The notes below the pieces were generated by a model. That model did not search any database, had not been told where the DNA came from, and saw nothing but the letters and a program-made list of their open reading frames with translations. This document shows, piece by piece, positions 1 to 64,000 of a stretch of 64,000 nucleotides of DNA (positions within the stretch are counted from its first letter, which is position 1; each line of letters opens with the position of its first letter). Source of the DNA: Centipeda noxia ATCC 43541 (GTDB lineage: Bacteria; Bacillota; Negativicutes; Selenomonadales; Selenomonadaceae); assembly GCF_000160555.1 (NCBI RefSeq), contig NZ_GG749278.1, forward strand, positions 29,424 through 93,423, in the 5' to 3' direction. Position numbers and translations under genes: made by a program.

Positions 1-1370
1 ATCGGGCGGATGTTCTTCTCCGGGAAGACGGCAATCGCCGCCGCCTCCTCCCCGTGCTGGAAGAACACCTCCACGGCGCTGTGATCGACGTACATGCGCA
101 GGGACAGCGTATGCTCGGCATAGAGTTTGAAGGTGCGGGTGCCGCGTCCGCCAAGCTTCATGCCGCTGCGGTCAATGGTCATGACCTGTTCCAGCCGGTT
201 ATAGCGCAGGACCAGCTTTTCAAGCCCAAAGACCAGTTCCACAGAGATGGTGTACGCATCCCCCATCGTCAGATCAAGGATGATCTCCGTAAGGTCATAG
301 AGCGTCGTACTGAACGAGTTCTCCCCCTCCGCCTCAAGCGCGCGTTCCGTCTCGCGGTGGCGCAGGGCCTTCAGCTCGTGCGCCGGCTCGGAGAATATAT
401 GCCCCTGCCGGAGCGTCAGCACGCGCGGCAAAGTCAGGCTGTGCATCCAGCCCTCCTCCCGGGTCGGGTATTCCTCCTCGCGGTCTGGCATCCCCATCCA
501 GCCGATCAGGATATGCCGTCCTTCGTGCGTCAGAATCTGCGGCGCATAGAAGTCAAAGCCATGGTCGAGCTCCTTGAAGCGCCCGTGCATGAGCATCTCC
601 ATCGCGTCCATAGAGGCATGTCCCACGATATACCCTGCCTGATAGACGTTCTGTCGGTCGTATGCACGCGCCTCCACACCCTGCGGGCAAAATGCGAGCA
701 CATCATAGTCGCCGAAGGAGAGCAGGTTCGGACACTCCCACATATAGCCGAAATCCTTCAGCTGCGTCCGGAATTCCCCGAGGAACATCCAGCCGTCCGC
801 CGTCTCCCGGTAGACAAGCACACAGCCGCGCTTCTCCTCTGTCTGTGCGCCGATGACAAGGTGACGGGTACCGCGCCAGTCAAATAGATAGGGGTCGCGA
901 AAATGTGCCGTAAAGCCCGGAGGAGGACCGTCGATAATGATCTCTTCCTTCTTCACTGCGCCCGCTGCCTTCGTATAGGTGCCGAAACGCTGTACGGACC
1001 TCCGATTGCCTGCTTCATCCTTCGCATTGCATGTGTAGAGAACACGCAGGCGCCCTTCCTCCTCTGCGGCGCAGCCCGAGTAGCAGCCGTCCTTGTCATG
1101 TTCATCCGTCGGCCAGAGCGCCAGATGCGGAACGGCATAGGTGCAGAAATCCCGCGTCTTCGTATGCGCCCACGACTTATTCTTATGCGCACAGCCGAAG
1201 GGATTCCACTGGTAAAAAATATGGTAGGCGCCGTTGTGGTAGGTCAGCCCGTTCGGGTCGTTGATGAGGCCAAACGGCATCTCCAGATGAAAGCGGTTGT
1301 GCCAGCGGTGCGTGAAGGGAAAGCCCTCCGCAAGGCGGGCGTCAATTGCGCTCTTGTCAAAATTCTCCAC
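1..1370 (-). CDS. scrB: Sucrose-6-phosphate hydrolase / beta-fructofuranosidase (GH32), 3' end cut by window
   Basis: The translated minus strand shows the GH32 five-bladed propeller signature: the nucleophile motif NDPNG near residue 27, the RDPYLF motif in the middle and the acid/base motif MWECPNL. The protein would cleave sucrose-6-phosphate (or sucrose) to fructose and glucose-6-phosphate in the cytoplasm; no signal peptide is seen. Two GTG codons are possible starts. The second (1370) is chosen because AGGAG lies 8 bases upstream, whereas the first GTG (1379) abuts it. The gene runs off the window at base 1, so the C-terminal beta-sandwich is incomplete. A small membrane-peptide ORF ends 5 bases upstream and shares the likely promoter. 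The family is certain; sucrose-6-P rather than another fructoside is inferred from the usual family assignment, since no sucrose PTS permease is visible here. Confidence 0.9.
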   Translation of the reverse strand, partial: MENFDKSAIDARLAEGFPFTHRWHNRFHLEMPFGLINDPNGLTYHNGAYHIFYQWNPFGCAHKNKSWAHTKTRDFCTYAVPHLALWPTDEHDKDGCYSGCAAEEEGRLRVLYTCNAKDEAGNRRSVQRFGTYTKAAGAVKKEEIIIDGPPPGFTAHFRDPYLFDWRGTRHLVIGAQTEEKRGCVLVYRETADGWMFLGEFRTQLKDFGYMWECPNLLSFGDYDVLAFCPQGVEARAYDRQNVYQAGYIVGHASMDAMEMLMHGRFKELDHGFDFYAPQILTHEGRHILIGWMGMPDREEEYPTREEGWMHSLTLPRVLTLRQGHIFSEPAHELKALRHRETERALEAEGENSFSTTLYDLTEIILDLTMGDAYTISVELVFGLEKLVLRYNRLEQVMTIDRSGMKLGGRGTRTFKLYAEHTLSLRMYVDHSAVEVFFQHGEEAAAIAVFPEKNIRP

Positions 1371-1375
1371 AGTGC

Positions 1376-1474
1376 TCACTCCTCAGGACGAAAGAAGACG
1401 AAGATCAGACCAAACGCAGCGAGAAAACTGACGATGTTGACGAAAATATATGCAGAAAGATGGTCAGAACGCAC
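1376..1474 (-). CDS. Possible 32-residue single-TM peptide in the scrB leader
   Basis: A GTG-initiated ORF of 32 codons lies between a good promoter (1512-1540) and scrB. It has a GGAG ribosome site 7 bases before the GTG. The peptide has a polar start (VRSDH), a long hydrophobic stretch that would span a membrane once (IFVNIVSFLAAFGLIFVFF), and a charged end (RPEE). Its TGA stop lies 5 bases before the scrB start, and the last two codons (GAGGAG) contain scrB's ribosome site, so translation would be coupled. I recognise no family. It could instead be a chance ORF, but the ribosome site, promoter and hydrophobicity agree. Confidence 0.45.
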   Translation of the reverse strand: MRSDHLSAYIFVNIVSFLAAFGLIFVFFRPEE

Positions 1475-1511
1475 ATTGAGTCTCCGCACGATCCGGTTTC
1501 TTCTAAATAAA

Positions 1512-1540
1512 AGTGTACTAATTTCCTTTTCTGTTGTCAA
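1512..1540 (-). promoter_or_regulatory. Predicted promoter for the peptide-scrB transcript
   Basis: On the minus strand TTGACA (1540-1535) and TACACT (1517-1512) are separated by 17 bases. Transcription would begin near 1505, about 30 bases before the small ORF. Confidence 0.65.
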
Positions 1541-1562
1541 TGCGCACGGCCGGTGAAAAGAT

Positions 1563-1591
1563 TTTACAACGCGAAAACCATGTGATAGAAT
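1563..1591 (+). promoter_or_regulatory. Predicted promoter for the PTS IIA gene
   Basis: TTTACA (1563-1568) and TAGAAT (1586-1591) are separated by 17 bases, with TG one base before the -10 (extended -10). The same TGTGATAGAATGG string recurs at the rpsT promoter. Confidence 0.7.
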
Positions 1592-1638
1592 GGTTAAGGG
1601 AAATTCATAAATCCGGAGCACCTGGGGAGGAATCATAT

Positions 1639-2001
1639 ATGAATGTAAAGTATGAGGGTACCGTCACGGCTATCGGCAAGTTGGCGCGCAAGTTCCTCGA
1701 GACCAACAACAGTGTTATTCTGCTCGATGAAGGCGCTCATCCGAACCTCGCCGAGATGGTTGTCGAGCATACGCCCGGCGAACTCAAGGGAGATATTGCC
1801 GTCGGCGACACGTTCTCGCTCGGAAAGCAGAAATACAAGGTCACACGCATTGGAGAGAACGTGAACGACACGATCCGCGAGAGCGGACACTGCACCCTCC
1901 TCTTCAATGCAAAGGGATCAATGCCGGGGCAGATCGAACTGGAAGGAGGCGCCGTTCCTCCGCTCTCACAGGGTCAGAAATTCGCCTTTGCAGGAAAATA
2001 A
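1639..2001 (+). CDS. srlB: PTS glucitol/sorbitol-type EIIA domain protein
   Basis: This 120-residue protein matches the PTSIIA_gut family (E. coli SrlB) in length and in the conserved block EHTPGELKG around residues 43-51; His44 is the candidate phosphorylated residue. A second family-like block, RESGHCTLLFN, follows in the C-terminal half. In the known pathway IIA-Gut takes phosphate from HPr and passes it to the sorbitol EIIB/EIIC pair. No EIIB, EIIC or sorbitol dehydrogenase is encoded nearby, so this is an orphan IIA that may serve a distant permease or act as a regulator. The start at 1639 is preceded by GGGGAGG; in-frame codons further upstream lack such a site. An intrinsic terminator follows at once. 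Confidence 0.85.
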   Translation: MNVKYEGTVTAIGKLARKFLETNNSVILLDEGAHPNLAEMVVEHTPGELKGDIAVGDTFSLGKQKYKVTRIGENVNDTIRESGHCTLLFNAKGSMPGQIELEGGAVPPLSQGQKFAFAGK

Positions 2002-2018
2002 CAGACGGCATAAAAGGC

Positions 2019-2053
2019 CGGCCGCACATCACTGCGATGTGCGGCCGTTTTTT
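2019..2053 (+). terminator. Intrinsic terminator after the PTS IIA gene
   Basis: A 12-bp perfect stem (CGGCCGCACATC with its complement, 5-base loop) is followed by six T residues at 2048-2053. Confidence 0.9.
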
Positions 2054-2061
2054 GATGCCCC

Positions 2062-3276
2062 CTACATCAACGCATCCATTGCGTCAAAGACGGGCAGCAG
2101 GAAAGAAAGCACGGCAAAGAAGATCACAGCCGCGATAAAGACGGTCATCACGGGTTCGGCAAGCGCTTCCATACGCGCTGCGTACTGCGCCGATCTGCGC
2201 TGACAATAGTCCGCCGTCTGCCAGAGCAGGCGTTCGAGATCGCCCGCGGCATCCCCCGCCGCAAGCATGCCGCGCACAAGGATCGGCAGATACGGATCCC
2301 GCGCCGTCGTCTGCGCAAACGTCCGCCCCTGCAGGAGTCCCTGCTCGATCTGTACAAGGCGATGCGAAAGTGCACGGTTCTGTGTGACGGAACGCGCAAG
2401 GCTCACAGCACGATCCAGACGAATCCCGCTGCGCATGAGAATGGCAAGCGTACGCAGGATCATGCGCCACTCCGCAAGACATATGAATGTACCGAGTACG
2501 GGAATGCGCAGGAGCAGCTCATCCAAGCGAAACCGCACCTTCGGCATGCGCAGCAGCGCTGCAGCGGCGGCGAAAACCACGGCAATACTGAGAGGAATGA
2601 GATAAGGCTCTGCAGCAGCAATATCAGAGAGCGTGAGGAGCAGCTGCGTAGGCAGAGGTACTTCGGCGCGCAGATCGCGCAGGAGCGCAGCGAAGATCGG
2701 CAGAACGAATATTGTCATGAGCAGCAGCGATGCCGTCGCCGCAGCGAGCAAAAAAAGAGGATAAGCAAGCGCACTCCGCAAAGATTCGCGCATAACATGG
2801 CCTTCTGTAAGAAATTCGGCCGTCTCCCGCAGGATCACATCGAGCGTACCGCTCTCCTCCGCCGCGCGCACCATGCCGACAACACTCGGCGCGAACGCCT
2901 GTGGATGCATCTCCATCGCCTGCGACAGCGCCGTTCCGCGCGTCACCGACCGATGCAGCTCCGCGACAAGTTTTCCATAGGCAGCCGAGGAAGCCTTCGC
3001 CGCTTCCGCGAGACGTGCAAGCGCCTCATGGACAGGCATGCCTGCCTGGAGAAGAGCCGCCGATTCATGAAAGAATGCAATCCTCTCCTCCGCCGTGATG
3101 TTGCTGCGCATACGCAGGAACGACGGCAGATGAAATTCCCTCCGTTCCTCAAGACGTACGACCATTCTGCCCTGCGCCGCAAGCGCCCGCACTGCCGCGG
3201 GCGCACTCTCGGCCGCAAGATGCCCGCGCACCTCTGCTCCATCCGTCGTGCGGGCACGATAGGAGAATGTCCTCAT
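2062..3276 (-). CDS. pilC: Type IV pilus / type II secretion inner-membrane platform protein (PilC/GspF)
   Basis: The 404-residue protein has the two-copy T2SSF architecture. The first cytoplasmic helical domain (about residues 60-180, with FFHESAALLQAGMPVHEAL) and the second (about 265-380, with ILRTLAILMRSGIRLDRAV) share the typical L..G.....AL pattern. Hydrophobic segments lie near 170-200, 220-245 and at the C-terminus. PilC forms the membrane platform on which the PilB and PilT ATPases act. The start overlaps the pilT stop by 4 bases (ATGA), so the genes are translationally coupled. It is the last gene of the ecfT-truA-pilB-pilT-pilC run and lies 3' to 3' with the PTS IIA gene. PilC and GspF cannot be separated by sequence alone; an adjacent PilT favours a pilus. 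Confidence 0.9.
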   Translation of the reverse strand: MRTFSYRARTTDGAEVRGHLAAESAPAAVRALAAQGRMVVRLEERREFHLPSFLRMRSNITAEERIAFFHESAALLQAGMPVHEALARLAEAAKASSAAYGKLVAELHRSVTRGTALSQAMEMHPQAFAPSVVGMVRAAEESGTLDVILRETAEFLTEGHVMRESLRSALAYPLFLLAAATASLLLMTIFVLPIFAALLRDLRAEVPLPTQLLLTLSDIAAAEPYLIPLSIAVVFAAAAALLRMPKVRFRLDELLLRIPVLGTFICLAEWRMILRTLAILMRSGIRLDRAVSLARSVTQNRALSHRLVQIEQGLLQGRTFAQTTARDPYLPILVRGMLAAGDAAGDLERLLWQTADYCQRRSAQYAARMEALAEPVMTVFIAAVIFFAVLSFLLPVFDAMDALM

Positions 3277-4268
3277 ACGATAATGCCCTTCGAGCGCAGC
3301 ATCGCCTCCGCCATCTCAGACGTCTGCATCCCCTGCTCCGCGCCGCTCATCATCACAGAGAAAAGTTGGCTGTACTGCCCATTCCGCACAATATTGCGCA
3401 CCGCCGGCATGGCACGAAGCACCTCGAACGCAGCAGCGCGGCCTCCGCCCACACGCGGAAGAAGCCGCTGCGCAAAGATCCCCGTCACGGCATCGGCGAA
3501 CTGCGCACGCACGGCATCCCGCACATCTGCCGGGAACATACTCTCCACGCGCATCGCTGCCTGCGCCGCACTGCGCGTATGGAGCGTACCGAGTACGAGT
3601 ATGCCTGTCGCCGCCGCCATGAGCGCCGCTTCCATCGTCGCACGGTCTCGTATCTCGCCGGCGAGCAGGATGTCGGGATCCTCACGCAGAGCGGAGCGCA
3701 CAGCATCCGGGAAGGAAGAAAAATCGCGGCCCAGCTCCCGTTGACTGATAAACGCGGATGCGGGCAAAAAAATATATTCGATCGGATCCTCAAGCGTAAT
3801 GATATGCACACGCCGTGTCTGATTGATGACCTCGATCAACGACGCGAGCGTCGTCGTCTTACCCGCGCCCGTCGGTCCGCAGACAAGCACCAGACCGTCC
3901 CGCACGTCAGCGATGGAGCGCAGCGCATCCGGCATGCCGATCTCATCCGGCGTCATGATGCGTGCAGGCAGGAGGCGCAGAGCCAGTCCGATCCCATTCT
4001 CCATATGGTAGGCATTCCCGCGAAAGCGACGGCCTGCATATGTCCACGAAAAATCAACATCATGTCCAGGGAGGATCGCACGGCGGCCCTCCGAGATCAT
4101 CTCGCCCAGCAGCGCATCCATAAAAGAAGCACTCGGAACGAATGCATCCGATACAAGAGCTCCGTCTCTGCGTATCCGAACGCACTGCCCCGGCGCCGCA
4201 TGGAGATCAGATGCCTCGACCGCAATCATATGCTGAAGGAGTTCCTTCCACTTTCCTTTCTCATCCAT
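3273..4268 (-). CDS. pilT: Type IV pilus retraction ATPase PilT
   Basis: This 331-residue protein has the PilT layout: an N-terminal PAS-like region, a Walker A motif GPTGAGKTTT near residues 130-139, the Asp-box region TLEDPIEY, the Walker B region DILLAGEIRD, and the His-box GTLHTRSA. PilT is a hexameric cytoplasmic ATPase that disassembles pilin fibres for retraction, twitching or DNA uptake. The start overlaps the end of pilB by 8 bases, and its stop overlaps pilC by 4. Length is close to the usual 340-370. The adjacency of an extension ATPase, a retraction ATPase and a platform protein supports PilT over a second GspE. Confidence 0.9.
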   Translation of the reverse strand: MDEKGKWKELLQHMIAVEASDLHAAPGQCVRIRRDGALVSDAFVPSASFMDALLGEMISEGRRAILPGHDVDFSWTYAGRRFRGNAYHMENGIGLALRLLPARIMTPDEIGMPDALRSIADVRDGLVLVCGPTGAGKTTTLASLIEVINQTRRVHIITLEDPIEYIFLPASAFISQRELGRDFSSFPDAVRSALREDPDILLAGEIRDRATMEAALMAAATGILVLGTLHTRSAAQAAMRVESMFPADVRDAVRAQFADAVTGIFAQRLLPRVGGGRAAAFEVLRAMPAVRNIVRNGQYSQLFSVMMSGAEQGMQTSEMAEAMLRSKGIIV

Positions 4269-5505
4269 AGAGCGCTCTCTCTACCTCCTCCAACGTCGTC
4301 TCTCCGGCACACGCCTTTGCCATGCCGTCCTGCCACAGAGTCTCCACGCTGTCCGCCTCCGCAGCTCTGCGCAGCGCGTCCCTATTGTTCCCGCATAGGA
4401 TTGCCTCCCGTATCCGCTCCGATACGAGGAGCACCTCATGGATCGCCATCCGCCCGTGATATCCGCTCCCATGACAAAGTGCGCATCCGTGCCCGCGCAC
4501 GAGAGTCATCCCCTCATGATAGTCCGCGCCAAGCCGGATTGCCTCGCGCGATCCCGGCAGCACGATATAGTCTTCTCGGCAGTGCGTACACACGCGCCGT
4601 ACGAGCCGCTGGGCAATCACGCCCGAGAGTGTCGCCGCGAGCAAATAGGGAGGCACGCCCATCTCGATCATGCGAAAGACCGCCGAAACCGTATCCTCCG
4701 TATGCAGCGTTGAAAAGAGCGCATGTCCTGTGAGCGCAATGCGCACGGCCATCTCCGCGGTTTCTCGATCGCGGATCTCCCCAAGCAGGATCTTCTGCGC
4801 ATCCTGTCGGAGCGCCGCACGCAGTCCCGCAACAAAGGTCAGCCCCGCCTCCGGATGCACCTGAAACTGACTGATGCCCTCGATGCGCCGCTCTACCGGG
4901 TCCTCAAGCGTCATGATATGACAGCTTGGATCATTCAGCGCCGAGAGCGCCGCATAGAGCGTTGTCGTCTTGCCTGAGTTCATCGGACCGCAGAGGAGCA
5001 GCAGCCCCGTCGGCCGACGAATCAGCTGCTCGAAGATCTCCTGATTGCGCGGTGTAAAACCGAGTTCCGCACAGCCGAGAAAACGCTCCGCCGCGTCCAT
5101 GATTCGCACGACCATACGCTCCCCGTCCACTACAGGCAGCACGGCCGCACGCATATCGATCGTGCGCCCGCCGTGCACATAGCGGATCTGTCCATCCTGC
5201 GGGCGATTGCGCTTTGCCGTATCGATGCCCGCCATTACTTTCAGCCGCGCAATGATCACCGGCGCAAGCTCCGCCGGGAACTGCACGGGATTCTCCTGCA
5301 GCAGTCCGTCCACACGCATGCGGATGCGCAGCCGACCGCCCATGGGCTCGAGGTGAATATCGGTCGCCTCTTCTTCCAGCGCCGTATCCAGAATAATATT
5401 GACCAATGTAAGGACGTGACTGCCGCGGACACCGTCCTCAGATGTACCGCGCCGCACCTCGCGTGCAGCTTCCGTCACCAGACGCTGCAGTGCTTCCTGC
5501 TCCAT
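4261..5505 (-). CDS. pilB: Type IV pilus extension ATPase PilB/GspE, short form
   Basis: The protein has the N2 domain, Walker A GPMNSGKTTT (about 172-181), Asp box TLEDPVE, a Walker B region ending LGEIRD (about 240-246), His box STLHTED, and a C-terminal four-cysteine zinc module (CTHC...CALC). At 414 residues it is much shorter than the usual 560 or so. The N-terminal GspE/MshEN domain, which contacts the membrane partner, is absent and the protein begins about 40 residues before the N2 domain. The Walker A Thr-Gly pair is Met-Asn, and the Asp before Walker B seen in many homologues is replaced (DAQK). A good ribosome site (AAGGGAG) supports the start 12 bases after truA, so truncation by a missed start is unlikely. 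Confidence 0.88.
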   Translation of the reverse strand: MEQEALQRLVTEAAREVRRGTSEDGVRGSHVLTLVNIILDTALEEEATDIHLEPMGGRLRIRMRVDGLLQENPVQFPAELAPVIIARLKVMAGIDTAKRNRPQDGQIRYVHGGRTIDMRAAVLPVVDGERMVVRIMDAAERFLGCAELGFTPRNQEIFEQLIRRPTGLLLLCGPMNSGKTTTLYAALSALNDPSCHIMTLEDPVERRIEGISQFQVHPEAGLTFVAGLRAALRQDAQKILLGEIRDRETAEMAVRIALTGHALFSTLHTEDTVSAVFRMIEMGVPPYLLAATLSGVIAQRLVRRVCTHCREDYIVLPGSREAIRLGADYHEGMTLVRGHGCALCHGSGYHGRMAIHEVLLVSERIREAILCGNNRDALRRAAEADSVETLWQDGMAKACAGETTLEEVERALYG

Positions 5506-5517
5506 GCCGTTCTCCCT

Positions 5518-6321
5518 TTAATCCGCCGATTTTTGCGGCGCCGCATCATAGTCCACGTGAAGGAGATAGAGTCCGCAGGCAGGCGCCGTCGGACTCGCAA
5601 GGCGACGGTCGCGCGCAGCAAAAATCTCCGCAAAACGTCCCACAGAGATGCGCTCCTGCCCCACACTGACGACCGTGCTCATGATATTGCGCACCATATG
5701 GTAGAGGAATCCGTTCCCATGCAGATAGCATGACAGGCGGCCTTCTCCCTCATCCTCCAGCCGTATCTCATCGATTGTGCGCACAGGCGACATTGGGGCG
5801 CCGCCCGCCGCACGAAAGGAACTGTAATCATGCGTCCCCACAAGCATGGCAAGTGCCGCACGCATCGCCTCCACATCAAGTGGACGAAAGATCTGCCACG
5901 CATAATTGCGCGTGAAGGGATTCGGCACTGTGCATTGCTCCATGCGATAGACATATGCCTTGCCCTTCGCGCTGTGCCGCGCGCTGAAATCACGCGCCGC
6001 CTCCCATGCATCCGTAACGGCAATATCCGGCGGCAGGAGTCCGTTCACCGCACGCGGCAGACGTTCCGTCGGGATGCGTCCGTCCGTAAAGAAATTCACC
6101 ACCTGCCCGCAGGCATGCACACCCGCGTCCGTGCGGCCGGCAGCGGCAAGCTCCACTGTCTCCCCGCATACCTCCGCAAGTGCTGCCTCGAGGGCGTTCT
6201 GCACGGCAACAACAGGCGGTGACTGCCGCTGAAAGCCATGATAGCGCGTTCCGTCATAGGCAATTTTCAACGCGAGATTGCGCGCGCGCCGCTTCATCAT
6301 CTCCACATTTTCAGGGCGCAA
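5518..6321 (-). CDS. truA: tRNA pseudouridine(38-40) synthase TruA
   Basis: TruA converts uridines 38, 39 and 40 in the anticodon arm of many tRNAs to pseudouridine. The catalytic motif AGRTDAGVHA is present with Asp65, as are the N-terminal block IAYDGTRYHGFQRQ and the C-terminal block FLYHMVRNIM. The 267-residue length is normal. The start is a TTG lying inside the end of ecfT; GGAGGG sits 7 bases before it, a better fit than the downstream GTG/ATG codons (6306-6297), whose GGAG is too close. ecfT-truA is a common Firmicute arrangement, but here the usual ribosomal-protein neighbours rplM and rpsI are absent and pil genes follow. Confidence 0.95.
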   Translation of the reverse strand: MRPENVEMMKRRARNLALKIAYDGTRYHGFQRQSPPVVAVQNALEAALAEVCGETVELAAAGRTDAGVHACGQVVNFFTDGRIPTERLPRAVNGLLPPDIAVTDAWEAARDFSARHSAKGKAYVYRMEQCTVPNPFTRNYAWQIFRPLDVEAMRAALAMLVGTHDYSSFRAAGGAPMSPVRTIDEIRLEDEGEGRLSCYLHGNGFLYHMVRNIMSTVVSVGQERISVGRFAEIFAARDRRLASPTAPACGLYLLHVDYDAAPQKSAD

Positions 6322-7132
6322 GGGTCAGCCCTCCGAAACTCACGGCGCAGATCCCCGCCGCTCCGAGAAAGAATATGCCGATCGCCGCATAGTCCAGCCG
6401 GCCCGTGCGGAGTTCCTTCATCTGCGTACGTCCTTCGCCGCCGCGATAGCAGCGCGCCTCCATCGCGAGTGCGAGTTCGTCCGCGCGGCGAAACGCCGAG
6501 AGAAAAAGCGGCACAAGAACCGGCACAATCGCACGCAGGCGCTGCATGATATTTCCGCGTTCAAAGTCCACCCCGCGTGCCTTCTGCGCCTTCATAATGC
6601 GGTCGAGTTCCTCGAGCAGTGTCGGTACAAATCGCAGAGCAATCGTCATCATCATCGCGAGTTCGTGTACCGGCACACCCACACGCCGCAGCGGAGAGAG
6701 CAGCGCCTCGAGGCCGTCGGTCAGACGCAGAGGACTCGTCGTCAGCGTCAACAGTGTGCTGAGAAGGATCAGCAGAATAAGGCGCAGTCCAATGTATGCG
6801 CCGCGCACAATCCCCTCCCACGTCGCTGTGAGGAATCCGATCCGGAACGCCTCCGTGCCCGGCGTCATAAAAAGATGCACAGCGAAGGTGAAGAGCACGA
6901 TCCAGAGAATCGGACGGATCGAGCGCAGCTGCATCATGAGCGGAACCCGCGAGAACACCATGAGAAGTGCGACAGCGCATGCGAGCGCGGCAAAGCCGGC
7001 CGCATTCTCGACAAAGAAGATCAGCAGCAAAAAGAAAAAGAGCAGGACAATCTTCACGCGCGGATCCATGCGGTGCAGGAACGAATCTCCAGGCAGATAG
7101 CGTCCGATTTGTATATCGTTAAGCAAAATCAA
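6311..7132 (-). CDS. ecfT: Energy-coupling factor transporter transmembrane protein EcfT
   Basis: EcfT is the shared membrane coupling subunit of ECF vitamin/metal importers, joining EcfA ATPases to substrate-binding S components. The 273-residue protein has about six hydrophobic segments and the two diagnostic cytoplasmic coupling motifs, KARGVDF near residues 186-192 and an Ala-Arg motif MEARCYRGGEGRT near 228-240. In most Firmicutes ecfA1-ecfA2-ecfT-truA lie together. Here nothing is encoded between the ecfT promoter and the divergent EAL-HDOD gene, so the ATPases must be elsewhere. The gene overlaps truA by 11 bases. Confidence 0.92.
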   Translation of the reverse strand: MILLNDIQIGRYLPGDSFLHRMDPRVKIVLLFFFLLLIFFVENAAGFAALACAVALLMVFSRVPLMMQLRSIRPILWIVLFTFAVHLFMTPGTEAFRIGFLTATWEGIVRGAYIGLRLILLILLSTLLTLTTSPLRLTDGLEALLSPLRRVGVPVHELAMMMTIALRFVPTLLEELDRIMKAQKARGVDFERGNIMQRLRAIVPVLVPLFLSAFRRADELALAMEARCYRGGEGRTQMKELRTGRLDYAAIGIFFLGAAGICAVSFGGLTLAP

Positions 7133-7159
7133 TCACTTCCAATTTTATGAACTTTCACC

Positions 7160-7188
7160 ATTATAACATTAAAGAAAGTCTTTTTCAT
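7160..7188 (-). promoter_or_regulatory. Predicted promoter of the ecfT-truA-pilBTC run
   Basis: On the minus strand ATGAAA (7188-7183) and TATAAT (7165-7160) are 17 bases apart, placing the start of transcription about 20 bases before ecfT. It confirms that ecfT begins the transcript. Confidence 0.6.
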
Positions 7189-7288
7189 TTCTTTTTCGCA
7201 TAATATATGCTATAATTCTCTTACTATAATTTAAGATATCGAATGGATACAGCAGTAATTCGGTGTAATGACACAGAAAGGCTCTCTT

Positions 7289-8512
7289 ATGGAAGAAGCA
7301 TTTATCGGGCGGCAAGCCATATTGGATCAGAAAAAGAACGTATACGCATACGAGATTCTCTTTCGCAGCGGTCTCAAGAATGCTTTCGATCCGAGTCTCG
7401 ACGGAAACGTGGCGACACAGAGCGTCATGGTGAATACCATGCTGGACTTCGGCATGAAAAAACTGGTCTCGGACAAGAAGGCGTTCATCAACTTTACCGA
7501 AAAAAATCTGCTGAACCGTGCGCCGCAGCTTCTGCCGGCAGACAGCATTGTTGTGGAGATTCTCGAGACGGTACAGCCGACGCCCGCGATTTTGGAGGCC
7601 GTACAGGAGCTCAAGGACGAGGGATACAAAATTGCCCTCGACGACTTCGTCCTTCTGCCGGGCTACGAGCCGCTTATCGACATGGCGGACATCATCAAGG
7701 TGGACTTTCGAATCACGGAGGATCCGGAGGAACGCAAACGCCTGCGCGAGATTCTGCCGGGACATGTGCGTCTGCTCGCCGAGAAGATCGAAACCGAGGA
7801 GGAATTCCACCAGGCCCTCGAATACGGCTATGTCCTCTTCCAGGGATATTTCTTCTGCAAGCCCGTTGTCCTGCATAAGAAAAAGCTCACGAGCAACGCG
7901 CTCTCGCAGATACGTCTCCTAAAGGAAGTTAACCGTCAGGACTTCGATTTCTCCGCGATCATCAATGTAATCTCCTCGGATACGAACCTTGTTCACAAGC
8001 TGCTCACGTATATCAATTCCGTCGGCATCGGTCTCACCTATCACATCTCGAACCTGCGGCAGGCGGCGGTCCTCCTTGGATCCGGCGGCATGCGCCGCTG
8101 GGTGACCCTCATCAGCCTCCAGACATTCTCTGAGGATAAACCGCCCGAGCTCTTCACGATCTCACTTCTGCGCGCAAAGTTCTGCGAGCTGATCGCCCAC
8201 GAGATCAAACGTCCCGATCTCACGCCCGATACCGGCTTCCTGCTCGGCATGTTCTCGCTCCTGGACGTTCTGCTGAGCCAGCCGATGGAAGAGGTGCTCA
8301 AAGAAGTTGGACTCTCATCCGAACTCAACGCGGCGCTGCTCGGCGAAGACAATATCCTCCGTCATGTGCTCGATCTCGTTATCGCCTACGAGCAGGGCGA
8401 TTGGGATAAGGTGATCGCGTGCTGCAGGCGCGAGAATATCCCGGTCGAACATTTGCAGCCCTGCTATGACGAAGTGCTCAAATGGTATAACACACTGCAG
8501 ACGGTCCGCTGA
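7289..8512 (+). CDS. EAL-HDOD domain signalling protein (YuxH type)
   Basis: The N-terminal half (about residues 1-200) is an EAL fold with remnants of the c-di-GMP phosphodiesterase signature: YEILFR in place of EAL, VVEILE, LDDFVLLPG in place of DDFG, IKVDF and LAEKIET. The C-terminal half (about 205-400) is an HDOD domain. This pairing is typical of YuxH-like proteins. Because the EAL and DDFG motifs are altered, it may bind c-di-GMP or a partner rather than hydrolyse it. The ATG at 7289 is chosen because AAAGG lies 7 bases upstream; the ATG at 7268 has a weak site. It converges on an HD-GYP gene, with which it shares a bidirectional terminator. Confidence 0.85.
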   Translation: MEEAFIGRQAILDQKKNVYAYEILFRSGLKNAFDPSLDGNVATQSVMVNTMLDFGMKKLVSDKKAFINFTEKNLLNRAPQLLPADSIVVEILETVQPTPAILEAVQELKDEGYKIALDDFVLLPGYEPLIDMADIIKVDFRITEDPEERKRLREILPGHVRLLAEKIETEEEFHQALEYGYVLFQGYFFCKPVVLHKKKLTSNALSQIRLLKEVNRQDFDFSAIINVISSDTNLVHKLLTYINSVGIGLTYHISNLRQAAVLLGSGGMRRWVTLISLQTFSEDKPPELFTISLLRAKFCELIAHEIKRPDLTPDTGFLLGMFSLLDVLLSQPMEEVLKEVGLSSELNAALLGEDNILRHVLDLVIAYEQGDWDKVIACCRRENIPVEHLQPCYDEVLKWYNTLQTVR

Positions 8513-8521
8513 CACAACAGT

Positions 8522-8553
8522 AAAGAGCCCATCGGAAAATCGATGGGCTCTTT
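8522..8553. terminator. Bidirectional intrinsic terminator between EAL-HDOD and HD-GYP genes
   Basis: A 13-bp perfect stem AAAGAGCCCATCG/CGATGGGCTCTTT with loop GAAAAT. It has T runs in both orientations. Confidence 0.85.
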
Positions 8554-8568
8554 GCATGCTTTGCTGTT

Positions 8569-9624
8569 TTATTTCGGGTTATATTCTACGATTGTAATAT
8601 TTTTATTCTCGTTGAGATCAATGACCTCATCCTCCGAGATCGTAATGATCGGGAGCGGCACAACACCGTGCGGATATGCCGTGATCGTCCCCTCGCGATG
8701 ATTGCTCAGCAGCACGCGCGAACCGAGGAACGCATTCTTGATATTCGTCAGCACCGGCATGCAGACCTGCGGATCAAGTGCAGTATACATCTGCCGTGCG
8801 ATCTCTGTCACCGCGTCGAACGGCGTGCGGCGCGGATATCCCTCGCGCTCAATCGTGATATTATCATAGAGATCTGCCACCGCGACAATGCGCGCATAAA
8901 GATGAATATCATCCCCCTGGATGTTAAAGGGGAATCCGCTCCCATCCATCCGTTCATGGTGCTGCAGCGCGGTGAGCCGAACGCCCTCCGTCAGCCCGGC
9001 AACATGGTTGAGGATCTGCGCACCGTCCACTGTATGCTGGATATACCGCTCATAGTCCTCTCCCTCAAGCGTCTCAATATTCTTTTCGAGCAGACGCTGG
9101 TCGAACCTCGACTTTCCGATATCATGCAGGAATCCCGCGAGTACGATGTCCTTTGCCGTCTCACGGTCGAGGCGCATCCACTTCGCGAAGACGCCCGAAA
9201 GGATCGAAACGCGGAGCGAGTGGTTGTAGATGTCGCTCGCCAGATGGTTGATCTCGTTCAGATAGTCGATCGTCCCGCTGCGTCGCGAGAGCGGCAGCAG
9301 CTCTTCCTGCACCATCTCGTTGGTTTCTTCGACCGGCACATTCCCTGTCCGCTTTGTCTCTTCAAAGATGGACTTTGCCGTCCCGACGACGTTCTCATAC
9401 TGCTTGATAAAGAGGTTGCTGCGCGAGAAGATGGGCGAGCGTTCCTCCTTCAGCTCGGTCTCATCCTTAATGTAGACAACGGGAATCTTGAGAAATTTGA
9501 GACGCGTGATGTGCGCCTGCGTCAGCTCTGTATTCTCAGACACGACCACCACACGCTTGGCGTTGACGATCGTTCGCGCAAGTATCATTCCATTTTCCAG
9601 ATCATCCACGGATATTGCACGCAA
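8569..9624 (-). CDS. HD-GYP domain cyclic-di-GMP phosphodiesterase
   Basis: This 351-residue cytoplasmic protein carries a full HD-GYP signature: NHSLRVS, LHDIGK with the HD pair at 167-168, QHTVDG, and QHHERMDGSGFP near 221-232 (HHE...GxGYP with Phe for Tyr), followed by ADLYDNIT. HD-GYP enzymes hydrolyse c-di-GMP to pGpG or GMP with a bi- or trinuclear metal site. The N-terminal 100 residues resemble the DUF3391-like region often placed before HD-GYP. The start is TTG at 9624, supported by GGGAGGG six bases upstream. No receiver domain is present, so the input is unknown. It converges with an EAL-HDOD gene. Confidence 0.92.
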   Translation of the reverse strand: MRAISVDDLENGMILARTIVNAKRVVVVSENTELTQAHITRLKFLKIPVVYIKDETELKEERSPIFSRSNLFIKQYENVVGTAKSIFEETKRTGNVPVEETNEMVQEELLPLSRRSGTIDYLNEINHLASDIYNHSLRVSILSGVFAKWMRLDRETAKDIVLAGFLHDIGKSRFDQRLLEKNIETLEGEDYERYIQHTVDGAQILNHVAGLTEGVRLTALQHHERMDGSGFPFNIQGDDIHLYARIVAVADLYDNITIEREGYPRRTPFDAVTEIARQMYTALDPQVCMPVLTNIKNAFLGSRVLLSNHREGTITAYPHGVVPLPIITISEDEVIDLNENKNITIVEYNPK

Positions 9625-9728
9625 TGTAAGCCCTCCCTCGGTTTACGTTGTTGATCACGTACGAAATCATTGCACTTATAGATATTTCGACCTTTATTAA
9701 AAAAAACCTGCCTTGCAGAAAATAATTC

Positions 9729-9758
9729 TTGACTTTATTTTAATTTGTAACGTATAAT
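9729..9758 (+). promoter_or_regulatory. Predicted promoter of the amino-acid ABC importer
   Basis: TTGACT (9729-9734) and TATAAT (9753-9758) are separated by 18 bases, in an AT-rich stretch upstream of the binding-protein gene. Confidence 0.75.
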
Positions 9759-9769
9759 AGCCTACGTTA
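9748..9769. promoter_or_regulatory. Inverted repeat over the -10 of the ABC importer promoter (candidate operator)
   Basis: TAACGTA (9748-9754) and TACGTTA (9763-9769) are perfect 7-bp arms with an 8-base spacer that contains most of the -10. The position fits a repressor site; the cognate regulator is unknown. Confidence 0.5.
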
Positions 9770-9817
9770 GTGCTTTATCTTATTAAAGGGGTAATTAATT
9801 TAAGGAGAGATACTGCA

Positions 9818-10621
9818 ATGAACTGGAAAAAAATCCTGACGGGCACGGCAGTCTTTGCCTGCGCGGCGGCGCTGCTCACGGGCTGCGGCGGAGACAAGGC
9901 GGCTGCGCCGGACAAAGGCGCAGACAAGAGCAAGATCGTCGTAGGACTCGACGATAATTTCCCGCCGATGGGCTTTAAAAATGAGAAAAACGAGATCGTC
10001 GGCTTCGACGTTGACCTTGCCAAGGAGGCAGCAAAGCGTCTCGGCCGTGAAGTCGAGTTCAAGGCGATCGACTGGTCGAGCAAGGAGGCCGAACTCAAGA
10101 GCGGCCGCGTACAGATCCTCTGGAATGGGCTCGACATCACCGAGAAGCGCAAGGAGAACATGCTCTTCTCAAATCCCTACATGGACAACCGCCAGATCAT
10201 CTTCGTGAAGAAGGGCAGCACCGCCGTCTCGGACGAGAAGAGCCTCGCGGGCAAGACGATCGGCGTTCAGAGCGCCAGCACCGCCGAGGAGTACACCGAT
10301 ACAACGGACTTCTACAAGAATGAGGTCAAGGAGGTCAAGAAGTACCCCGACTATGTCGCAGCATTCATGGACCTCGAGAACGGCCGTCTTGATGCGGTCA
10401 TCGGCGATGAGATCGTCGGCCGCTACTACATGAGCAAGCATCCGGATGAGCTGGAAGCACTCCCGATTGTCGTTGGCCCTGTGAGCGAGTTCGGCATTGC
10501 ATTCGCAAAGGATAACACGGCGCTGCAGAGCGAGGTGCAGAAAGTCATCGACGAGATGAAAGCAGATGGTACCATAGCAAAGATCTCCACCGAGTGGTTC
10601 GGCAAAGACATCACAAAATAA
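9818..10621 (+). CDS. Polar amino-acid ABC transporter substrate-binding lipoprotein
   Basis: A family 3 solute-binding protein of 267 residues. It begins with a lipoprotein signal (MNWKKILTG...) ending in lipobox LLTGC with Cys near residue 24, then an Ala/Lys linker. The mature start KIVVGLDDNFPPMGF, the block GFDVDLAKEAAKRLG and the motif GVQSASTAEE are typical of polar amino-acid binders. The ligand (arginine, glutamine, cystine or other) cannot be read from the sequence. The ATG at 9818 has AAGGAG upstream. It heads a three-gene unit with permease and ATPase, separated from them by a terminator hairpin that would raise its expression relative to the membrane parts. Confidence 0.92.
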   Translation: MNWKKILTGTAVFACAAALLTGCGGDKAAAPDKGADKSKIVVGLDDNFPPMGFKNEKNEIVGFDVDLAKEAAKRLGREVEFKAIDWSSKEAELKSGRVQILWNGLDITEKRKENMLFSNPYMDNRQIIFVKKGSTAVSDEKSLAGKTIGVQSASTAEEYTDTTDFYKNEVKEVKKYPDYVAAFMDLENGRLDAVIGDEIVGRYYMSKHPDELEALPIVVGPVSEFGIAFAKDNTALQSEVQKVIDEMKADGTIAKISTEWFGKDITK

Positions 10622-10633
10622 ACAAAACCAAAG

Positions 10634-10665
10634 GAAGCTGCCGTTTTGTGCGGCAGCTTCTTTTT
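10634..10665 (+). terminator. Intercistronic terminator/attenuator after the binding-protein gene
   Basis: The stem GAAGCTGCCG/CGGCAGCTTC with a 7-base loop is followed by five T residues. It lies inside the ABC operon, which fits partial read-through to the permease gene. Confidence 0.85.
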
Positions 10666-10684
10666 GACGACTGGGATGAAATGA

Positions 10685-11329
10685 ATGGATAAGATACTCG
10701 ATACTGCTCTTTTGATGCTCGAGGGGTCGACCGTTACCCTCGAAATTTTCTGCGTGACCCTCGCTCTCTCCCTCCCGCTCGGCCTCTTTGCCGCGCTCGG
10801 GAGGCTTTCGCGTTTCCGCATACTCAGCCGTCTGCTCGAGGTCTACATCTGGATCATGCGCGGTACACCGCTCATGCTGCAGCTGCTCTTTGTTTACTTT
10901 GCCCTGCCGATGATCGGCATCATGCTCCCCGACATCGCGGCGGCTCTTCTCGCCTTCGTCCTCAACTACGCGGCGTACTTCGCCGAGATCTTCCGCTCCG
11001 GCATCCAGGCGGTGCCGCGCGGACAGTTCGAGGCCGCGCGCGTGCTTGGCATGAGCGCGCCGCTCACCATGCGGCGCATCATCCTACCGCAGGTGCTGCG
11101 CATCACACTCCCTCCCGTCAGCAACGAGACCATCAACCTCGTCAAGGATACCTCACTCGTCTACATCCTCGCCATGAATGACCTGCTGCGCGTTGCGCGC
11201 ACGATCGTCCAGCGCGAGTTCGACATGACCCCCTTCCTCATCGCCGGCATCTTCTACCTCGCGATGACCGCCGTGCTCACCTATGGATTCAAAAAACTGG
11301 AGGTGCACTATGGCAGATACGAGAACTGA
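10685..11329 (+). CDS. Polar amino-acid ABC transporter permease
   Basis: A 214-residue HisM/GlnP-type permease with about five hydrophobic segments. The N-terminal block ILDTALLMLEGSTVTLEIF is typical of the family. The EAA loop that docks the ATPase reads GQFEAARVLGMSAPLTMRRI near residues 116-135, followed by ILPQVLRITLPP. It would form the membrane channel with the upstream binding protein and the downstream ATPase. The gene overlaps the ATPase start by 20 bases, so translation of the two is likely coupled. Confidence 0.93.
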   Translation: MDKILDTALLMLEGSTVTLEIFCVTLALSLPLGLFAALGRLSRFRILSRLLEVYIWIMRGTPLMLQLLFVYFALPMIGIMLPDIAAALLAFVLNYAAYFAEIFRSGIQAVPRGQFEAARVLGMSAPLTMRRIILPQVLRITLPPVSNETINLVKDTSLVYILAMNDLLRVARTIVQREFDMTPFLIAGIFYLAMTAVLTYGFKKLEVHYGRYEN

Positions 11330-12095
11330 TGCGGACGTCATGCTCCGCATGACCGGCATCTGCAAATCCTTCGGCGGTCTCGAGGTTCTGCGCGGCATCG
11401 ATCTCAGTCTCACGCGCGGCGAGGTGCTCGCCATCATCGGCCCCTCCGGCTCAGGGAAATCTACCCTGCTCCGCTGCATCAACAAGCTCGAGACCATCGA
11501 CCGCGGCAATATTACGATCCGCGGGGAGAAACTCTGTTGGACGAATCCCGGCGGCACAACAGCGACCTACGCGAGCACCAACGACGTGCGGCGCATCCTC
11601 ATGTCGACGGGCATGGTCTTCCAGCAGTTCAACCTCTTCCCGCATATGACCGTCATCGAGAACCTCATCGAAGCGCCCTGCCATGTCAAAGGCATGAAGC
11701 GGGACGAGATTCTCCCCTATGCGCGTGAGCTTCTCGCCAAGGTCGGCCTCGTGAACCGCGAGGATTACTACCCGAGTCAGCTCTCCGGCGGACAGCAGCA
11801 GCGCGTCGCCATCGCACGGGCGCTTGCCATGCGGCCCGACATCATGCTCTTTGACGAGCCGACCTCCGCGCTCGATCCTGAGCTCACGGGCGAGGTGCTG
11901 CGCACCATGCGCGCCCTCGCCGCCGAGCGTATGACTATGATCGTCGTCACGCACGAGATGGCATTCGCACGCGAGGCAGCGACCGACATCATCTTCATGG
12001 AGGACGGCGTCATCGTCGAGCAGGGCCCTCCGGCCGAGTTCTTCAGCGCACCGAGAGAAGAACGGACAAAGGAGTTTCTGCAGAATATGCTTTGA
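11310..12095 (+). CDS. Polar amino-acid ABC transporter ATP-binding protein
   Basis: A 261-residue GlnQ/HisP-type ATPase. Walker A is GPSGSGKST near 43-51, the signature is LSGGQQQRVAIARAL, Walker B is IMLFDEPTSALDP, and the H-loop is VTHEM. A 20-residue insertion around CWTNPGGTTATYASTND lies between Walker A and the Q-loop, as in HisP/GlnQ relatives that carry a longer loop. The ATG at 11310 has GGAGG 8 bases upstream; the in-frame ATG at 11283 lies inside the permease gene and has no site. A strong terminator follows. Confidence 0.94.
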   Translation: MADTRTDADVMLRMTGICKSFGGLEVLRGIDLSLTRGEVLAIIGPSGSGKSTLLRCINKLETIDRGNITIRGEKLCWTNPGGTTATYASTNDVRRILMSTGMVFQQFNLFPHMTVIENLIEAPCHVKGMKRDEILPYARELLAKVGLVNREDYYPSQLSGGQQQRVAIARALAMRPDIMLFDEPTSALDPELTGEVLRTMRALAAERMTMIVVTHEMAFAREAATDIIFMEDGVIVEQGPPAEFFSAPREERTKEFLQNML

Positions 12096-12110
12096 GATTC
12101 TTCGCAAGAA

Positions 12111-12155
12111 AAGGGCATCGATGGAAATGTACTGCTTCCATCGATGCCCTTTTTT
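12111..12155. terminator. Bidirectional terminator after the ABC importer
   Basis: A 16-bp stem (AAGGGCATCGATGGAA and complement) with a 9-base loop, then a T run. It also ends the convergent lipoprotein gene. Confidence 0.88.
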
Positions 12156-12167
12156 ATTGGCTACTGT

Positions 12168-12608
12168 TTATTTCGGCTCTGGGTAGCCGCGCCCGTTGTT
12201 CATCTCGTCGAATGTCATGGATTTGTCGCTGACGCGGTCGTAACTATGCTTGTCTGCTACGAGTTTCCCGTCTTGAATATAATATTTGACTGAAAAATCT
12301 TTTTCAAGAATCCCGTCTTTATACTGCGCAGGGAATTGTTTCTTGTTGGTATCAAGTTTTGTTTCCCCAGAAGGTTTTGCAACATCATTTTTTAGCTCAT
12401 ATTTTGTAACGATATATGCAGTATCTCCATTCTGAGCTTTTTCAATAACATAGAAAATATCATATGTTTTATCATAGTGTTCACCTCTATATTGTCCAGA
12501 GTATTTCCACGTCCCGACAAATTCCCTGCCGGGCTGTTTCCCGCATCCTGCCAGAGCCATGCAGAGTGCAGCAAGCAGGAGCATAACTGTTGTCATCTTC
12601 TTTATCAT
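12168..12608 (-). CDS. Small lipoprotein of unknown function
   Basis: The 146-residue product starts with a clear lipoprotein signal (MIKKMTTVMLLLAALCMALA) and lipobox ALAGC with Cys at 22, followed by GKQPG. The mature part looks like a small beta-rich domain (GTWKYSGQYRGEHYDKTYD...), of the kind seen in many secreted lipocalin-like lipoproteins, but I do not recognise a named family. The coding sequence is AT-richer than its neighbours in the middle, a possible sign of later acquisition. GGAGG 7 bases before the ATG supports the start. It is monocistronic, between two terminators. Confidence 0.75.
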   Translation of the reverse strand: MIKKMTTVMLLLAALCMALAGCGKQPGREFVGTWKYSGQYRGEHYDKTYDIFYVIEKAQNGDTAYIVTKYELKNDVAKPSGETKLDTNKKQFPAQYKDGILEKDFSVKYYIQDGKLVADKHSYDRVSDKSMTFDEMNNGRGYPEPK

Positions 12609-12688
12609 AGCAAAACCTCCAATGAATCCTATTACCCACAGGACAAATCATAGCATATTTCACCCCCCCGTAAAGACATTGCGCATAC

Positions 12689-12718
12689 AAAAAGAGCAGA
12701 TTGAACTCTGCTCTTTTT
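12689..12718 (-). terminator. Intrinsic terminator after the MATE gene
   Basis: AAAAAGAGCAG and CTGCTCTTTTT pair as an 11-bp stem with an 8-base loop. On the minus strand it is followed by a T run and lies 17 bases after the MATE stop. Confidence 0.8.
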
Positions 12719-12734
12719 CTGTTTGTGAATTATT

Positions 12735-14081
12735 TTATTCCGCCGCAGGGCGCAGCGTTTTCTCCGTCCAAAGGTATGCAAGCACAACGGGAACGGCAGC
12801 GCCGATCCATGCGAGCGGATTCGCAAGGCATGCGCCGAAAAAGCCGAGATACGTACAGAGGAAGATCGCTGCAGCTGCGCGCATGAGGAGCTCCATCGCG
12901 CCCGCAATCGTCGGTATGACACTCTGTCCGAGTCCCTGCAGGACATTGCGGTAGACAAGCAGGAGGGCAAGGATAACATAGGTTGATCCGTTGACGAGGA
13001 GGAAGGTCTCCCCGTAGGCAATGACCTCCTCTGCTCCTGCCGCGTCCGCGCCGACGAAGAGGGCGAGCACATGCGAGCCGAATGCGATGAGCAGCGCGCC
13101 GATGGCCACGGCGAACGCCATTGACATTTTGAGACAGGCACGCACGCCCATGCGGATGCGCTCGTATTTCTGCGCGCCATAGTTCTGCGCGGTATACGCC
13201 GCCAGCGCATAGCCGAAGGAGAGCATGGGCATGACGGCGACGGCGTCGATCTTTTGCGTGGCCGCATACGCCGCAACTGGAATCGCGCCGAGATTGTTCA
13301 GCGCTACCTGCAGGATGATCGCACCGAATGCAATGACGGAGGCCTGGAACGCCATGGGGAGACCCATACGCAGATGCGCCATGAGGACGGCACGATCTGG
13401 CTTCCAATCCGTCCAGCGCGTATGGAGCGCCGGCACGCGCCGCCAAATGTAGACAAAAAACAAAACTGCTCCAATCGCCTGCGAGAATACGGTCGCGAGC
13501 GCTGCTCCCGGAATGCCCCAGCCAAGCACAAGAATGGCGACCGGCTCGAGCGCGACGTTGATGGCGAGCGTAACGGCAAGGAAGATCGTGGGCGTTGTGC
13601 TGTCGCCGAGCGAGCGGATGAGACAGTTCTGCAAATAGAGCAGGAGGAAGATTGTCAGCCCCGCAAAGACGATGGAGATAAAGTCCTGCGCGCCGTCGAT
13701 GATCTCAGCCGGTGTCTCCATCAGCAGGAGCAGACTGCGCGTCAGCGGCAGAATGATTGCCGTCAGTGTGAGTACCGCGAGTATGCCGAGCACGACGCAT
13801 GCCGCCGCACTCCTGCGTACGCCCTGCGCATCGCCCGCACCGAAGCGCTGCCCCGTATAGATGGTGACGCCCGTACAGAATCCCATGATGAAGCCCAGCG
13901 TGAGAAACATAAGACTGCCTGTACAGCCGACTGCCGCAAGTGCATTTACCCCGAGAAAGCGCCCCACGATGAGCGTGTCGATGAAGGCGTAGAGCTGCTG
14001 CATCATATTCCCCGCGACAAGCGGCAAGGCAAAGAAGAAGATCAGCCGCGCGGGATCTCCCTCGGTCAGATTCTTTGTCAT
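12735..14081 (-). CDS. MATE family multidrug/cation efflux transporter
   Basis: A 448-residue integral membrane protein with the two-fold repeated six-helix pattern of MATE exporters. The N-terminal block LIFFFALPLVAGNMMQQLYA and the ADTLIVGRF-like block DTLIVGRFLGVNALAAVG are diagnostic, and a matching block (QKIDAVAVMP) lies in the second half. MATE proteins exchange drugs or metabolites for Na+ or H+ across the inner membrane. The start overlaps the upstream YdcF-like gene by 4 bases (ATGA). Substrate cannot be predicted. Confidence 0.92.
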   Translation of the reverse strand: MTKNLTEGDPARLIFFFALPLVAGNMMQQLYAFIDTLIVGRFLGVNALAAVGCTGSLMFLTLGFIMGFCTGVTIYTGQRFGAGDAQGVRRSAAACVVLGILAVLTLTAIILPLTRSLLLLMETPAEIIDGAQDFISIVFAGLTIFLLLYLQNCLIRSLGDSTTPTIFLAVTLAINVALEPVAILVLGWGIPGAALATVFSQAIGAVLFFVYIWRRVPALHTRWTDWKPDRAVLMAHLRMGLPMAFQASVIAFGAIILQVALNNLGAIPVAAYAATQKIDAVAVMPMLSFGYALAAYTAQNYGAQKYERIRMGVRACLKMSMAFAVAIGALLIAFGSHVLALFVGADAAGAEEVIAYGETFLLVNGSTYVILALLLVYRNVLQGLGQSVIPTIAGAMELLMRAAAAIFLCTYLGFFGACLANPLAWIGAAVPVVLAYLWTEKTLRPAAE

Positions 14082-14836
14082 TCCAAATACCTCGTTATAA
14101 AAGTCCGAAGCTTTTCTTGGAGAAATACAGTGTTCGTGAGGAGTGCCGATGCGTTCGGCGCGAATTTGAGCGCATAGAGCTGCGGGTTGCCGCTTACCCA
14201 GAAGTCCGTCGGGTAGGGCGTCACCGCAACTCCCTCTTTCTCAAAGTTGAGCACGGCGCGCGGCAGATGAAATGCTGAAGTCACGAGGATGGGATGCGCA
14301 AAGCCCTCGCGGCGCAGAATCTCCGCCGAATAGCGCGCGTTCTGCCCCGTCGTGCGGCTGTGCGTCTCCACATAGATCATCTCGCTGGGCACACCGAGCG
14401 AGCGCAGAACACGCCGCGCGATCTCCGCCTCCGAGCCCGTATCGCTGAACACCTGTCCGCCCGAGAGGAGGATCGGCAGATGATAGCGGCGATGGAGACG
14501 GAGCACCGCGAGGAGACGTGAGGAGGGACTCTGCGCGAGCATCCCCGTACCGTCCACATCCCGCACATCGGCGATTGCCCCGCCGCCAAGCATGACGATG
14601 ATATCCCCCTGCGGATGCACAGGCACCTCGTACGTCCGTTCGAGGCTTCCCATCAGGGAGTCGGCAGCCGCCCCCGTCGAGAGCAGGTAAAGTGCACACG
14701 CAATTCCGCAAAGGACTCCGGCGGCAAGCCGCGCCCCGCATTTTTTCCAAAGCCATGCAGCAGCCGCAAGCATCACAAGAATAAAAATGCCCGGCGGAAG
14801 AATCCAAGCCGCCCCGAATTTCAAAATATAGATCAT
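14078..14836 (-). CDS. YdcF/ElyC-like membrane protein (DUF218)
   Basis: A 252-residue protein with two N-terminal hydrophobic segments (about 5-28 and 38-56) and a DUF218 domain: DIIVMLGGG, LAVLRLHRRYHLPILLSGG, ARRVLRSLGVPSEMIYVE, and LVTSAFHLPRA. DUF218 proteins such as ElyC and SanA affect envelope polysaccharide or peptidoglycan metabolism, though the reaction is not settled. The nearest GGAGG is about 16 bases before the ATG, too far to be convincing, so the exact start is open. It is coupled to the MATE exporter by a 4-base overlap. Confidence 0.85.
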   Translation of the reverse strand: MIYILKFGAAWILPPGIFILVMLAAAAWLWKKCGARLAAGVLCGIACALYLLSTGAAADSLMGSLERTYEVPVHPQGDIIVMLGGGAIADVRDVDGTGMLAQSPSSRLLAVLRLHRRYHLPILLSGGQVFSDTGSEAEIARRVLRSLGVPSEMIYVETHSRTTGQNARYSAEILRREGFAHPILVTSAFHLPRAVLNFEKEGVAVTPYPTDFWVSGNPQLYALKFAPNASALLTNTVFLQEKLRTFITRYLE

Positions 14837-14961
14837 AAAAAAGGAAAATACGCCTCCATCGCGAATATTTTAGAACATACAACGAAACACGTCTTCATAC
14901 GCGCTTCGTTTTCTCATTCTATCAGAAACTGTGTCCAATTACAAAGGAGAGATCCATTTCT

Positions 14962-15306
14962 ATGGCAATCATCGAATCCGAGCACATTGATGCCGAGAAG
15001 CGGTTCGGCGGCAGCGGCACGATCCACATTCAAAAGCTGCTCAGCCCGGCAGAGCTCGACGGAAAGTGCGCGATGTACGCGCGCGTAACGATCCCGCCCC
15101 ATGCGTCGATGGGTGTGCACAAACACGAGGGCAATACCGAGACCTATCACATTCTCTCGGGGCGCGCCCGCTACAACGACAACGGCACGGAGATCGAGAT
15201 CGGTCCCGGTACAACGACGTTCTGCGCAGACGGAGAGGTGCATGCCATTGCCAATGCCTCCGACACGGAGGACCTCGTCTTCATGGCGCTGATCATCAAT
15301 AAATAA
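14962..15306 (+). CDS. Small cupin-domain protein
   Basis: A single-domain cupin of 114 residues. The two metal-binding cupin motifs are visible: GVHKHEGNTETYHILSGRARYNDNG (His, His and Glu ligands) and, further on, AIANASDTEDLVFMALI in place of the usual G-H-x-N motif, with His in GEVHAIANAS. Such proteins can be sugar isomerases, dioxygenases or ligand sensors; nothing nearby decides this. AAAGGAG precedes the ATG at a rather long distance. It is monocistronic, with its own terminator. Confidence 0.85.
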   Translation: MAIIESEHIDAEKRFGGSGTIHIQKLLSPAELDGKCAMYARVTIPPHASMGVHKHEGNTETYHILSGRARYNDNGTEIEIGPGTTTFCADGEVHAIANASDTEDLVFMALIINK

Positions 15307-15320
15307 CTGCAGAGATGGGA

Positions 15321-15358
15321 AAAGCCCGCGGCGGGAACAACCCCGCACGGGCTTTTTT
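15321..15358 (+). terminator. Intrinsic terminator after the cupin gene
   Basis: AAAGCCCG pairs with CGGGCTTT, with an inner GCGGG/CCCGC extension, followed by a T6 run. Confidence 0.85.
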
Positions 15359-15383
15359 GCTATATTCAGCTGCTGTTCAAATC

Positions 15384-16598
15384 CTATTCATACCGCAGAG
15401 CATCGATTGGATCGAGGCGTGCGGCTTTGCGTGCGGGATAGATGCCGAAGAAAAGGCCGATCCCGACGGCGAAGGAGAAAGAAACGAGCACCGGCAGGAT
15501 ATCGACGGTGGTCGTGAGCCCGCCGAAGGCACCGATCGCTTTGGAGAGCAAGATCCCGCTCGCGATGCCGATAACTCCGCCCACGATGCCGATGACCATG
15601 GACTCGATCATGAACTGCATGAGCACGTTCGACGAGGTCGCGCCGAGTGCCTTGCGGATGCCGATCTCACGTGTGCGTTCGGTCACCGAAACCATCATAA
15701 TGTTCATGATGCCGATACCGCCGACGAGCAGCGAGATGCTCGCGATCGAGCCGAGGAGCAGCGTGATCATATTGGTATTCTCCGTGAAGCTCTCCATGAG
15801 ACTGGTCATATTGCGGACGGTAAAGTCATCCTCCATGCCGGCACGGATGTGGTGGCGCTGCCGCAGGAGGTTCTCGATCTCCGCCTGTACCTGATCCATC
15901 TTCTCCGGACTCGATACCTGTATGTTGACCGAATGTATATGGGTGATCGCAAGCATGCGCTCCTGCGCCGTCGTCAGCGGAATGTAGATCACATCGTCCT
16001 GATCCTGGCCGATGGACTGCCCCTTGGATGCCGTGATACCGATGACCTTGAACGGCTGGTTGTTGATGCGGATGTTCTGTCCGACGGGATTCTCCGCACC
16101 GAACAGGTTCGCCGCGACGGTCGGTCCGATCACGGCGACGCGGCTGCGCTTATTCATATCGCTGGCCGAAATGAACGACCCGTTTTCCACCTTCAGCGCA
16201 CGAATCTGCATAAGTTCGGGCGTGACCCCCTCCACCGAAGTATTCCAGTTCAGATTACCATTGACAACCTGATACGAGGAAGAAACCGTGGGGGAAACGT
16301 AGTCGATGCCTTTGATCTTGCTCTCAATCGCCTTGGCATCATCATACTTCAGCGATTTGCGTGAGCCGGCTGCGCCGCGCACACCTCCGTGATTGGTCGA
16401 TCCCGGCATGATGATGAGCATGTTCGAGCCGAGGCTGGCGAAGGAGTCTGCAACGCTCGTGCGCACGCCCATGCCGATGGATACCATCGCAATGACGGCG
16501 CCGACGCCGATGATGATGCCGAGCATCGTGAGCAGGGAACGGAGCTTGTTCGCGAGGAGGGCGTTGACCGCCATGCCGAAGCATTCTTTAAACAACAT
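15384..16598 (-). CDS. MacB-type ABC transporter permease
   Basis: A 404-residue permease with the MacB/FtsX topology: one N-terminal TM (LLTMLGIIIGVGAVIAMVSIG), a large extracytoplasmic MacB_PCD domain (about 45-245), then three TMs. The conserved block TERTREIGIRKALGA lies near residue 305-320 and the end reads GIYPARKAARLDPIDALRYE. With the adjacent ATPase, adaptor and outer-membrane channel it would form a tripartite mechanotransmission exporter of peptides, toxins or antibiotics. ATPase and permease are separate genes, overlapping by 11 bases, unlike the fused E. coli MacB. Confidence 0.92.
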   Translation of the reverse strand: MLFKECFGMAVNALLANKLRSLLTMLGIIIGVGAVIAMVSIGMGVRTSVADSFASLGSNMLIIMPGSTNHGGVRGAAGSRKSLKYDDAKAIESKIKGIDYVSPTVSSSYQVVNGNLNWNTSVEGVTPELMQIRALKVENGSFISASDMNKRSRVAVIGPTVAANLFGAENPVGQNIRINNQPFKVIGITASKGQSIGQDQDDVIYIPLTTAQERMLAITHIHSVNIQVSSPEKMDQVQAEIENLLRQRHHIRAGMEDDFTVRNMTSLMESFTENTNMITLLLGSIASISLLVGGIGIMNIMMVSVTERTREIGIRKALGATSSNVLMQFMIESMVIGIVGGVIGIASGILLSKAIGAFGGLTTTVDILPVLVSFSFAVGIGLFFGIYPARKAARLDPIDALRYE

Positions 16599-17304
16599 CC
16601 ATCACGACCCCCTTCCCTTCATCGCGCGTGATCCTGCCGTCGCGGACGAGGAGCTGCCGGCTCGCGCGCACGGCGATCTCAGGCTCGTGCGTAACGAGAA
16701 TGATCGTATGTCCTCTCTCATGCATCCGTTCGAAGATGTCCATGATCTCCTTCGTAGATTTTGTGTCAAGGTTTCCCGTAGGCTCGTCCGCCATGATGAT
16801 ATGCGGCTCGTTGACGAGCGCACGGGCGATGGCGACGCGCTGACGCTGTCCGCCCGAGAGTTCGTTCGGCAGATGCTGTCCGCGGTCGGCGAGGCCGACG
16901 GAGGACAGCACTTCCTGTGCCCGCTCCAAGCGCTCGCGCCGCTTTATCCCCGCATAGACGAGAGGAAGAGCGACATTATCGAGTGCCGAGATACGCGGAA
17001 GCAGGTTGAAGTTCTGAAAGACGAAGCCGATCTTCTTGTTGCGCGTGAGTGCCAGCGCATCATCGCCGAGCCCTGCGACTTCCTCACCGTCGAGCTTGTA
17101 CGAGCCCTCAGACGGACGGTCGAGACAGCCGAGAATGTTCATCAACGTGGATTTTCCCGACCCCGAGGGTCCCATGAGTGCAGCAAATTCCCCGCGTCCG
17201 ATATCCAGATCGATGCCGTCGAGCGCTGCGAGCGTCTCCCCGCCAATGCGATAGAGTTTCCGAATGCCGCGCAGGCTGATCGTGGGCGTCTCCTTTTTTT
17301 CCAT
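16588..17304 (-). CDS. MacB/LolD-type ABC transporter ATP-binding protein
   Basis: A 238-residue ATPase of the MacB/LolD class. Walker A is GPSGSGKST, the signature LSGGQRQRVAIARAL, Walker B IIMADEPTGNLD, and the H-loop LVTHE; ADEPTGNLDTKS is characteristic of this class. The ATG at 17304 (MEKKETP) has GGGGTGA upstream; the in-frame GTG at 17313 is less well placed. It lies 15 bases after the adaptor gene and overlaps the permease gene. Confidence 0.93.
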   Translation of the reverse strand: MEKKETPTISLRGIRKLYRIGGETLAALDGIDLDIGRGEFAALMGPSGSGKSTLMNILGCLDRPSEGSYKLDGEEVAGLGDDALALTRNKKIGFVFQNFNLLPRISALDNVALPLVYAGIKRRERLERAQEVLSSVGLADRGQHLPNELSGGQRQRVAIARALVNEPHIIMADEPTGNLDTKSTKEIMDIFERMHERGHTIILVTHEPEIAVRASRQLLVRDGRITRDEGKGVVMDVV

Positions 17305-17319
17305 TGAGATCACCCCGCA

Positions 17320-18432
17320 TCAAAACGGCGGAGGCCCGTCGTCATGTCCGTTTTTAGACGCTGATGTCTTTGCCTTATAGGTATTGACGACGCGCTCTCC
17401 ATCGCTGAGCCCGGACAGGATCTCCACGTACTCATCGCTGTAGATGCCGGTCTCAACATAACGCTGCTCCTGCGTGCCGTCTTCGTTCATCACGAGCACA
17501 TACGAGCCCGCCGCATCCGTTTTAAGCGCAGAGAGCGGCACGACGAGCGCGTCGTTCCTGTCCGCCGTATTGATGACGACGCGCGCCGTCATCGCAGGCA
17601 GAAGGAGGTTCTCGGGGTCCTCCACATCAAGGGTCACATAGTAGTAGATAACGCTTGCACTCGTGGACGTGGAAGACGAACCCGACGAGCTCGTATCCCA
17701 GCTGTTGGATACATCGGTCTGCGAAATCTTCGAGACACGGGCCTTGAACGTCTCATCCGCATGAGCGTCGACGGTAAATGTCGCCTCCTGTCCGATGCGA
17801 ATGTTGCCGATGTCAGTCTCATCGACCTTTGCCTTGATCTGCTTTGCGGAGAGGTTGGCAATGCGCATGATGACAGTCGGATTATCCGAGCCCTGTACCG
17901 CCATTGTTCCGACGGTCTTCGGCTCGCCGACGACAACGCCCGAGATCGGTGCAGTGATGATGGTCTCGTTGGCATCCGAGTTCGCTTCCTCTAGATTCGA
18001 CTGCGCCGTGTCATAGTTGTACTCGGCATCTTCGAGATCGGATTTGGACTTTGCTCCGATGCTTTCCAGATAGTTCATGCGGTTGTACTTGGCGCGCGTA
18101 TTCGTGACGCGGTACGCTGCCTGGTCGCGCTTTGCCTCATAGTCCTTGCCGTCGAGGGTTGCAACAACCTGCCCGGCCGTGACGGTATCGTTCTCCTTGA
18201 CCAGGACAGAGTTGATGCGCGCCGTGATCTTCGAACTGACCTCGACAGAATCCACCGGGCGAATCGTACCGGTCGCCTCGACCGTGGACTTGATATCCAT
18301 GCGCTGTACCGTAAACGTTTCCACAGCCTGTGCGGACTTGTCCGCCTCGCTTGAGGCATAGTAGAGATAGGCGCCGCCGGCGGCCAATACGGCAGTCAAT
18401 AGGCCGATGCCGATGATTGTTCTTCGCTTCAT
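17320..18432 (-). CDS. Periplasmic adaptor of MacA/HlyD type (membrane fusion protein)
   Basis: A 370-residue protein with an N-terminal anchor (IIGIGLLTAVLAAGGAYLYY), a split biotinyl-lipoyl domain (VEATGTIRPVDSVEVSSKITARI and ITAPISGVVVGEPKTVGTMAV), a central alpha-helical hairpin (about 95-150) and beta-barrel domains. It would link the inner-membrane ABC transporter to the TolC-type channel. A Ser/Thr-rich loop (SSSGSSSTSTSAS) near residues 240-255 interrupts the beta-barrel region. The start overlaps the tolC-like stop by 4 bases, giving a tolC-macA-ATPase-permease order with coupled translation. Confidence 0.92.
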   Translation of the reverse strand: MKRRTIIGIGLLTAVLAAGGAYLYYASSEADKSAQAVETFTVQRMDIKSTVEATGTIRPVDSVEVSSKITARINSVLVKENDTVTAGQVVATLDGKDYEAKRDQAAYRVTNTRAKYNRMNYLESIGAKSKSDLEDAEYNYDTAQSNLEEANSDANETIITAPISGVVVGEPKTVGTMAVQGSDNPTVIMRIANLSAKQIKAKVDETDIGNIRIGQEATFTVDAHADETFKARVSKISQTDVSNSWDTSSSGSSSTSTSASVIYYYVTLDVEDPENLLLPAMTARVVINTADRNDALVVPLSALKTDAAGSYVLVMNEDGTQEQRYVETGIYSDEYVEILSGLSDGERVVNTYKAKTSASKNGHDDGPPPF

Positions 18433-19835
18433 TTTTGCGCCCCCTTCTGCGCTGCTGCCTTCGATCCTGCCTCTGCATACGCCGCCTGCGCAGCATCACG
18501 CTCTTCCTGCGTCACAGAGAAGAGCTCGTTCGCCGCCGCATGCTCGCTGTCGGTAAGGGCCTCCCCCATAATGCTCTCAACCTGTGCCCGATAGCGCGCA
18601 TAGTCATAGCGCGCGCTGATTGCATTCTGCTGCGCCGTCGACAGGGCGGCCTGCGCATCGAGAATATCAAGCAAAATGCCCTCACCCGCACGATAGCGTT
18701 CATTTGCGATGTAGTAGTCGTTCTGTGCCTGCTGGACCGCATCCCCCGTCGAGGTGAAGCGCTTCTCCGCCTCGCGCATATTGAGATAGGCCTTTCTGAG
18801 ATCCAGATCGATGGTCTCTTCCGTCTTCTTCACGTTCAGCAGGGCAATGTCACGCTCCGCCTCCGCCGCCTCGATCTGTCCGCGCGTCACGCCGCTGTCA
18901 AAGATGTTCCACCGAACACCGACGGACGCGGACACATCCGAACTCGTATCGTGCCGTGGACGGAACTGGCTCGTGAGCCCCGATCCGACCGTGAGATCCA
19001 CGGTCGGTTTTTTGCCCGCCTTTGCGATATCGACGGCAAGTTCGCGCTGACGAAGCTTTTGCCGCTCTGCCGCGAGGTCGAGTCGATTTCGATAGGCATA
19101 TGCAATGCAGTCCTGCATGGAGGTCTCAAAGGGCTGATAAGCAACCTCCGTTGTGAGCTGAATCGGCTCTGCACGATCGATGTTCAGCAGATTGCGCAGT
19201 GCCGCAAGGTTCACCTCGTAGGTATTCTCCGCACGGATAAGTTCCTGCCGTGCATTCGAGAGTTCTACGGAGGAGCGGAGGACATCAATGCGCGCCTGTG
19301 CCCCGGCGCCGTAAAGCGCTGTCACATTCTGCAGATGCGCATCGTATTTGTTCACGGTGTCGCGCTGCACATCAATCTTCTTGAGCGCTTCCGCCGCGTT
19401 CCAATACGCAGAGATCACCTCATACTTCAGTTCTTCACGGGCACGCTCCGTCGCAAAGCGCGCGGCACGCGCACCGATTTCGCCGGATTCGATGCTCGCC
19501 TGGTTCGCACCGCCGCTGTAAAGCGGAAGACTCGCCGACAGATTCACGCCGTTGCTCGCCTGTGCGCTCTCATCCTTTGCCTTGCTCGTACGCAGCGTAT
19601 CGCTCGCTGTCACCGAGACGCTGTTCTTTCCGCGTGCCTGCTTCAGCGCGGCGTCTGCCGTCCGCTCGCCCTCATGCGTGATACGCAGTCCCGTGTTTGC
19701 AGCAAGCGCCGTATTGATCGCCTCTTCGAGCGTAAGGCTCATCGCATCCGCAGATACCGGAAGGAAGAGTGCCGTACTCAGAGCGAGCGCGGCAAACATC
19801 CGGCGGCGGCGCGGCCTGTACCGTTGATCGTACAT
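18429..19835 (-). CDS. tolC: TolC-type outer-membrane efflux protein
   Basis: A 468-residue OEP-family protein with a Sec signal (after an Arg-rich start, FAALALSTALFLPVSADA), then the two repeated helical halves. Family-like stretches are LTLEEAINTALAANTGLRITHEG at the start and the long coiled-coil-prone helices (e.g. AEAERDIALLNVKKTEETIDLDLRKAY). TolC proteins form trimeric ducts across the outer membrane, so this gene implies a diderm cell. AGGAGG sits 6 bases before the ATG at 19835. It is first in the exporter operon. Confidence 0.93.
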   Translation of the reverse strand: MYDQRYRPRRRRMFAALALSTALFLPVSADAMSLTLEEAINTALAANTGLRITHEGERTADAALKQARGKNSVSVTASDTLRTSKAKDESAQASNGVNLSASLPLYSGGANQASIESGEIGARAARFATERAREELKYEVISAYWNAAEALKKIDVQRDTVNKYDAHLQNVTALYGAGAQARIDVLRSSVELSNARQELIRAENTYEVNLAALRNLLNIDRAEPIQLTTEVAYQPFETSMQDCIAYAYRNRLDLAAERQKLRQRELAVDIAKAGKKPTVDLTVGSGLTSQFRPRHDTSSDVSASVGVRWNIFDSGVTRGQIEAAEAERDIALLNVKKTEETIDLDLRKAYLNMREAEKRFTSTGDAVQQAQNDYYIANERYRAGEGILLDILDAQAALSTAQQNAISARYDYARYRAQVESIMGEALTDSEHAAANELFSVTQEERDAAQAAYAEAGSKAAAQKGAQK

Positions 19836-19871
19836 AAAGGCCTCCTACTAGGAAATCAAAAATACATCCAT

Positions 19872-19909
19872 AATAATGCGCCCATGCTAACGCAGGGGCG
19901 CTAATTATT
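19872..19909 (-). terminator. Terminator after the ftsEX-M23-S41 operon
   Basis: GCGCCC/GGGCGC flanked by AATAAT/ATTATT form an imperfect stem, lying 25 bases after the S41 protease stop on the minus strand. T-richness is moderate. Confidence 0.6.
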
Positions 19910-19933
19910 TCTTAGAATCCCATTATTTTTATA

Positions 19934-21079
19934 TTAGAGCGTCGGATGTTCCAGGAGCCACTGCTTTGCCGCCTCGAACTGTGCGTCTGTCACATCCTTC
20001 GGTGAACGATCGACAATGATATCCGGCGTAATGCCTGTACCGTCAATGGAGCGTCCATTCGGTGTCACATATTTTGCGATCGTCAGTTTCAGCCCATCCT
20101 CGTGAAAGAGCGGCAGGACTGCCTGTACAGATCCCTTGCCGTAGGAAGTTGTGCCGATGATCTCTGCCGCACCCGTATCCTGCAGCGCACCTGCGAGGAT
20201 CTCTGACGCGCTCGCACTGTTCTCGTCGATGAGTACGGCGATGGGATATTTCCGCGCGGTGAGATGTGATTTGTAGACTTCCTCGTCACCGTCGCGGTTG
20301 ATCACGGAGACGATTGGGCCCTCCGGCACGATCTGCTCGGCGACAGCGACACAGCTCGTGATGAGGCCGCCCGGATTCTCGCGCAGGTCGATGATGAGCG
20401 CCGTCATGCCCTCGCCCGCAAGACGCTTCATCTCAGCGGAGAATTCCTCGCCTGTGTGCTCGGCAAAAGAGCCAATGCGAATATAGCCGATCGTCGTCCC
20501 CTCGATCATTACGCCACGCACGGAAGGCACCTGGATGACGGCACGCGTAATCGTATACTCCTGCTCTGTCCCGTCGCGCAGGATGCGCAGGAGGACATTC
20601 GTCCCCGCTTCACCGCGAATGCGCAGAGCGACCTCCTCGCTCTGCATCTCGCTCGTCGGCGTGCCGTCCACGGTCAGGATCTCGTCTCCTGCGCGCAGAC
20701 CCGCCGCCTCGCCGGGCGTCCCCTCAAGAACGGAGATGATCTTCACCGTCCTGTCCTTGAACCCCATCGTCACGCCGATGCCGCCGAAGGCGCCCTCGGT
20801 ATGCTGGCGCAGCTCCTTGAACATATCGGGCGGCATGTAGACGGAATGCGGATCGCCGAGCGATGCGACCATGCCGTTGATCGCTCCGTCGATGAGCGCC
20901 GTCGTATCGGGTGCGCTCACATAGCGTGCTTGTATGAACTTCATCACGCCAAAGAGGCGCAGAACATCATCGCCGTAGATCCCCGTCATGCGCAGGAGGC
21001 CGCCGGCGAACAAGACAGTCAGCATACTCCCAAAGGCTGCGGACAGGACGATGGTTAAAATGAGTTTCTTTCTGTTCAT
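19934..21079 (-). CDS. S41 family C-terminal processing protease (CtpA/Prc type)
   Basis: A 381-residue membrane-anchored protease. It has an N-terminal anchor (LILTIVLSAAFGSMLTVLFAGGLL), a PDZ domain (about 90-175, with GIGVTMGF and GLRAGDEILTVDG), and the S41 catalytic core. The Ser nucleophile is in DENSASASEILAGALQD, and the Lys in TTSYGKGSVQ. These enzymes trim C-termini of periplasmic proteins and, in several bacteria, control peptidoglycan hydrolases. Its position right after an M23 hydrolase and FtsEX suggests it processes or limits that hydrolase. Confidence 0.94.
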   Translation of the reverse strand: MNRKKLILTIVLSAAFGSMLTVLFAGGLLRMTGIYGDDVLRLFGVMKFIQARYVSAPDTTALIDGAINGMVASLGDPHSVYMPPDMFKELRQHTEGAFGGIGVTMGFKDRTVKIISVLEGTPGEAAGLRAGDEILTVDGTPTSEMQSEEVALRIRGEAGTNVLLRILRDGTEQEYTITRAVIQVPSVRGVMIEGTTIGYIRIGSFAEHTGEEFSAEMKRLAGEGMTALIIDLRENPGGLITSCVAVAEQIVPEGPIVSVINRDGDEEVYKSHLTARKYPIAVLIDENSASASEILAGALQDTGAAEIIGTTSYGKGSVQAVLPLFHEDGLKLTIAKYVTPNGRSIDGTGITPDIIVDRSPKDVTDAQFEAAKQWLLEHPTL

Positions 21080-21095
21080 ATCCTCTTTCGCTCAA

Positions 21096-22211
21096 TCAAA
21101 GGTAAGCGAGCGGGTTCACCGGCTCGCCGTTGACGCGCACCTCAAAATGGCAGTGCGGACCTGTCGAGTTGCCCGTAGAACCACATTCCGCGATCAGCTC
21201 GCCCTGCGCCACACTCTGCCCCGTACTCACCTCAAGCGACTGACAGTGGCCGTAGAGCGTCGAGATGCCGCCGCCGTGGTTGATGATGACAGCATTGCCG
21301 TAGCCCGAGATCCAGCCCGCATATTCGACGGTTCCCGCCTGCGCTGCATAGATCGGATCGCCGTAGTCACCGCCGATATCAATGCCGCTGTGGAAGCGCT
21401 GTGCGCCCGTGATCGGGTGCGTGCGCCATCCGAAATCCGATGTGATCGAGCCTGCGAGCGGCCAGATCATCGCCCCCGAGCCCTGCACGGGGAGATTGCG
21501 CAGTCCGCTGCGCTGAAGCATGCGCGTGATGCGCTCCGATGCGGCGCGGGATTCATCCTGCTGTCGGTCGATTGTCGCCTTATCGTATTTCATCTGCTCG
21601 ATGAGTACCTGCTGCTGTGCGACCTTGTCCTCCATCGCCAGACGTGCCTCACGTGCCTTTTTCTCGAGCGGTTCTTGTTCCGCTCGGTCCTTCTCCAGCT
21701 CCTCCTTGAGGGCACGCATCGCGTCACGGTCGGCGAGAATCCCGTGCACGAGATCATAGTCCTGCTTGATGACGCGCTTGAGGAGATCCATGCGCGTAAG
21801 GAAATCCGAAAAATCCTTTGCGCCAAAGAGGACGTCCACATAGGAGATCTGTCCGTTGATGTAGATATCGCGTACGCGTCTGCCGAGGACATCGCGCTTG
21901 CGCTCGTATGCGCGCTCCGTAATTTCGAGTTTCTCCTCGTTCTCCTCAAGGCGCGCGAGCGTCTCATTCAGCTCGGCACGGCGCACTTTATGCTCGGCGA
22001 TCGCCTCGTCCGCCGCCTCATCCAGAATGCGCTTCTGCTCGGAGAGAGAGTCGATCTTTCCGGCGAGTTCAGCACTCTGTCGTCCAAGTTCCTCGACCTG
22101 CGCGTCGTAGCTGTCGCGTTCCTCCTCAAGCGTTGCCGCAGCTCCCTGCCCTGCGGCAAGTAATGTAGTGGCAAGAGCTGCGCAGAGGCCCCTTTTTATC
22201 TCTGATCTCAT
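21096..22211 (-). CDS. M23 peptidase with coiled coil (EnvC/murein hydrolase activator type)
   Basis: A 371-residue secreted protein: signal peptide (GLCAALATTLLAAGQGAAA), long coiled coil (about 30-240, rich in Glu, Lys, Leu), and a C-terminal LytM/M23 domain. The domain shows HSGIDIGGDYGDPIYAA, GYGNAVIINHGGGISTLYGHCQSL and HCHFEVRVNG, so all zinc ligands (HxxxD and HxH) appear intact, unlike E. coli EnvC. It could therefore cut peptidoglycan itself. ATG at 22211 is preferred over the adjacent TTG (22214) by ribosome-site spacing. Directly after ftsX; FtsEX is known to activate such coiled-coil hydrolases. Confidence 0.93.
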   Translation of the reverse strand: MRSEIKRGLCAALATTLLAAGQGAAATLEEERDSYDAQVEELGRQSAELAGKIDSLSEQKRILDEAADEAIAEHKVRRAELNETLARLEENEEKLEITERAYERKRDVLGRRVRDIYINGQISYVDVLFGAKDFSDFLTRMDLLKRVIKQDYDLVHGILADRDAMRALKEELEKDRAEQEPLEKKAREARLAMEDKVAQQQVLIEQMKYDKATIDRQQDESRAASERITRMLQRSGLRNLPVQGSGAMIWPLAGSITSDFGWRTHPITGAQRFHSGIDIGGDYGDPIYAAQAGTVEYAGWISGYGNAVIINHGGGISTLYGHCQSLEVSTGQSVAQGELIAECGSTGNSTGPHCHFEVRVNGEPVNPLAYL

Positions 22212-22214
22212 CAA

Positions 22215-23102
22215 TTACACCCTCAGGAAACGCTTGAGCGACACCCATGCGCCGGTCGCACCGATCGCCATGCCGAGCAGGATGATGATGAGACCGACAT
22301 AGTTCATAAATGGCGACTGCGGAATCAGCGGGAAGAAGGCAAGTGTATCGTAAACCTTGCTCGCCACACCCGCATAGAAACTGCGCAGAACGATGGCTGA
22401 GATCAGTCCGCCGATGAAGCCGAGCACGACGCCCTCAAGCACGAACGGCCAGCGGATGAATCCGTCCGTAGCGCCGACGTATTTCATGATCGCGATCTCA
22501 CGCCGCCGCGCGAATACCGTCAGGCGGATCGTGTTCGCGATGATAAAAACGGTCGCGCCGCCGAGCAGCAGAATGAGCATGACGCCAAAGATACGCACAA
22601 GCCGCGTAATGTCGAAGAGATGCTGCACAACATCCTGTCCGTATTTCGCTGACTCTACGCCGGACATACGCTCGATCTGATGTGCCGCTGTCTCCACCAT
22701 GTCTGGCTGGCGTACAGTCACCTCATATGCGTTTGGCAGAGGGTTTGTTTCTCCGAGCGCATCGAGCAGATATTTCTGCTCGCCCAGGCGCTCAGAGAGA
22801 CGCGCGCGTGCCTCTTCGCGCCCAACGTATTTCACAGACTCGATTCCCTGCAGCGCACGGATCTTTGCGCCCAGTTCCTCCTCCTCTTCTTCGCTCAGAT
22901 CATCCTCCATATAGACGCTGATCTGTACCTGTGACTCAAGGAGAGATGCCGCGCGGTTCATATTGAGCGCGAGGATGAGAAACACGCCGAGGATGAAGAG
23001 CGAGACTGCAACTGTGCCGACAGCGGCAAATGTCATCCAGTTGTTGCGGCGCAGCGATCGAAAGACCTCCTGGACATAGTATTCGGCGGTCCTAATCTTC
23101 AT
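22215..23102 (-). CDS. ftsX: Cell-division ABC transporter-like permease FtsX
   Basis: FtsX with FtsE transmits ATP-driven movement across the inner membrane to peptidoglycan hydrolases during division. The 295-residue product has four hydrophobic segments (near 22-46, 172-195, 220-245, 265-288) and a large extracytoplasmic loop (about 50-160) with the typical ISVYMEDDLSEEE start. The start is set at ATG 23102 (MKIRTAEYYVQEVFRSL), a good FtsX N-terminus that overlaps the ftsE end by 11 bases. An upstream in-frame extension lies wholly within ftsE and is not part of the protein. Confidence 0.95.
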   Translation of the reverse strand: MKIRTAEYYVQEVFRSLRRNNWMTFAAVGTVAVSLFILGVFLILALNMNRAASLLESQVQISVYMEDDLSEEEEEELGAKIRALQGIESVKYVGREEARARLSERLGEQKYLLDALGETNPLPNAYEVTVRQPDMVETAAHQIERMSGVESAKYGQDVVQHLFDITRLVRIFGVMLILLLGGATVFIIANTIRLTVFARRREIAIMKYVGATDGFIRWPFVLEGVVLGFIGGLISAIVLRSFYAGVASKVYDTLAFFPLIPQSPFMNYVGLIIILLGMAIGATGAWVSLKRFLRV

Positions 23103-23778
23103 ATCCGTATCCTCCGCGCATCTCATCACGTACAATGTGACCGCCCTCAATGGCGACCACGCGGCGCTGCATTGTGTCGACGATGCCCTTGTCATGCGTC
23201 GCCATGACGATCGTCGTACCTGCTGCGTTGATACGCTTGAAGATATCCATGATATCCCAACTCGTCTCAGGGTCGAGATTGCCCGTCGGCTCGTCCGCAA
23301 TGAGGATCGCAGGATCGTTGACGATGGCGCGCGCGATCGCTACGCGCTGCTGCTCGCCGCCTGAAAGCTGCGAGGGGAAGTTGCGGTATTTGTCCCGCAG
23401 CCCGACCACGTCGAGCACGGCGTTCACACGGCGTTGGATCATCTGGCGCGGCGCCTCGATCACGCGCATCGCGAACGCCACATTCTCATAGACCGTCTTG
23501 TCCGACAGCAGACGATAGTCCTGGAAGATGACGCCAAGGCCCCGCCGGAGATACGGTACATCCTTTACATTCATATGAACAACATCATGTCCGTTGACGA
23601 AGAGTTCCCCCTCCGTCGGCAGCTCCTCGCGAAAGAGCATCTTAATGAATGTGGACTTGCCCGCGCCGCTCACACCGACGACAAAGATGAACTCTCCTTT
23701 TCCGATCTCAATGTTCACGTGGTCCAGCGCAAGCGCGCCATTCCCATATATCTTTGAGACATTTTTCATCCGAATCAT
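23092..23778 (-). CDS. ftsE: Cell-division ATP-binding protein FtsE
   Basis: A 228-residue ATPase: Walker A GVSGAGKST (about 36-44), signature LSGGEQQRVAIARAIV, Walker B ILIADEPTGNLDPETS, H-loop ATHD. MIRMKNVSKIYGNGALALDHVN is the usual FtsE start. It heads the four-gene operon ftsE-ftsX-M23-S41, an arrangement that ties the ABC motor to its hydrolase and a protease. Confidence 0.96.
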   Translation of the reverse strand: MIRMKNVSKIYGNGALALDHVNIEIGKGEFIFVVGVSGAGKSTFIKMLFREELPTEGELFVNGHDVVHMNVKDVPYLRRGLGVIFQDYRLLSDKTVYENVAFAMRVIEAPRQMIQRRVNAVLDVVGLRDKYRNFPSQLSGGEQQRVAIARAIVNDPAILIADEPTGNLDPETSWDIMDIFKRINAAGTTIVMATHDKGIVDTMQRRVVAIEGGHIVRDEMRGGYGYED

Positions 23779-23845
23779 TGTATTCGTCTCATTCCTCTCC
23801 GCTATGACTCCCCTATGAATCCGGAGTCACTAAAAACCGTTTTTT

Positions 23846-23873
23846 ATTATAGCACAAATCAAAAAAACTACAA
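23846..23873 (-). promoter_or_regulatory. Predicted promoter of the ftsE operon
   Basis: On the minus strand TTGTAG (23873-23868) and TATAAT (23851-23846) are 16 bases apart, with TG one base before the -10 (TTGTGCTATAAT). Confidence 0.6.
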
Positions 23874-23953
23874 AATGCCGCGTTGCCATTTTCTTCGCCC
23901 CATGTTATTCTCATCCCCATGAGAACATATTTCATTTCAAGAGAACGCCGCCT

Positions 23954-24328
23954 ATGATCTTAAAAAAATTTTTATTTATCGCGCTCGGCCTCGTCAGTCT
24001 CGGGCTCGGCATCCTCGGCGCCTTCCTCCCCATCCTGCCGACCGTGCCGTTCGTCCTGCTCTCTGCCTGGTGCTTTGCGCGCGGGTCGCATCGCCTCGAT
24101 CGCTGGCTGCAGGCCACGCGCATCTATCGACAGACGATGCTTCTCATGCACAGCGGACGGCGCGGCATGACCATCGTCCAAAAACTGCGCGTCATGCTCC
24201 CCGTTACCGTGCTCATGGGCGTCTCCTTTCTCGTGGCCGACCCTCCGCACGCACGCATCGCGATCGGCATCGTGTGGACGGCGCATGTCATCGTGCTTGT
24301 CTTTCGCGTTCCTACGATAAAAAAATAA
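23954..24328 (+). CDS. YbaN-family (DUF454) small membrane protein
   Basis: A 124-residue protein with the DUF454/YbaN pattern: an N-terminal hydrophobic hairpin with GLGILGAFLPILPTVPFVLLSAWCFARGS, a conserved charged loop (SHRLDRWL), and two further hydrophobic stretches near 80-96 and 100-117. The family is widespread and of unknown function. The ribosome site before the ATG is weak. A hairpin terminator overlaps the stop codon. Confidence 0.88.
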   Translation: MILKKFLFIALGLVSLGLGILGAFLPILPTVPFVLLSAWCFARGSHRLDRWLQATRIYRQTMLLMHSGRRGMTIVQKLRVMLPVTVLMGVSFLVADPPHARIAIGIVWTAHVIVLVFRVPTIKK

Positions 24329-24351
24329 GCTGCCGCGGCAGCTCTTTTTTT
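24328..24351 (+). terminator. Terminator after the YbaN-like gene
   Basis: The palindrome AGCTGCCGCGGCAGCT is followed by C and seven T residues. Confidence 0.8.
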
Positions 24352-24385
24352 GCAGAATTTTATGGACGGTGCAATCCCCGCTGAA

Positions 24386-24414
24386 TTGACAAAAACAAAA
24401 GGATTCGATAGAGT
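24386..24414 (+). promoter_or_regulatory. Predicted promoter for the esterase/ATP-grasp pair
   Basis: TTGACA (24386-24391) and TAGAGT (24409-24414) are separated by 17 bases. Confidence 0.55.
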
Positions 24415-24453
24415 ATACATATATTGTCATATGCAAATTCAGGGAGATCAATC

Positions 24454-25209
24454 ATGACAAACTGGAAAGAAGCGAATTGGCACAGTACGCGGCTGAACCG
24501 CGTGATGAATATACGCGTCTACGGAATGCCGAGCGGTGTTCCCATGCTCATCTTCCCGACACAGGACGCAATGAGCGACAACTTCGAGAACTTCGGCATG
24601 ATCGAGTTGCTGTCGGAGGATTTGCGCCGCGGACGCATCCAGCTCTTTTGCGTGGATACGGTCGACACGGAGACATGGTCCAATATCTGGGGCGACAAAA
24701 CGTGGCGCGCACAGCGGCAGGAACAGTACTACGGCTACATCATCGACGAGGTCATCCCCTTCATACGCACAGAGAATACGAGCAAACGTCTGCCCATTGC
24801 CGCCGGATGCAGCCTCGGCGGTCTGCATGCAGCCATCGCATTCTTCCGCCGTCCCGATCTCTTTGACGGCGTGCTCGCTCTCTCGGGCGTCTACGACGCA
24901 AAATTCTTCACCGACGGCTGGATGAACGACACACTTTACGACAATTCTCCGCTTGACTTTCTCGCGAACATGCCCGGCGATCACCCCTATATCGACCTCT
25001 ACAATCAGCGGCGCATCGTGCTCTGTGTCGGACAGGGCCGTTGGGAGGAGGAGGGACGCCGCACGACGGCGCTCATGGGCGACGTGCTCTACGGCAAGGA
25101 TATTCACGCATGGGTGGATTTCTGGGGCTATGATGTCGATCATGACTGGGACTGGTGGAAGAAGCAGTTCGCTTATTTCCTCCCCTTCGTTCTGCGCGAG
25201 CAGACATAA
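24454..25209 (+). CDS. Esterase family alpha/beta hydrolase (Esterase D-like)
   Basis: A 251-residue cytoplasmic protein with the alpha/beta-hydrolase nucleophile elbow GCSLGGLHA (Ser near 121), a likely acid residue in the DGWMNDTLYDNSPL region and a candidate catalytic His near the end (KDIHAWVDFWGYDVDHDWDWW). It resembles the putative-esterase family that includes S-formylglutathione hydrolases and trehalose mycolyltransferases. No signal peptide is present. ATG at 24454 has AGGGAG upstream. It lies 16 bases before an ATP-grasp ligase gene under one promoter, which suggests both act on one metabolite. The substrate is unknown. Confidence 0.85.
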   Translation: MTNWKEANWHSTRLNRVMNIRVYGMPSGVPMLIFPTQDAMSDNFENFGMIELLSEDLRRGRIQLFCVDTVDTETWSNIWGDKTWRAQRQEQYYGYIIDEVIPFIRTENTSKRLPIAAGCSLGGLHAAIAFFRRPDLFDGVLALSGVYDAKFFTDGWMNDTLYDNSPLDFLANMPGDHPYIDLYNQRRIVLCVGQGRWEEEGRRTTALMGDVLYGKDIHAWVDFWGYDVDHDWDWWKKQFAYFLPFVLREQT

Positions 25210-25225
25210 CCTATGAGGTACGATC

Positions 25226-26419
25226 ATGAACTTTGTCTTTGTATCCCCGCAGTTCCCGCGCGTCTATTGGAATTTCTGCGACCGTCTGAAGAAAAAGGGC
25301 GTCAACGTCCTCGGCATCGGTGACACGCCCTATGATCAGCTCGCACACGAGGTGCGCGAGTCGCTGACCGAATACTACTTCGTCCCCTCGCTGGCCGATT
25401 ACGATCAGATGATGCGTGCCGTCGCGTTCTTCACCTTCAAATATGGGCGCATCGACTGGCTCGAATCCAACAACGAATACTGGCTCGAGAGCGATGCGCA
25501 TCTGCGTACGGATTTCAATATCCGTACGGGCTGGCAAAGCAGTGACATGGAGCACATCAAAAATAAATCCGCCATGAAGCCCTTTTACAAGAAGGCAGGC
25601 ATCCCGACGGCACGCCTCTCAAAAGTGACAACGCTTGCCGCTGCCGAGGAGTTCCTCGCCGCGGTCGGCTATCCCGTCATCGTTAAACCCGACACGGGCG
25701 TCGGTGCGACGGACACTTACCGCATCGACAATCATGACGAACTCTGTCATTTCTACGCATCCAAACCAACGGTGCCCTACGTCATGGAGGAGTTTGTCAC
25801 AGGCGATATATGCTCCTACGATGCCATCGTGGATGCGGATGCCAACCCGATCTTTGAGTCTATGACCGTCTGGCCGCCGTCTGTTATGGACATCGTGCTC
25901 TATCAGCTCGATCTCTCCTACTATACAACGGATCGCGTGCCCGACGCGCTGAAGAAGGCGGGGCGCGCCACACTCAAAGCATTCCATGTGCACAGCCGCT
26001 TCGTTCATTTCGAGTTCTTCCGGCTGACAAGGGCAAAGCCGGGGCTCGGCGATATCGGCGACTTCGTTGGGCTCGAGGTCAACATGCGGCCGGCCGGCGG
26101 CTACACTACGGATATGATGAACTACGCGCACTCCACCGATGTCTATGAGATCTGGGCCGATATGATTACGGAGAACCGCCGCGTTCTCCCCGATCGCAGC
26201 GAGCACTGCTACTGCGCCTATGCGAGCCGCCGCGACTTCCATCGCTATGTCCGCACGCACGAGGATATCCTGCGCCGCTACGCAGGACAGATCGTTATGT
26301 GCGAGCGCATGCCCGAGATGATGTGGCCGCAGATGGGCAATCAGATGTATACGGCAAAGCTGAACGGACAGGAAGAAACGGATGAATTTATCCGCTTCGT
26401 CCAGGAACAACAGAACTAA
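25226..26419 (+). CDS. ATP-grasp domain carboxylate-amine/thiol ligase-like protein
   Basis: A 397-residue protein with an N-terminal Rossmann-like preATP-grasp region (MNFVFVSPQFPRVYWNFCDRL), the central ATP-grasp fold (about 105-310) with GYPVIVKPDTGVGATDTYRI (Lys for ATP, Gly-rich loop) and VMEEFVTGDICSYD, and a metal-binding acidic block DFVGLEVNMRPAGGYTTDMMN. Such enzymes join a carboxylate to an amine through an acyl-phosphate. It is not a known purine, carbamoyl or D-Ala ligase by its motifs. The tight pairing with the upstream esterase hints at a small biosynthetic or modification pathway. A terminator follows directly. Confidence 0.85.
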   Translation: MNFVFVSPQFPRVYWNFCDRLKKKGVNVLGIGDTPYDQLAHEVRESLTEYYFVPSLADYDQMMRAVAFFTFKYGRIDWLESNNEYWLESDAHLRTDFNIRTGWQSSDMEHIKNKSAMKPFYKKAGIPTARLSKVTTLAAAEEFLAAVGYPVIVKPDTGVGATDTYRIDNHDELCHFYASKPTVPYVMEEFVTGDICSYDAIVDADANPIFESMTVWPPSVMDIVLYQLDLSYYTTDRVPDALKKAGRATLKAFHVHSRFVHFEFFRLTRAKPGLGDIGDFVGLEVNMRPAGGYTTDMMNYAHSTDVYEIWADMITENRRVLPDRSEHCYCAYASRRDFHRYVRTHEDILRRYAGQIVMCERMPEMMWPQMGNQMYTAKLNGQEETDEFIRFVQEQQN

Positions 26420-26426
26420 CGACATA

Positions 26427-26455
26427 AAAAAAGACTGTGCATGCAGTCTTTTTTT
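26427..26455. terminator. Bidirectional terminator after the ATP-grasp gene
   Basis: AAAAAAGACTG/CAGTCTTTTTT stem with a 6-base loop and long T run. The convergent methyltransferase gene ends 3 bases further on. Confidence 0.85.
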
Positions 26456-26457
26456 TA

Positions 26458-27108
26458 TTATCTCATTCCGCAGACAGCGATCCAGTATTCGCCTTCCTTG
26501 AAATGCATATGAACTTCTTGGAATCCCGCCGCACGGAAGAGCCGCTCAAACTCCTCAGGCGTCGGATTTGTCAGTTGATAGCCGGCGATCTTCTCACGTA
26601 TGCTCTGCGGCAGATCGTCCCGCCCATAGACCTCTGCAAGCAGGAGGAACGTGCCGCCCGGCTTCAGCACACGAGCGACCTCTTTCAAGCTTTCGGCGGG
26701 ATTCGGCCAGAAATAAAAGCTCTCCACCGTGACGATCTCGTCAAAATGTACGTCATCGAACGGCAGCGCCTCGACCGACGCGTGCAGAATCTCCATCCGC
26801 CCCGCCTCAATGAGAGGTGCATTGAACGCGCGCGAAGCCTCCACCGAGGTCTCCGCATAGTCGATGCCGACGAGATGCCCCTGCGTCACACACTCCGCCA
26901 TCCGTGCGAGAGTATTCCCGCCGCCGCAGCCGATATCGAGCACGATATCACCCGCATGGAGGGTGATCTGCGCGAGTCCCCAGTCGACGAGCCGCGCATG
27001 GCTTTCATTCATGCGGGCGAGCATTGCGCGTCCGGCCGCTCCCTCAGGACGCCTCGGATTTCCCTCTGCAGTCACGCGGTCCGTCTCTGTCCAATCAGCA
27101 TCTGCCAT
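26458..27108 (-). CDS. Class I SAM-dependent methyltransferase
   Basis: A 216-residue methyltransferase of the UbiE/Methyltransf_11 type. Motif I is VLDIGCGGGNTLARM, motif II is VGIDYAETSVEASR, a post-I block is ASVEALPFDD, and motif III is VLKPGGTFLLLAE. The acceptor is unknown. The start is uncertain: ATG 27108 has GGGAG 10 bases upstream, while a GTG at 27114 would overlap the preceding stop and has a 4-base spacing. It is cotranscribed with the upstream DUF5105-like gene, either overlapping it or 2 bases after it. Confidence 0.88.
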   Translation of the reverse strand: MADADWTETDRVTAEGNPRRPEGAAGRAMLARMNESHARLVDWGLAQITLHAGDIVLDIGCGGGNTLARMAECVTQGHLVGIDYAETSVEASRAFNAPLIEAGRMEILHASVEALPFDDVHFDEIVTVESFYFWPNPAESLKEVARVLKPGGTFLLLAEVYGRDDLPQSIREKIAGYQLTNPTPEEFERLFRAAGFQEVHMHFKEGEYWIAVCGMR

Positions 27109-27110
27109 CG

Positions 27111-27752
27111 TCACTCAACTCCCATCGTCTGTTTTGACAAATCAAAGCCGAATTGCATGGGATCGGCAGGATCCCAGATTCGTGTTTTCTCGTTATAGCG
27201 TACGGGCACATAGAATGTCACCGTTCCCATAGGCTGCAGCTCGCGATACACCTCTGCCGTTGCCTCTACTGCTATGCGGCGCAGCTCCTCCGGCGAGGCA
27301 TCCAGCTTCATCCGCTGGCGAAAGAGCGCCGATGCCTTTTCCCGTGCCGCCGTCATATTGAACCGCGTCACCGTCACCTCGACCATCGCCTGTTCCTTCC
27401 CCTGCTCAGAAACAGCAGTCTCCACCGTCGCGCTCCGCAGAGACTCCAGATAAGCATCGCCGATCTCCGCTGCCTCTTCCGGTGTGAGCATCGCCCCCGA
27501 GGTCTGCAGCGCATTTGAAAATGCCATTTTCATATTGAACGAATCCGTTGACGCACCGTATGAGACAAGCTGTTTCTGAGCCGCCTCATCCTGCCGCACA
27601 AAAGCATCGCAGTAGAGCTTAATGCTTTCCGCGGCATCCGCCTTCTCCATGCGCCCGATTGTTGCGAAATAGAGCGCCGCAAAAATCGCGGCACTAAAGA
27701 TCATAATGAAGATGACGGGGAATCGAATCTTGGGTGAAATCACCTTTATCAC
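27111..27752 (-). CDS. Membrane-anchored protein of unknown function (DUF5105-like)
   Basis: A 213-residue protein with one N-terminal membrane anchor (FPVIFIMIFSAAIFAALYFATI) and a mixed alpha/beta extracytoplasmic domain. Blocks such as SIKLYCDAFVRQDEAAQKQL and AEEIGDAY-like helices, followed by a TVTRFNMT beta stretch, recall DUF5105-type secreted domains found in Firmicutes; the match is from memory and loose. No catalytic motif is evident. It precedes and is likely cotranscribed with the methyltransferase gene. Confidence 0.6.
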   Translation of the reverse strand: MIKVISPKIRFPVIFIMIFSAAIFAALYFATIGRMEKADAAESIKLYCDAFVRQDEAAQKQLVSYGASTDSFNMKMAFSNALQTSGAMLTPEEAAEIGDAYLESLRSATVETAVSEQGKEQAMVEVTVTRFNMTAAREKASALFRQRMKLDASPEELRRIAVEATAEVYRELQPMGTVTFYVPVRYNEKTRIWDPADPMQFGFDLSKQTMGVE

Positions 27753-27779
27753 TCCTCCATATCTATTTTATCGGCCAAA

Positions 27780-27805
27780 AATCCGCGTCGTATTAGGCGC
27801 GGATT
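27780..27805 (-). terminator. Terminator after the metallo-beta-lactamase-fold gene
   Basis: AATCCGCG and CGCGGATT form an 8-bp stem with a 10-base loop. On the minus strand it is followed by a short T run. Confidence 0.7.
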
Positions 27806-27832
27806 CATCTTTCATCAGAATGTAATATGTTT

Positions 27833-28963
27833 CTATGCCATCCCCTCCCACCAACGGGGGAAGTCTGCGGGGCTATCCATATCGACCATCTCCCCGATGC
27901 GCGGCGTAACCATCCGGTAGGGGCGTCCCGCACTCTCCTTCAGGAGTTCTGCATAGGGCTCCTGCCACGTGTGCAAAGCAAGCGCAAACTTTCCGCCGTG
28001 CGCGGGCAGCATCAAACGCGTACGGACATCCTCCGCTGCCTGCGCTGTCTCGTTCGGGAGCATGTGTATTGCGTGCCACTGCATATTATACTGTCCGTTC
28101 TCCATCATCGCGAGATCAAAGCCGTCAAAGCGTGCGCCGATGTCCTTGAAATGCTTTCCATAGCCGCCGTCACCGCTGATGTAGACGCGGCGCTCCGGCG
28201 TTATAACGGCAAAGCCGCACCACTGCGTATTATTGCGCGTCAGAAAACGTCCCGAAAAATGCTGCGACGGCAAAATGTGGATGTGAAAATCATCAGCCAG
28301 CGCAATGTCAGTGTCCCAGTCCTCCTCGTGCAGGTGCGCGAGATCAAAGCCCCACTGCTCAAAAAACTCGCCGACGCCGAGCGGGCAGATGACCTCCTTC
28401 ACCTTTGGCTTCACCCCCATCACCGTATCATAGTCGAGATGATCCCAGTGATCGTGCGTCATGAGCAGCACATCGAGTTCCGGGATATCCGCGGACGTAT
28501 AGACATTGCTCCCGCGAAACGCGCGGTTGATGAAAAAGATCGGCGAACCGTATGCCGAAAATACGGGATCGACGAGAATACGGCGCCCGCCGACCTGCAG
28601 ATAGAACGTCGAATGCCCCATCCATATCACAACATCCCGCTCGCGCGGAATCGCGTGCAGATCCGTTTTATTGCTTGGGATGGCCTCCTTCGGCACACGC
28701 CCGTCATCGCCGCCGAAGAGCACGCGATAGAGCGTCTCGATCCGGTTCGGCTTCTCCTCGTCAGGCAGATCCTCCGTCATCACCTCGACCGGCTCAAGGC
28801 AAACGAATTGCCCGTTCACATAATGCGGCGACGCCTTGATCCGCTCAAGGCGCGCTCCCGAAGGCGCACGCCCGAACTTCTCCTGTCGCACAAAGAGCCC
28901 GGCGCCGCCGGCAAGCGCACCGATCCCCGCCAGCGCACCAAAAATAAAATTCCTTCGTTTCAT
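27833..28963 (-). CDS. MBL-fold metal-dependent hydrolase (UlaG/NAPE-PLD type)
   Basis: A 376-residue protein with an N-terminal hydrophobic segment behind a KRRNF twin-Arg-like start (a possible Tat signal or anchor) and a metallo-beta-lactamase fold. The metal motif THDHWDHLDYD is intact, preceded by VIWMGHSTFYLQVGGRRILVDPVFS, and later ligands appear as SQHFSGRF, YISGDGGYGKHF and LPAHGGKF. This layout is that of the UlaG/N-acyl-phosphatidylethanolamine phospholipase D-like group. If exported it would act at the membrane on phospholipid-like substrates; this is inference. It is monocistronic. Confidence 0.88.
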   Translation of the reverse strand: MKRRNFIFGALAGIGALAGGAGLFVRQEKFGRAPSGARLERIKASPHYVNGQFVCLEPVEVMTEDLPDEEKPNRIETLYRVLFGGDDGRVPKEAIPSNKTDLHAIPRERDVVIWMGHSTFYLQVGGRRILVDPVFSAYGSPIFFINRAFRGSNVYTSADIPELDVLLMTHDHWDHLDYDTVMGVKPKVKEVICPLGVGEFFEQWGFDLAHLHEEDWDTDIALADDFHIHILPSQHFSGRFLTRNNTQWCGFAVITPERRVYISGDGGYGKHFKDIGARFDGFDLAMMENGQYNMQWHAIHMLPNETAQAAEDVRTRLMLPAHGGKFALALHTWQEPYAELLKESAGRPYRMVTPRIGEMVDMDSPADFPRWWEGMA

Positions 28964-29109
28964 AAAATCCCCTTACTAAATATCAAATACAGCGGTCCCC
29001 GCCATAAAAGAATTATCCCCTGTTGTCCAACAAGCTAATCCTATATCGCTATCATAAAATATAAGTGAAATACCGCAAACAGATTCGATGCATAACTATT
29101 TCAGCATTC

Positions 29110-29517
29110 CTAAAACAATGGAGAAATAAGGATTTCGTAACTCCCCCAGCCCTGCGAAACCTGAATAAGGCAGTCTGCTCGTTTTCCCTGAACGGTATCT
29201 TTCTCTCTGCGGACATCATACCATCCGGTCCGCGTCATCATCTCCTCTGTAAATGCGCCGTTCATATCGCCGCGCACTTTGATTTTAAGCTTTCGATCGC
29301 CGCCAAGGAAGTCGATTTCCTCGATGCTGACAATCGGTGCATTCTGAATCTCCTTCAGATCATTCAGTGCGTAGACCAATGCCAGTTCGCGTGCCGGCGT
29401 ATCTGCTCCTTGATGCCGCTGATAATATGTATCGCTCCAAAAAACTATAAATAAAAGGACGATCACAGCGGAGAGAAGGATTTTATTTGCTCGCAAGAAC
29501 TTATTAATATCCTCCAT
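29110..29517 (-). CDS. Small single-TM protein of unknown function
   Basis: A 135-residue product with one N-terminal TM (ILLSAVIVLLFIVFW) and a small extracytoplasmic domain with beta-rich stretches (SIEEIDFLGGDRKLKIKVRGDMNG). No family is recognised. The DNA here is clearly AT-richer than the surrounding genes. It overlaps the next upstream gene by 14 bases, and the two look like one transcriptional unit. Confidence 0.65.
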   Translation of the reverse strand: MEDINKFLRANKILLSAVIVLLFIVFWSDTYYQRHQGADTPARELALVYALNDLKEIQNAPIVSIEEIDFLGGDRKLKIKVRGDMNGAFTEEMMTRTGWYDVRREKDTVQGKRADCLIQVSQGWGSYEILISPLF

Positions 29518-29944
29518 TTGAAATCCTCATTTGATATGTATCGTCCTTCCTGCTCAGATAAAAATGAAGCAAATGATCGGGCGCGTGAAAAACATATTGC
29601 TGCGCATCGCCTTTTTCCATAACAAAATGTTCCCGTTCCAGCATAGGACGGTAGCCCTCCAACTCTTTCTCCATATCATTCCGGCTTCTATATGTGAGCG
29701 CAAACGAAAAAGGTGTTCCTATTCTGTCATGGATATCTACTTTGATGACATCTGCTTTATCAGGCAGTGCAACGCCTTGAAAAAACACGATGAAATTCAT
29801 CCAGTTGGAGCATTTTTTCATGCTGACATCGTATACGGAAATACCAATCCCCACGATGAAGCAGATCACCATAAAAAGGGAAAACAGACGCCGCTTCTTC
29901 ATGCGAAGAATCTTTTTCATCCAGACATATCCCCGTTCTGACAA
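29504..29944 (-). CDS. Small single-TM protein of unknown function, partner of the preceding ORF
   Basis: A 146-residue product with a basic start, one TM (LFSLFMVICFIVGIGISVYDV) and a polar outer domain ending in YQMRISNGGY. The start is TTG at 29944, supported by GGAGG 7 bases upstream; the in-frame ATG at 29920 has no such site. No family is recognised. AT-rich codon use like its partner suggests the two arrived together. The gene lies after the flavodoxin terminator. Confidence 0.65.
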   Translation of the reverse strand: MSERGYVWMKKILRMKKRRLFSLFMVICFIVGIGISVYDVSMKKCSNWMNFIVFFQGVALPDKADVIKVDIHDRIGTPFSFALTYRSRNDMEKELEGYRPMLEREHFVMEKGDAQQYVFHAPDHLLHFYLSRKDDTYQMRISNGGY

Positions 29945-29976
29945 ATCAACACCTCCGCAGTATTGCCCTCATAACA

Positions 29977-30004
29977 AAAATACGGCTGCTCTCAGCCGTA
30001 TTTT
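29977..30004 (-). terminator. Terminator after the DUF2225-flavodoxin operon
   Basis: AAAATACGGCTG/CAGCCGTATTTT, a perfect 12-bp stem with loop CTCT, lies 20 bases after the flavodoxin stop. Confidence 0.8.
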
Positions 30005-30023
30005 CATATTCACTGCATCGCCT

Positions 30024-30512
30024 TCAGATTCCGAGCGCTGCGATCCACGAGTTGATGGCCATCGGCGTCTCTCCCATCTCAAAGCGGCGGCCTTCCTTCA
30101 TCTGTGCCCCCTTGGCAGAGGGACGCAGATGCGCCGTCGTCTGTCCCATGGGACTGCCGCCCGAGGTCGCGAACGGGACGACAGTCTTGCCCGTCAAGTC
30201 ATAATGCTCGAGGAATGTGTTGATAATATGCGGCGCAACGTACCACCAAATCGGAAAGCCGACGAAAATTGTATCGTATGCCGAAAGATCCGGCAGCTCC
30301 CCCGCAATCTCCGGACGGCTGTTCGGATCGTTCATCTCAATGCTCGAGCGGCTTTTGCGGTCGTTCCAGTTGAGATCATCCTTCGAATACGCAGCGGCGG
30401 GCACAATCTCATAGAGCTCGGCACCGATTACATCTGCAAGTTTATGCGCAACTTTCTCCGTACGGCGCGAGGGCGAAGCGGAGAAGAAGGCAATCAGGGC
30501 TCTCCCGTGCAT
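30024..30512 (-). CDS. Flavodoxin-like FMN protein
   Basis: A 162-residue flavodoxin_4-type protein. The phosphate-binding loop reads FFSASPSRRTEKVA near residues 8-21, and the flavin-contact blocks are FVGFPIWWYVAPHIINTFLE and VVPFATSGGSPMGQT. Such proteins carry electrons through bound FMN or reduce quinones or nitro compounds. The start ATG 30512 has GGAG upstream; it lies 1 base after the DUF4127 stop, so the two are coupled. Electron partner unknown. Confidence 0.9.
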   Translation of the reverse strand: MHGRALIAFFSASPSRRTEKVAHKLADVIGAELYEIVPAAAYSKDDLNWNDRKSRSSIEMNDPNSRPEIAGELPDLSAYDTIFVGFPIWWYVAPHIINTFLEHYDLTGKTVVPFATSGGSPMGQTTAHLRPSAKGAQMKEGRRFEMGETPMAINSWIAALGI

Positions 30513-30513
30513 A

Positions 30514-32157
30514 TCATTTTCTCCTTTCGAGGAATTCATGAGCAAATCCGCGGTCATCAGGCAGAATATCCGATTCAAACAGGCGGTTCCACGGGAAGGT
30601 CACCTCAACGACATTGATCTCTGCAATCGGCGGCAGATTCTCCTCAATGAAGCGGTTCATCATACGCGTCGAACGCACGGAAACAGCATCTTTCTTCGTG
30701 CCGAGGCTGCCGTAGAAGCCATCGCCGCGCAGCCATGTGAGCTGGCGCGCAATTGTATTGCGCACATTCGCCTGATATGCCCAGTCGTCAAGATAGCGCG
30801 TGGTAAGGAGATGGTCAACGGCATCCGGCTCCATATGGCGGACGAGCATACCCTGCCCGATGGCAAAACCAGAGCTGTTTGTCGGTGTATTCCATCCGGC
30901 ATAGGCGCGAATCTTATAGAGGAGTCCGCGGTGCTGGAGCGCCGCCATGAGCGCGTTGTCAGAGCCGTTCGCAAAGGCGATGTCCGCGATGGCCACAGGA
31001 TATCCTTTTGCCACATAGTCTGCGACAATATCGGCGAAATATTTCGTACCGTCCCGCTCCTCGCCGTCATTCATCAGAGCGTTCGCCTCATAGGTCTTCC
31101 CGTCCGGGTTCGTGTTCACCGTGAGCACGACATCTGCTTTCTCGGGTGCGCGGACGATCATGCCGCCTGCCGCCGTCACGGCGTCACTGATCGATGTTCC
31201 GATCTTTTCATCCGAGTAGGCAGGCACTGTGTCCTGCCCGCGCCCCCAATTGTAGCGCGCATAGACAAACGGAACTTCGCGCCGTTGTTCGTTTACTGCG
31301 CGCGTCAGCATCAGCAGGGCGATCTCATCGATGCCCGCCATCGTCTGAAATCTCGTCTTGCCGAGATCTGCACCCGTCTCAGTGAGATGACGGCTCTCAA
31401 GATGCGTCTGCGAGAAAGGCGCGTTGTCGTCGCGTCCGAGCGCGAGATAGCGGAATGTGCCGCGCTTGCGCATGAGATCGATCATATACTCGTTGACCGC
31501 ATAGTTCTTCTCGCGCCGTCCCATCCAGTCGGCAAGCGCCTCCTTCGGGATCAGACGTCCGAGGAAGGCGTATTCCTTGCGCTCGCGGCGGGAGAGTCCC
31601 TCGACCTCCTCCTTATCGCGCAGAACGGTATAGCGGAAAATATCCGCGCCGTAGCGGCGGTAATACTCCGGCTCCTCATGTCCTGAAGCCTCGCCTGAGC
31701 GCGGCGTGCGCATAATGGACCCGAACACATAGAGCGGCGTCTTCGGATGCGCGCGCTGCAGCTCATCAAACCGAGCCGCCCGTGCAAGCACCTCCTCACG
31801 CGTATAGCTGTGCTTGCGCGAACCGACGAGGCTGCCGTAGATCATTGCGTCCGAAGAGATGACCGCAGCCTTTACCCCGGGCTGCGCCATATTCTCCCGC
31901 GCCCACGCCCAAAGTTCGTCCGGATGTCCCCAGTCGTCACGGCTGCCGAGCAGTTCCTGCGGCGGCACAATGACGTCATAGCCGGCCTGCTGGACAACAT
32001 CCGCCGTCTGCTTGCTCGAGATCGGGCGTCCGTCGTGCGGGATGAAGATGATCTTCTCTTTTGTCGGCTCCGCCTTTGCCGCATCAATTGTCTGCGGCAG
32101 CAGCAGCATGACAAGCATCGCCATACAAAGCGTACGAATCAAGCGGGATGTGCTCAA
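30514..32157 (-). CDS. Secreted DUF4127 family protein
   Basis: A 547-residue protein with a Sec signal (TLCMAMLVMLLLPQTIDAAKA) and the DUF4127 pattern: IIFIPHDGRPISSKQTADVVQQAGY at the start, DAMIYGSLVGSRKH, ALGRDDNAPFSQTHLE, and VYARYNWGRG. Function of the family is unknown; the shape resembles a secreted hydrolase with conserved Asp/His clusters. The start is TTG at 32157, which overlaps the upstream stop (TTGA) and has GGAGG 6 bases before it. It is third in a four-gene operon. Confidence 0.88.
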   Translation of the reverse strand: MSTSRLIRTLCMAMLVMLLLPQTIDAAKAEPTKEKIIFIPHDGRPISSKQTADVVQQAGYDVIVPPQELLGSRDDWGHPDELWAWARENMAQPGVKAAVISSDAMIYGSLVGSRKHSYTREEVLARAARFDELQRAHPKTPLYVFGSIMRTPRSGEASGHEEPEYYRRYGADIFRYTVLRDKEEVEGLSRRERKEYAFLGRLIPKEALADWMGRREKNYAVNEYMIDLMRKRGTFRYLALGRDDNAPFSQTHLESRHLTETGADLGKTRFQTMAGIDEIALLMLTRAVNEQRREVPFVYARYNWGRGQDTVPAYSDEKIGTSISDAVTAAGGMIVRAPEKADVVLTVNTNPDGKTYEANALMNDGEERDGTKYFADIVADYVAKGYPVAIADIAFANGSDNALMAALQHRGLLYKIRAYAGWNTPTNSSGFAIGQGMLVRHMEPDAVDHLLTTRYLDDWAYQANVRNTIARQLTWLRGDGFYGSLGTKKDAVSVRSTRMMNRFIEENLPPIAEINVVEVTFPWNRLFESDILPDDRGFAHEFLERRK

Positions 32158-32882
32158 TGTGTTCCTCCTTCTTCCGCGCCGCTTGACGCGGCGCCGGTCT
32201 TCTCTTTCAAAATCGCCTTGAGGGCTTCTCTTACATCATCGGGCACATTCAGCTTTGTATCGAACATGATGCCGCCCTCGCGTACCTGGGCCCCCTCAAT
32301 CTCGACCATATCCATCAGACGATGCCCGCGAAACTCGGTCTGTCCGAGCTTCGACGCGGCAAGTACACCGCGAAAATCGACGCGCACCTTATTCCCTTTG
32401 ATGTCCACGGGCAGACGCTCGGATACGTCCAGATGCCCAACCATGCGCTCCACCATCGAGAGCGAGATGCGGGAAAATATCCACGATACAAGCCCGTGGT
32501 CCGGCACTTTCTTCTTTCGAACGCGATAGACAGCATAGGACTTTTTACCATCGTGAACAAATTCTTCGATGGTGCCTGAGAGCTCGATTTTCTTGTATTT
32601 TTTTGTTGTCGTACAGACGATATCGAGGCGCCCATTCTCATGTGATGTGAGTTCTATCCCGCGTATGGTGCCCTCTGTTCCGATGTTGTGGGCAATCGCA
32701 TCATTCAGCACGGCGTCGCGTACGAAAAGATGCCCCTCAGCGATCTGAGCCAGCGTCTCGCGGTCCCACGTATCGCGCAGGACCGTCAGCGCGGGACCAT
32801 AATCCTGCACGGCCTCCCGGAGGCTGCTCCAATCGATGTTCTGCACCTGCTCAACAACATGCGCAGGGATATCAATGACCAT
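32154..32882 (-). CDS. Hypothetical protein, possibly DUF2993/LmeA-like
   Basis: A 242-residue protein without a signal peptide or TM. Its central part has alternating beta-strand patterns (GTIRGIELTSHENGRLDIV, SERLPVDIKGNKVRVDF), which loosely resemble the tubular lipid-binding-like DUF2993 fold; this is a weak suggestion. The N-terminal 60 residues look helical. It starts at ATG 32882, overlapping the DUF2225 stop by one base (TAATG), and its stop overlaps the DUF4127 start, so the three genes are tightly linked. Confidence 0.6.
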   Translation of the reverse strand: MVIDIPAHVVEQVQNIDWSSLREAVQDYGPALTVLRDTWDRETLAQIAEGHLFVRDAVLNDAIAHNIGTEGTIRGIELTSHENGRLDIVCTTTKKYKKIELSGTIEEFVHDGKKSYAVYRVRKKKVPDHGLVSWIFSRISLSMVERMVGHLDVSERLPVDIKGNKVRVDFRGVLAASKLGQTEFRGHRLMDMVEIEGAQVREGGIMFDTKLNVPDDVREALKAILKEKTGAASSGAEEGGTH

Positions 32883-33580
32883 TATTTTCCTGCCTTTTCC
32901 ATTTCTGCTTTCTTTTCGCGCAGATCAATCCAGAGGTTCTGCACGCGTGCAAAGAGCTTTGCATCGTTTCTGCGCACTTCCTGATCGCTCATGAGGCGAG
33001 AGAGTATCTGCGTCGCTTTCCCATAGTCGCCCAGGCGATAATAAGCCGCGCCTGCAATGTAGATCGCCATGTTCTCGCTCATGCCATGGACCGGATAGTG
33101 TTCCGTCATCACGGATTCCTCGTAGAGTTCGGCGGCGCGGCGCAGCATTTCCGCCTCCTTGTCTCTCTCCTCCGTATCGCGGTAGACCCATGCCATACCC
33201 ATGCAGTAGCCCGCCTGCTTTTGAAGCGACCAGCCAAGGCGCTCGGCAAAGTAGATGCCGAGCTTATAGGCACGGATCGCTTCCTCTGCCGTGCGCTCTT
33301 CTGTATATGGCAGATTGATCTTGTGCCCTTCGAGCATCTCCTTGATCTTTTCCCTATCGTGCGTACTGATCGGCTCCTCCGTGAACTGCTTTTCATCGGC
33401 AGCAAATCCGCAGTGCTCGCACATCCAAACGCGGTAGCGATAGGGATTGACGCCCTGATAATGTACGCAGAAATCCTCGTCCGTCTCAAGCGTGATGAGA
33501 CGAGACTTCAGCTTCGTCACGTGCGTCTTTTCTCCACAGATCGGACACGTCTTCTCGACGGTATATGTGTACTCTGCCAT
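32882..33580 (-). CDS. DUF2225 zinc-ribbon/TPR-like protein
   Basis: A 232-residue protein. Two CxxC pairs (CPICGEK at about 14 and CEHCGFA at about 54) form a zinc ribbon, followed by helical repeats resembling TPRs (RAYKLGIYFAERLGWSLQKQ, AIYIAGAAYYRLGDYGKATQIL). DUF2225 is a Firmicute/spirochaete family of unknown function. It is first in the operon DUF2225-hypothetical-DUF4127-flavodoxin. The zinc ribbon suggests a protein or nucleic-acid contact. Confidence 0.9.
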   Translation of the reverse strand: MAEYTYTVEKTCPICGEKTHVTKLKSRLITLETDEDFCVHYQGVNPYRYRVWMCEHCGFAADEKQFTEEPISTHDREKIKEMLEGHKINLPYTEERTAEEAIRAYKLGIYFAERLGWSLQKQAGYCMGMAWVYRDTEERDKEAEMLRRAAELYEESVMTEHYPVHGMSENMAIYIAGAAYYRLGDYGKATQILSRLMSDQEVRRNDAKLFARVQNLWIDLREKKAEMEKAGK

Positions 33581-33640
33581 AGTTCTTCCTCCCTACAAAA
33601 TCCCCTTTAGGATACCACAAAATACGGAAAAAGGCAAAGA

Positions 33641-33676
33641 AGAGGACCTGCGCGCAGCAAGTGCGGCAGGTCCTCT
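33641..33676 (-). terminator. Likely terminator of the glycogen operon
   Basis: AGAGGACCTGC and GCAGGTCCTCT form an 11-bp perfect stem with a 14-base loop. On the minus strand it is followed by TCTTTGCCTTTTT, and it lies 44 bases after the last glycogen gene. Confidence 0.65.
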
Positions 33677-33719
33677 TCCCCTTTCCCCTCTTGCTCCGAG
33701 CGCCATGGTTCCGCGCTGC

Positions 33720-36700
33720 TCACCGATGGTACCGAATGCAGAGCGCCTTCAGCTTTTTCGGATCGAGTTCGAGGAGATAGTCCTTCTTTAGGCTCCAGCG
33801 CCAGTTGATGCCGACGGTGCCCGGCGTGTTCATGCGCGCGCGCTCATCGAGTGCCAGAAGGTCCTGCATGGGGATGATCGCCATGCGTGCGCGCGAGGCA
33901 TATGCCATCTTGATGAGACGCTTGCAGATGGTCTTCGGGCGATCAGAGGTTGTGCCCGTGAGATTCGCAAGCGTCTCGCGCAGCACCTCGTCAATATCAC
34001 GCGTGAACCAACCGACGGTCGTATTGTTGTCGTGCGTACCCGTGTAGACGATGCTGTTCTCGGGCGCAGTAAAGCCGACGCGCCCTGATTCGTTCGGTGC
34101 GAGCATGAAGTGAATGATCTTCATCCCCGGAAAGCCGCAGTCATCGCGCAGCCGCTCGACATCATTCGTGATGACGCCGAGATCCTCAGCGACAATGTCG
34201 AGCGTTCCGAGTTCGCGCTCAATCGCATCGAAGAAATGTATACCGGGTCCCTTGACCCAGCGCCCGTTGATCGCAGTCTCCGCCTTGCCGTCCACAGACC
34301 AGTAGGACTCAAATGCACGGAAATGGTCAATGCGGATAATATCGACCTGCTCGCGCAGCTTTTGGAAGCGCCGTTTCCACCATGCGTAGTTTTCTGCTGC
34401 CATCGCGTCCCAGTTGTACTGCGGATTCCCCCACAGCTGCCCATTTGCTGCAAAGTAATCGGGCGGAACGCCTGCCACGGTACGCGCCGTTCCGTCCTCA
34501 TTCAGGTCAAAGAGCTGCTGATGCGCCCATGCATCCGCGCTGTCCTGCGCAACGAAGATCGGCATGTCGCCGAGAACTTCAATGCCCTTCCTGCGTGCAT
34601 AGTCATGCAGACGGTTCCACTGGACATGGAAGACATATTGCTTGAATCGATCGAGTTCCACCTCGTCCCGCTGCCGCTCAGCAAGCGCTTTCAGTGCCTC
34701 GGGATCGCGCTGCTTGATCTCCTCCGGCCACTCCATCCACGCCGTCCGTCCATACTCCTTCTTTGCCGCGTGAAAAAGGGCGTAGTCGTCGAGCCAGTAT
34801 GCTTCCTGTTCGCAAAAGGCACGATAGTCCGCATCCTCCGCGCTTGTCCTGCGAAAGACGCGGAATGCCTTCTCGAGCATATTTTTCTTAAACTGCTTCA
34901 CGCGCTGGAAGTCAATGAACGCCGTATTTGCCTCATACGGCAGAAAGATATCCCTCTCGGTCAGCCAACCGCGCGCCGCGAGTTCCTCAAGATCAATCAA
35001 CATGATATTCCCTGCGAACGCGGAGATGGACTGATAGGGAGAATAGCTGCATCCAACGGGGCTGAGCGGCAGGATCTGCCAGACCTTTTGCCCCGCCTCC
35101 GCGAGGAAGTCGAGGAAACGATATGCCTCCCTGCCGAAGTCGCCGACGCCGTACTTCGACGGAAGGGAAGTCGGATGCAGGAGAACGCCCGCTTTGCGCT
35201 CATAGCGGCGCGGCTCTTTGCGCTCGCGCAGGAGGAGCCCGAACAGCGGCGGGATTTTGATGCGCAGCCGTCCGCACTCGACCTCATACGTACGCGAGGG
35301 TTTGAATGCATCCTCGAACACGCCGCAGGCAAAGTCGCTTACATCTGCCTCGATGCTCAGCGTCTCCGTGAGGCTGCGGTTGAACGCGGCAATGAATACG
35401 CCGTCCTCCTTCTCGTGGTTGAACACATCGTAGCCTGAACGGATCGTGCGCGCATAGACGACAACATCCCCCGTGCCATAAAGCGGCAGAATGTCGCCCG
35501 TGCGCAGCGCGTCGTTCTCATTTCGTATGGCAATGAAACGCTCGAACCATCCGCGAATCTCCTTATTGCCGTGCTCCCAATCATATGGTCTGCGGTTGAA
35601 GGGGTCCTTGAAGCCCTGCATCCCGATCTCATCACCGTAGTAGACACTGGGCACGCCGGGATAGGTCATCTGCCAGAGCGTCGCCATGAGAAGGCGGCGC
35701 GAGCCGAGCGCGAACTGCTCCGGCGTCATGCGTACGCGCGACTGCTCGATCGCCGGCATCCCCTCGTAGTAGGGAACGCCGGCAAGCACGGTAATCGCGC
35801 GCTGCACATCGTGGCTGCTGATGAGGTTCATCATTGCGTAGAGATTTTCTCTCGGGTAGTTCTCGATCTGACTGGCGAGGCGCCGCGCCGTCTGCCGTCC
35901 GTCCGATGCGCCTGTGAGGAAGTCGAACCAGATCGTGCGCAGCGGATAGTTCATCGCCGAGTCCATCTCATTGCCCGAGAGATATTCGCGCGGCGTCCCA
36001 TAGGCGACTTTGTTCGACGCGTCCTCCCAGACCTCGCCGATCATGACGGCGTCCGGGTTGCTCTTTTTAAGCTCTGCAAAAAACGCCTTGGAGAAGGTCG
36101 GCGGCAGCTCATCGATCACGTCCAGGCGCCAGCCTGCGATGCCCTCCTTCATCCAGTGATGGAGCACGCTGTCCTCGCTCGTAATGACGAAGTCCATATA
36201 GGCGGGATCGGTCTCATTGACGTTCGGCAGCGTGTCAAAGTTCCACCAGCAGTCATACTCATTCGGATAGCTGCGAAAACGGTACCACGAGTAGTACGGC
36301 GACTCTTTCGACTGGTAGGCACCGAGCGAATGATACTGCTGCTGCCGGTTGAAGTAGATGCTGTTGCTGCCCGTGTGACTGAACACGCCGTCGAGAATGA
36401 TGCGGATGCCGCGCTCCCGGGCAGCCGCGATGAGGCTGCGAAAATCCTCGATATCGCCAAGCATGGGATCAATTTTATGATAATCGCCCGTGTCGTAGTG
36501 ATGGTTGCTCTCCGACTCAAAAACAGGATTGAAGTAGATGCACGAAATCCCGAGATCCTGCAGATAGTCCAGCTTTTCCATAACCCCGCGCAGGTTGCCG
36601 CCGAAGAAATCATACGCGATGATCTCCTTTGTATCGGGGTCCTTCAGATACATGGGATCGTCTGTCCAATCCGTACGGATAACCGCGCCCTTTTTGCGTA

Positions 36701-37169
36701 CGATTGTATCACCCGAGCGTGCGAAGCGATCCGGAAAGATCTGGTACATGACGGCGTTTTTGAACCAGTCGGGGGTGTGCGCGCCCTTATTGTAGATTGT
36801 GATCTGATAGGATGCGGGCGCCGTATTGCTCAGGGTGCCGACACCGCCCAGCATCTCCTCGTTGTTCCCGTAAAAACAGGTCTCGTCCGCCATCGTGATG
36901 ATGAAGTAATACCAAAGCAGACAGCCGTAATCCGGCAGCTCGAACCAGCAGGTATAGAAGCGCTGCTCTCCCCCCGTATCCTTCGTCTCAAGGGGAATCA
37001 AGCGTTCCCCCGTCCGATCCTGCCACAGACGCACCAGCACTTGGCGCACAGGCTCATAGCTGCGGATGCGGATGCCGAGGCGTATCCGGCTGCCCGCCTC
37101 CGCCGCGCCGACGATCGAGCGGTAATAGATATTCTGTGAGTTGTGCTCCACCTGATAAGGTTCCAACAT
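33720..37169 (-). CDS. malQ: GH13 amylase/debranching-type domain fused to 4-alpha-glucanotransferase (GH77)
   Basis: This 1149-residue protein joins two enzymes. Residues 1-110 form a CBM34-like beta domain; about 130-640 are a neopullulanase-type GH13 with MYQIFPDRFA, DGVFSHTGSNS, GWRLDVIDELP (nucleophile Asp), GEVWED (acid Glu) and SSHDVQ. From about 655 to the end is a complete MalQ with GVLLHPTSLPSKYGVGDFG, RIDHFRAFESYW (Asp), EDLGVI (Glu) and YTGTHDNNT (Asp). All catalytic residues of both families are visible. The pair would cut alpha-1,4 (perhaps alpha-1,6) links and transfer maltooligosaccharides, completing breakdown of phosphorylase limit dextrins. GGAGGGGG precedes the ATG. It is the last gene of the glg operon. 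Confidence 0.92.
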   Translation of the reverse strand: MLEPYQVEHNSQNIYYRSIVGAAEAGSRIRLGIRIRSYEPVRQVLVRLWQDRTGERLIPLETKDTGGEQRFYTCWFELPDYGCLLWYYFIITMADETCFYGNNEEMLGGVGTLSNTAPASYQITIYNKGAHTPDWFKNAVMYQIFPDRFARSGDTIVRKKGAVIRTDWTDDPMYLKDPDTKEIIAYDFFGGNLRGVMEKLDYLQDLGISCIYFNPVFESESNHHYDTGDYHKIDPMLGDIEDFRSLIAAARERGIRIILDGVFSHTGSNSIYFNRQQQYHSLGAYQSKESPYYSWYRFRSYPNEYDCWWNFDTLPNVNETDPAYMDFVITSEDSVLHHWMKEGIAGWRLDVIDELPPTFSKAFFAELKKSNPDAVMIGEVWEDASNKVAYGTPREYLSGNEMDSAMNYPLRTIWFDFLTGASDGRQTARRLASQIENYPRENLYAMMNLISSHDVQRAITVLAGVPYYEGMPAIEQSRVRMTPEQFALGSRRLLMATLWQMTYPGVPSVYYGDEIGMQGFKDPFNRRPYDWEHGNKEIRGWFERFIAIRNENDALRTGDILPLYGTGDVVVYARTIRSGYDVFNHEKEDGVFIAAFNRSLTETLSIEADVSDFACGVFEDAFKPSRTYEVECGRLRIKIPPLFGLLLRERKEPRRYERKAGVLLHPTSLPSKYGVGDFGREAYRFLDFLAEAGQKVWQILPLSPVGCSYSPYQSISAFAGNIMLIDLEELAARGWLTERDIFLPYEANTAFIDFQRVKQFKKNMLEKAFRVFRRTSAEDADYRAFCEQEAYWLDDYALFHAAKKEYGRTAWMEWPEEIKQRDPEALKALAERQRDEVELDRFKQYVFHVQWNRLHDYARRKGIEVLGDMPIFVAQDSADAWAHQQLFDLNEDGTARTVAGVPPDYFAANGQLWGNPQYNWDAMAAENYAWWKRRFQKLREQVDIIRIDHFRAFESYWSVDGKAETAINGRWVKGPGIHFFDAIERELGTLDIVAEDLGVITNDVERLRDDCGFPGMKIIHFMLAPNESGRVGFTAPENSIVYTGTHDNNTTVGWFTRDIDEVLRETLANLTGTTSDRPKTICKRLIKMAYASRARMAIIPMQDLLALDERARMNTPGTVGINWRWSLKKDYLLELDPKKLKALCIRYHR

Positions 37170-37209
37170 AGCCCCCTCCCCTTTCCCAAAAATAAACGCA
37201 CAGAAACCA

Positions 37210-37230
37210 CCGGTGAATGAAATTCACCGG
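37210..37230. repeat. Hairpin between glgA and the GH13-GH77 gene
   Basis: CCGGTGAAT and ATTCACCGG form a perfect 9-bp stem with a 3-base loop. T-richness downstream on the minus strand is modest, so it may be a partial terminator or mRNA processing/stability element. Confidence 0.6.
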
Positions 37231-37299
37231 CAGTTTCGTGTAAATGCGCCGCGCTCAAGAAAAGTTCGCCGGCGTACCCATGCGCCAACTGCCCGCCCC

Positions 37300-38745
37300 T
37301 CAATTTTCGAGCAAAAGTCGCTCATAGAGGGTCTCATACTCTTTTGCCGAGCGCGTCCAGCTGAAGTCACTGTGCATCGCCGTAAAGACCAGCTGGCGCC
37401 ATTCGCGCAGATTCCCGTAGACAGCAAGCGCGCGCTTCAGCGCATACATCATCTCATGTGCGTTGTATTCGTAGAAGAGGAAGCCGTTCCCCTTATCCAC
37501 ATCCGAACGGTCGAACTGGATGACCGTATCCTTCAGACCGCCGGTCTCGCGCACGACCGGGATCGATCCGTACCGCATGGCAATGATCTGGCTGAGCCCG
37601 CACGGCTCATACATGGACGGCATGAGGAAGATATCCGATGCCGCATAGATCCGCTGCGCAAGCTCGTTCGAAAAGCGGATGTTGATCGACGTCTTGTTCG
37701 GGTAACGCCAAGCAAGTTCCTTGAACCAGTCCTCGTAGCCGCGGTCGCCCGTACCGAGCAGGACAAACTGCGCGTTCTCATGCTGGAGGATCTCATCCAG
37801 CACGCGCACGACGAGATCCAGCCCTTTATCTGCGACGAGACGCGTAACCATCGCGATCATCGGCGTGCGACGGTTCTCCGGAAGCCCGAGGTCGCGCTGC
37901 AGCTGTACTTTGTTGTCGCTCTTTCCCTCGACGGCGTTCTTTACGCTGTAATTGACATAAAGATTCTTGTCCGTCTTCGGGTTGTAGACATCGTAGTCGA
38001 TCCCGTTCACAATGCCGAAGAGCTCTTCGCGGCGCTTGCGCAGCAGTCCGTCAAGGTGCTCGCCGTAGTAGTCGTATTGAATCTCCTCAGCATAGGTCTT
38101 GCTGACCGTTGAAATATAGTCCGCGTAAATGATGCCCGCCTTCATAAAGTTCACTGCATCAAAGAACTCAAAATCGCCGTTGTTGAAATACGCCCAGTCA
38201 AGCCCCAGAACATCCGTCATAACATCCTTGGGGAACACGCCTTGGTATTTCAGATTGTGAATGGTAAAGAGCGTCCGGATCCCCGTATAGCGCAGATCAT
38301 CCATATGCTCCAGGCGCAGGAACACATTGACAAGCGCCGCGTGCCAGTCGTTCGAGTGGATGATATCCGGCCAGAAATCCAACGCGGGGAGGAGATTGAG
38401 AACAGCGCGGCTGAAGAACGAAAATCGCTCTGCATCATCCGGATAGCCGTAGAATCCGTCGCGGTTGAAGTACTCTTCGTTGTCCACAAAGTAAAAGGTG
38501 ACGCCGTTCAGAACATACTTGTCGATGCCGACGAATTTATCCCGCCAAGCAACATTCAGAATACCGTCATAGATATGTTCCATGGAGCTGCGAATATCCT
38601 CGGCGATCGCACCGTACTTCGGCAGAATGACGCGGCAGTCCACTCCGTCCTTAACGAGCGCGGCGGGGAGCGATCCCGCTACATCCGCAAGGCCGCCGGT
38701 CTTAACAAAAGGAACTGCCTCCGATGCTACATATAGTACCTTCAT
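37300..38745 (-). CDS. glgA: Glycogen synthase GlgA (ADP-glucose type, GT5)
   Basis: GlgA extends alpha-1,4-glucan chains from ADP-glucose. The 481-residue protein begins MKVLYVASEAVPFVKTGGLADV, which contains the KTGGL ADP-glucose-binding motif (Lys15). Later blocks are HSNDWHAALVNVFL, VSKTYAEEI, and the C-terminal retaining-GT motif MPSMYEPCGLSQIIAMRYGSIPVVRETGGL. Length and motifs are normal. GGAGGATATTGGG precedes the ATG. It follows glgB by about 100 bases. Confidence 0.97.
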   Translation of the reverse strand: MKVLYVASEAVPFVKTGGLADVAGSLPAALVKDGVDCRVILPKYGAIAEDIRSSMEHIYDGILNVAWRDKFVGIDKYVLNGVTFYFVDNEEYFNRDGFYGYPDDAERFSFFSRAVLNLLPALDFWPDIIHSNDWHAALVNVFLRLEHMDDLRYTGIRTLFTIHNLKYQGVFPKDVMTDVLGLDWAYFNNGDFEFFDAVNFMKAGIIYADYISTVSKTYAEEIQYDYYGEHLDGLLRKRREELFGIVNGIDYDVYNPKTDKNLYVNYSVKNAVEGKSDNKVQLQRDLGLPENRRTPMIAMVTRLVADKGLDLVVRVLDEILQHENAQFVLLGTGDRGYEDWFKELAWRYPNKTSINIRFSNELAQRIYAASDIFLMPSMYEPCGLSQIIAMRYGSIPVVRETGGLKDTVIQFDRSDVDKGNGFLFYEYNAHEMMYALKRALAVYGNLREWRQLVFTAMHSDFSWTRSAKEYETLYERLLLEN

Positions 38746-38852
38746 CCCAATATCCTCCTTTTCCCCACGGCCGCTCCCGTAATCATCAGCCCCATGAGCT
38801 TATCCTCCGGTTGGTCGCTGTTTTCGCCGTTCCCCTGCATGGGCAGCGTCGC

Positions 38853-41273
38853 TTAGGCTTTGCCTGCGCGTGCCTTCTTTGGTTTTTCTTCGCCTTCCCG
38901 CGTCGTTTTGCGCGTGCTCTTTTTCTTTGTTGCCGTCATCGACACTGTCTTCGTACTTTCTGCAGCGGCGGACTTCGTCGCCTTGGCGGATGCCGTTGGA
39001 GTTATGCCTGCCGTCTCCTTCGCAGAACTTCTGACCGTTCTCTTTGCCGCCTTCTTTGCGGATTTCTCTGCCTTCTCCCGGGTCTCTTTTGCCGCGGGCT
39101 TAGGCGCCTTCTTCGGGGCCGTCTTTTTTGCGGCAGCCGCCGCAGTCTCGTCTTTCTTCGCAGCGGTGCGCGTCCGCGGTGTCTTCTTCACTGCGGTCTT
39201 TTCTGTCGTCGCTTTCACTGCTGTGCGTTTCTTCGGTGCTGTCTTTTTCGCAGGCGCATGCTTCGGCGCCGCCTTTTCCGCCGCTGCCGCTCCGCGCCTT
39301 TCCGCTGCAGATTCTTTTTTTGCGACTGCATCCGCCGCCGCAGACAGCTCGCTCACAGGGGTTCCCGCGCCGCTCTGCCGCTTCAAGCGGTAGAATGTCG
39401 TGGCAAGCGGCGGTATCGTGAGGACGACAGACTGCTCGCGCCCGTGGAAGGCATAATCCTCGCTGATAATATTTCCCGTATTGAGCACGCCGCTGCCGCC
39501 GTATGCCTCCTCATCCGAGTTGAACACCTCGACATAGCTCCCCTTCGTCGGCACGCCGATGCGGTAGCCGTGCCGCACCTCCGGGGTAAAGTTGTGCACG
39601 CAGACAATGAAGTCATTGTGATCGTCGGCGCGGCGAATAAGCGCAATAATACTGTTCTCACTGTCGTTGCAGTCAATCCACTGGAACCCGCCCCAGTCAA
39701 AATCCACCTGCCAGAGGGCCTTGTTGTCTACATAGAATTTATTGAGTGCCTTCGAATAGGCCAACATCTTCGCGTGCATCGGATACTGCTCGACAAGATG
39801 CCAATCCATGCTGTCATCGAAATTCCACTCGATGAAATGCCCGAATTCACCGCCCATGAAAAGCAGCTTTTTGCCCGGGTGCGCGATCCAATAGCCGAAG
39901 AAGGCTCTGAGCCCCGCAAATTTTTGCCAGTAATCGCCCGGCATCTTGCTGATCAGCGAGCTCTTGCCGTGCACGACCTCGTCATGCGAGAGCGGGAGGA
40001 CAAAATTCTCGGAGAATGCGTACATCAAGGAGAACGTAATCTTGTCCTGGTTCCACTTGCGATAGATCGGGTCGAGGCTCATATAGGCGAGTATGTCGTT
40101 CATCCAGCCCATGTTCCACTTGTAGTTGAACCCCATGCCGCCCATGTAGACAGGCTTGGAGATCAGCGGCCATGAGGTGGACTCCTCGGCAATCATAAGC
40201 GCATGCGGATGATATTTAAAAATTGTCTCGTTGAGCTTCTTGAGGAAATCCATCGCCTCGAGGTTTCCCGTATCGCCGTATTTGTTCGGCTGCCACTCGC
40301 CGTCCTTGCGTCCGTAGTTGAGATAGAGCATATTTGCAACCGCGTCAATGCGCAGCCCGTCAATGTGGAACTCCTCGAACCAGAACAGCGCGTTCGAGAT
40401 GAGGAAACTCTGCACTTCCGTGCGTCCGTAGTCAAAATTGGTCGTTCCCCACTCCCAGTTCTCCGCGCGCATTTCGTTGTCGGACTCATAGAGATTCTTG
40501 CCGTCGAAATGGCGCAGCCCCTGCTCGTCCTTGCAGAAATGCCCGGGCACCCAGTCCATGATGATGCCGATGCCGTTCTGGTGCGCCGTATCGATAAGAT
40601 AGCGGAAATCATCAGGTGTTCCGTAGCGGCTCGTCACGGCGAAATAGCCCGTCGCCTGATACCCCCAGGAACCGTCATAGGGATGCTCGCACAAAGGCAT
40701 GAACTCGATGTGGGTATAGTGCATGTCTTTGACATAGGCGATGAGCTGGTCGGCAAGATCGCGATAGGAGAGATACTCTCCATCGAGCGAGCGGCGCCAC
40801 GATCCCGCATGCACCTCGTAGGTGAGCATCGGGTGATCGTATGAGACTTCGCGTGCCTTGCGCTCCTGCCATGCTGCGTCCTTCCACTCATAGTGGTTCA
40901 TATCATAGATGCGGGATGCGGTCTGGGGTTTCTTCTCCGCATAAAATCCATAGGGGTCAGCCTTCATGATGCGGGGCCCGCCCCACTCCGGCTCAATCGC
41001 ATACTTATAGATTTCTCCTTCGCCGAGTCCTTCGACAAAGGTCTCCCAGATCTCGCCGTCACCGATGCGGCTCATCGGATCGGCCAGCGTATTCCAGTCG
41101 TTGAATTCCCCGACAACGCTGACTTCTTTGGCATTCGGCGCCCAGACCGTAAAGCGAACACCGCGTTTCCCGTCCCGCTCGACGAAATGTGCTCCCAGCA
41201 TTTCCTGCGCGTGATAATTCGTACCCTGATGAAAGAGGTAAAGATCAAACTCACTGAGCGCTGATGTTTTCAT
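38853..41273 (-). CDS. glgB: 1,4-alpha-glucan branching enzyme GlgB with a Lys/Ala-rich C-terminal tail
   Basis: GlgB makes alpha-1,6 branches in glycogen. Residues about 25-110 are the CBM48 domain (VRFTVWAPNAKEVSVVGEFNDW), then GH13_9 with DWVPGHFCKD, GLRIDAVANMLYLNYGR (nucleophile Asp), IAEEST (acid Glu) and LSHDEVVHGK; the all-beta C-terminal domain ends near residue 630 (LATTFYRLKR). A tail of about 175 residues follows, almost entirely Lys, Ala, Thr, Pro and Glu with repeated KKTAPKK/AAKK-like units, resembling histone-H1 or AlgP-type tails. Typical GlgB lacks this. The reading frame is open and clean into the tail, and the codon use fits the neighbours, so it is not an obvious frameshift. 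Confidence 0.96.
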   Translation of the reverse strand: MKTSALSEFDLYLFHQGTNYHAQEMLGAHFVERDGKRGVRFTVWAPNAKEVSVVGEFNDWNTLADPMSRIGDGEIWETFVEGLGEGEIYKYAIEPEWGGPRIMKADPYGFYAEKKPQTASRIYDMNHYEWKDAAWQERKAREVSYDHPMLTYEVHAGSWRRSLDGEYLSYRDLADQLIAYVKDMHYTHIEFMPLCEHPYDGSWGYQATGYFAVTSRYGTPDDFRYLIDTAHQNGIGIIMDWVPGHFCKDEQGLRHFDGKNLYESDNEMRAENWEWGTTNFDYGRTEVQSFLISNALFWFEEFHIDGLRIDAVANMLYLNYGRKDGEWQPNKYGDTGNLEAMDFLKKLNETIFKYHPHALMIAEESTSWPLISKPVYMGGMGFNYKWNMGWMNDILAYMSLDPIYRKWNQDKITFSLMYAFSENFVLPLSHDEVVHGKSSLISKMPGDYWQKFAGLRAFFGYWIAHPGKKLLFMGGEFGHFIEWNFDDSMDWHLVEQYPMHAKMLAYSKALNKFYVDNKALWQVDFDWGGFQWIDCNDSENSIIALIRRADDHNDFIVCVHNFTPEVRHGYRIGVPTKGSYVEVFNSDEEAYGGSGVLNTGNIISEDYAFHGREQSVVLTIPPLATTFYRLKRQSGAGTPVSELSAAADAVAKKESAAERRGAAAAEKAAPKHAPAKKTAPKKRTAVKATTEKTAVKKTPRTRTAAKKDETAAAAAKKTAPKKAPKPAAKETREKAEKSAKKAAKRTVRSSAKETAGITPTASAKATKSAAAESTKTVSMTATKKKSTRKTTREGEEKPKKARAGKA

Positions 41274-41305
41274 ACGATCCCCTCCTATGATTGTCCTCGG
41301 TGCCT

Positions 41306-43768
41306 CTACGAGATGATGACAGGTCGGATGTTCCAGATATCCCGCGCATACTCGTCAATCGTGCGGTCCGAGGAAAAGCGGCCGGCGTGTGCGACATTCA
41401 TTGCCGCCGTGCGCGCCCAGCCGTCCTTGTCCTTGAACCGCCGCATGACTTCGATGCGCGCGTTGTCGTACGCATTGAAGTCCTTCAGTATAAAGAACTC
41501 GTCGTTCGCGTGCAGCAGATAGTCATACAGCGAACGGAAGTCGCCGTAGGTGCCGTCAACAAGCTGGGTCATCACCGTGCGCACCTTTTCGTTCGTATGA
41601 TACTCATCCCACGCAGAGTAGGCGCCTGACGCATAGTAGTTCATGACCTCTTCCGCCTTGAGCCCGAAGATGACACAGTGATCGCTGCCGACCGCATCGC
41701 GGATCTCGACATTCGCCCCATCGAGCGTGCCGAGCGTGATCGCGCCGTTCATCATGAACTTCATATTGCCCGTGCCCGACGCCTCCTTCGACGCCGTAGA
41801 GATCTGCTCGCTGACATCCGCAGCCGGATAGACAAGCTCGCCGATCGAGACGCCGAAGTTCTCGATGAAGATGACCTTCATAAAATCGTTGACGCGCTTA
41901 TCCTGATTGATGCGGTCGGCGACTACGTTGATGAGGCGAATCGTCTCCTTTGCGATATAGTAGCCAGGGGCCGCCTTTCCGCCGAAGAAATAGGTCACCG
42001 GCTGGGTCAGGAACGACGGTTCGCTGAGCGCCCGATGATAGCGGTACATGATGTGCAGAATGTTCATCAGCTGCCGTTTGTAGGAGTGGATGCGCTTGAC
42101 TTGGATGTCGAACATGGAATCCGGGTTCAGCTTCACGCCGTTGTGCCGCTCAATGTATCGCGCAAGTCCCTCACGGCGCAGATGCTTGATCTTCATGAGC
42201 TGCTCGAGGAAGTTCTTGTCCTCAACATGATCATGCAGACCGTCCATCTGCTCCGGGTGCCGATGCCATTTATGACTGCCGAGAATATCGTCGATCAGCG
42301 CAGCAAGTTCCGGATTTGCGCTCATCAGCCAGCGGCGATGCGTGATGCCGTTGGTCTTATTGTTAAATTTGCGCGGCGTATAGTCGTAGAAATCCTTGAG
42401 TGTCGTGGACTTTAGAATTCCCGTATGGATCTTTGCCACGCCGTTGACGCTGTGTCCGCCGACAATCGAAAGGCGTGCCATGTGAATAACGCCGTCCTGA
42501 ATGATCGAAAGCGCGCGCACCTTGTCCTCATTGCCGGGATAACGGCGGCGTACTTCCTCAAGATGACGGCGGTTGATTTCATCGATGATCATATAGATGC
42601 GCGGAAGCAGCGGCTGGAACATCTCAATGCTCCACGTCTCGAGTGCCTCCGGCATGATTGTGTGGTTCGTATACGCAATCGTGTCGCGCGTGATCGCCCA
42701 TGCGTCCTCCCACGTCAGAGACTCCTCGTCGACGAGAATGCGCATGAGCTCCGCTACGCAGAGCGCGGGGTGCGTATCGTTGATGTGGATGCCGATCTTT
42801 CTGCCGAGATCGTAGATCCCCATCCCGTTCTGCTTGTAGTTGCGGACAATGCTCTGCACGCCTGCCGATACGAAGAAGTACTCCTGAATGAGGCGCATGC
42901 GGCGCCCTTCGAACGTGCTGTCATCCGGATAGAGGTAGCGCGTAATCGACTCGACAAAGCTGCGGTAGTCATTGCGCTGCTGAATTTCCTCCTGCGTCAG
43001 CAGCCCATAGTCGGAAAAGTCGCGATTGACCTCAGCGTTCCACATGCGCAGCGTATTGACCGTCGCATTGTGATAGCCGACAATCGGCATATCATACGGC
43101 ACCGCCATGACGATCATCGGATTCTCATGAACAAGCTCGAGCCGCCCCCCCGCATCGCGCATATAGGCATTGCCGCCGAATTTGACATCCACAGACTTAT
43201 CCGGCTTGCGGTATTCCCATGCAAAGCCGTCGCGCAGCCAGTTGTCCGGAATCTCAACCTGGTTGTCGCCGACGATCTTCTGCTCGAAAAGTCCGTACTG
43301 ATAGCGGATCGTGCATCCGTGTCCGGGCAGGCGGTGTGCTGCGAGCGAGTCGATGAAGCACGCCGCAAGACGGCCGAGGCCGCCGTTGCCGAGCCCCGCA
43401 TCCGGCTCCACCTCATAGGCATCGGAGAGGTTCAGATTAAAGTCCTTGAGCACATCCTTCAGCGCTTCTTCGATGCCGAGATTGATGAGGTTGGATTTCA
43501 GGAGTCTGCCCAGCAGGAACTCAATGGAAAAGTAGTAGATCTGCTTCTCCTGGCGCTCCGCATACTGCCTGTTTGTCTTGATCCAGTTGTCCGAGATGGA
43601 CTGCTTGGCCGTTGCCGCGATCGTCTTGTAGATCTCAATCTCCGTCAGATTTTCTACTTCGCGCCCAAACATGACATGCGCCGTCGTTATGAAGCGGCTC
43701 CTCAAGATCTTCTTCATTGTCTCAAGGGCTTTCCCTGTCGGCCTCATGACCTGATCCTTCTGTGCCAA
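41306..43768 (-). CDS. glgP: Glycogen phosphorylase GlgP (GT35)
   Basis: GlgP removes glucose-1-phosphate from glycogen chain ends with pyridoxal phosphate. The 820-residue protein has EPDAGLGNGGLGRLAACFIDSLA near the N-terminus, the IHINDTHPAL block, and the PLP-lysine signature EASGTGNMKFMMNGAITLGT. The start is placed at TTG 43768 (MAQKDQVMRPTGKALETMKK), with AAGGAG 8 bases upstream; the longer in-frame ORF begins with Cys/His-rich residues that do not fit the family. The upstream gap to glgD holds a long inverted repeat. It sits between the ADP-glucose synthesis genes and glgB. Confidence 0.96.
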   Translation of the reverse strand: MAQKDQVMRPTGKALETMKKILRSRFITTAHVMFGREVENLTEIEIYKTIAATAKQSISDNWIKTNRQYAERQEKQIYYFSIEFLLGRLLKSNLINLGIEEALKDVLKDFNLNLSDAYEVEPDAGLGNGGLGRLAACFIDSLAAHRLPGHGCTIRYQYGLFEQKIVGDNQVEIPDNWLRDGFAWEYRKPDKSVDVKFGGNAYMRDAGGRLELVHENPMIVMAVPYDMPIVGYHNATVNTLRMWNAEVNRDFSDYGLLTQEEIQQRNDYRSFVESITRYLYPDDSTFEGRRMRLIQEYFFVSAGVQSIVRNYKQNGMGIYDLGRKIGIHINDTHPALCVAELMRILVDEESLTWEDAWAITRDTIAYTNHTIMPEALETWSIEMFQPLLPRIYMIIDEINRRHLEEVRRRYPGNEDKVRALSIIQDGVIHMARLSIVGGHSVNGVAKIHTGILKSTTLKDFYDYTPRKFNNKTNGITHRRWLMSANPELAALIDDILGSHKWHRHPEQMDGLHDHVEDKNFLEQLMKIKHLRREGLARYIERHNGVKLNPDSMFDIQVKRIHSYKRQLMNILHIMYRYHRALSEPSFLTQPVTYFFGGKAAPGYYIAKETIRLINVVADRINQDKRVNDFMKVIFIENFGVSIGELVYPAADVSEQISTASKEASGTGNMKFMMNGAITLGTLDGANVEIRDAVGSDHCVIFGLKAEEVMNYYASGAYSAWDEYHTNEKVRTVMTQLVDGTYGDFRSLYDYLLHANDEFFILKDFNAYDNARIEVMRRFKDKDGWARTAAMNVAHAGRFSSDRTIDEYARDIWNIRPVIIS

Positions 43769-43852
43769 ATCGTCCACTCCTTTTCCAAGCGTTCCCCCGG
43801 ACGTAACTTCCTGCATACAGCAGCAATCCCCATGGAAGTGAAGAAACAAGAA

Positions 43853-43906
43853 GCCGTTAGCTCTTCCCGTCCATGCGGCTGGACTGTATAAGGAACCGCT
43901 AACGGC
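43853..43906. repeat. Inverted repeat between glgD and glgP
   Basis: GCCGTTAGC (43853-43861) and GCTAACGGC (43898-43906) are perfect arms, 36 bases apart. They would close a long hairpin in the mRNA just 5' of the glgP start. No T tract follows, so it is not a terminator. Confidence 0.6.
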
Positions 43907-43924
43907 AGTTCAAACGACGCTGCG

Positions 43925-45031
43925 TCAAATCGTTATATTCTTCTTGATCACGAGCGGATACTCCGGAGCTCCCTTCAGCCATTTCTCCGCTGTAATAACA
44001 ACGTTCTTGTCACAGATGACATTCTCGACGAGCGCGCCGTCCTGAATCTCGCATCTCTGCATGATGATCGAGTTGCGGATCTTCACGTCCCTGCCTACCT
44101 TCACCCCGCGGAACAGGACGCTGTTCTCCACCTCACCGCGTACAATGCAGCCGTTCGCGATCAGGGAGTTCGCGACCTTGGCCGTTTCCTTGTACTGCAC
44201 CGGCACGCCGTCCTTAACCTTTGTGTAGATCGGGCGATCGCCCATAAAGAGCTCCTGCCAGACCTCCGGATCGAGGATCTCCATTGTCGCACGGTAGTAG
44301 GTGGACATGGAATCCACATGCGCCGTGTATCCGTTGTGCTCATGGGCGAACATCGTATACTCCGCCGCGCGCCGGATGATCCCGTCGAGGACAAAATCCC
44401 GGCCGCCGCGCTCATAGGCATGCCGCACCGTCTCAACAAAGATGCGCTTGTCCATCAGATAGATGCCCATGGATACCTTCATGCCGTGATAGGCCACAGG
44501 CTTCTCGGATATGTCCAGCACCAAGCCGTTCTCTGCCGTCTCCAGCACAATGTTGTTGCCCGTATTCTCGTCAATCGTCGTATGCGATACGAGGGTGATG
44601 TCTGCGCCCGTATTCTGATGGAAGCGCAGGATTTTATCAAAGTCCACGTTGTAGACGAAGCTGCCGTTCGTCAGCAGAATATAGCGCGAGGACGCATGCT
44701 CGATGAAGTCCAGGTTGTGATAGAAATTCTTGAGATCCCCCGTGCGCCGCTGCGGATCTTCATGCACCGCAGGCAGGTAGAACAGGCCGTCATGACGACG
44801 CGCCAGATCCCAGTCCTTTCCGGAGCGCAGGTGATCAAGCACGGAGCGCGGCTCATCGGGCAGCATAACCCCCACCTTGCTCACTCCGGAGTTGACCATG
44901 CTCGAAAGTGCAAAGTCAATCAGCCGATACCGCCCGGCAAAGGGAATGGATTCAACCGCACGCCGATCGGCGAGTTCACGAATGAAGCTCCCGTCTTCGT
45001 GCAGGTTGATGAGTCCCATTACGGTATTCAT
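43925..45031 (-). CDS. glgD: Glucose-1-phosphate adenylyltransferase, GlgD subunit
   Basis: A 368-residue nucleotidyltransferase-fold protein with a C-terminal left-handed beta-helix (hexapeptide-like SVLFRGVKVGRDVKIRNSIIMQRCEI). It lacks the strict catalytic GGxGxRLxxLT loop of GlgC (its start reads GLINLHEDGSFIRELADRR), as typical of the Firmicute GlgD partner, which tunes the activity of GlgC in a hetero-oligomer. FAGRYRLIDFALSSMVNSGV and SGKDWDLARR fit the family. It lies between glgC and glgP. Confidence 0.95.
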   Translation of the reverse strand: MNTVMGLINLHEDGSFIRELADRRAVESIPFAGRYRLIDFALSSMVNSGVSKVGVMLPDEPRSVLDHLRSGKDWDLARRHDGLFYLPAVHEDPQRRTGDLKNFYHNLDFIEHASSRYILLTNGSFVYNVDFDKILRFHQNTGADITLVSHTTIDENTGNNIVLETAENGLVLDISEKPVAYHGMKVSMGIYLMDKRIFVETVRHAYERGGRDFVLDGIIRRAAEYTMFAHEHNGYTAHVDSMSTYYRATMEILDPEVWQELFMGDRPIYTKVKDGVPVQYKETAKVANSLIANGCIVRGEVENSVLFRGVKVGRDVKIRNSIIMQRCEIQDGALVENVICDKNVVITAEKWLKGAPEYPLVIKKNITI

Positions 45032-45061
45032 GGTATCTTCACTCCGTTCTCTTCGGACTGA

Positions 45062-46216
45062 TCAGCCGACGCGCTGCGCGGTCGATGCGGCACTCACGGT
45101 CTCCCCCTCGGGAATGACCGTGATCTGCGTCTCCTCGCCGATGACCCGTGCTCCCTCCTCCATGACAGCGTGCTGCGCGAGAATCGCATAGTCAACCATT
45201 GCACCGTCGCCTACGACGGCGGACGGAAGCAGAACGGAGTTGCGCACAACGGCCCCCTTTCCCACGCGAACCCCGGGGAAGATCACAGAGTTCTCGACGG
45301 TGCCGAGGATCATCGTTCCCTCGCTGATCATCGAGCGCACAACCCGCGCATCCTTTCCGACAAACTGCGGCGGCATCGAGGGGTTGAACGAGTAAATGCG
45401 CCACTTGCCGGAGAGCTCAAACGGCGGCTCATCCTGCAGGAGATCCATATTTGCCTGCCAAAGGCTCTCGATCGTTCCGACATCTTTCCAGTAGCCGCTG
45501 AACGCATAGGAGTAAAGGCGCCCTTCATCGGCGAGCATCTTCGGAATGATGTCCTTGCCGAAGTCGTGGCTGGACGTCTCACTCCTCGCATCTGCTGTGA
45601 GATACTCCGCAAGATAGTCGCGGTTGAATATATAGATGCCCATGGAGGCAAGATTGCTCTTCGGCTTTGCCGGTTTCTCCTCAAACTCGACAATCCGTCC
45701 GCTCTCGTCCGTGTTCATAATGCCGAATCGCGGTGCCTCATCCCAAGGAACCTCGAACACGCCGATCGTCGCCTGTGCCTTGTTCTTCTTGTGGTGTTCG
45801 AGCATCCACGCATAGTCCATCGTATAGATGTGATCCCCCGAGAGGATCAGCACGTACGCGGGATCCGCCATGTCGATGAAGTTGAGATTCTGGTAAATCG
45901 CATCTGCCGTACCGCGATACCATTCGGCTCCCTTCTCCTGCGCGTACGGAGGCAGAACGAACAGCCCTCCGTCACGTTTATCAAGATCCCATGCGCTGCC
46001 CGAACCGAGGTATTGGTTCAGCTCCAGCGGACGGTACTGCGTCAGCACGCCGACCTTCTCGATGCCGGAATTGACGCAGTTGCTGAGCGGAAAATCAATG
46101 ATGCGGTATTTCCCCCCGAACGGAACCGCCGGCTTTGCCACCCGCTTTGTGAGCGCGCCCAAGCGGCTGCCCTGGCCGCCTGCCAAAATCATTGCCAAGC
46201 ACTCTGTTTTTTTCAT
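45062..46216 (-). CDS. glgC: Glucose-1-phosphate adenylyltransferase, catalytic subunit GlgC
   Basis: GlgC forms ADP-glucose from ATP and glucose-1-phosphate, the committed step to glycogen. The 384-residue protein shows the nucleotide loop [44 protein letters not shown], the [13 protein letters not shown] block, [10 protein letters not shown], and a C-terminal beta-helix. ATG at 46216 is chosen because GGGGAG lies 9-10 bases upstream and it matches the family start; the in-frame extension to 46303 has none. It is the first gene of the operon. Confidence 0.97.
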
Positions 46217-46235
46217 AGGTACTTCTCCCCTCGAA

Positions 46236-46251
46236 GATACCGGGCGGTATC
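46236..46251. promoter_or_regulatory. 16-bp palindrome in the glgC leader
   Basis: GATACCGGGCGGTATC is a perfect 7-2-7 palindrome about 20 bases before the glgC start, just upstream of the ribosome site. It could be an operator or a small hairpin affecting translation. Confidence 0.5.
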
Positions 46252-46450
46252 CCCAACATATATGACAGGACAAGCCGTGCAGGCGCACCGTACAGCCGCA
46301 CATCTTGCCGCATTACTGCCTGCTTGCCGGATATTCTTTCCATCTTGCTCTTGTCTTTCCTTTTCTCTTCTTTATATTTATATTATCTATATTTATTCGA
46401 TAAACAGACCGAATTTCCTGCAAGATATTGATCATGCTTTCAGCATTTTT
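46252..46450. other. Intergenic region between glgC and the tetR-like gene
   Basis: The stretch is strongly AT-rich around 46370-46420 (TATTTATATTATCTATATTT-like) and should hold the glg operon promoter, but no -35/-10 pair is clear enough to call. No ORF or RNA structure stands out. Confidence 0.4.
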
Positions 46451-47029
46451 TCATTTTAATGTTCGGTCCGATCCGCGAAAAATCGGTGCAATAACCGCCG
46501 CATACATTTCCGTCATCTCCTCCGGCGTTCGCGCGTATCTGCCGCGCATCCACCATTCCACCATCAACACGAAGCTGCCCGTAATGTGGCTGATGAGGAA
46601 GTCGTCAGGGAGCGCATGATCGTGCAGAAATGCATGCCCGCGTGCGGTTAGTGTCTCACTCAGCTTTTCCCTGAAATAACGGAGGAATAGGTCCCTGCTC
46701 TCGCAGGTCAGGAGACTGCGTATATTTTTCTGCTGATCCTGCATATGATAGAGCATGTGTGAGATGATCATCGCGGGATTGTCCGGGTCGTGGGAGAAGT
46801 CATGGCTTCCCTCGTCCGAGACATCCTCGAGCACATGGGAAAACATGTCCTCGCACATCGCGCGCAGGAGCATATCCTTCGTCTCGAAATGCGTGTAAAA
46901 GGTGCTGCGCCCAACATCCGCGGCATCAATGATATCCTGGACCGTAATGTTTTCATATCGCTTGCATGCGAGAAGCTCATGAAATGCGGCAAGAATTGCC
47001 GCACGCGTCTTTTTTCGGCGCCGCTCCAT
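46451..47029 (-). CDS. TetR family transcriptional regulator
   Basis: A 192-residue regulator with an N-terminal TetR helix-turn-helix (KTRAAILAAFHELLACKRYENITVQDIIDAADVGRSTFYTHFETKDMLLRAM, here residues about 6-56) and a variable helical ligand-binding domain. ATG 47029 has GGGGAG upstream. It is divergent from a metal P-type ATPase gene; a 20-bp inverted repeat over that gene's predicted start is a good candidate operator, so local control of the pump is plausible. The inducer is unknown. Confidence 0.9.
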   Translation of the reverse strand: MERRRKKTRAAILAAFHELLACKRYENITVQDIIDAADVGRSTFYTHFETKDMLLRAMCEDMFSHVLEDVSDEGSHDFSHDPDNPAMIISHMLYHMQDQQKNIRSLLTCESRDLFLRYFREKLSETLTARGHAFLHDHALPDDFLISHITGSFVLMVEWWMRGRYARTPEEMTEMYAAVIAPIFRGSDRTLK

Positions 47030-47110
47030 ATAATCTCCCCTCTCCGCATCCCGCTGGATAAACATTTTGCACGTTTTGTCCTGTAACGAACATTTTCGGC
47101 GAACTGTTTC

Positions 47111-47139
47111 TTACGATTGTTTCGCACTTATTGTACTAT
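47111..47139 (+). promoter_or_regulatory. Predicted promoter of the P-type ATPase gene
   Basis: TTACGA (47111-47116) and TACTAT (47134-47139) are 17 bases apart. The -35 is weak. Confidence 0.4.
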
Positions 47140-47144
47140 ATGTC

Positions 47145-47164
47145 CAGAACTGAAACAAGTTCTG
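47145..47164. promoter_or_regulatory. Candidate TetR-type operator in the tetR/P-type ATPase intergenic region
   Basis: CAGAACT-GAAACA-AGTTCTG is a perfect inverted repeat with 7-bp arms. It lies at about +1 to +20 of the predicted pump transcript, where a bound repressor would block initiation or early elongation. Confidence 0.55.
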
Positions 47165-47200
47165 TTTTGCAGATGCACATCTCACCAGGGAGGTTTCTAT

Positions 47201-49069
47201 ATGCTTCATGAATGGCTCAAAAGCGCGCCGCGTCCCACCTTCGCCTGCGCGATCGTGTCACTCCCGGCACTCGCACTGAGTTTCTTCGGCGGTGCGGAGC
47301 AGATGCTTGGCTTTGATCCCGCGTGGGCCGCGATCATACTCTGCGGCGTTCCCATACTCCACGTCGCCGGGCGCGGTATTCTAAACGGCTTTGACATCCG
47401 CGCGGGCGTTCTCGTCTCCATCGCGCTCATTGCGGCCATCGTGACGGAGGAATACTTCGCCGCAGGCGAGGTTGCCCTCATCATGCAGCTCGGTACCCTG
47501 CTCGAGGACTGGACGGTGGACCGCGCGCGGCAGGGCATCGAGAGCCTGCTCCAATACGTCCCGCAGACAGCGCATGTCCTCCGCGATGGGAAAGAGTCCC
47601 TTCTGCCCGTTGACGAGATTCGCCGCGGCGATTTGCTTCGGATTCATGCGGGCGAGGCGATCCCCGTCGACGGCATTCTAACCGAGGGAGAGTCCGCCGT
47701 CGACGCATCGATGATGACGGGAGAATCCCTCCCCGTCGACAAACATCCGGGCGATGCGCTCATGAGCGGTACGATCAACACCTATGGCATCTTCACGATG
47801 CGTGCGGAGCGGACCGGCGCGGATTCCTCCCTCCAGCGCATGATCGCGCTGGCACGCGATGTCGATGCCAAGAAGGCCCCCATCGTCCGCCTCGCCGACC
47901 GCTGGGCATCCCGCCTCGTCCTCGCTGCACTCGTCTGTGCAGGCGCAATCTGGTGGGGCACGGGGGAGTTCATCCGCGCGGTCACCGCACTCGTTGTTTT
48001 CTGCCCCTGCGCGCTCGTCCTGGCGACGCCGACCGCCGTCGCAGCTGCAATCGCCAACCTCACGCAGCGCGGCATTCTGATCCGGAGGGCAGATGCTCTT
48101 GAACGCCTTGCCAAAGTAGATACGATCGCCTTTGACAAGACGGGGACGCTGACCAGCGGCACCCCGTCCGTGATCGCCGTACAGTCTCTCTCTGATGCAT
48201 ACGCGGAGCGGGATATTCTCCGCCTCGCCGCCGCGGCCGAACAGCATTCCGAGCATCCGCTCGGGCGCGCCGTCACCGCTGCTTGGCGGAATACGGGAGA
48301 GCCTCTTCCCGCCGTATCCGGAGCACAGGTTCTCGCAGGAAAGGGCATCTCTGCAAAAGTGGGCGGCAAGGGCATCACGGTCGGAAAACCGACGCTCTTT
48401 TCACTCCCGGAATCTGCCTTGGATTTTACGGTGCGGTACACACAGGATGGAGCAAGCGTCAGCGCTGTCGCAGCCGATGACAAAATCGTCGGCATGATCG
48501 CCCTGGCAGACTGCATCCGCAGCGATACGCCGAAGGCCATCACCTCGCTGCGCCATCTCGGCCTCACCCCGCTTCTCCTCACCGGCGACAATGCGCGCGT
48601 CGCAGAGCATATCGGCACACAGGCAGGCATTACAGAAATCCAAAGCGATCTCCTGCCGGACGAAAAGATGAAACACATCGAACGCAGAGGACCGTTCATC
48701 GCTATGGTCGGTGACGGCGTCAACGACGCACTGGCCCTGAGATCCGCCTATGCCGGCATCGCCATGGGCGGCATCGGCTCCGACATCGCCGTCGCGTCGG
48801 CAGACGCGGTACTCGTCAGCGATGACATCCGCCGCCTGCCCGCGCTTATCCGCATGGCGCACCGCACAATGAAAAAAATACAGCAAAATATTATCTTTGG
48901 CCTTGCAATCAACTTCATCGCGCTCGGCCTGTCGGCTGCCGGCATCCTGACTCCCGCGACGGGGGCGCTCTGGCACAACGCGGGCTCGCTCTTCGTCGTC
49001 GTGAATGCGGCGCTCCTGCTCACAGTCGCGAAGAAAGAAAAAAATATTGCATTTTCTGCACCCGTGTGA
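47201..49069 (+). CDS. Heavy-metal translocating P-type ATPase (P1B), no N-terminal metal domain
   Basis: A 622-residue P1B-type ATPase. The transmembrane metal motif is CPC (FCPCALVLATPTAV), the phosphorylation site DKTGTLTSG, the HP locus SEHPLGRAV, and the hinge GDGVNDALAL. TGES appears as MTGESLPVDKHPG. The usual N-terminal HMA or His-rich metal-binding domain is missing; residues 1-30 lead straight into the first TM. The last TMs contain HNAGSLFVVVNAALLL, typical of Zn/Cd/Pb-type pumps. The metal is a guess. ATG 47201 has GGGAGG upstream. The stop codon lies within the rpsT promoter. Confidence 0.93.
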   Translation: MLHEWLKSAPRPTFACAIVSLPALALSFFGGAEQMLGFDPAWAAIILCGVPILHVAGRGILNGFDIRAGVLVSIALIAAIVTEEYFAAGEVALIMQLGTLLEDWTVDRARQGIESLLQYVPQTAHVLRDGKESLLPVDEIRRGDLLRIHAGEAIPVDGILTEGESAVDASMMTGESLPVDKHPGDALMSGTINTYGIFTMRAERTGADSSLQRMIALARDVDAKKAPIVRLADRWASRLVLAALVCAGAIWWGTGEFIRAVTALVVFCPCALVLATPTAVAAAIANLTQRGILIRRADALERLAKVDTIAFDKTGTLTSGTPSVIAVQSLSDAYAERDILRLAAAAEQHSEHPLGRAVTAAWRNTGEPLPAVSGAQVLAGKGISAKVGGKGITVGKPTLFSLPESALDFTVRYTQDGASVSAVAADDKIVGMIALADCIRSDTPKAITSLRHLGLTPLLLTGDNARVAEHIGTQAGITEIQSDLLPDEKMKHIERRGPFIAMVGDGVNDALALRSAYAGIAMGGIGSDIAVASADAVLVSDDIRRLPALIRMAHRTMKKIQQNIIFGLAINFIALGLSAAGILTPATGALWHNAGSLFVVVNAALLLTVAKKEKNIAFSAPV

Positions 49070-49075
49070 TAGAAT
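49047..49075 (+). promoter_or_regulatory. rpsT promoter, overlapping the end of the P-type ATPase gene
   Basis: TTGCAT (49047-49052) and TAGAAT (49070-49075) are 17 bases apart with an extended -10 TG. The ATPase stop codon (49067-49069) lies inside the spacer. Confidence 0.7.
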
Positions 49076-49110
49076 GGCTCAGTACATTTTCAGTCGAGGG
49101 GGTGAACGAT

Positions 49111-49377
49111 TTGCCAAACATCAAGGCATCTATTCTGAGTGTAAAGTCTGACGCCAAGCGCCGCGCGCGCAATGTTGCAGAGAAGACGCGCGTCCGCCGT
49201 GCGATCCGCAGCGTCAATGACGCTGTCGCCGCCGGCAATGCGGATGAGGCGAAAACCCTCCTCGTTGCGGCATACAAGTCCATCGATCAAGCGGCTGCAA
49301 ACAACGTCTACCATAAGAACGCTGCAGCGCGCAAGAAGTCGCGTCTTGCCAAAAAGGTCAACGCGCTGGCACAGTAA
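49111..49377 (+). CDS. rpsT: 30S ribosomal protein S20
   Basis: An 88-residue highly basic protein with the S20 pattern: PNIKASILSVKSDAKRRARN at the start, VRRAIRSVNDAVAAGN in the middle, and KNAAARKKSRLAKKVNAL at the end. It binds 16S rRNA early in 30S assembly. The start is TTG (49111) with GAGGGGG upstream; S20 genes often use TTG starts, linked to autoregulation in enterics. Separate from other ribosomal genes, with its own promoter and terminator. Confidence 0.97.
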   Translation: MPNIKASILSVKSDAKRRARNVAEKTRVRRAIRSVNDAVAAGNADEAKTLLVAAYKSIDQAAANNVYHKNAAARKKSRLAKKVNALAQ

Positions 49378-49383
49378 GATATC

Positions 49384-49416
49384 AAAAACGCCGTTCCATT
49401 CGGAATGGCGTTTTTT
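49384..49416 (+). terminator. Intrinsic terminator after rpsT
   Basis: AAAAACGCC/GGCGTTTTT with inner TTCC/GGAA pairing and loop ATTC, ending in T6. Confidence 0.9.
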
Positions 49417-49523
49417 GATGTCAATTTTCCGGTTGTGATCAAACCATTTTCTTAAACACATGGAACCCCAAAGGCGACGATGCCGCGCCGAAGTCCCCGA
49501 TAAAAAAAGCAAGCACGTTTTCC

Positions 49524-49552
49524 TTTACATGATATATTCTCCGTAGTATATT
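49524..49552 (+). promoter_or_regulatory. Predicted promoter of the MFS gene
   Basis: TTTACA (49524-49529) and TATATT (49547-49552) are 17 bases apart. Confidence 0.55.
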
Positions 49553-49610
49553 GAAAAATGGTCACATACACAGCACGCAGCCGTACCATCAGAAAACGAA
49601 AGGTCGTCCC

Positions 49611-50780
49611 ATGAAAAGTATAAGGAGTGAAGCGCTCTGGACACGCGAATTCCTCGGTCTGAGCCTGAGCAATTTCCTCATCTACGTCACGCAGTATGCT
49701 ATGATCGCGGCGCTGCCCATCATCATCATGACGGAGTACGGCGGCGGCGATGTGGAAGCGGGGCTCGCCATGACATTCTTCCAGATCGGTACGGTCGCTG
49801 CGCGTCCTTGGGCGGGGATCCTCATCGACGCGGTCAATAAACGGCGCCTCATGATCGGGATCACCGTCCTTTTCTTCCTCGTCATGACTGCATTCGCCTT
49901 TGCTGCGGCACTCTCGGTCCTTTACGGACTCCGCCTGCTCCACGGCATCATCTTCGCCGTGTCGACGACAACGGCGGCGGCGCTTACGGCACTCATCCTC
50001 CCGCCTGCACGCAAGGGAGAGGGCATCGGATACTTTGCCCTCTCGACAAATCTTGCGATGGTCATCGGCCCGATGATCGGACTTTTGATGATGGAGCATT
50101 TCTCAGCGACCGTGCTCTTCTTTACGCTCAGCGCCCTCGCCGCACTCTCAATTGCCGCCGGCGGAATGCACGATCTGCCGGATGCGGTTATACTGCCGCA
50201 GCGAACCGCGTGCACGATTTCCGTAAGCACGTTCATTGAGCGCCGTGCAATGGCGCCCGCTCTCATCGCAGGCATTCTCTTCTTTGCCTACGGCAGCGTG
50301 CTTACCTTCATCCCACTTTATACGCGCAGTCTCGGGCTCGCCGCAGAGACGAGCCTCTTCTACGCATGCTATGCGGGCGCAATTCTCGTGACGCGCCCCT
50401 TCATCGGACGTATCTTTGACCAAAAGGGCCCGGATTACACCGTCTGCCCGGGGCTTCTCCTCTTTGCCGGAGGAATGGCCCTCCTCGGCAGCATCACAGA
50501 ACTCTCCGGGCTGATCGCTGCCGCACTGCTCCTCGGCATCGGTTTCGGCGCGGTCACCCCTGCACTCCAAACACTTGCCGTGCGCAGCGCTCCGCCTGCG
50601 CGTGCGGGCGTTGCGACCGCAACTTACTTCTGGTCGCTGGATATCAGCGTCGGACTTGCTGCCGCAGGACTTGGCGTTGTTGCCGTCACCTGCGGCTACG
50701 CGTTCACATACAGTGTCGTTGATGTGTTCGTCATTGCCCTTGGCGCACTCTGCTACGCTCTTTGGCGCAGATGTGCATAA
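49611..50780 (+). CDS. MFS family transporter
   Basis: A 389-residue protein with about 12 hydrophobic segments. The cytoplasmic loop 2-3 motif appears as PWAGILIDAVNKRRLMIGI (a variant of G-x-x-x-D-R-x-G-R-R), and a matching loop in the second half is RPFIGRIFDQKGPDYTVCPG. This looks like a DHA1-type drug or metabolite exporter; the substrate is unknown. ATG 49611 is chosen as the first Met before a TM-like stretch (FLGLSLSNFLIYVTQYAMIAA), with AAAGG upstream; an upstream in-frame extension is hydrophilic. A terminator follows. Confidence 0.9.
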   Translation: MKSIRSEALWTREFLGLSLSNFLIYVTQYAMIAALPIIIMTEYGGGDVEAGLAMTFFQIGTVAARPWAGILIDAVNKRRLMIGITVLFFLVMTAFAFAAALSVLYGLRLLHGIIFAVSTTTAAALTALILPPARKGEGIGYFALSTNLAMVIGPMIGLLMMEHFSATVLFFTLSALAALSIAAGGMHDLPDAVILPQRTACTISVSTFIERRAMAPALIAGILFFAYGSVLTFIPLYTRSLGLAAETSLFYACYAGAILVTRPFIGRIFDQKGPDYTVCPGLLLFAGGMALLGSITELSGLIAAALLLGIGFGAVTPALQTLAVRSAPPARAGVATATYFWSLDISVGLAAAGLGVVAVTCGYAFTYSVVDVFVIALGALCYALWRRCA

Positions 50781-50787
50781 TATGAAA

Positions 50788-50812
50788 GGCGCGGCTCTGC
50801 CGCGCCCTTTTT
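50788..50812 (+). terminator. Terminator after the MFS gene
   Basis: GGCGCGGC/GCCGCGCC with loop TCT, then CTTTTT; it abuts the end of the convergent M48 gene. Confidence 0.8.
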
Positions 50813-52628
50813 ATTTGCCGCCGTCTGCCGGGCGGCTTTTTTTGTCTGCCTTCTCACGCAGAGACTTTTCGTTTTCCTCGCGCACTTTCTTCTGCTCCTT
50901 GATCCGCTTCTCATAGGCGCGCTTGTCCACGGATTCCAAATACGCGTCCGGGATCCTGCCAACTGCCTTCGGCTCAACGGCATAGAGTTTTGCAAAATAC
51001 GTGCGTGCCTGCTCCTGTTCGCCCATCTCATCGTAGAGCTCCGCCGCAATCAGATAGCCATACGGATTCTTCGCATCCGTTTCGATGGCCTTCATCGCGT
51101 CGGCAAGCGCCCCATCGCGGTCGCCCATCATGCGGAGCACATCCGACCGGTTCAGCCATGTGTAGACGTCCTTCGGATCCTCGGCGACCCCCTTGTCTGC
51201 GTCCGCCCGCGCCCGCGTCCAATCCCCTCGGACCGCATAGGCACGCGCACGGATAACGTAGCTGACTGCGCGGCTCTCGTCATGCGGCGAGGCAAAGACA
51301 CGCTCCATGAGCATGAGCGCTCGTTCACTGTCGCCATAGTCGCTGTATGCGTCGCTGTTCTCACGCATCTTCTTGATCGCCTTCGCATCGGCATTCTCGA
51401 CTGCCGCACGCTCTGCTGCGCGCGCGTCTGCGCGTGTTTTCTCCTCCGCGCGCAGCTTTTCCCGCGCCCCGCTCTGCGCCTCTCCCGCATAGGCATGATG
51501 CACGAGTTCCACAAGGCGCGCGCCGGCTTTCTCCTTCGCGAGGAAATACACGAGCAGCTCATTCACACGCGGATCACCGCTGAGCACAGCGCCGCCGTCA
51601 CGCGTGACCGAGAGGCCCCACTCCGCCGGGGAGTCATAGTCATGAAAGGCACGCGCGAGCGCACCCGCAGCGAGATAGGCGTTCTCGGGACTGTTGTCAT
51701 ACTCCTCATCGGTCCACGTCACCGTGAGGAGCGGCGTCCCGTCGATGCATATGGTCTTTCGATCTACAACCGTCACATGGCCCGCGCTGTAATCAGTCAT
51801 AAAGCCGGCGAGCTTTTCTTCGCGCCGCTCTGTTGCCGGGTGATCCGAAAAATCATCCTGCGGCAGATTTTTTTGCGTCGGGTCCTGATACTCCGCGAGT
51901 TCCTGCGTCACATAGGTCAGGTAGTATCCCATGCGCGCCATCGCCGCTGCGCCGCCGCCGGGGTTAAAGCCCGCACTCGTCATGATGCGGAAGCCCCCCT
52001 CGTCGGCCTCATATTCTGAGGGCAGGGTAACATTTTTTGCAACGGAGTAGCCCACGAGTGCGTTGAGCTTGTTCCAGTCCATCAGACCTGCGTCCATATT
52101 GAGAAAGCTGAGCCCGTAGAACTGCGCTGCCGCCTTTGCGTAGTTGTGCGCGCTGTGCTGGCGAATGCCGTGCGTCATCTCATGCCCGAGCACCGCGGCA
52201 AGCTCGTCCACATTTCCATTGAGCCCGCGGATCAGTCCGCGGTTGATGCTCACATAGTCCGTCGGATAGCAGGCAGCATTGAATACGGAGCTGTCTGTCA
52301 CTGCCCATGTAAAGGGCAGCGAGTTTACGCGGAGGACATAGTCGCCGTCCCGCACGAGCCGCTGCATGATGGTGTCGATCAGCACGGTGTCGCGTGCATT
52401 GTGCGTGCGCCCATTCTCTGCGATGTCCTGCCGCTCGCTCTGCACCTGCGCGTTCACATCATTGCCGAGCGCGAGCACTGCGCCGAGTGCGGAGTGATAT
52501 GCACCGAGGACACCGAGCGCCTGCGCCGCAATCCCCCACGCGTCAATCGCCTCCGCACGCGCGGGCGGGAAAAAAATTCCCGTTGTTATGGTAAGCGCGG
52601 CAAGTACCACACATAATTTCTTTCGCAT
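50811..52628 (-). CDS. M48 family metalloprotease with C-terminal TPR repeats
   Basis: A 605-residue secreted protein: Sec signal (VLAALTITTGIFFPPARAEA), M48 peptidase domain (about 40-250) with zinc site LGHEMTHGIRQHS (HExxH) and the third ligand in EYEADEGGFRIM, a middle region, and TPR-like repeats in the last third (SERALMLMERVFASP, NPYGYLIAAELYDEMGEQEQARTYF), ending in a Lys/Glu-rich tail. BepA-type M48-TPR proteins act in outer-membrane protein quality control; the same role here is inference. Three ATGs cluster at the start; 52628 has the best spacing from GAGGTGG. Confidence 0.92.
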   Translation of the reverse strand: MRKKLCVVLAALTITTGIFFPPARAEAIDAWGIAAQALGVLGAYHSALGAVLALGNDVNAQVQSERQDIAENGRTHNARDTVLIDTIMQRLVRDGDYVLRVNSLPFTWAVTDSSVFNAACYPTDYVSINRGLIRGLNGNVDELAAVLGHEMTHGIRQHSAHNYAKAAAQFYGLSFLNMDAGLMDWNKLNALVGYSVAKNVTLPSEYEADEGGFRIMTSAGFNPGGGAAAMARMGYYLTYVTQELAEYQDPTQKNLPQDDFSDHPATERREEKLAGFMTDYSAGHVTVVDRKTICIDGTPLLTVTWTDEEYDNSPENAYLAAGALARAFHDYDSPAEWGLSVTRDGGAVLSGDPRVNELLVYFLAKEKAGARLVELVHHAYAGEAQSGAREKLRAEEKTRADARAAERAAVENADAKAIKKMRENSDAYSDYGDSERALMLMERVFASPHDESRAVSYVIRARAYAVRGDWTRARADADKGVAEDPKDVYTWLNRSDVLRMMGDRDGALADAMKAIETDAKNPYGYLIAAELYDEMGEQEQARTYFAKLYAVEPKAVGRIPDAYLESVDKRAYEKRIKEQKKVREENEKSLREKADKKSRPADGGK

Positions 52629-52753
52629 CATCCACCTCATTCTCCATGATATTGTTTGTTATCATAGCACATCTTTCTTAAGGAATCACTGGTAAAATGA
52701 ACTTCATATCCGTGATTTCCCGTTCTGCGGAAACATATTCCTCTTGCCATATG

Positions 52754-52769
52754 TGATATACTAATATCA
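52754..52769. promoter_or_regulatory. Inverted repeat upstream of the nitroreductase gene
   Basis: TGATAT-ACTA-ATATCA, a perfect 6-4-6 repeat, lies in the AT-rich promoter region 33 bases before the start. It could be a regulator site; no partner regulator is next to it. Confidence 0.4.
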
Positions 52770-52801
52770 GTAATGAATGAGTAAATGAAGGAGGAAGTAT
52801 T

Positions 52802-53314
52802 ATGGAATTCAATGAGCTCATTCGTGATCGTTTCTCCTGCCGCGCGCTTTCAGATCGGGAGATTCCGCACGATGTCTTAGGCCGCATCTTCGAAGCAGCA
52901 CGCCTTGCGCCGACGGCCGTCAACAAACAACCGTTTAAGGTCTGGGCGATCCAGAGCCCCGCCGCCCGTGCAAAACTCGCGGAGGCAACGAACTATACCT
53001 TCGGTGCCGGTGTCTTTCTCGTCGTCGGAGGAAAAGCAAATGAAGCATGGGTGCGCTCCTATGATGAACGCAACTTCGCCGATGTCGACGCCTCTATCGT
53101 CGCGACGCACATCATGCTCGCCATCCACAACGAAGGCCTCCGCTCGACATGGGTCGGACACTTCGACGCACCGAAGCTGAAGAAAGCATTCCCCGCAATG
53201 GCGGACTATGATCTCATCGCGCTCTTCCCCGTCGGCTACCCGACCGAGAAGGGTCTCCCCTCTCCGCGTCATCCGCAGCGCAAGAGCGCAACGGAGATCG
53301 TGGAGGTCCTCTGA
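52802..53314 (+). CDS. Nitroreductase family protein
   Basis: A 170-residue FMN-type nitroreductase: the start has RDRFSCRALSDREIPHDVLGRIFEAARLAPTA (flavin phosphate contacts), NKQPFKVWAI, and a C-terminal FPVGYPTEKG block. Such flavoproteins reduce nitro groups, quinones or related metabolites with NAD(P)H. It is on the short side of the family (typical 170-220) but looks complete. GGAGGA precedes the ATG. Monocistronic, convergent with eno. Confidence 0.92.
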   Translation: MEFNELIRDRFSCRALSDREIPHDVLGRIFEAARLAPTAVNKQPFKVWAIQSPAARAKLAEATNYTFGAGVFLVVGGKANEAWVRSYDERNFADVDASIVATHIMLAIHNEGLRSTWVGHFDAPKLKKAFPAMADYDLIALFPVGYPTEKGLPSPRHPQRKSATEIVEVL

Positions 53315-53329
53315 GTGACACCGGCGTCC

Positions 53330-53375
53330 TCGGATAGAAAAATCCCCCGCAGCAGCGGGGGATTTTTCTATCCGA
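53330..53375. terminator. Bidirectional terminator between the nitroreductase gene and eno
   Basis: A 21-bp perfect stem (53330-53350 with 53355-53375) with loop AGCA, and T-rich flanks within the arms in both orientations. Confidence 0.9.
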
Positions 53376-53386
53376 AACGAAAGATA

Positions 53387-54703
<1,317 letters not shown>

Positions 54704-54778
54704 TCATCACCAAACAACCCGAGCATCCCCCCGAATACACGATCTTCCCTGCATTCTCCCTGATAACTCTTATCTGTC

Positions 54779-54807
54779 ATTATACGATTTTTCATAGGAA
54801 AAAGCAA
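54779..54807 (-). promoter_or_regulatory. Predicted eno promoter
   Basis: On the minus strand TTGCTT (54807-54802) and TATAAT (54784-54779) are 17 bases apart, giving an 80-base leader before eno. Confidence 0.65.
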
Positions 54808-54924
54808 TGCAGGAGCCGCCTCCCCGGAGCGATTATCCGTGTCTTTTCCGATATTTTTTAAAGACATCTGAAAACCATATAGAACGCAAAAGTTTTTACT
54901 GAATTTCATTCTTATTTTGTATTA

Positions 54925-54940
54925 TGTGACTCGGGTCACA
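54925..54940. promoter_or_regulatory. CRP/FNR-family (or Rex-like) operator upstream of the candidate small RNA
   Basis: TGTGACTCGGGTCACA is a perfect inverted repeat fitting TGTGA-N6-TCACA. Its centre (54932.5) is about 41.5 bases before the predicted transcription start, the class II position for CRP-type activators. Rex operators share the same half-sites. Confidence 0.7.
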
Positions 54941-54961
54941 CAATTTTCAAAAAAAATGTGC

Positions 54962-54967
54962 TATAAT
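54962..54967 (+). promoter_or_regulatory. Extended -10 of the candidate small RNA promoter
   Basis: TGCTATAAT (TG at 54959-54960, -10 at 54962-54967). The matching -35 position reads CACAAT, far from consensus, which fits dependence on an activator bound at 54925-54940. Confidence 0.65.
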
Positions 54968-54973
54968 ACAAAC

Positions 54974-55166
54974 TGTCAACGGGAACCGCGAAACGTCCTC
55001 CCCGACATTTTCCCCCGTTGATCATCCCTCTTATAGGAACGTTTCCCTGCGTTCCTCTTGTAAGGAAAATACCCTTACATCCCATTTCTCAAGCCGCAGG
55101 TTTTCCTGATCTGCGGCATCCCTTTCCAGGAAAAAGAGCCGCCGGACTAATGCCGGCGGCTCTTTT
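54974..55166 (+). ncRNA. Candidate structured small RNA with C-rich loops
   Basis: About 190 nt from the predicted start to a strong terminator, with no convincing ORF. Consecutive perfect stems are visible: TCAACGGG/CCCGTTGA (54976-54983 with 55014-55021), AGGAACG/CGTTCCT (55035-55041 with 55050-55056), TGTAAGG/CCTTACA (55059-55065 with 55073-55079), GCCGCAG/CTGCGGC (55093-55099 with 55111-55117) and the terminator. Most loops and linkers are C/U-rich (CGTCCTCCCC, TTTTCCCCC, TTTCCCTG, ATCCC, TTTTCCTG, ATCCCTTTCC), complementary to GGAGG/GGGAAA-type ribosome sites. This is the design of trans-acting sRNAs such as RsaE/RoxS, though I make no homology claim. The CRP-like site suggests control by energy or redox state. 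Confidence 0.6.
55135..55166. terminator. Strong terminator of the candidate sRNA, also serving the ZIP gene
   Basis: AGAGCCGCCGG/CCGGCGGCTCT stem with a 7-base loop, T5 on the plus strand and a matching A run on the other side, so it works both ways. Confidence 0.9.
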
Positions 55167-55174
55167 TCTGCTTA

Positions 55175-55954
55175 TTATCCCAATGCTACATCGAGCATCA
55201 TCATGAGTGAGAATCCCGCGGCGAACGAAATGACGCCGACATCCGAATGCGTGCCCTCGCTCATCTCCGGAATCAATTCCTCCACGACAACATAGAGCAT
55301 CGCGCCGGCCGCAAATGCAAGTGCATAGGGCAGTATCGGCACGATAATCGCCGTCGCAAGAATCGTAAGCGCACCGCCGATCGGCTCGACCGCACCGGAG
55401 AGAACGCCGCCGCCGAAAGCGCGCCATTTTCCCATCCCTGCCGCACGCAGAGGCATCGAGATAATCGCCCCTTCGGGAAAGTTCTGGAGCGCGATGCCGA
55501 GCGAGAGCGCAAGTGCTGCGCCGAGCGTAATCCCCTCACTCCCGCTCAGCCAGCCGGCATAGATGGCGCCGACGGCCATGCCCTCGGGAATATTATGCAG
55601 AGTCACAGCAAGCACGAGCATCGTCGTCCGTGAGAGACGGCTGTGCGGTCCCTCGGCTTTCTTCGCATTCATATGCAGATGCGGGATGATATGATCGAGC
55701 AGCAGGAGGAAGAGCGTCCCTGCCCAGAATCCCGCAACCGCCGGGATGAAGGCAAATGATCCCATATCGGCGGCACCCTCCATCGCCGGGATCAAAAGGC
55801 TCCAGATTGACGCCGCGACCATAATGCCTGCGGCGAACCCGGTCAGCCCGCGCTGCACACTGCGGTTCAGCGCGTCCTTCAGAAAGAACACGCAGCCCGC
55901 ACCGAGTGTCGTCCCAACGAACGGAATCATCAGCCCTTCAATGACTTCCAGCAT
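55175..55954 (-). CDS. ZIP family metal transporter
   Basis: A 259-residue inner-membrane protein with about eight TMs. The two ZIP metal-site helices are HNIPEGMAVG (about 120-129) and NFPEGAIISMP, with a short His-containing variable loop (HIIPHLHMNAKKAEGPHS) between TM3 and TM4. ZIP proteins import Zn2+, Fe2+ or Mn2+; which one is unknown. ATG 55954 is favoured over the in-frame GTG at 55963 by AAGAGG 8 bases upstream. It is monocistronic and shares its terminator with the candidate small RNA. Confidence 0.93.
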   Translation of the reverse strand: MLEVIEGLMIPFVGTTLGAGCVFFLKDALNRSVQRGLTGFAAGIMVAASIWSLLIPAMEGAADMGSFAFIPAVAGFWAGTLFLLLLDHIIPHLHMNAKKAEGPHSRLSRTTMLVLAVTLHNIPEGMAVGAIYAGWLSGSEGITLGAALALSLGIALQNFPEGAIISMPLRAAGMGKWRAFGGGVLSGAVEPIGGALTILATAIIVPILPYALAFAAGAMLYVVVEELIPEMSEGTHSDVGVISFAAGFSLMMMLDVALG

Positions 55955-56036
55955 AAATTTCACCTCTTATGCGGAATATTATAGCACGTTCCCTTCGGGG
56001 CAACAAATGATATATTTTTCAATCATACATAAAAAG

Positions 56037-56070
56037 AGCGGCGTACATCATTTTACGGATGTACGCCGCT
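56037..56070 (-). terminator. Terminator after the response-regulator gene
   Basis: AGCGGCGTACATC and GATGTACGCCGCT, a 13-bp perfect stem with an 8-base loop; on the minus strand followed by CTCTTTTTA. Confidence 0.85.
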
Positions 56071-56078
56071 TCTTCCTA

Positions 56079-56750
56079 TTATTCCAATGTGACAATTTTA
56101 TTTTTGAGCACATAGACAAGCGCCTGCGTGCGGTCGTTGACCTTGAGTTTGTGAAAGATGCTGGTCAAATGATTCTTAACCGTCTTTTCGCTCAGCCCCA
56201 GTGCTTTGCCGATGTCCTGATTGGAAAAGCCCTTTGCGATACAGCCGAGGACATCCATCTCGCGTGGAGTGAGGCGTTCGCCGCGGCTCTCGTCCCAGAT
56301 CTCCTTCGCCATGCGGCTCACATCTCCATAAACCGCCGTACTGCCGAAGAGGCGCTCGGCCAGCTTCGGATAGACGAAGGGGTTGCCCTCGTTGACCATG
56401 TGGATCGCCTTGATGAGCACACTCGGCTCCACGTCCTTGAGCAGATAGCCGAGCGCACCGTTCTTGAGGAGCTCGAGCACATAGTTGTCGCTGTCGTGAA
56501 TCGTGAGCGCGATGATCTTTGTCCGTGTGCGCGCCTGCTTAAGCTGCTTCGTAACGTCAAGTCCGGTAAGCCCGGGCATGTTGATATCGAGAAGGAGGAT
56601 ATCAGGTTTCAGCATGAGCGTTCGCGCGAGAGCTTCCTGCCCGTCTTCTGCCTCGCCGACGACCTCGAGATCATCCTCGAAGTTCAGCACGCGCTTAATC
56701 CCTTGCCGCAGCAGTGCGTGATCATCTGCAAGTAAAATCCTGATTGCCAC
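56079..56750 (-). CDS. NarL/LuxR family response regulator
   Basis: A 223-residue response regulator. The receiver domain has acidic pocket LLADDH, phosphoacceptor Asp in ILLLDINMPG (near 55), ALT and the switch Lys in GYLLKD; the C-terminal NarL-type HTH shows LTPREMDVLGCIAKGFSNQDIGKALGLSEKTVKNHLTSIFHKL. No histidine kinase is encoded nearby, so its partner is elsewhere. The start is GTG 56750 with AGGAGA upstream. It directly follows the secretin gene (35-base gap), an unusual neighbour that may tie it to envelope or pilus control. Confidence 0.95.
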   Translation of the reverse strand: MAIRILLADDHALLRQGIKRVLNFEDDLEVVGEAEDGQEALARTLMLKPDILLLDINMPGLTGLDVTKQLKQARTRTKIIALTIHDSDNYVLELLKNGALGYLLKDVEPSVLIKAIHMVNEGNPFVYPKLAERLFGSTAVYGDVSRMAKEIWDESRGERLTPREMDVLGCIAKGFSNQDIGKALGLSEKTVKNHLTSIFHKLKVNDRTQALVYVLKNKIVTLE

Positions 56751-56784
56751 TTAGATCTCCTCTTTTCCGTCCAGCCTTCATACA

Positions 56785-58077
56785 TTATGTCTCATCCAGC
56801 ACATGCGCTGTGAGAAAAATCATGAGTTCGGTCTCGGTCCTGCTCGTCCGCACAGAGCGAAAAAATGCGCCGAGAACGGGAAGATCCCCAAGAAACGGAA
56901 TCTTCGAGAGAGAACGTGATTCGTCGCTGTCGATGAGTCCGCCGATGACCATCGTCTCTCCATTTTTCAGACGAACGGTCGTATCCGCACTCCTCTTCTG
57001 AAAGCGATACGCCTTCAGATCTTCGACATAGACGGGCGTACTGACTTCCGTGTGTACACGCGCCACAATATTCCCGTCTGCCGTAACGCGGGGCGTATAG
57101 CGCAGGATAATTCCCGCCTCGCGGTACTCGATGCCGGTTGTCGTGACGTTGTTGGATGTCGCCACGCGCGGCACAGGAACCTCCGCACCGATGTTGATCA
57201 GCGCCTCACGGCCTTGGATCGTCGTAACATTCGGGCGCGCGAGCATCTTCGCCTTGCCCTCGGTGATGAGGGCGCGAATCGCCGCAGAGTAGTAGAACTC
57301 GTAGGGAAGTCCCTCCGGCCCTCTGCCAAATCGGATAATGCCCGGTGCGCTTGTCCCGCCGGTCCCCGCATTGCGCTCTCCCACCCGCCAGCTGCCTCCC
57401 CGATCATATTGGACACGGGGATACTGCGGAAGAGATGACCACGACCAGTCGACGCCGAGCTGCTTGGCCGCCTCCTTGGATATGGCCACAACACGCGCCT
57501 CAAGCGACACCTGCTGCGGCTCCCTGTCGAGCGCGGAGATAATTTCGCGCACGGCAAGAGCCTCTGATTCCGTCCCATAAAAGAGCAGCGTATTTGTCGC
57601 CGTATCAACAAGGACGCGCTGTTGTGCGTCAGAATCAGAATCTGAGCCCTCATTTTCTCTCTCATCATTATTTTTCGACACTATCGCGCGTTTTCCTTCA
57701 CCGGTAAGGGATAAATTTGCTGCATGCGCCAGTTCCTCCGGATCGGCGAAGCGCACCGCATACGTGTGCACGCGCCGATTCTCCCCGCGCGCATCCGCAC
57801 CGAAAGCGAGAAAGACGCCCCCGTGCCGTTCGATATGAATGCCGCGCGCAGCGGCAACGAGGTGCAGCACCTCCTCCGCCTCACCGGTCAAATGCGCCGT
57901 CACCGTCCCGTCAACCCTGTCATCGACGATGAGCGGCAGATTCCCCATGCGTGCGACGGCAAGCAATACAGTGCGCACATCCCCGCCCGTCACATTGATT
58001 GTGACAGGCGCAGCGGCCGCAGGTACAGAAAGAAGCATCATACACACGAGTGCAGCGATCGTCATCCGTTGTCTCAT
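56785..58077 (-). CDS. pilQ: Secretin of type IV pilus/type II secretion (PilQ/GspD-like)
   Basis: A 430-residue secreted protein: signal peptide (MTIAALVCMMLLSVPAAAA), STN/N0-like domain (about 25-90, with VRTVLLAVARMGNLPLIVDD), an N1-type domain (100-190), and the secretin pore domain from about 200 (QVSLEARVVAISKEAAKQLGVDW; later ARPNVTTIQGREALINIG; ending DTTVRLKNGETMVIGGLIDSDESRSLSKIPFLGDLPVLGAFFRS, the secretin signature). It would form the outer-membrane gate. It is short for PilQ (usually 600+), with no AMIN repeats. The upstream gene is a PilP/GspC-like partner. Confidence 0.92.
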   Translation of the reverse strand: MRQRMTIAALVCMMLLSVPAAAAPVTINVTGGDVRTVLLAVARMGNLPLIVDDRVDGTVTAHLTGEAEEVLHLVAAARGIHIERHGGVFLAFGADARGENRRVHTYAVRFADPEELAHAANLSLTGEGKRAIVSKNNDERENEGSDSDSDAQQRVLVDTATNTLLFYGTESEALAVREIISALDREPQQVSLEARVVAISKEAAKQLGVDWSWSSLPQYPRVQYDRGGSWRVGERNAGTGGTSAPGIIRFGRGPEGLPYEFYYSAAIRALITEGKAKMLARPNVTTIQGREALINIGAEVPVPRVATSNNVTTTGIEYREAGIILRYTPRVTADGNIVARVHTEVSTPVYVEDLKAYRFQKRSADTTVRLKNGETMVIGGLIDSDESRSLSKIPFLGDLPVLGAFFRSVRTSRTETELMIFLTAHVLDET

Positions 58078-58083
58078 ACATTC

Positions 58084-58623
58084 CTACTCTCTCATCAGTG
58101 TAACCGTTCCGGATGCTGCACGCAGCGTCGCTGTCGTGTCCGTCAGTCCTTCCAGTCGGTATCCGTGCCACTCTTCTCCCACGGTCAGCGCTGCGCCCTC
58201 TTCTCCCTGTCCGAGAACGGCGATGCGCGTACCGTCTGCGGAGGTCACTACGCCGTGCAGGACAAGCGGCAAAGCAGGAGCCTTCTTTTCTGCCGGTGCC
58301 GCAGGGACCGCAGCCGCCGCTGCGGGAGGCATCTGCATTGCTTCATGTACAGGCAGCGGAGATACAAAGGCTTCTCCCGCACTCTCATGTGCCGCCGAAA
58401 AAGGGTTGCGCAGGGGCACGCGCTCCGCCGCCGCAGAAAGACCCGTGATCTCAAGATGCGGCGAAGGCGCCTGTTCCAAATGATGCAGAACCTCCGGAGG
58501 TGCAGGTGCATCCTCCCATGAGAGATACAGCCCTCCCGCCGCGGCAAGTATGACAATGCCGAATACAACCGCCTGCCGCACAGAAAGCGACGCGATGTAT
58601 GCCCTCCATGTGCCGAACACCAT
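58084..58623 (-). CDS. PilP/GspC-like pilus assembly protein
   Basis: A 179-residue protein with one N-terminal TM (AVVFGIVILAAAGGLYLSW), a flexible Ala/Pro-rich linker and a small C-terminal beta domain (LVLHGVVTSADGTRIAVLG...). The RNPF motif and the beta-domain pattern recall the HR domain of GspC and the PilP domain, which link the inner-membrane complex to the secretin. Identification rests on these features plus position 6 bases before the secretin gene. GGAGG precedes the ATG. It is read after pgi on the same strand. Confidence 0.75.
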   Translation of the reverse strand: MVFGTWRAYIASLSVRQAVVFGIVILAAAGGLYLSWEDAPAPPEVLHHLEQAPSPHLEITGLSAAAERVPLRNPFSAAHESAGEAFVSPLPVHEAMQMPPAAAAAVPAAPAEKKAPALPLVLHGVVTSADGTRIAVLGQGEEGAALTVGEEWHGYRLEGLTDTTATLRAASGTVTLMRE

Positions 58624-58692
58624 GACCTCCGTCCATACAGAAAGGGACTGCCGCAGCAGCCCCTCCTCATACGGGGCGCAGCGCCCCCTCTT

Positions 58693-60141
58693 CTATCCCT
58701 TGAGTGCCTGCAGTTTCGGCCCCATGATGCGCTTGTACGCCTCGACCCCCGGCTGGTCGAACGCATCCACGTCCGCCAGCTCCCCCTCATAGGCAACGGA
58801 CATGGCAAGCAGATAGAGCAGTTCGCCGAGATGATACGCATTCAATTCCGGCAGTGCGAATACGGCGCTGTACCGTTTGTTCGACGCAAGCGCGTCCGCA
58901 TTCGACTGGCGGGCCACCTCGAGCGCATCCCCCATCGTAACGCCCGCAATATCCGCAAGTTTCTGCACATTCGGGAAGGCATTCGGGATGACCAGATCAT
59001 CCGCCCACTGATCGATGCGGATGAACTGCACCACCTTGTTGAGCTTGCCCTCCTGGTGCTGCTGCGTCTGCGCATGCATGTCCGTTGTCCCGACCGCAAC
59101 GACCGGCGTGCGCCCGTAGCAGACCTCCCTGCCTTCCTTGTTGAACTGCTTGCCGAGCGACTCGGCAAGCAGCTGGATGTACCACTCAGAGACGGACTTC
59201 AAGTAGTCGCCGTAAGGCATCATGACCTCGATGTCGCGCCCGTGCTTCTCGGCTGCAGCAAACTTGAGCGCCGCATTGAGCATCGCAGGATTCTGCCAGA
59301 GGTCATCGTTCTGACACGCCTCGTCCATCGCGCGGGCGCCGGCAAGGAAGTTCCCGATGTCAAAGCCTATGCATGCTGCGAGCGAAAGGCCGACCTCGGT
59401 AAAGACGGTGAAGCGGCCGCCGACGCCGTTGGGGACGGCAAACTGCTTCCATCCCATATCCATCGCGAGCTTCTTGAGAAGCGTCGGCTTCTCCTCGTTC
59501 GGATCGGTAACGGCAACGACCTCGACCTCCACATTGTCTGCCTTCATAAATTCATCGTACATCACCATGAAGTTCGACATCGTGTCGAGTGTTCCGCCCG
59601 ACTTCGAGATGACGAGCAGCATGATGCGCAGCGGCTGTCCGCCATGCGTCTTTTTGATCTGCGCGACATCCTTCAGATGACGGATGATGTCGCCCGTGCG
59701 GCGCGGGTCGATGTTGTTCCCGCTGAAGTAGATGCGCGGATAGTTATCGCGCTGCTCGTTCGAGAGCGAGTTCCACAGCTCGCCGCAGTGTACGTCGAAC
59801 AGCACCTTGTTCCCGAGGAAGGAGCCGCCGATGCCGAGAGAGATCACCACGTCCGTGTTCCTGCGGGCGTATTCACCGAACTCCTTGAGCCGTGCGATCG
59901 ACGCAGGCGAGTTGATATGTCCGTCCGCGATGTAGGGCGTCTGCGAAAACAGCACCTTCTCCGGTTCGCCGTCCTTCGAGAGATGTCCGCGGATAAAGCC
60001 CGTCGCCCGCATGACCTTCATTGCCTCGTGCGCGTTCTTCAGATCCTCCGCATAGAATGCAAGGTCGGCATCCGTTACCTTGCCCTCGCCGTAGAGATTG
60101 TCATAGTCGAATGTAAATCCGGATTTCAGTATAAGACTCAT
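58693..60141 (-). CDS. pgi: Glucose-6-phosphate isomerase
   Basis: PGI interconverts glucose-6-phosphate and fructose-6-phosphate. The 482-residue protein shows the family signatures ISLGIGGSFLGNKVLFD (sugar-binding loop), LVISKSGGTLDTMSNFMV, GGRFTVFTEVGLSLAACIG, and the catalytic Glu region QQHQEGKL with HLGELLYL near the end. Start ATG 60141 has GGAGGCAGTG upstream; the longer in-frame ORF has a basic, non-family extension. It lies 19 bases after the phosphomutase gene, so they form an operon. Confidence 0.96.
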   Translation of the reverse strand: MSLILKSGFTFDYDNLYGEGKVTDADLAFYAEDLKNAHEAMKVMRATGFIRGHLSKDGEPEKVLFSQTPYIADGHINSPASIARLKEFGEYARRNTDVVISLGIGGSFLGNKVLFDVHCGELWNSLSNEQRDNYPRIYFSGNNIDPRRTGDIIRHLKDVAQIKKTHGGQPLRIMLLVISKSGGTLDTMSNFMVMYDEFMKADNVEVEVVAVTDPNEEKPTLLKKLAMDMGWKQFAVPNGVGGRFTVFTEVGLSLAACIGFDIGNFLAGARAMDEACQNDDLWQNPAMLNAALKFAAAEKHGRDIEVMMPYGDYLKSVSEWYIQLLAESLGKQFNKEGREVCYGRTPVVAVGTTDMHAQTQQHQEGKLNKVVQFIRIDQWADDLVIPNAFPNVQKLADIAGVTMGDALEVARQSNADALASNKRYSAVFALPELNAYHLGELLYLLAMSVAYEGELADVDAFDQPGVEAYKRIMGPKLQALKG

Positions 60142-60160
60142 CACTGCCTCCTTCCTGCAC

Positions 60161-61516
60161 TCAGGCCCGAATCTCCGCAAGCAGCTCGTCGGTCTTTTCC
60201 TTCAGCAGCGCCTTATCCTGCCGCGTCTCAACGTTCAGGCGAATAACGGGCTCGGTATTGGACATGCGGAGATTGAACCGCCATTTGTCGAACTCCACCG
60301 AGAGCCCGTCCACCTTCGTCACCTTGCCCCCGGGGCCGTATTTCGCCTCGATGCGGTCCATGACAGCCTTCGCATCAGATACGGTGCTGTTGACCTCACC
60401 GGAAGTCGGGAAACGATCCATGCGCGCCTTCATGAGCTCGGACAGCGTTTTCCCGCCCGACGCGCTCATCAGCTCCGCCACGAGCAGCCATGGAATCTGA
60501 CCGCTGTCGCAGTAGGAGAAATCACGGAAATAGTGGTGTGCGCTCATCTCGCCGCCGTAAATCGCATTGACCTCGCGCATCTTGTCCTTGATGAACGCAT
60601 GCCCGCTCTTGCACATAACGGGCTTGCCGCCAAGCTGCTCGGCAATCTCGATTGTGTTCCAGATGAGGCGCGGATCGTAGATGATGCTCGCACCTTTATT
60701 CTTTTTAAGGAACGCTTCCGACAAAAAACCGACCATATAGTAGCCCTCGATGAAGCCCCCCTTCTCGTCGAAGAGGAAGCAGCGATCGAAGTCACCGTCC
60801 CACGCCACGCCGAAATCCGCGCCCGTCTCACGCACGACCTTCGCCGTCGCCTCGCGGTTCTCCTGCAGGATCGGGTTCGGCACGCCGTTCGGGAAATTTC
60901 CGTCCGGCTCGTTGTAGACTTTGACGAGCTCGAACGGCAGGAACTTTTCCATCGCGTTGATGATCGGCCCCGCTGCGCCGTTTCCCGTATTGACAACGAT
61001 CTTGTAGGGCTTCAGCCTGCTCACATCAACGTAGGTAAGGATGTGTTTGACATAGGCATCAAGCACGTCCGCCTTTTCGATCTTCCCGGGCACCGCCGCA
61101 GGCGCAGGGTAGGTCTCGCCCACGACCATCGCCGCGATGTCCTTGAGTCCCGTATCGCTCGAGATCGGACGCGCCTCTGCACGGACGAACTTCATGCCGT
61201 TGTACTGCTTCGGATTGTGACTCGCCGTGATCATGATGCCGCCGCCGAGGCCGAGATGTGCCGTTGCGAAGTAGATCATCTCGGTGCCGCACTGCCCGAT
61301 GTCCACGACATCGCAGCCGGCTTCCGTGAGTCCCTTTGTGAGCGCATCGCGGATCGCAGGTCCGGACAGGCGGATGTCATGTCCGACGGCCACCTTCTTC
61401 GCTCCGAACAGCGTGGGGAAACTGCGCCCGACGCGGTAGGCAAGCTCCTCGTTGACCTCGTCCGGATAGATGCCGCGTACGTCATATGCGCCAAAACCTT
61501 TGTCTATCACTGCCAT
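60161..61516 (-). CDS. Phosphomannomutase/phosphoglucomutase (alpha-D-phosphohexomutase)
   Basis: A 451-residue enzyme of the PMM/PGM type: start FGAYDVRGIYPDEVNEE, active-site phosphoserine in TASHNPKQYNG (Ser about 98), metal loop DGDFDRCFLFDE, sugar loop GGEMSAHHYFRDF, and C-terminal phosphate loop RMSNTEPVIRLNVE. It interconverts 1- and 6-phosphates of glucose and/or mannose, and so can supply glucose-1-phosphate for GlgC. ATG 61516 has GGAGGGG upstream. It starts the pgm-pgi unit. Confidence 0.95.
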   Translation of the reverse strand: MAVIDKGFGAYDVRGIYPDEVNEELAYRVGRSFPTLFGAKKVAVGHDIRLSGPAIRDALTKGLTEAGCDVVDIGQCGTEMIYFATAHLGLGGGIMITASHNPKQYNGMKFVRAEARPISSDTGLKDIAAMVVGETYPAPAAVPGKIEKADVLDAYVKHILTYVDVSRLKPYKIVVNTGNGAAGPIINAMEKFLPFELVKVYNEPDGNFPNGVPNPILQENREATAKVVRETGADFGVAWDGDFDRCFLFDEKGGFIEGYYMVGFLSEAFLKKNKGASIIYDPRLIWNTIEIAEQLGGKPVMCKSGHAFIKDKMREVNAIYGGEMSAHHYFRDFSYCDSGQIPWLLVAELMSASGGKTLSELMKARMDRFPTSGEVNSTVSDAKAVMDRIEAKYGPGGKVTKVDGLSVEFDKWRFNLRMSNTEPVIRLNVETRQDKALLKEKTDELLAEIRA

Positions 61517-61678
61517 GTAACGTCCCCTCCTCCTGGGATGCGCCCGGCGACGCTCCCCCTCACACCCTTGTCCTCCGACTCGACCGCGGCGGCTCATAAC
61601 AAAATGCTGTACAATATAAATACTTATTCGCCGTCATTCTCTCCTTTTCCTGTCTTTTCCATCAAAATCTTGAGAAAG
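61517..61678. other. Intergenic region between the phosphomutase and AEC-like genes
   Basis: This part holds the phosphomutase 5' region (AT-rich stretch 61600-61630) but no clear -35/-10 pair could be called. No ORF or hairpin of note. Confidence 0.4.
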
Positions 61679-61707
61679 TTTACATTGCAATTGACTTGTG
61701 CTAGGAT
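61679..61707 (+). promoter_or_regulatory. Predicted promoter of the AEC-like transporter pair
   Basis: TTTACA (61679-61684) and TAGGAT (61702-61707) are 17 bases apart, with TG one base before the -10. Confidence 0.6.
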
Positions 61708-61749
61708 GAACCCGTCACAGGATGTATTTACGGAGGTAAGGGGAGCGTT

Positions 61750-62706
61750 ATGAATGAAATCAACACGCGGCTGATCTACCTCGGCACCGATCTGATCCTG
61801 CCGCTCATCGTCGGCTATCTGCTCTATCAGCGCCGCCTGCTCTCGGATGCGGCGGTCAATCTGCTCATCCGCATCAATGTCGTCGTCTTCTTCACGCTGC
61901 TCTCACTGTTCAGTTTCTGGGCACTGCCGCTCACGCGCGATCTCGTCATCCTTCCGGTATTCTTTGCGTTTATCATTCTCTTTCCGGGCTTTATCAGCTG
62001 GCGTTTTCTCGGGCGGCGCTTTCACAGTCCGATCGACCGCGGCACACACCTCATCTCCGCATTGCTGTCAAACATCGGCACGCTCGGCGGCATCTGCGCC
62101 TACATTATCTACGGAGAGCGCGGCTTTGCGTACGCACAGATCGGCGGCGCCTGCCAGAATCTCATCCTCGTCCTCCTCGCATTCCCGGCCGCGCAGTACT
62201 ACTATCTCCTGCATAAAAACCGCGGACGCCGTGCGCGCCTTGAGGGACGCGGTTTCTTCGGACTGCTTGTCTCCTGGAATCAGATCAGCATTCTCGGCAT
62301 GGCCGCCGGTCTTCTGCTGAATGCGGGCGGCGTTGTGCGGCCGCCCGTCCTGTCGGATGCGTTCGGCTGTCTCATCCACGTCTCCGCGTGGTTTGCCATG
62401 CTGCCGGTCGGCTCTCTCATCAATTTCCGCCGCGCACGTCATTTCGTCTATCTGACGCTCGACATGATCTTCCTCCGCTTCCTCCTCGTCCCCCTCGTCA
62501 CATTCTTTGCGGCCCGCCTCATCATCAGCGACCCGCTCGTCCGAAATGCGCTCGTCATCTTTGCGAGCGTTCCGGCGGCGATCAATGCGACGCTGACTGC
62601 GCGCCTCTATCAGCTGAACGTCGACTACACAATCGCCGTCTTCCTCGTGACGACGGTCCTCTATCTGATCGTTCTCTTTCCCGCCGTCTTTTTCCTGTTT
62701 CGCTAG
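61750..62706 (+). CDS. AEC-like (auxin efflux carrier family) permease, copy 1
   Basis: A 318-residue protein with about ten hydrophobic segments, e.g. LILPLIVGYLLYQRRLLSD and the conserved AEC-like positions around ISWRFLGRRFHSP and FASVPAAINATLTARLYQLN. The AEC/BART superfamily exports carboxylates or takes up dicarboxylates; the substrate here is unknown. It is highly similar to the gene that follows, in order and motifs, so the pair arose by tandem duplication. GGAGGTAAGGGGAG precedes the ATG. Confidence 0.85.
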   Translation: MNEINTRLIYLGTDLILPLIVGYLLYQRRLLSDAAVNLLIRINVVVFFTLLSLFSFWALPLTRDLVILPVFFAFIILFPGFISWRFLGRRFHSPIDRGTHLISALLSNIGTLGGICAYIIYGERGFAYAQIGGACQNLILVLLAFPAAQYYYLLHKNRGRRARLEGRGFFGLLVSWNQISILGMAAGLLLNAGGVVRPPVLSDAFGCLIHVSAWFAMLPVGSLINFRRARHFVYLTLDMIFLRFLLVPLVTFFAARLIISDPLVRNALVIFASVPAAINATLTARLYQLNVDYTIAVFLVTTVLYLIVLFPAVFFLFR

Positions 62707-62721
62707 AAAGAAGCGCTTTGC

Positions 62722-63675
62722 TTGGACACCTCAGACTTTCGCATCATCTATCTCTTTACCGATCTGCTCCTCCCTCTTATCGTCGGCTATCTGCTCCATC
62801 AGCACGGCAGGATATCGGATGTGCTCATCAGCCGCATCCTGCGTCTGAACGTCATCGTCATCTACACCATACTCGCGCTCATGAGCTGCTGGACGCTCCC
62901 CATCTCATGGGATCTCGCCCTGATCCCGATCTACGGCATCCTCATCGTCCTCTTCCCGGGCGTCGTCGGCTGGGCGTTCTTTATCCGCAAGTACCACAAT
63001 CCCCTCGACCGCGGCGCCTACCTTGCCAATGCCATGATGTCCAACATCACGACCCTCGGCGGTGTCTGCGCCTTCATTCTCTACGGCGAGCAGGGATTTG
63101 CCTACGCGCAGATCATGGGGATCTTCCAGACGCTCATGCTTGTCCTCACCGTCTTTCCAATGGCGCAGTATTACTATCTCCAGCATAGGAATCACGGCAG
63201 GGGCGGAAAGATCCGCCTGCATTTCCTCGACATCTTCCTCTCGTGGAACCAGCTCAGCATCCTCGGCATGGCCGCAGGACTTGCGCTCAACGCGGCCGGC
63301 ATCGAACGCCCGCCTGCCGCCCAAACGGCATTCGAAGGCCTCATCCACTTCGGCGCATGGTTCGGCATGCTCCCCGTCGGCGCGCTCGTAAATCTCCACC
63401 GCGCGCGGCGCTATGCCCCCTATACCCTCGATCTCTTCGCCCTGCGCTTTCTCATTCTCCCCGCATTTATGCTTGCAGTCTCCTATCCGTTCGTCCGCGA
63501 TCCCGTTCTCCTCGGCGCCATCCTCGTCTTCTCCGTCACGCCGGGCGCCATCAACTCCGTCACCGCGGCAAAGCTCTATCATCTCAACGTCGATTACACC
63601 ATTGCAGGCTTTCTCACCACGAGCATTGCCTTCTTCTTCCTCGTCTACCCGGCGCTCTTCTTCCTGCTGCGGTGA
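62722..63675 (+). CDS. AEC-like permease, copy 2 (tandem paralogue)
   Basis: A 317-residue paralogue of the preceding permease. Matching blocks are LLLPLIVGYLLHQHGRISD, LSWNQLSILGMAAGLALNA and FSVTPGAINSVTAAKLYHLNVDYTIAGFL. The two share nearly every block without gaps but differ in many residues, so the duplication is old and may have changed specificity. The start is TTG 62722, 15 bases after copy 1; the ribosome site is modest (AAAGAAG) and translation may be coupled. A strong terminator follows 60 bases downstream. Confidence 0.85.
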   Translation: MDTSDFRIIYLFTDLLLPLIVGYLLHQHGRISDVLISRILRLNVIVIYTILALMSCWTLPISWDLALIPIYGILIVLFPGVVGWAFFIRKYHNPLDRGAYLANAMMSNITTLGGVCAFILYGEQGFAYAQIMGIFQTLMLVLTVFPMAQYYYLQHRNHGRGGKIRLHFLDIFLSWNQLSILGMAAGLALNAAGIERPPAAQTAFEGLIHFGAWFGMLPVGALVNLHRARRYAPYTLDLFALRFLILPAFMLAVSYPFVRDPVLLGAILVFSVTPGAINSVTAAKLYHLNVDYTIAGFLTTSIAFFFLVYPALFFLLR

Positions 63676-63734
63676 TGTGCATGCCCCACACAGAGCGTTC
63701 TTCCCCGCATGCGCTTTCGAGTCGATACTTCTGC

Positions 63735-63777
63735 GCATAGAAAAACAGCGGCCCTCACGGCCGCTGTTTTTCTATGC
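63735..63777. terminator. Bidirectional terminator after the AEC-like pair
   Basis: GCATAGAAAAACAGCGGCC pairs with its complement through loop CTCAC, with T5 in both directions. Confidence 0.88.
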
Positions 63778-63788
63778 ATCAATATCCC

Positions 63789-64000
63789 TTAGAAAATATC
63801 GTCGTCCACATCCGCCTTGCTCGAGAGCACCGTTCCCGTCACGGCGTCGATGCGGAGTTTGTACTCCACGTTCCCGGCATAGCACTTCACCTTGTAGACG
63901 GGGCGGAAGTCCGGCTGCATCATTGGACGCTGTGCAGGGTCCTGCTGCGGCCCCGCCGTCGGCGCAGCTGCAGGCGCCGGCTGCACGGCACCATCTGCCG
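63789..64000 (-). CDS. PepSY-like domain protein, N-terminus outside the window
   Basis: The last 70 or so residues of a protein whose start lies beyond the window. The visible end, VYKVKCYAGNVEYKLRIDAVTGTVLSSKAD, is a typical PepSY domain end (YxVxh...G....hxID..TG.hl). A Pro/Ala/Gln-rich linker (AAPTAGPQQDPAQRPMMQPD) precedes it. PepSY domains are found in secreted peptidase inhibitors and sensors. The frame stays open to base 64000, so no start is assigned. Confidence 0.8.
   Translation of the reverse strand, partial: ADGAVQPAPAAAPTAGPQQDPAQRPMMQPDFRPVYKVKCYAGNVEYKLRIDAVTGTVLSSKADVDDDIF

Follow-up and report, generated by a model that had tools for sequence, protein, structure and literature searches.

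A predicted non-coding RNA gene lies on the plus strand between the enolase gene and a ZIP-type metal transporter gene of Centipeda noxia, in a window of 64,000 nucleotides. The unit consists of an operator, an extended -10 and an RNA of about 195 nt (Table 1). On balance, and by a small measure only, we favour the reading that a class II CRP/FNR-type operator governs a gene for a non-coding RNA, with the narK-linked Fnr as the likely activator, and that the product is predicted to repress mRNAs by pairing with ribosome-binding sites. As a small RNA gene it would be new and genus-wide but of a kind already known, and its action is predicted. The operator, the 21-bp spacing common to narK, narG and mop, the stable computed fold, the C-rich unpaired segments with their very low variation, the terminator and conservation across the genus can all be read from the DNA itself.

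Table 1. Features of the predicted small RNA locus (positions in the window)
Feature	Position	Strand	Basis and remarks
Predicted small RNA, about 195 nt, standalone	54974..55169	+	Fold, identity, DNA and covariance-model searches
eno (enolase)	53387..54691	-	TIGR01060, 664 bits; diverges from small RNA
ZIP-type metal transporter gene, ZupT-like	55175..55963	-	NF003243, 117.5 bits, below cut-off of 252; converges on small RNA
CRP/FNR-type operator TGTGACTCGGGTCACA	54925..54940	.	Centre at predicted -41.5; TGTGAC-N4-GTCACA, perfect
Extended -10 TGCTATAAT	54959..54967	+	Hexamer starts 21 bp past operator
Stem-loop P1 with loop GUCCUCCCCGAC	54975..55022	+	Single fold, consensus fold; loop invariant in 14/14
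Predicted seed, anti-Shine-Dalgarno-like loop GTCCTCCCCGAC	54995..55006	+	Complementarity to ribosome-binding sites beats 97/100 shuffles
Linker 1, single-stranded, with CAUCCC	55023..55034	+	Fold, alignment
Stem-loop P2, loop UUUCCC or UCUCCC	55035..55056	+	Single fold, consensus fold
Stem-loop P3	55059..55079	+	Single fold, consensus fold
Linker 2, single-stranded, with CCCAUUUCUC	55080..55092	+	Fold, alignment
Stem-loop P4	55093..55117	+	Single fold, consensus fold
Linker 3, single-stranded, CAUCCCUUUCC	55118..55128	+	Fold, alignment
Intrinsic terminator, 17 pairs, loop of 7	55129..55169	+	Terminator search

Fold and conservation of the predicted RNA

An earlier note, made from the letters of this DNA, had proposed an undescribed structured RNA beside enolase, with at least four stems, a strong terminator, C/U-rich loops and linkers and no credible reading frame. 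Each part of that description stands. The note had also delimited the element correctly, save that the terminator stem runs 3 nt past the end it gave. Positions 54974-55170 fold to -84.3 kcal/mol, versus -45.0 +/- 3.7 for dinucleotide shuffles (z = -10.7; 0 of 200 as good), into four stem-loops and the 17-pair terminator. The same stem-loops appear in 13 of 13 RNAs folded singly (G007 left out), and the RNAalifold consensus has five helices with 35 pairs. Hardly any variation is seen in the C/U-rich loops and linkers, which read CGUCCUCCCCGACAU, AUCAUCCCUCU, U(U/C)UCCCUG, ACAUCCCAUUUCUCAA and GCAUCCCUUUCCA.

In the alignment, 98.8% of 490 cells pair, versus 31-45% when the partners are slid. 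Shuffles matched the observed number of paired cells in 5 of 500 cases, the cells changed on both sides in 5 and the covariation score in 17, in a test where related sequences may beat such shuffles without any structure. Covariation of the stems, which the earlier note had put forward as a check, was examined as well. Changes on both sides were confined to two pairs, a number that 98 of 500 shuffles reached (as they did for further pair types), too little variation to decide; because the stems hardly vary, the test is nearly uninformative. Support for the predicted fold thus comes mainly from energy and little from covariation. The unpaired columns of the small RNA, to judge by the alignment, are guarded too: 58 of 91 unpaired columns are invariant, versus 55 of 70 paired ones (14 sequences, gaps counted as variation).

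Conservation is strong across the genus. A DNA search matched a 281-bp stretch in all 14 genus genomes, and mean pairwise identity among 13 of them (G007, partly unreadable, was left out) is 0.90 in the RNA, 0.845 in the operator and 0.86 in the spacer and -10. For comparison, the upstream DNA reaches 0.455 and enolase third codon positions 0.673. The earlier note held that its reading would fall if the operator, stems and C-rich loops were not conserved in related genomes; operator and loops are kept in 14 of 14 and the stem-loops in 13 of 13. Among the 13 genomes read, no open reading frame in the small RNA is conserved. Five carry a frame that opens with TTG and spans 52 codons up to where the stretch read stops, and in the others it is broken; frames starting with ATG, of 47 and 38 codons, are confined to G003 and G004. 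Peptide coding was rejected, as no frame is kept across the 13 genomes.

Across the family, the DNA search matched 19 of 189 genomes and covariance model R1 matched 16. Five of the DNA matches lie outside the genus; they are 24-30 bases long, span only the spacer and -10, and were rejected as relatives. Two covariance matches outside the genus, at 22.9 and 21.6 bits, are weak and lie inside long coding frames, and were rejected too. A credible operator, promoter and RNA together were found by these two kinds of search in none of the 175 other family genomes. As far as the searches reach, the predicted small RNA is confined to the genus (oral Selenomonas and Centipeda).

Rfam 15 gave no match at gathering score in the window, and a permissive search returned 21 sub-threshold matches, many of them over the terminator. 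The literature searched, judged by titles, describes no regulatory small RNA from Selenomonas or its relatives in the Negativicutes; searches on Veillonella parvula small RNAs or transcription start sites and on Selenomonas Fnr, Crp or nitrate-reductase regulons found no papers. It is within Rfam 15 and these titles that the RNA is undescribed.

Enolase lies upstream of the small RNA in 13 of 13 genomes, the two being transcribed away from each other. G007 has extra DNA, mobile-element-like by eye, between eno and the operator, and this insertion suggests that the operator does not serve eno. In G009 the ZIP-type gene seems to be absent 3' of the RNA and a LuxR-type response regulator gene comes next, again by eye; in the window such a gene follows the ZIP-type gene. 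A promoter-like match on the minus strand (TTGAAA-18-CATAAT, window 54921-54950) overlaps the operator. If this promoter is real, the activator would block a promoter directed towards eno.

A class II operator and its spacing

The start at 54974 is predicted, 7 nt beyond the -10, and it is this position that gives the operator its centre at -41.5. The earlier note had described a perfect CRP/FNR-like repeat about 41.5 bases before the start, followed by an extended -10 with a poor -35. The repeat and the -10 are present as it described, and a sigma-70 scan of 54650-55250 found no plus-strand promoter-like site. The locus thus has what a class II CRP/FNR-activated small RNA gene should have, a CRP/FNR-type operator near -41.5 of the predicted start and an otherwise weak -35. 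Exact TGTGACNNNNGTCACA occurs once in the 2.05-Mb genome, at the small RNA.

The operator takes the form GTGAC-N4-GTYACA in all 14 genus genomes. Exact TGTGA-N6-TCACA is found at the small RNA in two of them only (G000 and G006); the other 12 operators are one base off the Fnr consensus, ten ending in GTTACA and two without the first T. All 14 have GTGAC as the half farther from the promoter and 10 have GTTAC as the nearer half; in G000, G006, G001 and G009 both halves are GTGAC.

From the operator to the -10, 13 of 14 genomes have a spacing of 21 bp at the small RNA, and G001 has 22. The spacing is also 21 bp at narK in 13 of 13, at narG in the four examined (hexamers TAAAAT, and TAACAT in G003), at mop in 10 of 11 genes with a site and at hcp in two of three examined; tied hexamers were resolved by the script towards 21 for the small RNA, narK and narG. 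This shared spacing is the geometry of class II activation. G001 has 22 bp at the small RNA, mop and hcp, yet 21 at narK, perhaps owing to a different activator. The Mop-type molybdenum-binding gene is present in 13 genomes, with no match in the genome studied here. Twelve of these were scanned (G003 was left out) and a CRP/FNR-type site lies upstream in 11 (L191-L203), G004 having none. The Mop-type frame shows a stop in G011 and G013.

Candidate activators

That the activator belongs to the CRP/FNR class is well supported. The domain model PF13545 has seven matches in this genome, five over cut-off, and four of the proteins are of CRP/FNR type by length and sequence: Fnr, a trxB-linked CRP-type protein, an HcpR-like protein and one adjoining a fumarase-like gene. 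This last, fumarase-linked protein was identified in 10 genomes examined. The PF13545 matches across the genus include one more group of CRP-type proteins. Our first choice, not settled, is that the activator in this genome is most likely the narK-linked Fnr. Its gene is divergent from a NarK-family gene (on which NarK models score below their cut-offs), and we infer Fnr because such an operator is common to the fnr gene itself and its narK-like neighbour. Fnr carries the C-terminal motif CENCGKDIC, as does its namesake in B. subtilis.

This genome has three exact copies of TGTGA-N6-TCACA (between fnr and narK, before narG and before the small RNA), against one match for a reversed-pattern control, in a scan that took in eight of the 14 genus genomes. 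The small RNA operator matches those of narK and narG here in consensus and in 21-bp spacing. An exact site is found upstream of fnr in 13 of 13 Fnr-bearing genomes and in eight of these reads TGTGAC towards the divergent gene, the orientation that it has in the small RNA operator. The N-terminal part of narG scores 527 bits with TIGR01580, below the whole-protein cut-off because the frame is partial. This narG, outside the window (L086 15261-18956), consists of two adjacent frames of 293 and 933 aa; it may be interrupted or may reflect sequencing error.

A member of the Fnr regulon would have its operator at consensus and keep it only together with Fnr, and the small RNA does neither. Fnr was found in 13 of 14 genomes, with 58% identity in G001 and 82-87% in the others; G009 has no Fnr among its PF13545 matches, yet it keeps the RNA and a GTGAC-N4-GTCAC operator. 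The Mop gene of G009 also lies behind a GTGAC-N4-GTCAC-like operator. Because a genome without Fnr keeps the RNA, and because 12 of the 14 operators deviate from consensus by that one base, other CRP-type regulators are possible. Position 6 of the operator is C in 14 of 14 cases at the small RNA, in 8 of 13 at narK and in 0 of 4 at narG, a pattern that would better suit a regulator whose half-site is GTxAC. The Fnr recognition helix is RESLNQ in this genome versus RESLNR in the 12 other Fnr helices, and here the narK site reads TGTGAT, the small RNA operator still TGTGAC.

The same RNA and pairing mechanism might instead be driven by the CRP-type protein whose gene adjoins a thioredoxin-reductase-like gene (L024), in response to a redox signal, a possibility that we take seriously while thinking it unlikely. 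This protein is present in all 14 genus genomes, G009 included. Its helix AREVVSR (AREVISR in G006; read in 13 of 14 genomes, G008 left out) has the R-E pair of CRP plus S-R, for which the residue-to-base correlation of Rodionov et al. 2005 (PMC1274295) would predict a half-site of GTGAC type; the small RNA and mop operators of G001 and G009 are all perfect GTGAC-N4-GTCAC. However, the 80-130 or so bases upstream of its own operon hold no such site in 13 genomes, no other target of the protein was identified, and the likeness to the narK and narG promoters would need a second explanation. Sites near the trxB-like/CRP operon were set aside, all lying within coding sequence.

HcpR, a regulator of the nitrosative stress response, is a more doubtful candidate, whether acting alone or sharing the operator with Fnr. 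Ten of the 14 operators pair a GTGAC half with a GTAAC half, and their GTTACA end is half of an HcpR2 site, the motif GTAACATATGTTAC of Rodionov et al. 2005 (PMC1274295). HcpR is found in 14 of 14 genomes (helix SRPSLSRE in this one) and GTAACATATGTTAC in at least 12 of 14, preceding hcp in the three opened (L051, L058, L045). At the hcp promoters this HcpR2 motif stands at class II spacing. The small RNA operator, on the other hand, does not have the GTAAC-N4-GTTAC form of the HcpR2 regulon: its distal half is GTGAC throughout, and in four genomes both halves are. The looser pattern GTRAC-N4-GTYAC is no evidence by itself, because the reversed control outnumbers it in 12 of 14 genomes (the two are equal in G003, and the control has fewer in G009). 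Among the matches listed elsewhere in the genus, twenty stretches with such sites were inspected and many of the sites lie within coding sequence, for example, by eye, in an htpG-like gene and in repeat-rich surface-protein genes.

Rex and CRP operators resemble each other, and the earlier note had considered Rex-like control. RsaE/RoxS (RF01820) has redox-linked control, and C-rich regions able to pair with G-rich mRNA sites; RoxS in Bacillus is repressed by Rex (PMC5419742). The predicted RNA shares such regions and has a sub-threshold structural match to RF01820, but at 23.3 bits this match stays below the gathering score, 79. Its operator sits at the upstream activator position of -41.5, whereas the Rex site of RoxS lies just downstream of the start (PMC5419742). 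We reject Rex control, which we consider extremely improbable, because no Rex domain was found: a search of this 99.98%-complete genome with the N-terminal domain PF06971 came back empty, and in the controls seven of 14 genomes match, six over cut-off.

Predicted targets

The P1 loop contains the anti-Shine-Dalgarno (anti-SD) core CCUCC. Anti-SD-like hairpin loops are a feature of the CUCCUCCC 'cuckoo' RNAs of alphaproteobacteria, which belong to another phylum and were compared by description only. Against 50 start regions chosen for an SD-like motif (from this genome, in the window and three fetched stretches), loop 1 pairs with a mean of -12.45 kcal/mol, versus -9.5 on coding controls and -10.1 +/- 1.05 for shuffled loop 1 on the same start regions, 3 of 100 shuffles being as strong. 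For the other segments, the number of shuffles in 100 that were as strong was 5 for loop 4, 7 for linker 1, 21 for linker 3, 46 for linker 2 and 68 for loop 2; loops 1 and 4 and linker 1 are set apart from the rest. Because six unpaired segments were tested, with no multiple-test correction, the pairing of loop 1 is suggestive only. Silencing of mRNAs with strong SD sequences is a prediction with modest statistical support.

The target pattern GGGGAGGA-N4..10-ATG gave 100 matches versus 22 for its reverse in five of the 14 genomes, an excess that mainly reflects SD usage. Among the matches 90 loci were inspected and 64 start-linked frames of at least 60 codons kept. These include clpP and trpA in four of the five genomes (the trpA site may fall in the end of the upstream gene) and an ExbB-like gene in three. 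In G000 and G009 a site precedes sdhB/frdB (NF006391, 361 bits, cut-off 244), with predicted duplexes of -20.2 and -22.2 kcal/mol in a first ranking that was biased by taking in motif-chosen loci; a repeat ranking, on the 50 start regions above, excluded those loci. This subunit of succinate dehydrogenase/fumarate reductase is the candidate target most worth testing. Other bacteria offer an analogy for lowering the fumarate/succinate enzyme while nitrate is respired, and its repression during nitrate respiration would make sense.

The transcript could also be mainly a decoy for an RNA-binding protein, acting through its three CAUCCC linkers and not as an antisense repressor. The linkers are near-invariant, and in complementarity to ribosome-binding sites linkers 2 and 3 do no better than shuffles and linker 1 only weakly so. 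We know of no protein that binds CAUCCC in these bacteria, loop 1 does show such complementarity, and we hold the decoy role to be quite improbable.

Discussion

In our working model the narK-linked Fnr would activate the small RNA from the -41.5 operator, and the trigger would be anaerobic or linked to nitrate. The RNA would then act in trans through the P1 loop UCCUCCCC and repress mRNAs at their ribosome-binding sites, and the CAUCCC linkers may provide further contacts with targets. Our guess is that once nitrate respiration is on, the iron-sulfur subunit mRNA sdhB/frdB and similar mRNAs with strong SD sequences would be turned down.

Among known systems the small RNA would appear to work most like FnrS of E. 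coli. The E. coli FNR site is TTGAT-N4-ATCAA, whereas in Selenomonas/Centipeda the site is TGTGA-N6-TCACA and Fnr, the likely activator, is of B. subtilis type; the RNA has no likeness in Rfam, and it has four stem-loops and C-rich loops and linkers. Like FnrS, the predicted small RNA has its own promoter, a CRP/FNR-type site at -41.5 and an intrinsic terminator. FnrS has a class II FNR site centred at -41.5, and a functional equivalent has been proposed in Neisseria gonorrhoeae (PMC3032703). SnoA of Bacteroides thetaiotaomicron, compared by description only, is likewise a regulatory RNA linked to a CRP/FNR-type regulator: it is a nitrite-responsive RNA locus tied to HcpR and is reported to promote HcpR-dependent hcp expression (PMC13370916).

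It is tempting to go further, with a speculation that we hold to be improbable. The RNA may be a genus-specific master RNA in a diderm Firmicute (Negativicutes), coupling translation to both nitrate respiration and nitrosative stress. Merged Fnr and HcpR half-sites (10 of 14 species) would supply the input, and once a better electron acceptor is at hand six unpaired C-rich segments would silence many strong-SD mRNAs, that of the fumarate/succinate enzyme included.

Selenomonas and related bacteria live in dental plaque, and nitrate reduction matters to that community. The locus offers a short, testable set: a single operator and a single loop, with three or four regulators as candidates. If our reading is true, this RNA would join FnrS of enterobacteria and its proposed gonococcal equivalent as one more small RNA driven from -41.5 by a CRP/FNR-type activator. 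The same -41.5 wiring in an RNA that has no Rfam sequence likeness would suggest that such wiring has evolved repeatedly.
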